From positions 22,013,292 through 22,077,291 of the forward strand of contig NC_133216.1 of NCBI RefSeq assembly GCF_040436345.1: DNA of 64,000 nt, read 5' to 3'. The notes under the pieces were generated by a model. The model saw only the letters and a list, made by a program, of their open reading frames with translations. It was not told where the DNA came from and did not search any database. Origin of the DNA: Pagrus major. Its lineage: Eukaryota > Chordata > Actinopteri > Spariformes > Sparidae. Of the stretch, positions 1 through 64,000 are shown piece after piece. A program made the translations under genes and the position numbers. Numbering within the stretch: the first letter of the stretch is position 1; each line of letters begins with the position of its first letter.

Positions 1-303
1 AACATACTAACTGCACACTGAGGCATTGCAGTTTATATTTCACTAATGGGATGCTACGGTAGATTAAGCTTCAGTGCGTCTCCTGTTCTCCCATATATAC
101 TCTGGTTTTTGTCCACCATGATGAAATGTAGTGTGACTGTGTTGAATTTCAGCTGACTTGAACCTGGATATCAGTGAGTGCATTTTGATTAAACTTGGGG
201 GAAGAATATGACTCATCGCTGGTGTCTTCAGCATTATACTGTATAGTCCAAAGTAGGGCTGGCCAATGATTTTAATGATAGTGGGTGGATTGATGCATCT
301 CAC

Positions 304-530
304 CCTCATTTTTCATCCGGTTCCCTTTTTCTTTTTCGGACAGCTTCCATCGAGTCGGTTCCGGTTTGTGTCCTGGCATCGCCTGGAGCAGTGTGAAGTC
401 ACAGGTGACCAGCTGACCTGCCCCAGGGTCAGAGAAGGTCTGGACCACCACTGCTGTGGCCTTTACTCTCTGATAGAAATACATGCAGCCATAGTAGACG
501 TGCCAGATGGAAGATGTGATAAGAACTTTT
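304..530. other. Unassigned coding-like island
   Basis: This stretch has higher GC than its surroundings and is open on both strands. On the minus strand it reads IWHVYYGCMYFYQRVKATAV and onward to KNEG, ending at a good donor (GAGG|GTGAGA, donor G at 303). On the plus strand a strong acceptor (poly-T then CGGACAG at 343) begins another open frame. It could be an exon of a gene leaving the window on the left, or an upstream exon of the LRR gene. I do not recognise either reading. Confidence 0.25.
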
Positions 531-932
531 CATGCACTGCTGCACTGTGGCTTCTTAGTTTGAGAGAATTCCTTCAGAAATGTTCAATTTAGGTTTTGTA
601 GGCGTAAAAAGAAACGGGGAATCATACAACCAGCCATTGGAAAGTCGGATTTAATGTTTATGCTGCAGTGACCTGCATTTCTAGAGCTGCATTTTAAATG
701 AAAGTCTATTTGACTAAATGATTTGAGCATTCAAAGAACAAAATCTCAGCTGAAAAAGAAGCAATTCAAGCTGTAGCATCTCTTCCATTTATGTGTTGCT
801 TTCATTTAATGTGAGTCTCATTTAATTTTGCAGATCAAGACATAGTACTGTGACAAAGAATCTCAACTGCAAGCAGGATTAGGAATCTTTTTTATTTTTA
901 CTTGATGGATGATGATGTGAACATTGTTTTGA

Positions 933-1082
933 CAATGTCATCAAAAAGGGCCATCAGAAGGGGAGCTGTTTCAAAGAGAGGGGGATGTCATCTGTTTGGA
1001 GAGAGGGAGAAGAGGGAGGAGGAGAGAGGAGGAAGGACAGAGGTGGGAGGAGAGACTGCAAGAGAACTGGGAAAACTGTCTG
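933..1082 (+). CDS. LRR gene, first visible exon (left edge uncertain)
   Basis: The frame is open from 933 to the donor at 1083 (TG|GTAAGT). It encodes a Glu/Arg-rich stretch and then [15 protein letters not shown]. Ending in phase 0 makes it continue in frame into the LRR exon at 1236. The true left splice site was not resolved. Confidence 0.5.
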
Positions 1083-2362
1083 GTAAGTCGGCAAACATTC
1101 TGTGTATGTTTAATGTTGAAAATAAACAGTACAAGAGAAGATTGAAGACAGAAATTTTGGGAGGGATTGAGGGAGTTAAAAGGAGGGAAGGGAAGGAGGA
1201 GGAGCCTGATGATTCTCCCCCCTGTCTCCTCTCAGGAGTTAAATCTGTCCTACCAGAACTTGGGCGACCCCTTCCAGCAAGAGAATTTCCTCCGGATCCT
1301 CCGCCGGTTGATCCGTGTGGAGAAACTACAACTGGTCGACAATTCCCTCACCAACCTGAGTTCTGTACGTCTGCCAAGGTATGAACCACACTACCCAGAA
1401 TACACCACAACTCCCTCAACCTGTACAGCAATCTTACCTCCCAGTGCAGAGGTCTTTATTCTTCCCTTTATGTCTCTTTCCTTCAATATAATGTTATTAT
1501 GGGTGACAACAACCCCAAAAATGAAAGCTAAATCTTATTTGTGCTTCCTTTGGCAGGTGCAGAATGCTAAACCTGCAGCGGAACCACCTGGTGTGTCTGC
1601 GTCAGCTGCCAAAGCTCCCAGCAGTGGAGCACCTCTGTCTGTCTGAGAACGCCATCAGCTCCCTGGGGGGACTGGGAGCTCTGGGGAACAGCCCGCTCCG
1701 CTCCCTCAACCTGACCCGCAACCCAGTGACCTTCACTCAGAGCTACCGTGCACAGTGAGGAGACACAGATTTAAAGGATAAGTTCACCCAGAAGTGGAAA
1801 GTCAGTCATTACCTAGCAAAACATTTTTGGAGCCTCACAGCAAAAATTGAAGCCCCAAGATCCCAGAGTGATTTGAAAAGACAATATACGCGCTGTCAAG
1901 CTTGTCTTAAAAAAGTTGTAATGCCTTCGTCAAATCAATTTGGGATCCTGGTGGTCCAGTGACATGGATTATGCCAGACAAGTTGTTTTTTTTTTTTTTT
2001 TACATTTTGAAACAAGTCCCCATCTACTCCAGAAATGTTTTGTGGACTATGAAACGTCACACAACTTTCCATCGGCATGAGCGGGCGACAATGGCTGAAT
2101 TGTAATTTTTGGGTAATCTCATCCTTTAAGGTGAAATTTTATCAAAGCAGTGAACAGAGAAAGCTAAAGTAACATATTAGGCAGGTTGATTTTATTTTTT
2201 CTCTAATCGTTTCTCATTCTCTCTCTGCTTTTGCCTCTGTGCAGTGTTTTCCTCTGTTTGCCAAAGCTGGAGATCCTGGATGGAATCCCCAAGCTGCCAG
2301 AAGACTCTCTGCCCACCAGACTACAGTTCCCAGAAACCACCAGGATGTGCAACATTTTATGA
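933..2362 (+). CDS. Small leucine-rich-repeat protein with C-terminal CaaX box (5' incomplete)
   Basis: Four exons join in phase: an open frame ending at 1082, then 1236-1378, 1557-1754 and 2245-2362 (stop TGA 2360-2362). The first exon ends with ...LQENWENCL, continued by ELNLSYQNL in exon 2. Repeats of the L-x-x-L-x-L-x-x-N type follow ([32 protein letters not shown]), then an LRRcap-like segment ([17 protein letters not shown]). The last four residues are CNIL, a CaaX pattern with terminal leucine, which in known substrates favours geranylgeranylation. Exon 1 has no in-frame ATG between the stop at 930-932 and 1082, so the start lies in an exon not found; 933 is only the left limit of the open frame. 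LRR and LRRcap segments usually mediate protein binding. The family is not identified for certain; a relative of the human 3q26 pseudogene LRRC77P is a guess from memory and synteny. Poly(A) signal AATAAA at 2662. Confidence 0.7.
1236..1378 (+). CDS. LRR gene exon, first leucine-rich repeats
   Basis: Acceptor CTCCTCTCAG|GAG precedes it and donor AAG|GTATGA follows; 143 nt, ending in phase 2. It encodes [15 protein letters not shown]..., then [17 protein letters not shown], which are two LRR signatures. Confidence 0.75.
1557..1754 (+). CDS. LRR gene exon, central leucine-rich repeats
   Basis: The acceptor is TTTGGCAG|GTGCAG|A, where either AG (exon start 1557 or 1563) keeps frame and differs by two codons. 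The donor is CACA|GTGAGG. It encodes three repeats, [21 protein letters not shown] and [11 protein letters not shown]. Phase 2 on both sides. Confidence 0.75.
1771..2129. mobile_element. Non-autonomous DNA element (MITE-like) in the LRR gene intron
   Basis: Terminal inverted repeats are visible: the left end TTAAAGGATAAGTTCACCCA matches the reverse complement of the right end (TTAAAGGATGAGATTACCCA). The element is about 360 bp, noncoding, has an A/T-rich core with a poly-T run near 1985-2002, and resembles short interspersed DNA elements common in fish introns. Family not named. Confidence 0.55.
2245..2362 (+). CDS. LRR gene terminal exon, LRRcap and CaaX box
   Basis: Acceptor TCTGTGCAG|TG. 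It encodes [18 protein letters not shown] (LRRcap-like), then a Pro/Glu/Thr-rich tail ending MCNIL followed by TGA. The poly(A) signal lies about 300 nt downstream. Confidence 0.75.
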
Positions 2363-2661
2363 CATTCTTCCGTGGATGTGTACGGGGTCAGTTCTCCCAT
2401 TCCTACAGCACTTGAACAGATGACAAGACTTCAGCAAAGTACTCATCAGCAAACTTTGAAGTTACAGACTCATCTACACATATTGTGTCACATCAGTTGC
2501 CGAAACTTTTTAGACCACTCTTTGTCACAGCAAATGTGGTAATGTGCTCCAAGGCCATGCAAAACGCTTTTTATATGTAGTACCAATTATATATATATTG
2601 ATGTTATATAGATTGATATATTTGTGAGATTTTTTTATATATCAAATACAAATGTTTTGAT

Positions 2662-2667
2662 AATAAA
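2662..2667 (+). promoter_or_regulatory. Poly(A) signal AATAAA of the LRR gene
   Basis: A canonical AATAAA hexamer about 300 nt after the stop codon of the LRR gene, on the same strand. Confidence 0.5.
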
Positions 2668-3229
2668 TTGAAAATACCACCAGATTTGTATTCGGTCTTG
2701 AGCTGAATGTGAGGCAGCACAGTGATGTATATCGAGTGCTCATGACGAACTTCGGCTGTGATGGAGTGAAAGAGAGAGAAGGCTCATCAGATGCTGCATG
2801 ACTCATCTCTACCAGCTCGACATCTCTCAGGACTTTGGCGAGCCAACACACTCACAATCTCTCTGTCTGCTACAACCACACACAGGAGAATTTTTATCTT
2901 AGATACAACTACAGAAACACGATCACAGCCAACTGAAATGCAGCGTCTCCTACGGATTCCTGAGTTTTTAATGCGTCTGCAGTGTCCATCTGTAATATGT
3001 GAGAAGAGGAACAGGACATCCGCTTTCGAGGCTTATCAAACATTTAGTGTCCAGACTCCCCGGGATAATGGCCTCTTGTGTCCTCTGACTGACTGGGTAA
3101 TGACCCGTGAGCCTCATGCACACACACAGGCACACAAAAAATATGTACACAAAGAGTAATCCTTGGTGGCCTGCAAAGTTACACTGGCAGGATTTAATCC
3201 CACTGAAAGTGTGTGTACTGTTGGTACTG

Positions 3230-3908
3230 TAAAGTGCTTTGGATAAAAGAATAAAGCAAACGGCATCCAAACTCAGTGATGGAATGTAACTAAGTACATT
3301 TACTCAAGTATTGTACTTACTTATATTTTGATCTACTTGTATTTTACTTATTTCCATTTTCTGCTACATTTTGAAGGAGAAATGTTGTACTCTTTACTCC
3401 ACTACATTTATTTGATAACTTAAGTTACTAGTTACTTTGTAGATTGCATGCTGCATCAGAGCCAAAGCAGCACATTCTAAATTTAATTTATTTTATCGGC
3501 AATCAGATGAAAAAAAAAAAAACAACAGATTCCTATAATCAGGAAAAGTCAGTCGAACCATAATATACAGTATATACATGTAAACATATGTAAACACAGG
3601 TAATTACAGGTAATTAATAAATGTATTGGAATACATTTTTAAAAAGGCACCCTGCATTTAACATGTTAACATGTATTACTTGCTTTCACTTGTAATTTTG
3701 ATACTTAAGTACATTTATTCCAGAAAATTACTTTGTCAGTACAAGTTGCCTCCAAAATTTAGTAGAATCAAAGTATCAAGTAACAGAAAATGGAAATACT
3801 CAAGTACATACGTATACATAAGTACAGTACTTGAGTAAATGTACTGAGTTACATTCCATCACTTAGTGCGGATGTCATTTGCTTTATTCTTTTATCAAAA
3901 GCACTTTA
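3230..3908. repeat. Large inverted repeat with about 90-bp arms
   Basis: The left arm (from 3230, TAAAGTGCTTTGGATAAAAG, through GTGATGGAATGTAACTAAGT) is the near reverse complement of the right arm ending at 3908. The core is A/T-rich with many ACTTAAGTA-type steps, typical of palindromic non-autonomous elements in fish. No coding capacity. It may be two nested elements: an inner one near 3275-3864, and outer arms resembling the 3' ends of teleost SINEs. Confidence 0.6.
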
Positions 3909-6900
3909 GAGGAAGTAAGAAAGTAATATTTTAACACAATATCTTTATTTTTACTCAAGTATGACAGAACTTTTTACCACACTGTCATACATAAATTAGT
4001 GTTGAAGAGGTTACACTTAATTTATTCATCCATCACAGCAGTGTATTCTTTAATAGCGGTTACATTTTCAGCCTGCACCTGAAACATAAACACACTTTGT
4101 TATCTGATACCCCACAACAAATGCATGAATACTGCATACATGCATATACACAAGTCTCAAGTATGAACTGGGGGCACAGAAGCAGCACTCGCCTTTTCTT
4201 CCATCACAGTAATGCAGAGAAACACAGTTTTAAGCAGCCGGTATCTCTCTAACAAGCATGCAGCCGGGCACAAACTACCAGTTACATGCCTCATTGGGAT
4301 TCGTTTAAGTGTGGAAGATTGTTGGTGCAATTGCGTGCAGGGAGACGGAGATAGAAAACTAAGTGTGCAGCCTGCGAGTGAGAGATCGTTACTGCTGCAG
4401 AGAGAGAGAGACGGTGTAATGAGCTCGCTGGATCCTTGTGTACTGCAAACAGGATCCAGGTCAAGAAGAAAGGCTCCAAGTGATGGTTTCAAGATGCTGT
4501 CAATTATCTGCGCATCCCATTCTGACGCTGTGATCTCTTCCAACATGGTTGTAAAATAGGAAAGGAGTTTGAGTTGATTTTCTCAAAAAAAAAAAAAAAA
4601 AAAATGTGGGTGGAAGGCAGAAAAAAAAAAACATCTTTTCATAGCTTGCAGCTTCAGCTTTCAAGTAAATCTTGCTCTGGCGTTAAATGGAAGATTTGAG
4701 AATTGGTGGCAGTCGTGTGGGCACGCATCTCAAGATAGACGCAGGCTCCAGGCATCGACACGTTGGAATTATTCATGCCTGGTAATTCAGCCATGAAATG
4801 ATGACTGAGAGAGCGCAAGAATGTGAGGAATGTGGAGGAGTTATCATCTCTGCCATTGCTTGTCACTGTAAGAATGTGTGTGCGTGTGTGTGCTGGCGTC
4901 TCCCCGTGGCCTGCTATTAGCACAGTAATGAGACACCTGTTACTCTCGTACTCCTGCAGCATCCCACGGTCCCTCTTGGGAGATCAACAATCGCACAACA
5001 GCGGAGGGGTGATAGCAGGAAAAAAGAAGAGGCAGAGAGAAAAAAGCACAGGGATGGTGACAGGAAGTGAGAGGTAGAGCATAAAGAGAGACTGAGAAGA
5101 GGAAGGATGATTTGATTGAGTCTGTGCCGGGGACAAATGTTGTTCATTAGAGGTAATTGCCTTTCTCCGTCAACCTCCCCTCGTTTGATTTTCATTTCAT
5201 CCTGATTTGTCGGTTCATTTCCCATGTGAGCGAGTTCACACACAATCTTCTCACCTCTCAGCTCCCAACCTGAAAAAGAGGCGAAGGGAGGAACAGAGCT
5301 GGCAGGATTTGTCCTGGAGAAGATACGTGTCTGGCAGTGCAGGCGTGATCGACTGAGCGCCCCATGATCTGTAAACTCAAGCATGAATATTTATGGCTTC
5401 CTTTCCTCCTGCTTGATACATATTTATGATCATCTTGTCACTGTTTGAAAATAGACTTGACAGAGGAATGTGAGTTGAGAGTACGTGCATCTATCCATTT
5501 TATCAGTCGTGTCAGGCGACAGGATAACAGCAGCAGTGGAGCATCCCAACAACTTCCTCTGGATGCTTCACGGGATCTCCAGTTGCTCTCCGGCAAAATG
5601 CAGATTCAGTATTTATACACTATACATATTTATGATCACTAGGAAGCTAAAGACATGCCTACGAATATTGTTGTAGCATTATGTGTGTTAAAGATTCGGT
5701 GGATTGACATGCCTTCACCAATATTACTTAGAAGGGTACGGAGACAAAGGGAGGCCAAAGGCTTTGTCAATTTGAAAGACAAAGAAACAATAAGCATGGA
5801 CCTTGAATATAAATGACACCGTAAACTGTCTATTAAGGATTTTCCAATTCAATTTTGAGTAAATTTTCTTTTTGAATATGTTTTCATTTCATATATTTAA
5901 TTTTTACATATTCAGGACTTTTTTAAGAGCTGACTTTTTACATTTCCGGATTTGCTTTTTCTGTTTTGTTTCAGGTTTTCTTTTTTAGTTTTTAGTTTTG
6001 AGTCTTTTTTTGACTTCCATATTTTTATTTTTTTTATTTTTACAGGTTTAGATCTTATTTTCTTTGAGGTTTAGAATTTTTTTAAAAGCTTAACATATTT
6101 TTTTTATTTTCAGATCTTTTCCATTTTCATTCACAATTAGTTGAATCATTTTGCCTTTAAAATGTCAGAGAATACTTAGAAACACTGATCAAAGACATTA
6201 CTATCATCCTAATATTTGAAAGCTGGAACCAGAGAAAGTTTGGCATTTTTTATTGTAGAATGACTCAAACAATTGAGTATCAAAAAAGTTGGAAATTTTC
6301 TGTTGATCCACAAATTGATGAATCAGTTTAATGGTTTCAGATTAAATACCCAGGGTATACTTTTCTCATAAATGGAAATAGAAAAATAGCGTTGTTTAGT
6401 AACTATACCATCGCACCAGACTAACACAACATAATGGATCTAAATATGTTTTAATGTTTTTTCCTTGATTTTCATTAAGTCTGTTCAGAAAAGATGTAAC
6501 GTCAAAATCAAAAGTTGGTATCACAGCGGTAACAAAACTTTTTTCAAACTTTTCAGCACCTGATTCCTACATTTTACTTCTGTTGTCACAAGAATTGCTG
6601 GGACTACAGTATCTTATATTCTTTCCTAAATGCTAAAGGAAATAATGAAGAGGCTTCCCATAAGTTATAGAGGAATAAACCAATTTTATCTTTTTTTTTT
6701 TATTTCTTCTTCTGAAGTTTTCTCACAGCTCATCTTAACTTTGAGGAAAGCTTTGCTACAAGAACATTCAAAAAGGCTAAAGGGTAGCTTACATCCTAAA
6801 ATGAACTTCTAACACTTCATAATACGTCCATCTTCTGGGCTAGTGGCTCCGTAGAATCTCCCCCACATTAATCCTCTACCAAAGACAGACTCAAGACCTG

Positions 6901-7000
6901 AAATCATGTCCTCAAAAATGTGAGAGTACAGAATCAGACAACACAATCTCCATGACCTGAAATCCTTTGACCTCTTTATTCCACACACACCATTCAGGTG
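3909..7000. other. Intergenic spacer between the LRR gene and golim4
   Basis: No gene is supported. 4150-5650 is more GC-balanced and lacks obvious repeats; short frames occur on both strands but none has splice or family support, so a conserved noncoding element is possible. 5830-6700 is T-rich with no structure of note. The golim4 3' UTR probably begins somewhere after 7000. Confidence 0.4.
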
Positions 7001-8006
7001 ACAAACGTGGTTCAATACAATCAAAATCCCACTGTTTTGTATCAAATATAACTGGTGGAAAAATGTACAAATTATCAGCATTTATTTTTACTGCACATTG
7101 TACAGTAGACTACAGATTTTGCAATAAATTGCATTAAGTTTGTGAATTTAATTCACACCAGCAGTCAACATTAAAAACAGCCCCGATTTAAGGCTGTGCT
7201 GAAGCACTACGCGACAGGTTCAGCACCAACTGGCATCCTCTCATCTCTCCTTTCCTATTGAAATGCTTTTCCGACTGTAAAATGACTAAGACCTAGAAGA
7301 GGTTTCCAAGAATGGAAAGGCACATGTCAGTGTGACACTTTGAGCACAGAACGGCTTCACCAGAAATGTCTCTTTTGACTGGCATTTGTAGAAATATCCT
7401 GTGAAAATACTCCTGCAAATGAGCTTCAAGAAGTCGGTAAAAGCCATCATGACACAAACTTTTTACGATTGTCAGAGTTGTTACAATCAACAATAAATAA
7501 CAGAAAACGACTTGATTGATTGGAATGACAGGAGGTAAATTAAAATAATCTGAGCTCTACAAAGAATACGACTGTTTGCATAAAACATACATATAAAAGG
7601 CCTGAAACATGAGGACATCAGAATAACATAATTTATCTTTGCTTTCTTTACACGTACTCAAAGACACACGATGAAAATACATTCTCTGCCTGGTAAAAAA
7701 AAACACATCAGGCAATCAGGCAGACGTGCGAGTAGACAGAAAAGTAAATTAATAAAAACAGAGACAATACAGTATATGTTCCATTTCCACCTAATAAATT
7801 CTGTCCGTTTCCACAGTGTAAGCTGCTCAGTTCCATCCCACAGTGTTTGGAATAGCATCCCATCTTCTAGGCATAAAATCCCAATTTTCCTACTTGGAAT
7901 TCTGAACGGATGGCTGGTTTTATTCCTCTGGGAATCGAGGGAAAGAAAGACCTGATTGGCTCCATGGGGGTGACCGAAAAGGCACTAAAAGTCTGAAAAG
8001 TCTGTC

Positions 8007-29087
<21,081 letters not shown>

Positions 29088-29530
29088 GTTGGACCCGCAC
29101 CCCTCCCCGCTGTCTGCGCGAGAAAACCCCGTCTCTGCTGCTGGAAACTTCGGACTCAACTTTTTTTTTTTTTTTTTTTCACCTCCTGGTCCTCCCCCCC
29201 TTTTCTCTCAGTCCCCGAGCATTTCCAAGCAGAAAAACACGAGTTAGGCGCTACTGTTTCCCGATGTAGACATTATTTTAGCATAGCCACATCCACTCGC
29301 GACTCTCCGCTGCGACTTCAAAGTAGCCGCTCAGATTTTCGCCTGACTTCACGTCAAACTGCTCCGCGCCGTTCAAAACCGCAGCTCAATCCGAGCCCGA
29401 CGACTCCCGCCCGGGTCTCCGGTCCCTCCTGTGCACGCCTAGACTTTTCCGACCAAATTCAGAGACGCTAAAAGGGCAAAAGTGAAAACCCTCAAGTCCC
29501 CGACGAGGCCTCCGTAGCACCTTTAACTTT
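29088..29530 (-). promoter_or_regulatory. golim4: golim4 promoter and 5' leader region
   Basis: A GC-rich, CpG-containing stretch just upstream of the ATG, rich in C-runs on the plus strand (CCTCCCCCCCTTTT near 29190). It fits a CpG-type promoter and leader. The transcription start was not located. Confidence 0.5.
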
Positions 29531-32500
29531 AGTTACGTGTCAGCCCTAGCAGCTGCCTGCCATCCAACTGCTACTCTGAAGGAAGTCCCTCCCTCCGAAA
29601 AAATCATAAATTTCCCTATTCCCGCCCTCAGAGGAGTACATTTTATCAATTGGTTGCCAGAGAGCTCGATCAAAAAGCTTGTGAGGGTGGAGAGTCTTGA
29701 GACTTGTAGCTTCCCCTCTGAAAAGACTGTTGTGGTCCTGTGAGGACATCTGAAGTTACTGTGCAGACAGCTTGTAAACACATACAGCCCTATAAAGGTT
29801 TCTGAAACACATCCTGCCACTCTACAGTAGATCTGAGTCATATTACAAGACCCAACCTAGAAATGTTGAAAATAAAGCTGTTTGTCATATTTTTATTCAT
29901 TTGCAATTTATATCATTATGTATTTGTTTAACCTACAAGTAACAATTCAAAGAAAGTTTTAGTGCATGAATGAAAAAAGCAGCTATAACATACAGTGTAA
30001 AAGTTAAATAAACCCACCAACATGCAGGAGTGGGAGTAACTGATTACATCTACTCAGATTTCTGTAATTAAGTCATGTTTTGGGATACTTTTTCCAAGTC
30101 TGTAATTTTACTTGGGCTTAAGTATGCATTACACAATGTAATCTACTTAGTTACTTTTAAAGGTGCACCATTTAGTTTATTAGCTTATTTTTTGTGCCTA
30201 CACAAACTAAATAAACTCTTCGTTTTCATGACTGAATAAACAAACTGACCTTAAAGGATGACACCATTTCATTCTGTTTTAGTTTGTTTATTTGTGGTGG
30301 ACCCTGCCACCTTTCTAGCTTCAAACAGTGTTGTGGGGACCTTATTATTAAGCTATGGAAAAATTATAATAAAATAATAAATATTTCTGAGTTTGTATTA
30401 TTACCTCATTGATATTGTAAATATAAAAATTCTGAGTTTTAATTTCTTCTCCAAAACTACATAGCGCCTCTTTAAAAGCATCATCGATTATCGAGCACAA
30501 TTTGAATTAATATCTAAGCCTTTTTCATCTGCATGTTTGTATTTCTGGCTATAATAACAACAAAAAGCATTAGAAAATAATTATTGTCAAAAATGCAGCA
30601 GAGGATACTGGTAGTTTGCATGTTTAGGGGGGATTATTTCTTTTTAGTTGAAAGAAAGTTTAGTCTCATGTCACGACAGACCAGAGCCATTAAAAAAAAA
30701 ATGTCTGATTTAAAGAAATGTGTCACTGTTTCTAGGCCTTCTTATCAAAGCAACATAGACAAAGATCACTCCTGATGATATACCATAAATTGCAGTTTAT
30801 TCAAGTTTTATACAATATACATACTGTTATTATCATACATATAGTGGTTTTCCATACAAGTAATATCAGAAGACAATATAACTGGCCGTGTAAGGTTAAA
30901 TACTCTGACGAACATTTTGTAAAAAAAAAAAGAAATATAAATAGCAATAGTTTCATCATTAAAGAAAAAACTACAGTCCTATAAATACAACATATTCGAC
31001 AATATACTGTAGCAATATGTACAAAAAATAAGCACTTTTTGGGGCTATGTTGAAAAAGACTCAATAAGAAAGAGAAAAAGGATCAAAGTATGACTCGTGC
31101 AATACAAAAATAATTTATTGGTGAAAATTATTTACTCTAATTGCATATATTTGCAAATAAATTTCCCCTTCAGTCACTAAAGTTGGAACAAATCCCCCCT
31201 TATTTACATATTTCCACATTATTGCATCACCTGACAGGCTGAGAATAGGAAAAGGAACCACTTATGCTCTACTTGTGATTCTGATATTGACCAACATATA
31301 CATGCGTTTCTTTCTGAACCAGGTGCTACAACATAACATTTCACATTTGTAAAAACAACATGTGCTCGATTAGTTTTCCCTTCATGACAGACCATTTCCA
31401 CACATGAAGCACTGTGCTCCAGTTGGGAGTCAGCTCTTCTTTCACACCAAGAGAAATAGATCATATCCACACGATATTGAGGTAGAGAAATCTGCACTTT
31501 AGTTATGACCGGGTTAAACAGTGAGCATGACATGCATACTGCGCAACAACATTTGGCACAACACTGATGTGCGGTTAGCTTTGCTAATTATCTAAATTAA
31601 CTCTAAGTGCTCATTTGGCTCATCAATAAGACAACTATTTGTTCTGTTTTGTTCTTGCTCTCCTTTGTTATCATCCATTTGTTTTGTGTTACTCTGTGAA
31701 TTAACATATTGAAGCTAATAAGGTGTAAATAAACCTGACAAGAGCATCTTCTCTGCTTTTAACCCGATAACAGAATAAAAACATCTTAAATGTGCAAACT
31801 AATTTTGAATCTCATCACTTTAACAAGTCTACAATAATATCACATTAATATTCCTACTTTCAGATAAATCTGAAAAATAATGATCACCCCCTCCTGTTTT
31901 CTCTAATGAATGTCTCAAAATGTCATGGACACTTAAAAGAGTCAGGGTAAATAAAGAGAACAGGTTCCAAAGCATTTTCTAAGAAAGACAGTGGCTTAAA
32001 TAAATCAGTCAATAGTTGCTTAAAGTAACTTAATTTAAAAATTAATTTTGTTCTAAAATGGATATACAGTGCATTTATTTTTTTAGTTTAAAAAGGCACA
32101 GACAACGTGTTTCTCCAGGAGAGAAGAGGGCTTGGACCAAGAAAGCAGAGAAATGCAACATCAGTTCTCAGGAAGAACTTAGACGTCCACATCCTGTCTT
32201 TTTAATGTAATACTAACTAACGAGTCTTGTGTTATAATGTTTGTCAATTTCCTGTTTGCCAAATTCACATATTCGTGTTGGTTCCTCTATTACTGTGCTC
32301 ACACACTCTTTATTTCATGGCACTCAAATACCAATCTTAAACCCCATACCATGCATCCTAGTTTATTACTGCAATCCTCTACGGCAGTATTACCCTGTCA
32401 AAAGTGTGTAAATATAACAGGCACTTCATTCTTCCATAACGCTTTCATTTGTGAGAAGACATCTGGGATTAAACCTCCGCCTCTGGGTTGTGTGTGGTTC

Positions 32501-33004
32501 CCAGTGGCAAATAAAAATAGTTATTCCACCCAAAATAAAATAAAGTAAGCCAAGAGGAAGAAGTTATCAAAAATGACAGCACTCATAACCAGAAAAACAT
32601 TGCAGTGATGCTAACTCACCTGCTAGGAAAGAAATGGACAGAAAACTTCCTAAAGTGGTCCCTTTGCTTAATCTTAGAGAGGTCACATTATTTTATTTTT
32701 CAGGTTCATACTTCTATTTGGGGGTCCTAGTAGAATAGGTTTACATACTTTAATTTTCTCATATGGTGCATTGCTGCAGCATTCCTTTTCATACTGTGTC
32801 TTGAACGCTCCGTTTTAGCTACAGAGTGGGACATCTCGCCTGTGTTCAATCTTTGGTGAGAGTTGCACATAGGTATTACTTAACGGGCAGGATGTAGCCA
32901 ATCAGAGGCAGAGTAGGGCGGGTCATGCCAAGCAATGTAGTGTGATCTAAAATAACGCTGCTACATTAGTAGCAACTGTATGTCTGCTGACTGACTGGAG
33001 TGTA
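29531..33004. other. Spacer between golim4 and slc66a1l
   Basis: No gene supported. It contains a dispersed repeat at about 30160-30475 and an AT-rich stretch 30.5-32.1 kb. The two genes are transcribed in the same (minus) direction. Confidence 0.5.
30163..30475. repeat. Dispersed repeat, copy 1
   Basis: Shares with 47475-47767 the blocks CATTCTGTTTTAGTTTGTTT, GGACCCTGCCACC, CTAGCTTCAAACAGTGTT and TTCTGAGTTT.AATTTCTTCTCC in the same order, so both are copies of one element. Confidence 0.65.
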
Positions 33005-33010
33005 TTTATT
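33005..33010 (-). promoter_or_regulatory. slc66a1l: Probable poly(A) signal of slc66a1l
   Basis: TTTATT on plus is AATAAA on minus, about 430 nt after the slc66a1l stop codon, giving a 3' UTR of normal length. Confidence 0.4.
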
Positions 33011-33437
33011 TTATAATAAATATATAAAAATATAACACCTGTTACATAGTGACGCACATAAGTCAGGGAAGGCTCGACTCCAAACCAGGCATTTCAGGCA
33101 GTGCAGGAGCAGTGTTTTCTGTGAGAGAGTAACCCCCCTTTGGCGTGGACTTTTGGCTTTTTCACTTTGCAGACCTTTCAAATGCACAAAAATGCTCCAA
33201 AACACAATCAAGGAAAGGCAAAAACCCCAAAAGCATAACCTTTTTAACAAAAAATTATGGACCAGACCTTTTCTGTAGCCTTTCCCATCCTTTTACCACA
33301 TTAGACGTCTCTGTTCTCTGAAGTTGTTCTGAGTAAACTAATGATCACCAACAACACAACAGAATGGTCAAAAACAACCTGTCGACTGACCAGTCCATTT
33401 TCAATCAAGTGGTCCATGTTGGAGTCCAGTCTGTGTC

Positions 33438-33554
33438 CTATAATACTGACAGCTCCTCGTCCTCACACAGGAGAGGTTCCACTTCTGGGACGCTGAGCAG
33501 TGTGCTGGTTTTAGGAGAGTAGTTCTTCCTGTATATGACGAATTGGGCAGTCAC
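33438..33554 (-). CDS. slc66a1l: slc66a1l exon 7 (C-tail, dileucine signal)
   Basis: Acceptor TGGTCAG|GTG. Encodes VTAQFVIYRKNYSPKTSTLL, then SVPEVEPLLCEDEELSVL and TAG. Human ends with ELEPLLPS, so the lysosomal sorting leucines are kept. Confidence 0.88.
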   Translation of the reverse strand: MTAQFVIYRKNYSPKTSTLLSVPEVEPLLCEDEELSVL

Positions 33555-35234
33555 CTGACCAGGTTAAGGCTCATACAGAATTATACAGATTATATCAATG
33601 TTATCTTTTCTTCAGGCAACTACTGATTTCTTTCAGAAACACTCTGACCTAAAGGCATGAGTAAAACTCTTTATATCAAGATTAATTATACAACAGAAGA
33701 TTGTATAAGGAAATTCCAGCCTAAATTATCAGCAGCCACGGTAAACAATCTCAGAGAGCACAGATTATATCTTTTGTTAAAGCAATTGTTTGTGGCATTT
33801 TGGGACCTTTGGGCTACAGCCAGTTTAGCATCATATCTAATTTGTTCGATTCGAACAAAAATCAACGTGTAAAAATTACAATTTGAGGTTTAATGGTAGT
33901 TTTGTGCTACTCTTATTTGTTGGTTTGGCACAGTCACTTCCTGAAGTTTTTAGTATGAAGTACATACTTGAACGGGCAGACATCAGAGTGGTAATAATCT
34001 CTCAAACTATTACTGTAAGTACAGGTTGGTGGCATGCAAACTCAAATTTGTGTCAAACATGTCCACCAGTATTTTAATTAAAGCACTTATTTGACATCAA
34101 CACAGCAGGTACACATTGCAGAAGGATACGAAGAAGTCCAGTATGAGGACTCCCAGGCTGCCAATGAGCCAGGCCAGATGTTTGATGATGAAGGTCCGTT
34201 TAGAGCCCTTCAGTGCAGGCAGGATCACGATGACGCTCAACCCATATGTCCCATTGCCCATCATGGCCAGGGCAAACAACAGATAGGAGGTGCCCTCTGT
34301 AGACTGTCGCTGGAACTTAAATGGATAGAGTTTATTTCATTAATAGACAAACAGCAGCACAGGACCTGCACTGGAAGTATTGTAGAGCTGCAACAACTTG
34401 TATCGTATTCCCAACTATGATAAATGATTCATCATTTCAGCCAAAAAAGTCACATGTGCTGGGTCCCACTTCTTAAATGGGAGGATTATTATCATTGACA
34501 TTTTGACAGACTAAATGATTAATGGATTAATCATTGAAATAATCTCAATCTTGTCAATGGGCATCACTTCTTTCTCTTGGCATACATATGTGAAAACCCG
34601 CAGTCAGAGAAAAAAGAAAAAGGTGAGGTACTATATCAACCACAAGCCAGGTTTCTGTTTCACTCACAACAATTAATTTGCTTTCTGTGTATTTGCGCTC
34701 TATCAAAAAAAAACCTAAAGGGATGATAACCAACAATGAATTCATTCTGCTAACAAGCATTCTATTGTCTGTGGCATGGCAGTGGACAATGGAAAAAAAA
34801 ACTGTTAGTTAATTCTGAATGTGTCATTCAGCACAAACAGCAGGAAGGATGTGTGTTCTGTCAGTGGAGCTGAAATACACAGGCTAACTGAGTTCATCAC
34901 CTGCATTATACCCACATCCTCCCAATACTGTGAAACCAAAGAAACATTTTAACCTTGACTGAATAGTGGAGGTTTATAATGTGTTTTGGCTACTTGCCCG
35001 GCAATGGACTGGACCCAAAGAACACTGGGTAACCAGAAAATGTGTTTACCATCGTAAAACTGAAGGTAATCAGTGCTATTTTAATTTTTCCACCAAACTG
35101 GATGGGTAACCTGTCACTAGAAATGATGTAAAGGTGAAAATGCTTTGGGGTTTCTGCTGAAAAACAAACATGTTTGAACATGCAGGAAATTCCCACGGGG
35201 CAAGGCCGACTAAAATGATTTACAATAAGCATGG

Positions 35235-35276
<42 letters not shown>

Positions 35277-38200
35277 TGCCCAGAAATACTGGCACTGGCA
35301 GGACACTGAGACGATCCCCCATCTGGTGATTAATGGCTGCATTCGATCCAGGATGTTTCCCCAGCACAACAGCACCATTGTCTTCAATGTCTGGTTCTCA
35401 TTTTGACACAAATAACTGTATATACAAGCAAACAAATCCCACCACCCTCTTCAAACACACAGTCCTTGTTTATGACAGACTTAATAAGTTCAGTTTTCAA
35501 TGGACCCCTGAGATCACCAATGAGAGCGCCGTCCAGGATCTCCCGTCAGGATTATGGCACTATTCACATGCAAACCATGTGATGAAAAAAGGAAACCAAC
35601 TCCAACATCGCTAATGAATCAAACCAACAAATTGTCACTTACATTTTTATAAAGCTGGGGGAAACGTGAGCAGAGGTAGAAGACAGATGCCAGGTATCCA
35701 CATATATAGCCAGTGATTTCCACTGATTTAGAGGTAGTTGGACTCTGGCAAAGATGAGGACACAGAGAGGTGAAAGTGTATAAATATAATACATTACAAT
35801 CACCATCTCCAGTCAAACGTGAATTAACGTGTATCTAACAAACTTGAAAATATCAGAGGTAAAAACAACGCAAATTTGATTCATGAACTCTTAAATCTAA
35901 CGCCTGCACGTGTACCCACATACATATGCAAATATGCACAGCACACTGCACACAATCCACCTACCTGGGTGTCTAAAGTTGAACTATTGTCTATGATGAG
36001 TTTGGGTAAAGCCAGGAGAACTAAGGTAGCAGCGCCACACCACATGAAGCACAGCCACTTCAACACAGGGCTTTCTAGAGCACACACACACAGAGATACA
36101 AAACAGAGAGCTGACAGTGAGGACACACAAATAAATTATCACCCAAAACAAATCCAACTCTTTGCATGAGCTGATAGCCATCTGAGGCTCCCATAAATAG
36201 CGTCTATACGTATCTTTTCACACTACACAAGTGCAACGGACATGAATTTATTTTTATCATGATTCATTACAACAGGGCTACCTGCTTTAAGGTATTTGTT
36301 TTACTGACGTGCTTGCCTTGAGTAGTGGTCAAAGGAGCGGCTGTAAATACTCCTTCTCCCCACAGTACTGTCGAAGAATAGCTGCGAACAAAGCTCCGCT
36401 AATTCGGTTATAAACATGTTTCATTTCATTTCCTACACAGTATCTTAACGTTTCTCAATTCTGTTCCTGGGGGCCCATGCCCTGCATGTTTTAGATATTT
36501 CTCTGCTTCAACACACCTGATTTGAATAATTGGCTTGTTGTCAAGCTGTGCTGACGCCTGATAACGATCCATTCATTTGAATCAGGTGTGTTGGAGCAGG
36601 GAAACATCTAAAACATGCAGGGCAGGAGGCCCCCAGGAACAGGACTGAAACACTGCTATAACTTCATCAAAATAGAAGTGCCCCATTATTAAGCCATTTA
36701 AAAGCTTTAATTATGCAGCAGCAAAATCTGGGCATGTTGGGTTTTCACCAGCAGTAACTTTACACGACTCCAAGAACAACAGAAAGCAAACAAGAGGAAA
36801 GAGTCAAATACAGCAGATATCTGAAAGTACAAACAGGGACGCAGGAGAGGAACATAAAAACCGCCCTTCTATCAGGTTCTCTGCATAGACATGAATTTAG
36901 TACTGTAACGCAGGCTTGTTTGAGGGAGAGAACGGGGATCATCACGGGTTGACCAAGGTTGCAGGACATCACCACAGCACACTTGGAGGCAGGGCAAGCA
37001 CCCAAAGTCCATCTCGGGGCGTAACGCGGTGCAACTTGGTAAAACTGGTAATGGAAACCAAATCAGTGTAGCATGGTTTGACTTGGCAAGTGCAAGTGGA
37101 AAAGCTCCATTTAACAGCTCTGTGAAGGGGTTTTCACACTGCGTAATCTTATGTGTGTCGTCTTGGATAAGTCTCGGTATGATTATGTATCATTTAGCAG
37201 TTATGCACTTTTGGCTTTGGTGATAACCGCTAATAAGTGGAACAGCTGGAACTGTCCCAGTCATCTCTGAAGTCAGCAGGTGGCTGGTCTTTTGACTCCA
37301 TAATACAGATTTTTCATGTCTGTTTTATTTATCTCATCTATGGGACTAATATTTACATCTTAATGTAAAACTACTACTACACCAGCCTTTGGTGGTGGTG
37401 TCCATTCGTAAGCTTTCTCCATTAATGTGAGGATTGGGATCTACCTAATCTCTGGGATATATCTCTGTCGTGTGGTAATGCTTACACAATATTTTTGATA
37501 ACTTAGCAAGATGATCCAAATAAGAAAATGTGAACATATTCCAGATGTGCAGGTTTTCATTTTTATATATCTCCTGTACAGTTTGTATGGCTGTGTACAC
37601 ATACAGATAGTGATTGAAATTAGATTTCATGATTAACAAAGTTGTAAAGCCAACAGTGTGCTGCATCCAACAAGGCCTAACTTTCACTTCATGCAGTTCA
37701 AAAGGAAACAGTAACTGAGTCAACTGCAGGAAATACTTCCTTCCTCATAGTTATGCTTTTCATTTATCTACAGAGTCATGATATGGTTGACTCACACAGC
37801 ACAGTCATCACTCCCCAGCTCAAGAACAGAAATAATGTCGGGGCTTACTTCTGCTGGAGCTGTTCTTGATTTTATAGTAGAGAAACTGGGAGATGAGGAT
37901 CAGGTCTGTGAAGATGTAGAACACCACAGTAACTATCTGAGAGAGAGAGAGACATGGAAAAAGGAGTCACAGTTTTGTTACAATATTAGATTTTACAACT
38001 TAACTCATCACATTTGTCGGTTATGAGTAAATAAGTTCACACTGTTGAGTGGTTCCCTGTATAGAGACAGGGCTATTAAGGAAAAGCTAGATGAAATGAG
38101 AACAATCTTTAAATGATTGTGTCTGGTAACAGTGCTGCAGTGAGGGTAATATTCAATTTGACCAATTCAGGTAAATACTCTTTCAAATTCAAAACCCCTA

Positions 38201-39203
38201 GAGTCTTGTGCCATTGAAATATTCTCCTCTCTAAACAAAGTGATTACAGCAAACTTAACAGTTTCAAACATGGTGTGAGCGATACAAACACAGATGTGAA
38301 AAAAGCCTGCAGCAAAAAGATGGCCTGAATGCAGCCTGTCTGAATTTTATGTATTAAGTCACTAATTTCTGGGATTAGAAAGGAAATGGCTGAGTTCTGA
38401 GTTCACAGCACAGACAGACACACTCCAACAGATCAACTGCAAAGAGTGAGTCAGACTAGGCGGTTACACACCAGTCAGCCATGACATTAAAATGTACTAA
38501 CCAGTGGAGAACACTGATCATCTTGTGACAATGCAATGTTCTGTTCAGAAGCCTTGGGTCCTGGCATTCATGTGGATGCCACTTGACATGAAACACCCCA
38601 CCCAACATTGCTGCAGAAGTAGTACACCCCCCTTTAGGGCAACGTTGACCTGGCTTACTAATTCCTCAGATCCAAACCTGATCGAGCATCCATGGAATGT
38701 CACTTCGAGTCGTTCCATGGATGCCCCAGCGTGTATCAAACTTTACTCTGACCCATTGAGGCACAGGAACGGGACCTTGGGGGTGTCAGGACTATCTTCG
38801 TAACGTTCCTCGGGCCATTCTTGAGCAGTTTTTGCAGTGTGTCAGGGTGCATTTTCCTGCCTATTGCCATGACGGGGTGTGCTTGGTCTGCAGCAGTGTT
38901 TGGGGTGGGTGTTTCATGTCCAGTGTCATCCACATGATGCCAGGACCCAAGGTTTCCCAGCTGAACATTGCATCACAACCAAGTGATCAATGTCATTCAC
39001 TTCCCATGCAAGTCCTTTTAATGTTGTGTCTGATCAGTGTACATCTGGGTGAGTATGTGTGTGACTGTTTACCTGAATGGGCAGCTGGCTGGTGAGGTAG
39101 CAGCCTGCGAAGCTGGTCAGGTCTCCACTGAAGAGGAAGAAAAGAAAGCCGAAAGACATGGCCTCCTCCACTTTACCGTTCCGATAGGCTTCAATGACCT
39201 GCC

Positions 39204-39239
<36 letters not shown>

Positions 39240-39260
39240 CAGATAGACAGATAGATAGAC

Positions 39261-39320
<60 letters not shown>

Positions 39321-39589
39321 GAGTTTGACCTCAAGATGTAGCACTGGTTTAAGAATATTAAAACATCACAATTTTATAGGACTTACGGTAATGTGGAAAG
39401 CAGAAAACAGAACATGGATATGAGTCCTATCACCACGCTGCAGTACTCCCACACATTGTCCACACACTCCTCCAGCAGGTACAGGATCCACGGCGTCCCG
39501 TTGACACACAGCGGCCTGCTCAGCGCCGGAGCTGTCCAGTTGGCGGCGGACACGTCCACATTCTTACCGGGGAAACGCGCGGAGGCCAT
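33438..39589 (-). CDS. slc66a1l: PQ-loop lysosomal amino-acid transporter (SLC66A1-like)
   Basis: Seven coding exons join in phase to 930 nt (309 aa; human SLC66A1 291): 39387-39589, 39073-39202, 37849-37936, 35965-36074, 35643-35744, 34130-34309, 33438-33554. The product is a seven-helix transporter of the PQ-loop family; SLC66A1/PQLC2 exports cationic amino acids from the lysosome (family knowledge). Visible marks are: Asn-glycosylation sites at N17 and N30 in the lumenal N-terminus; a first PQ motif in STLPQVIEAYR (P68-Q69); a second in SRFPQLYKN (P206-Q207); helix 6 region FALAMMGNGTYGLSVIV; and LIGSLGVLILDFF. The C-tail carries the lysosomal dileucine signal EVEPLL (297-300). Human SLC66A1 and its relative SLC66A1L (3q25, short in human) both match; the neighbouring veph1 favours slc66a1l, but sequence alone does not separate them. 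Confidence 0.9.
34130..34309 (-). CDS. slc66a1l: slc66a1l exon 6 (helices 6 and 7)
   Basis: Acceptor AGTTCCAG|CGA, donor TTC|GTATCC. Encodes RQSTEGTSYLLFALAMMGNG and KHLAWLIGSLGVLILDFF, closely matching human. Confidence 0.93.
35238..35274. repeat. (TG)n microsatellite
   Basis: About 17 TG units in slc66a1l intron 5. Confidence 0.95.
35643..35744 (-). CDS. slc66a1l: slc66a1l exon 5 (second PQ motif, helix 5)
   Basis: Acceptor TTTGCCAG|AGT, donor AAAT|GTAAGT. Encodes SPTTSKSVEITGYICGYLAS and VFYLCSRFPQLYKN, as human VIGSISSVLYLLSRLPQI. Confidence 0.92.
35965..36074 (-). CDS. slc66a1l: slc66a1l exon 4 (helix 4)
   Basis: Acceptor GCTCTAG|AA, donor CCCAG|GTAGGT. Encodes KSPVLKWLCFMWCGAATLVL and LALPKLIIDNSSTLDTQ. 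Confidence 0.85.
36461..36644. mobile_element. Palindromic non-autonomous DNA element, copy 1
   Basis: Two arms of about 80 bp: left TGTTCCTGGGGGCCCATGCC and onward matches the reverse complement of the right end (CAGGAGGCCCCCAGGAACAG). The inner part has CAACACACCTGATT and its complement. A second copy lies at 58129-58254. Confidence 0.75.
37849..37936 (-). CDS. slc66a1l: slc66a1l exon 3 (helix 3)
   Basis: Acceptor after a (CT)n tract, CTCTCAG|ATA; donor AGAA|GTAAGC. Encodes IVTVVFYIFTDLILISQFLY and YKIKNSSSR, matching human TYTAVYYVLADLVMLTLYFY. Confidence 0.9.
38469..39044. mobile_element. Degenerate Tc1/mariner-like element
   Basis: It starts ACACCAGTCAGCCATGACAT and ends ATGTTGTGTCTGATCAGTGT, approximate inverse ends. 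Inside, DPNLIEHPWN resembles the Tc1 transposase C-terminal motif PDLNPIEHLW. Frames are broken. It lies in slc66a1l intron 2. Confidence 0.5.
39073..39202 (-). CDS. slc66a1l: slc66a1l exon 2 (first PQ motif, helix 2)
   Basis: Acceptor TCTATCTAG|GCAGGTC sits at the edge of a (TATC)n array; donor TTCAG|GTAAAC. Encodes PQVIEAYRNGKVEEAMSFGF and ...GDLTSFAGCYLTSQLPIQ, aligned with human PQFIKAYKTGNMDQALSLWF. Confidence 0.9.
39205..39320. repeat. (GATA)n microsatellite abutting slc66a1l exon 2
   Basis: About 29 tetranucleotide units with a few GACA variants. It directly touches the exon 2 acceptor, so in the transcript (UAUC)n stands where the polypyrimidine tract should be. Confidence 0.97.
39387..39589 (-). 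CDS. slc66a1l: slc66a1l exon 1
   Basis: ATG at 39589. Encodes the lumenal N-terminus with NWT and NGT sequons, then YLLEECVDNVWEYCSVVIGL and ISMFCFLLSTLP (helix 1). Donor ACC|GTAAGT in phase 2, splitting the Pro of the first PQ motif. Confidence 0.9.
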
Positions 39590-42500
39590 GGCGAGATACC
39601 GGCTCTGTCAGCCGGCTGCAGGGTCTGGCCTCCTTCCTGCTTCCTGCTTCTAGCGGTGCCTCCAAATTGTAAGTAGACGCGTGTGTTTATTTTGGCAACA
39701 AACCCCAAACCTGAAGAAAGCAGGTTTGACACACCTACCTACCTCATTAAACAGATGTGTGATGACTGATCCTGTCATTGGACGAGCCTGCAAGAAAAAG
39801 CAATGCATACGTGGGTACTGTGGAGTAGAAATGAACAGCAAAAACTGTTAGAAGTGTTGCAAATTGTTTAGAGTTAACCCCAAAACAATATTTACGTCCA
39901 TATCTCGGAAAACCTTTCTATTTTAGTGATGTATGCTTAACGTGGATACTCTATTTACTCTAAAATGAACACCAGGCAGGCTAATTTTAGCTTAATTTGC
40001 ATTAGCTTTACGCACTGTGATTTGTTAAGGCAAATTTGCATAGGACTTGAGGATGACATGCTAACAGACAAAGATGCTAAAGTTAGCTTCAAGCAGCCGC
40101 TCACCTGACAGAACAGACTCGGTACAGACTGCAGAGTGTTAGTGGGTCGGCGCAAACTTTCCCCACATCCTCACACGTTTCTCTAAACTGCGTGTTTGGT
40201 CTCTGAGGAAGATTACAGATTAGCTCCCGGTGTCATCATCAGCATCCACCGCTGACTGATGACCCCCGGGTGTCAAGGTAACCGGAATGACATCATAACA
40301 TCCTGTGAGAATTTTCAAAATAATGTAATTACAGGCAAACAGTTCAATACTTGAAACATAGTGATTAACAAATTGATAATAAGGAACTTCACTCTTGATT
40401 AGTTTGTCGTAAACAATGTTTTATTATATGTCTCATTTACACGTCGGTCTATATACAGGTATGGGGGACTGAAACTGTCAAAATCAGGAATAAATAAAGA
40501 AATGTATACATGGATCATTAGATAAATTAATATGCCATTAAATGCACCAAAAATGAAACAAGACTACTTTTCACAATTGAAAAATGAATGTAGGCATTCA
40601 TTAGTTTATAAAATGTGACATATTGATATTTCAGCTTCAATTTGCCTCTGTTTTTATTAACTTTATATAAATTCAGCTATTAATTCCCTTTTGCATTTCT
40701 CTTTATTCATTTATGATTTGGGCAGTTTCATGACTGTACAAATAGATGCCATGCAGTAGCAGCACAAACAGTTTGGCCACATATAAAATGTAAAATAGAG
40801 ATTTAAAAGATATTCTTTCAAGTTGTCTGTATGATATTTAGATGTTGCAAATGTTGAAATGACAGAAGTATAATTCTATTTTTCATCAGGAAATACTTGA
40901 AGCTACTAGCCAATAGAATATAATTTATGATTACTATTTTACAAGTGTAACTTGATTGAACTTGAACTTAATTGATGTGTACCAGACAGTCCACTAGGAG
41001 CAAGGCGTTAAATCATGCGCTTTTATTTTGAAGGCAAAAGTGTCTCTACGACTTCTATGAATTTGACGCGCCGGAAACTGCCCGCATATTATCCAGCTTC
41101 ACTGCCGATGGATGATGCCTGAGGAAATACTGCCACCTACTGGTCACATGGGGCGATCATCAGTGCAATCTTGGAGCAAAATAAACAAACAAATACAATG
41201 AAGTCAGGTCAAAAACACACTTATTGCTTATCTGGAACATCATAAGTCTTTTTGGTGGAGCCCTCATATTGTTTTCTTCATTATTTTTGTTTTACTATAA
41301 TTATTTATTTTAACAATACTACAACTGCTACAGCAGGTAGTCCTGGTGATAATCATATATTTAAGGCTCAGAGTGAACTTTTTGCAGAGAAATGTAACAA
41401 GGCCTTTTATCTTTTCCTCTAAATGGTTGCAGCCAGTAGTCTCATTATGGCACTCATGCAAACATTGAACGGTATGTCTGAGCTGGGAAAAGGGATTAGG
41501 GATAACTTTGGTTTGGAATGCAGCCACGAAGTCCCTGAGCCTCAACTCCTCTCTCTCAATCCCCTTTGTGGTACCATGCTTCCTTTTAGAGCTCATTGTA
41601 CATTCCCAGGATCATTACATCATAATTTCAAGTATTGGTTGGTGGAAACAAGATCGAGGTTGTTCCTCTAACAAAAGGTTTAATTTATCTTAAAGTCAAC
41701 AGCCCATAGCTTGGTTGACTGCTTTAAAAGGAGAGTGGCAGAAATTTAAAAACAATGAATTGGTCAGGGACAGGATTTTGTGTCAGGTAAATGTTTAACA
41801 AAGATGAATAGGCCTACTAATACTACTACTAACCAAATGCAAGATCAAAACATGAAATATCACTGATGTATGATATGGTCCATCCAGAACATTCAGCACT
41901 GACTAGAATTAGTTATTTAGAGTAACCTATATCTAAAGCCCTAAAAGCCTCATTCCTAAAAGTACATGACCTAATTTGTAGTGACACCTGATGAATAAGT
42001 ACTTGGTGTGTAACTAGCTGGGAAAAGGCCAGTAAGATACTTTATGTCACAAATATCATCGTATTTCCTAATTCCGATTGTACTTGAAGGCAGCACCCTA
42101 ACTTGCCCCTCCCTGCTGCCGCGTGCCAAGTATACAACACACAGCACTACTGTGGTGTTTAATGTATGGTGTCATTTTCAATTAACGCCAAACAAAAAGC
42201 ATTTATACCTACAAAAATGAACACTTTACAGTGATCATATGCCAAAACATTTAGACACTTAAAATGACATGCCAGTTTGCGCTTCGTTCACAAAAGTCAC
42301 AGCTTTAATTAGGCTTGTGGCGCCACTACGTGACATGACTGCTCCCTCTATCTCTGTTTAAAATCTGATTTAAAATGCCTGCAAAATCTACAAACAAGCG
42401 ATTTTTGAAAAACTTCAGTGGGAAATAAAAGACAATTATAGATAACATAAATATAACCTAAAATCTATTTGAAAGTAACAAAGCAGGCTATTTTACTGAA

Positions 42501-42590
42501 TATGGAGACTTAATGCATGATTTCAAAAGACAGTGCGCCCAACCTGTAGCCTCCCAACCACTCCTTAAGTCTGCCTGTACACGCCTTGGA
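39590..42590. other. Spacer between slc66a1l and the GIMAP gene
   Basis: The divergent promoters of slc66a1l (minus) and the GIMAP gene (plus) must lie here. 39590-40280 is moderately GC-rich and probably contains the slc66a1l promoter. 40.3-41 kb is AT-rich. 42060-42130 carries a block that also occurs at 54.1 kb. No other gene supported. Confidence 0.45.
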
Positions 42591-42690
42591 AGAAAATGAT
42601 GAAGGTGTTACCCAAGATCTTATTTCACTTTCTTTCGGCTGGACCTGTGGCAAGCGACGGGACATCGGACGGGTTACCACTTAACTAAAG
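42590..42690 (+). other. Candidate noncoding first exon of the GIMAP gene
   Basis: A moderately GC-rich stretch ending at a plausible donor CTAAAG|GTAGAT (42690). The next exon has an acceptor CAATCCCCAG at 43407 and carries the ATG. Left edge not determined. Confidence 0.35.
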
Positions 42691-43468
42691 GTAGATACCA
42701 ACAAATGAATAAAGTAGAATAATCTATCAGTGTTGTCACTCACTTGATACTGACTGATGACAGACTGTCAAGATACACGATGTCAGGTAAAAGTCACAGG
42801 TATGTTCAAATGTTTTAATGGAAACATAGCAATGAACAATAGGCCTACGCAGGGAAAATGATTAATATATATTTTGATTTTGTTCTCAAGTCCTGATGCT
42901 TTTGTTGGAGTTTGATTAGAGGAATCAGGCCATCTGAATTTATGAAATAAGTTGTATCTGTGCATACGACTCAGAAATGTTTATTTCACTTTAATATCAA
43001 TCTTAGGCGTTGCCATTTTGTAGGCCTAGTTGAACTGGAAAAACAAGGAAGAGACGTTACATAATCATAAGCACTGAACTAAATGTTTGATTCACATTTA
43101 GTTTGTCTTATATAGCCTACTGTATATGTAATTGAAGTAGCTCAGCTATATTAGTCAATCATTTATTCTGATAGTATTGAGATCTATAGATCTCCTTTGT
43201 CAGACTCAGCAAATGCCATCACAGATTATATAGGTTACAATATACTATACAGACCTACACATTATGAAATGTGATCAGCGCATAGGTTGCAAATTTGAAT
43301 CCCCAGCGAGGTTGTGAAGGAGACCTAGAAACTGCAGTTTGCTCTGTAAAAGCATTTTGGTGTTTAAATAAGTAAAATAATTTACATTCTAATTATTCAA
43401 TCCCCAGGTTCTTCATGCAGCAGTTGGTCTTCAGTTGAATTAGGCTCTGATGTCTCTAGAGAGACATC

Positions 43469-43487
43469 ATGGCGACTGCAACATCAG
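43469..43487 (+). CDS. gimap8: GIMAP gene exon 1 (start codon)
   Basis: The exon (from acceptor CCCAG at 43407) has ATGGCGACTGCAACATCAG|GTGAGT and encodes MATATS. Phase 1. Confidence 0.8.
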
Positions 43488-46400
43488 GTGAGTCCCGTCA
43501 GTCTTTATTTGTCTTCTCTCTCTGTCCATGTTATATTGTAAATATTAGAAAAGTCCTTTGTCTTTAGATGTTTCTGTATAATCCAGTCTGTAAATCTTGG
43601 TTGTCACTCAGCTGACTGCTCATTTCAATCCAACACAACACTAAGTATGAAATCACTATAAACTGTAGCTCAGTGACAGACCATCACAGGGAGGGGATCC
43701 AGCTAACGTCAGGCCCACAGTCACAGTTCAGTCAACTGTACATCACATATTATTACTGGTTATTATTATAAGTAATGATTATTACTAGTGTTAGTGAATG
43801 ACTAATGTGTTCTAATTTATAAATATTCCTGCATTTAAAATAATACTGAGATTTGTGCCAATCCTAAACTAAACCATTGATTGATATCCTGTGTTATTTC
43901 AACTTTTTTTTTCTAGTTTAAAAGTCTCTCATGCGTTTATAAAAATTGGATTTTATTGTTGTTACAATTGTGTTCTTTGTCAAAGGGTTCAAAGCCAACA
44001 TAGTCCAAGTTGGTGTTAACAAAACGTGAAAGTTTGTTGGAATCGCATCACAAGCCTATGTGTTGTTTGAATCTGCAGTCATGAAATTTCTCACTACTAC
44101 CACCAACAGTCCTTGTGTTAGACACGTCATGTTGTTCAAAGCAGGTGTATTCCGTACAATATTAAATAAAACTAAATAATTATAAAGGAATTTTAAATAC
44201 GTAGGTGCCAAGTTATGATTATGTCTGTGATAATTACTGTAATGCAAGTTTATCATCACAATAAAAAGTGTAAAAAGGGGGAAAGATACCAATTGCTAAT
44301 AGCTAATTGATTATTTGGCCTACCAGTCTGAATCAACTACAGTTTTCGCAGCAGCCACGTCTCAGGTCTGTGTGTCAATATGTCAAATTGATCCAAGTGG
44401 ACTCTATTAGCTTCCATTACCTATTGTGTCATCATCATCATGATATAAAACATGTATTTTTTGAGGCAGACAGAGAATGTGAACTATGAACTGTGCTGTG
44501 AAGGAAAAATGATGTGCTGTTGCTCTTTTCCATCACAGCTACTTGTTAATTGGTGGAGCATCATGCTGCAGCTAGAGGTGGTGTTGTCTCTCTGTTTGAG
44601 TCTGTTCAGGTCCACCACATTCTGGATCTGGTCTAATTAGCCTTGGGTCTACTTAGGACTGGGTTGGACTCACCTATAGGGTCTTTTTCAGTAGGGTTTT
44701 TTTTTTAAAAATTTTGTTTACAGTACGTTGGGTTCTAACAGGTTTTATATGTTTGTTTTAGATCTGTTCCAAAGTTTTCGAAAATTACATTGGTCATTTA
44801 AATGACAATATTGTAATGAGAAGGTCTACTATAATGTACATGTAATCACATCAATAAATAAATGAATGCTGTTTCCTTACATTTACAGGTGATCTGCAAC
44901 CTCTGAAACGCAGCAGCAGCTATGAGTTACTGCCACCTTCCAGTGAGTCAAACTTAACTGTGTTATCCTATTAAAGAATATCCGAGTTTACAATATTTCA
45001 AAGGAAAAATTTTAATGTAAGAAACTAAATAGCAGTGAAACTATAAATTAGTAAATGCATGTCTGTGCTTAGTTGCCTTTTCTTAACCTTTGTTCTTCAC
45101 AGTGTCTGAGCTGAGGGTTGTTCTGCTGGGGAACAGCTGGTCTGAGAGGAGTTCAGTGGGGAACTTCATACTGGGAGTAACTACATTCACCCAAGCACCT
45201 AAATGCAGTCTGAAAATCGGTGGACCGCTGGAGCAGAAAAAAATAACTGTGATCAACACAGGAGAACTGCTTCATTTTAACTTCTCTCAGCACGATCTTA
45301 CACAGTTTACAGATGAATGCATGAAACTCTCCGATCCTGGACCTCATGTGTTCTTGCTGGTTATACAGCCTGAAGACTTCAATGAAGTACAAAAACGAAG
45401 GCTTCAATCAATCCTTGAGAACTTCGGTGATCAATCATTTGATCATTCGATGGTTCTGATATCAACACCCAGAGTGAAGAGTTCAGCTTTCATGGAAAAA
45501 TACATGGAACATCCTCAACTAAAAGATTTGATCAGAATGTGTAAATACAGATATTTGTGGCTGAAGAACCTTGGACATTCAGAGCTGTTAACACGCTTGT
45601 CTCAAATCGTAAAGGAGAACGATGGAGATCATGTCAGCTGTGATGTGTTTGTGGACTCAGCATCTTCTTTACCAGGTGATCATCAAAGCCCGCGACAAAA
45701 GGAAACAGGGACATCTATCATAGATGCTGTTAAAAGTGCTGGTAAGTGCTGAAACTATTCTAACAATTAAAACTTTGTCGTACAAATCCCCTTTGATTAA
45801 ATTTAAACATTTATTAACAAGTTAATGATATAATTTTTTTTCCCGGGCTGGATGTGTTTGAAGGAATCACTGCTCAAGTCTCATGGGAAAACCCTTCAAC
45901 TCGCAGTAAGTAAATTCATTACAATGCTAATTATGTATTTGCATGTAGATTTTTGGTGGCATATTTTCTCCAGAATGAACCCAAATACATCCCAAAAAGT
46001 ATAAAAAAATAAAATAAAATGCTATGTGTTATGTTATTATCTCCCATCTGTTGAATTCAGTTTTAGCTACTTTGTACTCGGTACAAGACATACTGTACAT
46101 ATATTTTATGAGAAATGTGACACTGTTTTTACATTTCACATTCCTCTACTGAAGGAGGGAATGTCTGTGCACTTCCCTAAAAACTGAAATTTAAACATAC
46201 ACTGAGCAAGCCAAATTTGATACATCACACATTCGAAACCAGACGGTGTCTAATATGAAATACTACTACTGCCAATAAGCCAATTCCTATGCAAACCTAG
46301 TTTGCTCTCAGGATAAACAGATATTACATATACTATGAAAAGCTCAGCCAGATGGAATATATTTTTTGTTAACTTAGGTAAGACCTCATGTATATACAGT

Positions 46401-49400
46401 ATTTTCTGTGTCAATGTGAATACACTGTAGCATTGTATCAGATTATTGTACATTTCACAACCACTAAGCTGTTGTTGACTTAATTTTTCACTGGTGAGAA
46501 GAAGTACTTACTCATTTTTGGGGATATTTGGGGATCGTTCTTTAGATAAAATCCATTAGCCATGCAAAAATCAAGATGGTTGCCATTTTTCCAAGATGAC
46601 TGAAATAAATGAAGTCATAATTTTTTTTACCACAGAAAATTTTGATTTCTAACTGTAGAAAGGCTAAGAGGTATGATTGGACCAATTTTAAATGTACAAC
46701 CGGTTTGATATAAGGCCGGACCTGTAATACCAAATTTTACAATGAGAGAGTCAGCAGCTCCCAGGAGGAACATAATGAGAGCCCATGAATGAGAGTGTAG
46801 CAGCACTACAGTCCATCAGGGCAACTGCAACATGTTGTGTTTTCATTTCTCATAACAACAATTCAACTTGACACCCTCCAAATCTCCAAAATGGCAGCCA
46901 TCTTGCCATTTTGGTTGAACAATTTTTTTGCTTATCTGCTGCCCTAACAAGCCATCAAACAATATAAACAAAACTAACTACTATCACCATTTTAATAAGT
47001 CTGCTTGTTGTCAATTTCAATTCACAACAGAGTCCTTACTAAGACTAAGTGTTACTAAGGCTTAAACACGTTTGGTTGAATCCGTCTGCTGTTTCCATAA
47101 CCGCTAACTATTTTTCTGTGAATTGCTGCTACACTGGTCAGCCTAGCACAAGCAGCAGTGGTGGGTAGGGCATGAGGTTATTGATTAATAGATCCAGAGC
47201 TTATTAATGAGGGATTTTCTTCTTTTTTTTTTTTTTTTTTTACTTTTAATGTTGGAAAACCATGTTAAACAAAATATTAATCAATATTAATCATAGCAGA
47301 AAATGTGTCTTGAGGGTAACATTAATGTTTCTGACCACCACTACATCTTTTCTAAAATGTAATTTCTTATGTACAGTAAAACAGTTGTATAAGAAAGTAA
47401 TTTGGTTAACTGTGAATAATATAATGACACATCACAAATTTTAATCAGAAGAGAAAGATCTTTTTATATCTAAACAAACAAAATAAACAAACTCTTGTCA
47501 TTTTCATGACTGAGTAAACTGAAACAACAACAAACTGACCTTAAAGGACAACTAAATTTCATACTGTTTTAATTTGTTTATATGTGGCGGACCCTGCCAC
47601 CCTTCTAGCTTCAAACAGTGTTCTGGGACCTTATTTTCCTCTGAGAACAGCTTGTTTATTCAGTTATGGAAAATACATATTTCTGAGTTTCTATTATTAC
47701 CTCATTAATGTAAATATAAAAATTCTGAGTTTGAATTTCTTCTCCAAACTGCATAGTGCCCCTTTAACAACATATTGGCACTTTGAATTGAACCAAAACA
47801 TTGGCAAATTCTGTAAGTGACTGAAGAGATCTCCTCACATAGCAGATTTCCACTAAGTCACTGCAGTGCTGCATGTCAGCAAACCCAATTGACACATGCC
47901 ATAGACATCACCTGTGCATTACTTCACCAAGTTACCTGCCACTCTGTATACAAAAAGGCTATCATACCAAAAATAAATGCAAGGCTAAACAAATGGATAA
48001 AAGGCTCACATCAGCCAAGTGTGTTGAGTTCAGCCTCAGAGGGAGGATATTTCATTTTTATCTTTCTCTCTGTTGTATTTCAGCAGCTGGATTCAGGATT
48101 GTGCTGCTGGGAAAAAGTGAGGACAAACAGACAAAAGTTGGCAACTTCATTATCGGGGACCAAGCTTTTCATTACCAAATAACTTCCCGAACCAGACAGT
48201 GTGTGGCCACGTGTCGAGAATGGAACGGGAAACCACTGACAGTAGTGAAAACTCCACATAACATGTTTAGTCTACCTTCTGACATTATGAAAAGAGAGGT
48301 GAAGAGCTGTATGACTCTTTGTCCTCCTGGACCAAATGTTCTCCTGCTTTTAGTGAAGCCATCTAATTTCACTGAGGAGGACAGACAAAAGCTAATGCTC
48401 ATCCTGAGTTTGTTTGGTCGTGATGCTCTAAAACGCTCGATGGTCATTGTGACACATGAGGGGAATGAAATGAATGTCCATGTGAATGATCTCCTTCAAA
48501 AGTGTGGAGGAAGACACTGCAGTATTTCTCAAGATGACCACAGATTGTTAATGAAAAGGATTGAAGAAACAGCAAATGCAATCAGTGAAACTCCCCCCTC
48601 TGCTTTAAACCTGGTTCTGTGTGGGAGGAGAGGAGCAGGGAAGACTTCAGCCGCCAAGGCCATTTTAGGTCAGACTTATTCAGTCTCCACCTCATCAGAG
48701 TGTGGTCACAGTCAGGGAGAGGTGTGTGGACGTTGGGTTTCCCTGGTTGAGCTGCCTGCCTTGTGTGGAAAACCGCAGGAGGAAGTGATGAAGGAATCGA
48801 TCAGGTGTATCTCCCGCTTTGATCCTGAGGGTGTCCATGCCTTAATCCTGGTCCTACCTGTGGGTCCCCTCACTGATGATGACAAGGGAGAGTTAGAGAC
48901 CATTCAGAAAACTTTCAGCTCTCGAGTCAATGACTTCACTATGATTCTCTTCACTGTGGAGTCAGATCCTACAGCTCCAGCTTTTCGTAGCTTTGTGAGT
49001 AAGACCAAAGCCATCCAGGACCTCTGTCAAAGTTGTGAAGAAAGATATGTTTTTCTCAACATCAAGGACAAGCAGCAGATCCCAAAGCTGTTGGACATGG
49101 TGGAAAATATGAGATCCTCTGAAGACAAACCATCATCCTACACAACAGAAACATTTGCATTTGCCCAAGTAGAAAAGATCAGCACACTACAGACTGAACT
49201 GACGGACCTGAAAACAAACTGCAGGGGCATCTGTAAGTAATATAAATAATAATTTAGATGATAATAAATCAAAATATTTTTTCTGTGTTCTTTAAGTAAC
49301 TCATGATCTTTATATTTCATAGATGATGACGAGGAACAGAGCCCAGAGGGTCTCAGGATTGTGCTGGTAGGGAAGACTGGCAGTGGGAAGAGCTCCTCAG

Positions 49401-51889
49401 GAAACACCATTCTAAGAAAAGAAGAGTTTGAGGCCGATGTATGCCAAACATCAGTCACTAAACGTTGTCAGAAAGCACATTGTGAGGTGGATGGTCGTCC
49501 AGTTGTTCTGGTCGACACTCCTGGTCTGTTCGACACAACATTGTCCAATGATGAGGTTAATGAGGAGATGGTGAAATGCATCAGTCTTTTGGCTCCAGGA
49601 CCACATGTCTTCCTCTTGGTGATACAAATTGGTAGGTTTACAAAAGAGGAGAAAGATACATTAAATCTCATCAAGGAAGTATTTGGGGAAAATTCAGGAA
49701 AGTTCACCATCATTCTTTTAACTGGGGGTGATAACCTAAAGAAGCTATCCATCGATGACTACATCAAAAACAAATGTGATGAATCATTCAAAATTCTGAT
49801 TGAAAATTGTGGAGGAAGATACCACGTTTTTAACAACAATGATGAAGGAAACCGCACACAAGTCAGTGAGTTGATAACCAAGATTGACGAAATGGTGAAG
49901 AGAAATGGCAATAGCTGCTACACTAATGAGATGTTCCAGGAGGCTGAGGCAGCAATAAAGAAACAAATGGAGATAATCCTGAAGGAGAGGGAAGAGGAGA
50001 TGAGGAGGGAGAGGGAGGAACTTCAAAGAAAGCATGAGGAAGAAATAGAAGCAATGAAAAAAAGAATGGAAGAACAGAGGGCAGAAATTGAAGAGGAGAG
50101 AAAACTGAGAGAAAAACAACTTGAAGAAATGAAGGCAAACATCAAGAAAGAACAGGAAGAGAGAAAAAATGAACAGGAAATGAGAAAAGAAGAAGAAAAG
50201 AAGAAAAAACAAGAGGATGAAATTCAGAAACAGGATTGGAAGCAAAAAGTTGAAGCTTTGGAGCAAAAAATAAGATCTGAGTCAGAATTAAAGGAAAGCA
50301 TTTACAGAAAGCTGGGAGAGAGCAGAGAAGAGATGAGAAGAGAACGGGAGAATGAGGTGAACAAACAACAAGAATGGTGGGGAAAACGACGTCAAGAAGA
50401 TGAACAGAGACGACAAGAAGAACAAGCAAAACTAAGAAAGCTTCAAGAAGAATACGAACAAGAAAGACAAAATTATGAGAAGAAAAGAAAAGAAGAGGAC
50501 CGAATCAGAAAAGAACAAGAGGAAAGAGAGAAAAAAGACATTGAGGAAGAACAGAGAGCAAGAACTGAAAATGAGAGAAAAGTGAGAGAAAAACAACTTC
50601 AAGAAATGGAAGAAAACATTAAGAAGGAGCGAGAAGAGAGAAAGAAAGAACATGAAAGGAGAAATGTAGAAGACATGAAGAGACAACAACAGGAAGAAAG
50701 TAAACGACAGAAATGGGAACAAGAAGTTAAAGCTTTGGAGCAAAAAATAAGTTTAGAGTCAGAATCAAAGGAAAGCGTTTACAGAAAACTGGAGGAGAGT
50801 AGAGAAGAGATGAGAAAAGAACGAGATGACCTTGAAAAAAAACAAAAAGAATGGTGGGTCAAACGACATCAAGAAGATGAAGAGAGACGACAGGAGGAAC
50901 AAATGAGACTTCGAAAGCTGCAAGAAGAATATGAGCAAAAAAGAGAAAACTATGAAAAGAAACAAAAGGAAGAGGACCAAATCAGAACAGAAAAAGAGGA
51001 AAAAGAGAAAAAAGACATCAAGGAGAACCATAAGAAAGAAGTGGAGCGCATAAAGAAAAAATATGAAGAAGAGGCCAGAAATACAGCTGAAGAGTTCAAT
51101 GAATTCAGAGAGAAGAAGGAGAAGGATTTTGCAGCTCTGATAGACGAACACATTAAGGAAGTGACGGATCTGAAGCAACAGCAAGACAAAGAAATGCAGA
51201 AAAAGCAGGACGAATATGACGGATTGAAAGACCTTTCATCCCATAAAGAAAACAATCTGAAGCAAGAAATGGACAAAGTACAGAACAAACATAAACAAGA
51301 ATTGACTGACTTGATACTGCAAATTCTGACCCAAAGGAAAGACAACAGGAAAAAAATAAGGACAAAGCAAGACACACACAAAAAAGAGCTGGCTAACCTT
51401 GAAAAAGAACTTTCGGACAAAAACCAAAGAAAAGAGAAGAAACAAATGGATGAATTAAAGAAAGAACATGATCAAGAAATGAAAGCATTGGACAAAAAAC
51501 TTTTGACCCAAAACAAAGCACATCAGAGCTTAGAAAGGGCCAAGTTGTCTGCAAAACACATAGAAGAAAAGTTGGAAATGAAACAAAAGATTGTGACCCA
51601 GCAAAAACAAAAACGGAAGGAACGCATTGGTAATTTAAAAGAACGGCATGAACAAATCATGAATGAATTCAAACAGAGCGTTTTAGATGAAAATGACAAA
51701 AAAGAGAAAGAAAAAGTGGGTGAACTACAGAAGACACACGACGAAGAGATGATTGTGTTAAAGCAGCTACTGACTGAAGATGTAGACGAAGAAATAGATG
51801 AACTGCAAAAAAAACACAAAGAAGAAATGAATGACCTTAAAGGTAAACTCTTGACCACCACAGACAACTCATGGTGTTCAGCTTCATGA
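43469..51889 (+). CDS. gimap8: GIMAP8-like protein: four AIG1-type domains plus long coiled-coil tail
   Basis: Six coding exons join in phase to 4470 nt (1489 aa): 43469-43487, 44889-44942, 45103-45741, 45864-45905, 48084-49232, 49323-51889. GIMAPs are AIG1-type GTPases of immune cells (family knowledge). Domain 1 (about 28-215) has [16 protein letters not shown], lacking the P-loop Lys-Ser. Domain 2 (about 255-425) has [16 protein letters not shown], also without GKS/T. Domain 3 (about 427-600) has an intact P-loop GRRGAGKT (432-439) but LVELPALCG instead of DTPG. Domain 4 (about 645-835) is canonical: [15 protein letters not shown] (651-665), DTPGLFD (699-705) and the conserved box [20 protein letters not shown]. 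From about 840 to the end the sequence is Glu/Lys/Arg/Gln-rich coiled coil with a tandem 159-residue repeat. There is no transmembrane segment or lipid box. The start context (ATCATGG) is good. Poly(A) signal near 52902. Confidence 0.9.
44889..44942 (+). CDS. gimap8: GIMAP gene exon 2
   Basis: Acceptor ATTTACAG|GTG, donor TCCA|GTGAGT. Encodes [18 protein letters not shown], a leader I recall from other fish GIMAPs. Too short for a simple ORF scan. Confidence 0.85.
45103..45741 (+). CDS. gimap8: GIMAP gene exon 3 (degenerate AIG1 domain 1)
   Basis: Acceptor TTCTTCACAG|TG, donor GCTG|GTAAGT. Encodes [20 protein letters not shown]..., the conserved box [18 protein letters not shown] and LISTPR; the G1 lysine and G3 DTPG are absent (VINTGEL). 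Confidence 0.9.
45864..45905 (+). CDS. gimap8: GIMAP gene exon 4 (linker)
   Basis: Acceptor TGTTTGAAG|GA, donor CGCA|GTAAGT. Encodes the short linker [14 protein letters not shown] between domains 1 and 2. The call rests on splice sites and phase. Confidence 0.7.
45906..48083 (+). other. gimap8: GIMAP gene intron 4
   Basis: AT-rich, with a poly-T run at 47220-47241 and the dispersed repeat at 47.5-47.8 kb. No further exon recognised. Confidence 0.5.
47475..47767. repeat. Dispersed repeat, copy 2, in GIMAP intron 4
   Basis: Same ordered blocks as 30163-30475 (GGCGGACCCTGCCACC, CTAGCTTCAAACAGTGTT, TTCTGAGTTTGAATTTCTTC), same orientation. Confidence 0.65.
48084..49232 (+). CDS. gimap8: GIMAP gene exon 5 (AIG1-type domains 2 and 3)
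   Basis: Acceptor TTTCAG|CAG|CTG is a NAGNAG tandem site (start 48084 or 48087). Donor ATCT|GTAAGT. Encodes [40 protein letters not shown], then [20 protein letters not shown] and the box [20 protein letters not shown]. Confidence 0.92.
49323..51889 (+). CDS. gimap8: GIMAP gene exon 6 (canonical AIG1 domain and coiled-coil tail)
   Basis: Acceptor ATATTTCATAG|AT. Encodes the intact domain with [39 protein letters not shown] and LTGGDNL, then an uninterrupted charged helix of about 650 residues to the stop at 51887-51889. The long frames seen on the opposite strand are composition shadows. Confidence 0.95.
50090..51017 (+). repeat. gimap8: In-frame 477-bp tandem duplication in the GIMAP tail
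   Basis: 50090-50540 and 50567-51017 align at a constant offset of 477 bp (159 codons) without indels. Examples are [56 protein letters not shown] and [10 protein letters not shown] in both. By eye about two thirds of residues are identical. Confidence 0.85.
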
Positions 51890-52221
51890 GAGATTGTATT
51901 TTTGATGTATATGTATTCCTTGGATCTCATTGCTCCAGTAGCAGCCCCATTTCAACAGCAGCCCTGTGATTACCATTTGTAGCTTTATTTACATGGTGTA
52001 TGTTCACTGTAACAGTGCTGTTTTTAACAATGTCTTGACTCATGTTGAGACAGTCATTTACAAAATGAGCTGTACAATACAACTGAATCTAATGTATTTG
52101 TTTTGTACAATTCCAAACTATTTCTTTTTTATCTCAATGCTTTTTAAGGTATTTTTTTATTGTTTGCCTACAAAATATATACATATGACAGGGTAGTCAG
52201 TTGAAATATTATCACATCTAG

Positions 52222-52222
<1 letters not shown>

Positions 52223-52260
<38 letters not shown>
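52223..52260. repeat. (TG)n microsatellite
   Basis: About 18 TG units in the likely GIMAP 3' UTR. Confidence 0.95.
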
Positions 52261-52263
<3 letters not shown>

Positions 52264-52469
52264 AGATACTGGGGCTCTTAGAGGTAAAAAAAAAAAAAAA
52301 GCCAAGATTAGACTAAAGTTCCGGGGAAAAAAATTATCTTGTAAATCTTTGGAGAGGCACGACCACTAGGTTGAGAACCACTGGCTACAACAGAATTGAT
52401 GCAATATTAATAATCTTATGATAAATTATCTAATATATCAGTCACAGGGCCAGTTTACTACGGTTTTAT

Positions 52470-52615
52470 TTTTGATACTTTTAGCTGATAATACTGTACT
52501 TTTACTTAAGTTGGATTTTGAATGCAGGACTTTTACCTGTTGTGGAATAATTTTACATTGTTGTATTTCTGTTTTGACTTGACTAAAAGATTTTAATACT
52601 TCTTCCACCACTGGG
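52470..52615. repeat. Fragment of the ACTTTTACTTAAGT repeat family
   Basis: Carries GTACTTTTACTTAAGTTGGA and CTTCTTCCACCACTGG, shared with fragments near 3.3, 13.2 and 19.1 kb. Confidence 0.45.
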
Positions 52616-52901
52616 TATGTGTGAGGGAAGCTGAAGCTCATCAAAGTTTAAGATATTTCATTTTTGGTTTTGTCAATTGTTTTGTTTATTGGTCAAATAC
52701 TGGTTTCTAATGGTTTCTCATTGTACAAGTATATGAATATTTCCTAGCTGACATGTTTGTATATATTTAGTCTTGATGATCAGGACATATATTTTATTTG
52801 TAAGTGTAAAGATTTAAATGTGTGCATAGTCTTTAATTAGTATCTGCCATCTTAATTCCTTTTTTAGTACATTGTCTTATATACTTGAAAAGTATTATCT
52901 A

Positions 52902-52907
52902 AATAAA
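52902..52907 (+). promoter_or_regulatory. gimap8: Possible poly(A) signal of the GIMAP gene
   Basis: AATAAA about 1 kb after the stop, preceded by AT-rich 3' UTR-like sequence. Confidence 0.35.
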
Positions 52908-54036
52908 CCAAACTAAAACAGTAATGACATGGTCTGTCTCTGCTCAGGAGAGATTATTAACACAGATAAACTGGAAAAACACAGAGCACACAGGATGCTC
53001 TTTACAGTTTGTATCAGCAAATACCTGACTTATGATTGATAGATCAAACATCCTTATTAGTGACACTGCAGATGTTATCATCACCAAGTTAAAGCTTAAT
53101 TATAGAGTTTTCTATGTAACAGAAAATGGACAATGAATGTCGTTTCTATCTACATCTATTTGTTGGCCTTAATGAATTAAGATGAGGACCAGAGTGTGTT
53201 GCCTAACCACACAGTGAACGACACTATGGGAACATGTGGAGGGATGGCATGAAGCTAGTTGAGTTCATCTGTGACAGCAAAGTCCTGAATTGTTTTTACA
53301 CAAAACCACTATCGATGGCAACGGAGCAAACTCCAACTGTTGATGAAGGTCATGAGATGTGGCTGAAAGATTCAAAAACATCCTGGTGGGTAGGCCTGGA
53401 GTTGAGAACTGTTGTTAATTGTTATTTAGTGATTGAAGTCATTGAAATTCATATGATAAACAACCATCTAACATTCAGACAATAGTCTCTCTATCTATCT
53501 TTTTTGGTGCTGATGTGTCATTTGTTGTTAAGAACTGATGTTAACTAGACCTCTACAGGCTGGCTGTGGGCAACTGTGACAACTATTTTGGTGTGGGCGC
53601 CATCTGTGGGCCAACTTGGACTACTTCAGTTCTTCAGTTCCTTAAGTCTATGAGAAGGGACTGCCTGACAGTTGTGGAAAAACAGTCTTGATAAAATATA
53701 ATTTTCTCCTGTGAGATTCTTACCTTCTCTTCAGTGGGTCTTTTTACAAAGTGTGATATAATTATTTGCCTTCTGTAGACCTCTACTGTACATCTATACA
53801 GCACAATCCCATCATTTCAGGACAAACTCAGCACTGATGCCAGAAAGGCTCAACATTGGAACTGGTTAGTAACTTTGAGGTTTACATCTGTAGATCAAAA
53901 GACTTTGGTGGTGGTCGGATGTGTGAGATACTGATTAAATTGAACATAGGCTAAATGAATATCCTCCTTCATGGTTATGGTCACTACCCTACTGAAAACT
54001 GATACAACAGCCAGAAAATAGCAGTTGATAATAGGA
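52908..54036. other. Spacer downstream of the GIMAP gene
   Basis: No gene supported. The 53234-53485 frame has no family or splice support. Confidence 0.45.
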
Positions 54037-54382
54037 TATAAAGACGCAAGTTAGCTGTGCAACAATGCAAATTTCTAACATCGACACAATAGAACTACCT
54101 CGTACTTTACATATTTCCCGACTGTACCTGAAGGCAGCACCCTACCCTTGTCCCTCCCTCCATCGACCTGTTGCTGCCGCGCGTCGCGCTCTCGTCTGCC
54201 GCACGGTGGCGCGCTTTCCAATGGTGGCCGACGAGGATGACTGTACGGCTTGCTGTGTGGGAGAACTTGAAGCTGTGCAGGGGCAATTTGTGTTGCCATG
54301 TACCGCTTTCTGACCGAGGCTTGGAGGCGCTGAACGAAGCACCGCGTACAGCGTCCGGGCGCCCTCGTCCTGCACGGAGCAG
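54037..54382 (+). promoter_or_regulatory. CpG-rich putative promoter and noncoding first exon (possibly veph1)
   Basis: A TATAAA at 54037-54042 is followed by a GC- and CpG-rich stretch (CTGCCGCGCGTCGCGCTCTC) that ends at a strong donor GGAGCAG|GTAAGC (exon end 54382). The next plus-strand gene is veph1, whose leader exon starts at 62420, so this may be its first exon about 8 kb upstream. Part of this block (GAAGGCAGCACCCTA...) also occurs near 42087, so a repeat-borne or duplicated promoter is an alternative. Confidence 0.35.
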
Positions 54383-55086
54383 GTAAGCTGTCCGTCGCGG
54401 TACTGGGTTGAATCCGGGTTTTGTTTTGTCTTGTTGCATATGGCTCTCTTGTCAATACAGGCAGAAAACGCGGTGCTGAATGAGCGAATGCCACCCGCAT
54501 TCCTTGATGTCGGGAAAGTTGACTGGGTGAGGTGAAATCGGCGGTCAAAGCGCCGACGTGATACCTTCAAATACCTCTCGCTTCAGAAATGTACAGAGGA
54601 ATTCACAGGAGAGCGCGCAGGTGGATTGGAGAGGCTGTTCCCATTAACACTGGCTGTAATATAACGTGAAATACTTGTTAATTATTGCATATGCTGACAG
54701 TGTGTTTGCAGGCAGGGAAAGAAATGTGAAAAAATATAGAAAGGATGTGGAATTAAAGTAGGTTACAGACACACAATGCACTTTAAAATGGATATTTTTA
54801 GGATTTGATGGAAACATTGTGGCATCCTAGACTACTTATTTTACACCTGCTGTACTTCCATGTCTCCCTCTCTGTCTGGTCTGTCTCTCCCACTCCCTCC
54901 CTCCCTCCCTCTTTCTCTCTCTCACGGTGTTTCGGTGTAAATACAGTGGAATGTGCACCGAGAGCTTGAAAGGCGAGTTCAGTCGCATTACTCGCATGTA
55001 GTCCGTGCATTTCTTCTCTTTATGCTCGGCACAAGTCTAAATCCACTGTTGCTCCATCTGTGTGTGGAGACAGAGACAGGGAGAGA

Positions 55087-55111
55087 GGGGGAGGAGGGGA
55101 GGGGAGGGGGG
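55087..55111 (+). other. G-quadruplex-forming motif
   Basis: Runs of G5, G2, G4, G4 and G6 separated by single A bases, in the putative veph1 intron 1. It fits the canonical G4 pattern on the plus strand. Confidence 0.6.
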
Positions 55112-57714
55112 ATTCCTCAAGGTCACAGACTTCTGAGATTGGACAGATGTTGATGTCCCAAGATGGAGGGACATAATAAGGAGTATTTTGCGTGAAAGGA
55201 CTGACTGGATATTTATTCATGCTCCAGCCATCCCAGGGCAGGACAGATAGATGGACACACAGCTCATATTCACTCACTCGCTTCTCTCCAGAATGCAATT
55301 ACTAAAAATCCAGTATTATTGGATTTTTATGATGTCGTGTAGAGTATAAATTCATGTGCCTTACACTGGATTGCAAGTCCTTCATTTGATTCATCATGTG
55401 ACTTGGTGGGCAGCACAGTGGGTTTGAACAGTGGTGGAATCAGGGTATTTGAGGGACAGGGGCAAAAAAGATTACAAAAAAAAACATTGAATAAAAAAGG
55501 GCACCAGCTCTATGGGACACAAGACACTGTACCATCAACATGATGTTGAAGCTGTTATTTTAAGTTCAAAAAGTTACATAATGTTGCTAAACTGAGTTAA
55601 TGGGAGGTTATCTAATGGCGTCTTTGCATTTCCACAATGTTTTCCACGATGCACACCTTGCAAGTGGAAGCAGTAATGCATCATAGGTTAAATCAACTAT
55701 CCGACCCACATAGTCACTCAGGAAGCAGGAAACCTCGATAGTGTGGCGGATGCAAGATGCGAAAACATTTCTAAACTTAGAAACATATTAAACATGTATT
55801 GAGGAGGATATTTGAGGGCAGCTCACTATTAAGAATGAGGTCCTCACACTTAATGTGCTGAATTTATTGCTTCAAGCCTGCACTCCAGGTTTATTGGATC
55901 CGTATGCTGAAACCAGAACATGCTTCCGTTCAGCTCTCAGGGCAAGACTCTAAGAGTTCGGGCTGCGGAAAGCAGTGGGGAATGATGAATAATGAATGGT
56001 TTAGAGAATGCCTGTGAATGTTGGTTGGCGAAGTGTGGCAGTAATGCACTCTTCCAGCCGGCCCTCTCCTCTCTGCTGTGGAAATCCTCTCAGCAGTTGT
56101 GAGTCTCACAGCGCCGCAGAGCCAGAGGAACCCCCCTCCCCTTCCACACTTCAGGTTGGATTCACTGGCGTTTGTCACAGTCATACCTCCAGAGACTCAG
56201 ACACACAGTTACACACGGTGAAGTCAGTTTTAAATCAGCCTATAGAGACCTTTATTTTTTTTCACTGTCTGGGATTCAAATTAGTTCACCTTGGTATCCA
56301 GCACGGTGGGTCCCAAAAGATATCTTTGTGTCGCCAATCTGGGTTAAAGCTGAGCGTTTATAAACACAAACTTTTGCCCATATGTTGATCATTTTCTGGT
56401 TCATACTTTTATACTGTAACTGTAACTTTCCACAATATGGGACCTTTAATGTGTTACAGACAGAGACAGGGAAGCTTTATCCACTAGATTATTCATATAG
56501 CATTTCAGTAATAGCACTACTTAGCATAAAAACTGAATGGGATACGCAAACAGCTGATACCAATAACCGATAATTACCTGCGTCTCATGGCCAATACTGA
56601 TAAGATAATAATATTAATAAGATAGATAATAATTTTCCTGTTTAAAAAAATATTCCGAGCCATTAGTTTATACGCACCTGACGCAGGAGTTTTTCCTTCC
56701 TCTCAGAACCTTTGCAGCACATGTAGTGAAAATTACAATCATGTTCTTCTATATGTTTAATATTAGCGAGCAGTGACACAGTGAGAATAAATCATGTATA
56801 GAAATCGGAAATTTTGAAGTATGAAGATGCATCAATAATCAATTCATAATCACATTGTAGCCCTCTGAATCTGAATAAAAACAGCGGCCATCAGTCTGTG
56901 TGTGTCTGCACGGTTTGAACTTATCTCTCTGCTGCTCATAACATATCTGCTCCGGCTGCATTAGCCAGTCTGACTTAAGTGTCACGTTAAAGTGCTGCCG
57001 TGGTCTGCTTCTAGTTTCTCTTATCAGGTCCACAGTGACCGCTCTCCGGAGAGAAAGTGAGATCCTCACCTCCCCTCCTCCTCGTGCTCAGTCTCTCTCT
57101 CTGTCTCCACATTTCCCGTTCTGTCTGTCTTTATCTCTCAGTGTGTTTTACAGTAGCTATTTTCTCGGGCTCCTGTCATACTGTAATTCCCAATTGGTGC
57201 TCCGCAGCTGCATAACTGCAGGGCATAAATAATGGAGAACTTTCCCTTTCGCCCCCCTCTCACACACGTGCACACACACACACACATCTATAATACAGTA
57301 GACTCCTACAGTATGTTTCATAAGCTGAACCTCGGGGGTCTATCTTTCAAGAAGTCTTAACTGAGTCCTCTGCAGCAGTGTGGATCATTTCCCAAAGAAG
57401 TCTTCAGGGAGTCTCTTCTTTGTGACTTATTCATCTTACTTATTCATGATATTCATGGCATGTGTTACATAACTGATTGGCCTAGATATAGGGAATAAAT
57501 ACCAATGTAAACGTACCATTTATATGGACAATAGATTTCTGCTCAGGATGATATCGGAGGACCAATACATTAGATGTCACAGCGTGATATATTTTGACTG
57601 TTGGATGTATGGAGGCCTTTTGGCAGATCTGAACTGAAGGGTGTCGAGTAGTTGATTGACAGGAAGTTAATCAAACAACAATTTTTTAAGCAATTAATCG
57701 TTTGGGTCGTTAAT

Positions 57715-57950
57715 GTGTCGTTTTGGCAAGCTTCGGTCGCTCAGGAGGCAGAGCAGGTCATCTACTACTCGTAGGGTTGGTGGTTCGGTCACCGGCTCCG
57801 GCCTGAAATGGAAGTGTCCTTGGGCAAGACACTGAACCCCAATTGCTTTTCCATTGGTGCGTGAGCAGAAGTGTGAATGGCTTAGCGCAGAGGGTAAGGA
57901 AGCGCTGTACCACTCTTGATGAGCAGCCTCTGCTACTGGTACCATTTTAC
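57715..57950 (+). mobile_element. tRNA-derived SINE
   Basis: Pol III type 2 promoter boxes: an A-box-like TCGCTCAGGAGG at 57737-57748 and a B-box-like GGTTCGGTCACC at 57782-57793, spaced as in a tRNA. The body then reads GTGTCCTTGGGCAAGACACT and GAACCCCAATTGC, familiar from teleost SINEs. Confidence 0.8.
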
Positions 57951-58128
57951 CAATTTTCCAAGCAAAAACAACAAATATTCTCTGGTTTGAGCTTTTCTAG
58001 TGCTAAGATTAGCTGTTTTTCTCTGTTTTTATGTCGCTGTAAGCCGAGTATCTTTAGTGTTTGGACAACACAAGACATTAGAAAATGTTACTTTCTGTGG
58101 TTATTTAAGAAGTAAGTTATTCTTGTTG

Positions 58129-58254
58129 TTTTAGACGTCTCCCTGCTCCAACACACCTGATCCAAATGAACGAGTCGTTATCAGGCTTCAGCAGAGCTTC
58201 ATAACGAGCTGATCATTTGACGCAGGCGTGCTGGAGCAGGGAAACGTCTCAAAC
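58129..58254. mobile_element. Palindromic non-autonomous DNA element, copy 2
   Basis: TTTTAGACGTCTCCCTGCTCC at the left matches the reverse complement of GGAGCAGGGAAACGTCTCAAA at the right; same family as 36461-36644 but lacking the outermost CCTGGGGG ends. Confidence 0.75.
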
Positions 58255-58593
58255 AGAGTATAGAGGCCACAGAGTAAGAAGACTTTTTGGAGTTTAACTG
58301 CACAGACTAACTCGCACTTTTTAATTAACTATATTTAGATTAAATAGGCCAAATTTCTCAGGATACCCTCCATCTTTCCAGATACCCAGCAACATGTGCC
58401 AAAATGTTGCGCTAACACACTCCAGCATATAGTTCTGCATTATTAATTCATTATCCTGCTCTTTTCTCAAAAAGAAAATGTATTTTAGTGGCAGAAAAGT
58501 GGGGATTGAGATAAAGGATTAGGTTATTATCACATTCTGTTTTACTTGTTTCACAGATCGTCCCAACTTTTTAGGACACCCTGTCTTGTGATA

Positions 58594-58785
58594 CCACTGC
58601 GTAGGTTACCTCAAGACACTCCCCCCTTGTGCTCTGAGCTCCCAGAGTCAGCTAATATCACCGCTAGCTGCACAGCTAACTAAGCTAACTAGCTAATGGC
58701 AGCGACAGACAGCAGCAGCGAGAGGTTACTCAGGTGATATGCTGCTCCCTGTCCCAATTCTTACATACTGCACCTTTAATATACA
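58594..58785. repeat. Possible teleost dispersed repeat
   Basis: Contains CCAGAGTCAGCTAATATCAC and GCTAACTAAGCTAACTAGCT, blocks I associate with common fish repeats. Noncoding, edges approximate. Confidence 0.35.
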
Positions 58786-59165
58786 ATTGTTAGTGTATAG
58801 TGAGCAAAAATAAACAGTGAAAGTCCAGGATGAGGTTGACTTTTCAAAGTGTTCCTGTCTGCTGACTGACAGCCAGTTGGGCATATTTATCTTTATCTTA
58901 ATGGTGCGAGATGAGAGGAACTTCAAACAGTATTTTGAAAAGCAGCTTTCCAATAGTGTCAGGCTGCCTCTGCCCCATTTTGAAATCCTTGTAATAATTA
59001 CGTCAAAAGAAAGAAAGAAAGTAATTACTTCTTCCACATTCTGCTTCTGTATATTCAGATATGAAGCAGTAATGGAGAGAAAACAGTGGAATGCGGGACT
59101 CTTTTCTCCTCCTGTAGTCCCCTTCTGTCTTTTCCTTTCACCCGGCTACTTTCTGAACTATTTGT

Positions 59166-59171
<6 letters not shown>

Positions 59172-59198
<27 letters not shown>
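59172..59198. repeat. (TG)n microsatellite
   Basis: Short dinucleotide run in the putative veph1 intron 1; further TG/CA runs lie at about 59678-59727 and 59836-59869. Confidence 0.9.
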
Positions 59199-59201
<3 letters not shown>

Positions 59202-59831
59202 TGTGTTGCAGGCCGAGCAGGTGCACATTACACAGAAGGACAGGGCCGACTGAGCAGAGAGCGCAAGAGAGAGAGAGACGAGGCAGGGAGGGAGGGGTGG
59301 TCTGTCTTATAGGTCATACAAAAGAGCCAGTGTTTTCTCTCTCCGAGCGCCGAGTGAAGACAGTCGTGGCGGTGCAGGAGGAAAGAGAGAGAGGCCCTTG
59401 GCTCACATTGTCCTCACATAGCCCCTAACCCTCTCAAGCCCCCACCGCCCACCACCATACACGACGCACCCCCCGTCACCCCTCACCCAGTGGCCCACTC
59501 GCAGCTCTCCTGCAACATGTGGGTGCCTGCTAGAGCTTCACATCCAACAGGAGTTCATCAGAAGAAGTGATGTTGTTTGACGGACAACAATAAGAAGATA
59601 ATGAAACGTGCAGCTCAGATATGCTGTAGTACTTTTACCTAGTACAGGTGAAAACAAAGTACTGCAGCTGTCTGTTACTGTGTGTGTTTGTGTGCGTGTG
59701 TGTGCGTGTGTGTGTGTGTGTGTGTGTTTAAAGGCTGCATTCCTGAGCTTGCTGAGCCGTAGCTGGGTGATTAATAGTAACTAGCTGATTGTTTAAGAAC
59801 CGAAATTCCTCAGGCCCATTTTTTCCTCTGC

Positions 59832-59871
<40 letters not shown>

Positions 59872-60235
59872 GCGCTCAGTCACTCAGGTGCGCTGTGACA
59901 TAGGGAGAGCAGGAAGGGATACAGTAAATAAACGCAACAGTCCACCGGTGAGGAGAGAGAGGACGGCGTGTGTGTATGTATCGCGCTGTATGTGCAGAGT
60001 GTGTGTGTTTGTGTGCGAGAGTGTTGTGAGGCATTCAGGTAGAATAATGGAAGCTCAGTATGTGAGTTGTCTGCAGGTTACACTGGGAATTCAGGACAGC
60101 GAAACATTATCCACCTCTGGCTTTTTCCTCTCTGGTTCTCTGTCAGCTCTCTGCCTTTCACTCTGAGTGTGTGAGTGTGTGTCTAACTCTTTTGCTGGTG
60201 TGTCTTTTCTTGATCCTCTCCACCTCTATCCCCTA

Positions 60236-60237
60236 CT

Positions 60238-60301
<64 letters not shown>

Positions 60302-60303
60302 TC
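60236..60303. repeat. (CTTT)n microsatellite
   Basis: About 17 tetranucleotide units, perfect, polypyrimidine on the plus strand. Confidence 0.95.
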
Positions 60304-61069
60304 GGCCTCTGAAATAATCATAAAGTTCAAAACTTGAAACTAAATATTAAAAATCTTCATAAGGGTAGGATTTGTTGTATGACTGTTGTAATAGACTGCA
60401 TTAGTTTTAGCTAGGTGTACTTGAAGGGGCACTATCTAGTTTTAATAATAAACCTCTTAATAAACTGTAAATTGGGATTTTATGTCTTTTTGTGTTCAAT
60501 GGTTCGAGAATATAAAAAGTAGGGATGTTCCTAATGACTAATTTCCCTGATGTTTAAACGGACGCTTAAACATGACTCTAATCCTGCTACCAACCGGAAA
60601 TCAAATCAAATGTACCGTTACCTTGAATGAAATTTTGAATTTCTCTGCGTTTGAAAGTTGTTGGGAACATCTGGGATAAGTACACAACTTGACAAGATAT
60701 ATAACAAAGGTCTGGTTGTTTTAGACATTTCAATGCAGAAATGTTACATATCATATTGTTAAAATTGAAAATAATCAGCAGATTAATCAGTAATGAAAAA
60801 TGTTCGTTAGTTGCCACCCTATCATGCACATCAATCATACAGTATAGAGATAGAGATTAGATGTAGATTACACGTTGCAGGGTATTGGTACCTGATACCC
60901 CTCCAACACACACATATTGTCCCTTCAACATACACAGACATACAGGAGCTCTGATTGTTGCTCTACACAACCAGGATAATAGGTGTGTGTGTGTGAGAGA
61001 CTCAGTCTGTGTGTGACAGATAAATCCCTCTGCTCTGTATTTATGCTTGTTTTGTTGTTGTGCTCCCAG

Positions 61070-61245
61070 CAGCCTGGCTTTGACCAATACAAATTCCTGA
61101 TGTGGTATCCTGGCAATGGGCGGCTTTCCATGGCCATCAGCGGCTTGGCAGGAGAGATAACGGTCTCCCAAGCGCTGCGCTTTGTGCCGTCCTCTGGTCT
61201 GGCTTGGGCTCGCTCCAATGTGACTTTGAGAGAAATGGTGTGAGG
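61070..61245. other. Unassigned GC-balanced island in the putative veph1 intron 1
   Basis: Open on both strands and GC-richer than its flanks. Plus reads PGFDQYKFLMWYPGNGRLSM..., minus reads TISLKVTLERAQARPEDGTK.... Plus-strand frame stops at 61243. I recognise neither; a conserved noncoding element or an unlinked exon are the options. Confidence 0.25.
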
Positions 61246-62419
61246 ACGAGATAGATGGCGTCTGATTGCAGAGGGGAGCGGGTGCGGGGGAGCAGACAAT
61301 GACACAGATACATACGCTTAGCTGCTCATTCTCTGAAGCAGACGCGCTGGGTGGCTGCTTTGCTCTAAGGAGTGTGTGTGTTTCCGACTTGCAAGATATT
61401 TCTGTGAAAGCAGAGGAACATGAAGAGTGGGTGTGTTTAGGTTTCTTGTCATTGTGTGAGACCAGGGACGTAACACACTTTTAGAACAAGCATACAGAAA
61501 TCGTGCATGAATGTGTTTGTACGTGCGTGTGTGTGTGTGTTCCCCCCGCCCCTCAGGTGCCCCTCGTAGAGTTAATGTTTTAATGTTTAATTGAGCTTCA
61601 CAGAAACAGGGATAATGGTTAACGTGGTGCCTTTGAATCCCCACAACTCTGACTCCATTCATAACACTTCATGGTGGAGGACTGTTCATTCTCAATGAAC
61701 CATTAGATTCATTTCTGTCATTATGAACCATTGTATTGTAATAATGACCTTTTCAGCGACATGTCTCCTAGGTTTAATTTGAACCCACCACAGCACAGTG
61801 TAACTTCACGCAAACTGAGGCTGCACAGTTAAAGTCAGCTACTCTGTGAACTGGAAACTCCAGGCACACATTCCCAGGGTACATGCATGCGTGTGTGTGT
61901 TTGTGCGCGTGTGTTTTTGTATCCTCACATAATAACTTACCGTAACCCGTAGAAAGAGGAAAACAGAAGGAGACAAAAAAAAATTATTAGGATGGATGTA
62001 GGAGGAGTGTTTCAACAGATATTTTTTAGATACTACTTCTGATATTTTTGAATGTTATTGACACATGAAGGCTGTTTGAAAGCAAAGCACCACCAGCAGT
62101 AGTTGCTGAGAGTTAGGTGAGAAGATAACTCTTGGGAAGCAGGTACAGTATATTAGCACATTTCCCAAAATGTCAAACTACTGCTTTAATATTGAGTTTC
62201 TTGGTTGTCCAAATTGTCCAAGTCTGGTTTTTGAGAACGAAAATCCCTAGAAAATCCCTAATTAAACCTCCACAGCTTCTCTTACTGGCTCAAAATTGAC
62301 TTTCTCAGTCTCAGCTGCTAAATCTATTTCCTGCCAGAATATTCTTTTGTGTACAAAATGAAAATCCCAGCATTTAGTTTTTATTTAGTTAATTTAATCT
62401 TCCTCTCTCCCTCTTTCAG

Positions 62420-62890
62420 GACTCTGCTGTGAAAAGACCTCCTTCTCCAGAATATGCCCTGTCTCCATGGTAACAGGCCTCAGGCAGACCCAGGAAAACA
62501 TTTGGCCAAAATCGTCCACTGTTGTCCCGCCCACCCGATCCTGGACTGGACTGAAGAGGATTTTGACAAAAGTTCACACAATTAAAGATTCTTAATATAT
62601 AATTAATCTTCTCTATTATTAACTGCAGTTATTTTACCATTTAGAGTGCATTCACAGGACCCAGGATGCCTAAAATAGTGCCTGAAATTTTATGTTGATG
62701 TAATTTTAGAAGGTATTGCTTTCTGCTTTTGGGATCCCAATGACGGCGACTCTGTATACGCTCGGCATGGACGTCTGAAATCAAGAGGAAAACATTATGT
62801 CAGGAATATATCCATTCTCAATTAAGGGATCTTAAAGTGGACGGCACCAGTCCCAAACTGGTCTGAAAGGAGTCCTAAACAAGGACCAGG
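62420..62890 (+). other. veph1: veph1 5' leader in the first coding exon
   Basis: Acceptor CTCCCTCTTTCAG|GACT (AG at 62418-62419) opens an exon that can run without interruption to the ATG at 62891. It contains an upstream ORF at 62454-62585. Confidence 0.5.
62454..62585 (+). other. Upstream ORF (43 codons) in the veph1 leader
   Basis: Starts MPCLHGNRPQADPGK and ends EEDFDKSSHN before TAA, about 300 nt before the veph1 ATG. A role in translation control is only inferred. Confidence 0.35.
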
Positions 62891-63028
62891 ATGCACCAGC
62901 TGTTCAGCCAGGTGCTGGGGCAGAGAGATCTGTCCAGAGCGGGGGACTTATTTTCTCTGGAGGACGCAGAGATCGAAGACTGTCTGTCTCAGGCTCTGGA
63001 CCAGATCAAGGTCATCTCCTGCTCACCG
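62891..63028 (+). CDS. veph1: veph1 first coding exon
   Basis: Begins ATGCACCAGCTG and ends TCACCG|GTCAGT. Encodes [20 protein letters not shown] and on to VISCSP. Confidence 0.93.
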
Positions 63029-63412
63029 GTCAGTAGGCAGAACCAACACACAGGTTATATTTATCCAAAATATCACAGGGCGAAAGCCACTTTAATTAAT
63101 TATTCATGTTCTTATCCATAATTCATCTTTTTGTCCTTCAATTTATCATTGCATCCTTAATCTTGCATCCTCTTACTGTCTGCCGTCTGACAGGACTACT
63201 TGACCAATGACAACGACCAGGCCGTGGTGGAGATTTGCATAACGCGCATCACCACGGCCATTAGGGAGACGGGCTCCATCGAGCAACACAGCACGGCGTT
63301 GGTGGGGCTGTGGGAGTCGTGTCTGGAGCATAATCTCACCCCGCAAGGTGAAAACACAGAGGACACGCCGCATGCTAAGATAGCCTCCGACATCACCAGC
63401 TGTATCCTGCAG
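62891..63412 (+). CDS. veph1: Ventricular zone expressed PH domain protein (Melted homologue), N-terminal part
   Basis: Two coding exons are in the window: 62891-63028 (46 codons) and 63194-63412 (73 codons), both phase 0. They encode [40 protein letters not shown], then [20 protein letters not shown] and [16 protein letters not shown]. Human VEPH1 (recalled) has [20 protein letters not shown] and [20 protein letters not shown] at the same places. The protein has an armadillo-like helical N-terminal half and a C-terminal PH domain, and the Drosophila homologue Melted links membranes to insulin/TOR and Hippo signalling. The remaining roughly 700 residues lie beyond the right edge. ATG chosen because MHQLF is the conserved start. 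Confidence 0.95.
63194..63412 (+). CDS. veph1: veph1 second coding exon
   Basis: Acceptor CCGTCTGACAG|GAC, donor CTGCAG|GTACGC. Encodes [20 protein letters not shown] and on to [12 protein letters not shown]. Confidence 0.95.
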
Positions 63413-64000
63413 GTACGCGTGCACACACTCACACACATACAAGACTTTGCTTTGTAATGTTATACTCCAGAGAAAAGTATTTCTCTACTGGATTACCTGA
63501 AACACAAACTGCACATACAGAACATACCTGTACACACACCTGTCAATAATACTACACCAGTGCGCTCAGATGGTGTAACAAGTGTGGCACAAGTTTTAAA
63601 ACAACAGCCAATGTGATATGTAGAGTATTTAACATTATTTATGATGTGATACTTCAGTGCTTCATTTGCAGTGCAGGGTTTTTGTCTTTGTCTTTGTCTT
63701 TGTCTTTGTCCTTGACTTGATCCACAAACGTTAACTGAGAAATACAGTCTGAGTTCCCAACCTCGTCGTCCTTTTACAGAAGGACTATTTGCATAAAATT
63801 TTTTAAAAACGACTAAACCTTTGTTATATATTGTGTTGACTTGTGTACTTAGGTCATCCTACATTTTCCCAACAATGTTCAGACCCAAAATAACAGTGCG
63901 TTTCATTCGGTCGCCTGTCGCTATAACTTCCAGGATAGAGTGAGGGTGGGAGTAAGCATGACCTCGTCCTTGAACATTAGTGCCACCAGAGACTCCGGTC
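63413..64000 (+). other. veph1: veph1 intron, continues past the window
   Basis: No further veph1 exon is seen. A (TTTGTC)5 array occupies 63681-63710. Confidence 0.6.

Follow-up and report, generated by a model that had tools for sequence, protein, structure and literature searches.

The window (the whole 64,000-nucleotide stretch of Pagrus major DNA analysed here, C2:22013292-22077291 of a 786-Mb, 25-contig genome) contains a gene of six GT-AG exons between 43469 and 51889, whose predicted protein of 1489 aa carries four AIG1 domains, D1 to D4, and then a tail of 656 residues (Table 1). The exon coordinates, exon number, phase and protein length put forward in an earlier sequence-only reading all proved correct when the sequence was re-read; the duplication, the distal repeats, the CaaX-like box and the paralogue family described below were absent from it and were found on analysis. 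From base composition alone, an open frame of 382 codons would arise with a probability of about 4e-13, and one of 855 codons with a probability of about 1.5e-28.

Table 1. Exons, domains and tail features of the predicted gene (positions in the window)
Feature	Position	Strand	Remarks
Exon 1	43469..43487	+	start codon, MATATSG; phase-1 donor CAG/GTGAGT
Exon 2, leader peptide	44889..44942	+	
Exon 3, AIG1 domain D1	45103..45741	+	Pfam AIG1, 82.8 bits
Exon 4, 14 codons (42 nt), doubtful	45864..45905	+	weak acceptor; skipping keeps the frame
Exon 5, domains D2 and D3	48084..49232	+	two Pfam AIG1 stretches, 179.3 bits
Exon 6, D4, entire tail and stop	49323..51889	+	Pfam AIG1, gene model
D1, pseudo-GTPase	exon 3, 45103..45741	+	P-loop GNSWSERS, G3 INTG, catalytic Arg absent
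D2, pseudo-GTPase	48086..48583	+	GKSEDKQT, G3 VKTP, catalytic Arg absent
D3	48599..49231	+	P-loop GRRGAGKT intact, G3 ELPA, Arg replaced by Pro
D4, GTPase	49325..49966	+	G1 GKTGSGKS, G3 DTPG, Arg equivalent to GIMAP7 R103; atypical G4
Proximal tail, residues 834-1213	49919..51058	+	charged, single-alpha-helix-like
Duplication copy 1 (EWW block)	50058..50552	+	81% DNA identity to copy 2; TRF period 477
Duplication copy 2	50531..51028	+	dN 0.17, dS 0.58 over 150 codons
Distal tail, residues 1214-1485	51059..51874	+	11-residue periodicity; about seven 26-30-residue units from about 51263
C-terminal CSAS	51875..51886	+	CaaX-like prenylation box

All five introns are in phase 1, so that any subset of the exons can be joined, and the joining in phase that had been offered as an argument for linkage is weak evidence. 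The acceptor of exon 4 lies at the 72.6th percentile, the sole low score, the other acceptors being at the 93rd or above; ahead of GGCT, the matching site has CAG in four of six paralogues and TAG in one, but CCC in the window. Because the acceptor of the paralogues is absent from the window, exon 4 may be optional, and the protein would then be 1475 aa long. Matches of exon 4 by tblastn were weak, with a best E of 1.3. Exon 1 had blastn matches in L026 and L029, two of the 20 paralogue stretches, and a regular-expression search for leader peptides found none, though blastn did match them. The interferon-type motif GAAANNGAAA was counted 10 times in the window against 5.04 expected, a number reached in 6 of 100 shuffles, which lends it no clear support; the nearest copy, at 42623-42632 on the minus strand, precedes the start codon by about 840 bases.

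Pfam AIG1 scored above its cut-off of 27 bits in all three domain-bearing exon proteins (D1 82.8, D2 with D3 179.3 over two stretches, D4 223.9 bits). D4 matched GIMAP7 in phmmer at 1.1e-49, and is 42% identical to GIMAP7, 41% to GIMAP4 and 39% to GIMAP2. In the window the P-loop Lys is replaced by R in D1 and by Q in D2 and the Gly is lost from both, while the Ser/Thr is kept; of the previous claim that these domains lack the P-loop Lys-Ser/Thr, the loss of Lys is borne out and that of Ser/Thr is not. D3, as had been read, has an intact P-loop and no DTPG, and from its sequence may bind nucleotide without hydrolysing it. Likewise, D4 alone has both G1 and G3 intact, although its G4 (LTGGDNL) departs from the FT[RH]K[ED][ED]L of four human GIMAPs. 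A full set of intact G motifs is thus not seen in every domain, since D1-D3 lose G1 and/or G3 and the G4 of D4 is atypical. Loss at nucleotide-binding as against other invariant positions showed no significant excess (Fisher P 0.13, 0.17 and 0.33). Structure prediction, which had been suggested earlier, gave two alpha/beta domains for exon 5 (AlphaFold2, pLDDT 71.1), and among solved structures GIMAPs most resembled the models of D3 and D4, in agreement with a GIMAP fold.

The tail (residues 834-1489) is 55% charged and contains no Pro and 6 Gly. Its proximal 380 residues are 62% charged and 17% hydrophobic, with 131 opposite-charge pairs (z +9.0) and 33 like-charge pairs (z -5.7) at i,i+4. 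High charge and enrichment of opposite charges at i,i+4 are marks of a charged single alpha-helix; both are present here, and in sequence this part looks like such a helix. The few hydrophobic residues show a periodicity peak at 3.6 (z 7.2, with z 4.3 at 3.5), and a coiled coil would be a poor description of this part. In the D4 model the predicted helix runs without a break through residues 201-362. In the single alpha-helices of drebrin and myosin VI, charge pairs at i,i+3 and i,i+4 dominate, according to the part of PMC12203971 drawn on here; the charge-pair pattern of the tail is alike, and the drebrin helix has an aromatic pair. Unlike those helices, which were measured, the helix of the tail is computed only.

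The border between the proximal and distal parts was placed after viewing sliding windows. The distal 276 residues (1214-1489) are 46% charged, with opposite-charge i,i+4 pairs at z +2.3, and their hydrophobic periodicity peaks at 3.65-3.70 (z about 10) as against z 0.9 at 3.5, which is not the pattern of a heptad coiled coil. Self-similarity over residues 1180-1489 peaks at offsets 11 (z 5.1) and 30 (z 4.9), and seven distal units are spaced 29, 30, 30, 30, 30 and 26 residues apart; the best six-unit ladder scored 34.3, compared with 9.6 or less in 60 shuffles. The coiled coil of about 650 residues that had been proposed therefore survives in its length (656) and, where modelled, in its predicted helix, and mostly fails as a heptad coiled coil.

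The proximal duplication has a period of 477 bp and copies about 81% identical, with a dN/dS of 0.29 over 150 codons, and the EWW block is found in 0 to 4 copies in paralogue tails. Tail length varies from 32 to 827 residues among 16 readable paralogue loci (the tail of L027 was masked and was dropped from the tail counts). The charge pattern is present in 12 of the 12 paralogue tails of at least 180 residues, whose first 180 residues give i,i+4 opposite-charge z values of +3.1 to +6.7. L017 has the most similar tail, at 58% over 647 columns.

CaaX ends were found in 11 of the 16 readable paralogue tails (CVIL, CCIL, CSIL, CFIL, CIIL, CIIL, CSIL, CCIS, CCIL, CSIC and CSIQ); L018, L020, L021, L022 and L026 are without the box, the last of them having a hydrophobic stretch at its end. 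Of 17 family tails, 12 have Cys at position -4, as against 4.6% of the other open frames in this DNA; P would be about 5e-13 if the tails were independent, which, being related, they are not. A CaaX end is also present in 5 of 12 other GIMAP ends (L006, L007 and L031-L040), which were hand-picked. At the a2 position the window has Ala, in contrast to the Ile of all 11 CaaX paralogues; CSAS fits CaaX loosely, and the site may consequently be weak or lost. Mammalian GIMAPs are said, in the portion of PMC3804274 used here, to be without a lipid-modification motif, and the CaaX-type ends of the fish GIMAPs contrast with that printed claim. Arabidopsis AIG1/IAN8, called prenylated in a passage of a review (PMC6866125), resembles the present gene in its AIG1 domain, its stated prenylation being the counterpart of the one proposed here, and differs in being a plant protein.

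In the genome PF04548 gave at least 150 scored matches, of 215 candidates. Around multi-domain matches in this genome we chose 20 stretches of 10 kb. In 16 of them the domain types D1-D4 follow one another in order, with three or all four represented; the others contain D3-D4 (one), D1 only (two) and three D4-like domains (one, C23). Outside the genome, scans of viral contigs confirmed no relatives and a scan of genome contigs with exon 5 gave none; two bacterial loci met in genome contigs through a GIMAP alignment were remote and were set aside. Similar predicted proteins of other fishes are, we believe, named GTPase IMAP family member 8-like.

Residues were counted across these sequences, the window included; the D1 counts also take in three copies that lie in the two stretches with D1 only. 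The position of GIMAP7 R103, which we take to be catalytic and to act in trans, was placed through the title of 3zjc (L100Q variant) and an alignment to 3zjc. In D1 the P-loop Lys has become Arg, the G3 Asp has become Asn, and Asp stands at the R103 position, each in 14/14 sequences. D2 has lost the P-loop Gly and changed its G3 Asp to Lys in 14/14, keeps the P-loop Lys in 4/14 and has no Arg at the R103 position. In D3 the P-loop is largely kept (Lys 16/16, Gly 12/16), the G3 Asp is replaced by Glu (15) or Lys (1), and the Arg by Pro in 16/16. D4, by comparison, retains the P-loop Lys in 16/17, the G3 Asp in 15/17 and the Arg in 14/17, its departures sitting in L024-L026, the three loci in which the Arg is lost. 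The R103-equivalent Arg is therefore kept only in D4 and is absent from D1-D3 in all sequences counted, which on sequence makes D1-D3 unlikely as activators in trans of the GIMAP7 type. The suggestion that the dead domains could dimerise onto the live D4 accordingly found no backing, as no contact between D1-D3 and D4 was evident either. Because related copies in the genome keep the same pattern, the layout as a whole (three pseudo-GTPase heads, one head that seems still active and a long stalk with a possible lipid-attachment end) looks like real design, not decay, and the loss and fixation of key residues across the family make ordinary GTP hydrolysis an unlikely use of D1-D3.

Pairs outside dS 0.05-1.5 were excluded from the dN/dS comparisons. 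Among paralogues the median dN/dS came to 0.72 for D1 (75/78 pairs), 0.57 for D2 (75/78), 0.58 for D3 (93/105) and 0.29 for D4 (96/120), and for the window against its paralogues 0.71 (13/13), 0.50 (13/13), 0.60 (15/15) and 0.23 (14/16), respectively. D1-D3 evolve faster than D4, by these estimates through weaker constraint or diversifying selection, while the marks of loss stay fixed; with medians of 0.57-0.72, and with some recent pairs at about 0.9 to 1.5 and hence some above 1, constraint on D1-D3 would be weak or mixed with diversifying selection. The same values could mean that D1-D3 are relics of an ancestral multi-domain GIMAP in which only D4 and the tail matter now, as could the failure to find D2 or D3 within 10 kb at several paralogue loci. 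We think this unlikely: no in-frame stop occurs in 14 D1, 14 D2 and 16 D3 sequences (44 in all, taken as tblastn matches), and the losses are identical in 14/14, 14/14 and 16/16. Mean dN of the P-loop stretch also lies below that of the rest in D1 (0.079 vs 0.225, its dS being lower too) and in D3 (0.134 vs 0.165), although D2 shows no such drop (0.253 vs 0.256).

Among known systems, GIMAP8 has several AIG1 domains in one chain, as does the gene here, and these are distinct from one another in a conserved manner, as the part of PMC4201521 available states; guppy GIMAP8 is included in its Fig. S4. With three domains and 74.9 kDa (PMC3100574, in the extract used), described as potential GTP-binding domains, GIMAP8 differs from the present protein, in which there are four domains, three of them pseudo-GTPases, and a 656-residue tail; by domain count and tail, the protein departs from what a GIMAP8 orthologue would be (three AIG1 domains, about 75 kDa). 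GIMAP7, GIMAP4 and GIMAP2 (3zjc, 3lxx and 2xtm) are like D4 in motifs and fold, and have a single G domain and no pseudo-GTPase array. The Biomphalaria AIG/GIMAP family, in the sections of PMC7053062 drawn upon, is expanded and includes AIG1 with coiled coil, partial AIG genes and five architectures having two AIG1 domains; in these respects it is comparable with the present family, and a four-domain pseudo-GTPase layout is not described in those sections. Searches of an openly licensed library brought up no publication on a four-domain pseudo-GTPase GIMAP with such a tail, and among the papers listed there on GIMAPs and prenylation none had a title concerning fish.

Guanylate-binding proteins (GBPs) are immune GTPases with a helical tail and a CaaX end. 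The gene here is comparable in being of immune type, with a G domain, a predicted helical tail and a CaaX-like end, and the G-domain family differs, no Pfam match to the GBP family being found up to E 1 in the exon proteins. We considered whether the protein might form a GBP-like coat, in which D4 would dimerise with GTP and the prenylated helical chains would form a lattice covering a membrane or a microbe, with D1-D3 serving as contact surfaces or bulk. The joint occurrence of a G domain, a helical tail and a CaaX-like end, and the Arg kept in 14/17 D4 sequences, would suit this idea, but the GBP family is missing from the Pfam matches, and we hold such assembly to be quite improbable.

Sharing of open frames was examined in 12 paralogue loci. 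Of the 10 checked loci having both D3 and D4, 7 carry them in a single open frame; L017, L019 and L023, like the window, place them in different frames. D2-D3-D4 share a frame in five loci (L011-L014 and L021), D1-D3-D4 in two (L024 and L026), D1 and D3 in L019, and D2 and D4 in L015 and L016. D1 and D3 share a frame in 3/3 checked loci without D2 between them; D1 and D2 never do so (5/5 checked loci having both), so that the D1-D2 junction rests on splicing. Since paralogue loci keep their domains in one open frame, the placing of exons 3, 5 and 6 in one protein is supported, these shared frames being the main evidence for it. It is accordingly very improbable that two or more genes or isoforms are involved (exons 1-5 and exon 6 as separate mRNAs, or skipping that gives, for example, D4 and tail alone), for although the phase-1 introns, the weak exon 4 and the separate D3 and D4 frames of 3/10 checked loci and the window would allow it, the one-frame D2-D3-D4 and D1-D3-D4 loci, and leader exon 2 with blastn matches in 13/20 paralogue stretches, speak against it.

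Research on GIMAPs treats them as lymphocyte GTPases that have a single G domain or, in GIMAP8, three. We lean, on balance, towards reading the protein as a tethered scaffold of a fish GIMAP subfamily: a prenyl-anchored stalk that bears a single GTP switch and, as docking modules, three pseudo-GTPases. The earlier preference for a scaffold or tether over a simple small GTPase is strengthened by the fixed dead marks and the CaaX-like end, whereas the dimerisation route attached to it is not. In such a protein the C-terminus would be prenylated and hold it on a membrane, where the distal repeats could self-associate or bind a partner, and the proximal helix would act as a rigid spacer, about 57 nm long if each residue adds 0.15 nm. 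GTPase control in GIMAP2 and GIMAP7 is dimer-dependent, as stated in the part of a review used here (PMC8201404), and D4 might switch in the same manner, through GTP-dependent dimerisation. D1-D3 would be docking modules independent of nucleotide, D3 perhaps being nucleotide-bound yet inert, and the switch of D4 would present them to host or pathogen ligands. The fixed losses make the question of what the extra GIMAP domains do directly testable.

L011 compared with L017 or L023 has dS of 0.11-0.25 in D1-D3 and 1.06-1.15 in D4, a contrast compatible, at the level of sequence, with gene conversion or exchange of a D1-D3 cassette between loci. A wider and doubtful extension would be that in one fish lineage GIMAPs have become prenyl-anchored stalks of variable length, whose fast-evolving and seemingly exchanged D1-D3 cassette recognises pathogen ligands or acts as a decoy for them and is read by the single live switch, D4. 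In one marine fish, 36 gimap genes including gimap8 are among up-regulated interferon-stimulated genes (PMC9204966, in the excerpt used), and GIMAP8 is among the expanded families in anchovy, as given in part of PMC13403563.

Among the paralogous genes at three loci on contig C5 of the same genome (L011, L017 and L023), silent sites were far closer in the pseudo-GTPase domains D1-D3 than in D4, the domain with G1 and G3 intact, when the same genes were compared. Judging from the sequences, the pattern at these loci looks as though a D1-D3 cassette had been exchanged.

A CaaX box was also observed at the end of other Pagrus major GIMAPs, in five of the 12 ends examined (L006, L035, L036, L038 and L039). 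The tails of the paralogues L018, L020, L021 and L022 end without one, and it is possible that they are cut short. Within the 827-residue tail of L021, the EWW block, the unit duplicated in the window's proximal tail, occurs at residues 137, 406, 562 and 718. At the multi-GIMAP locus L026, the tail ends in a hydrophobic, transmembrane-like stretch in place of the CaaX box.

Elsewhere in the window, three open frames resemble golim4; no Pfam family was found above the cut-off for these three.

Open frames resembling golim4 within positions 11361-29207 of the window
Position	Strand	Source
11361-11777	minus	open-frame listing
13428-13799	minus	open-frame listing
28800-29207	minus	open-frame listing

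A very long CA/TG dinucleotide run at positions 9252-9852 of the window shows up as His-Thr or Cys-Val open frames. The GIMAP alignment also gave remote matches on two bacterial contigs, L001 and L002 (Anadelfobacter, Holosporales).
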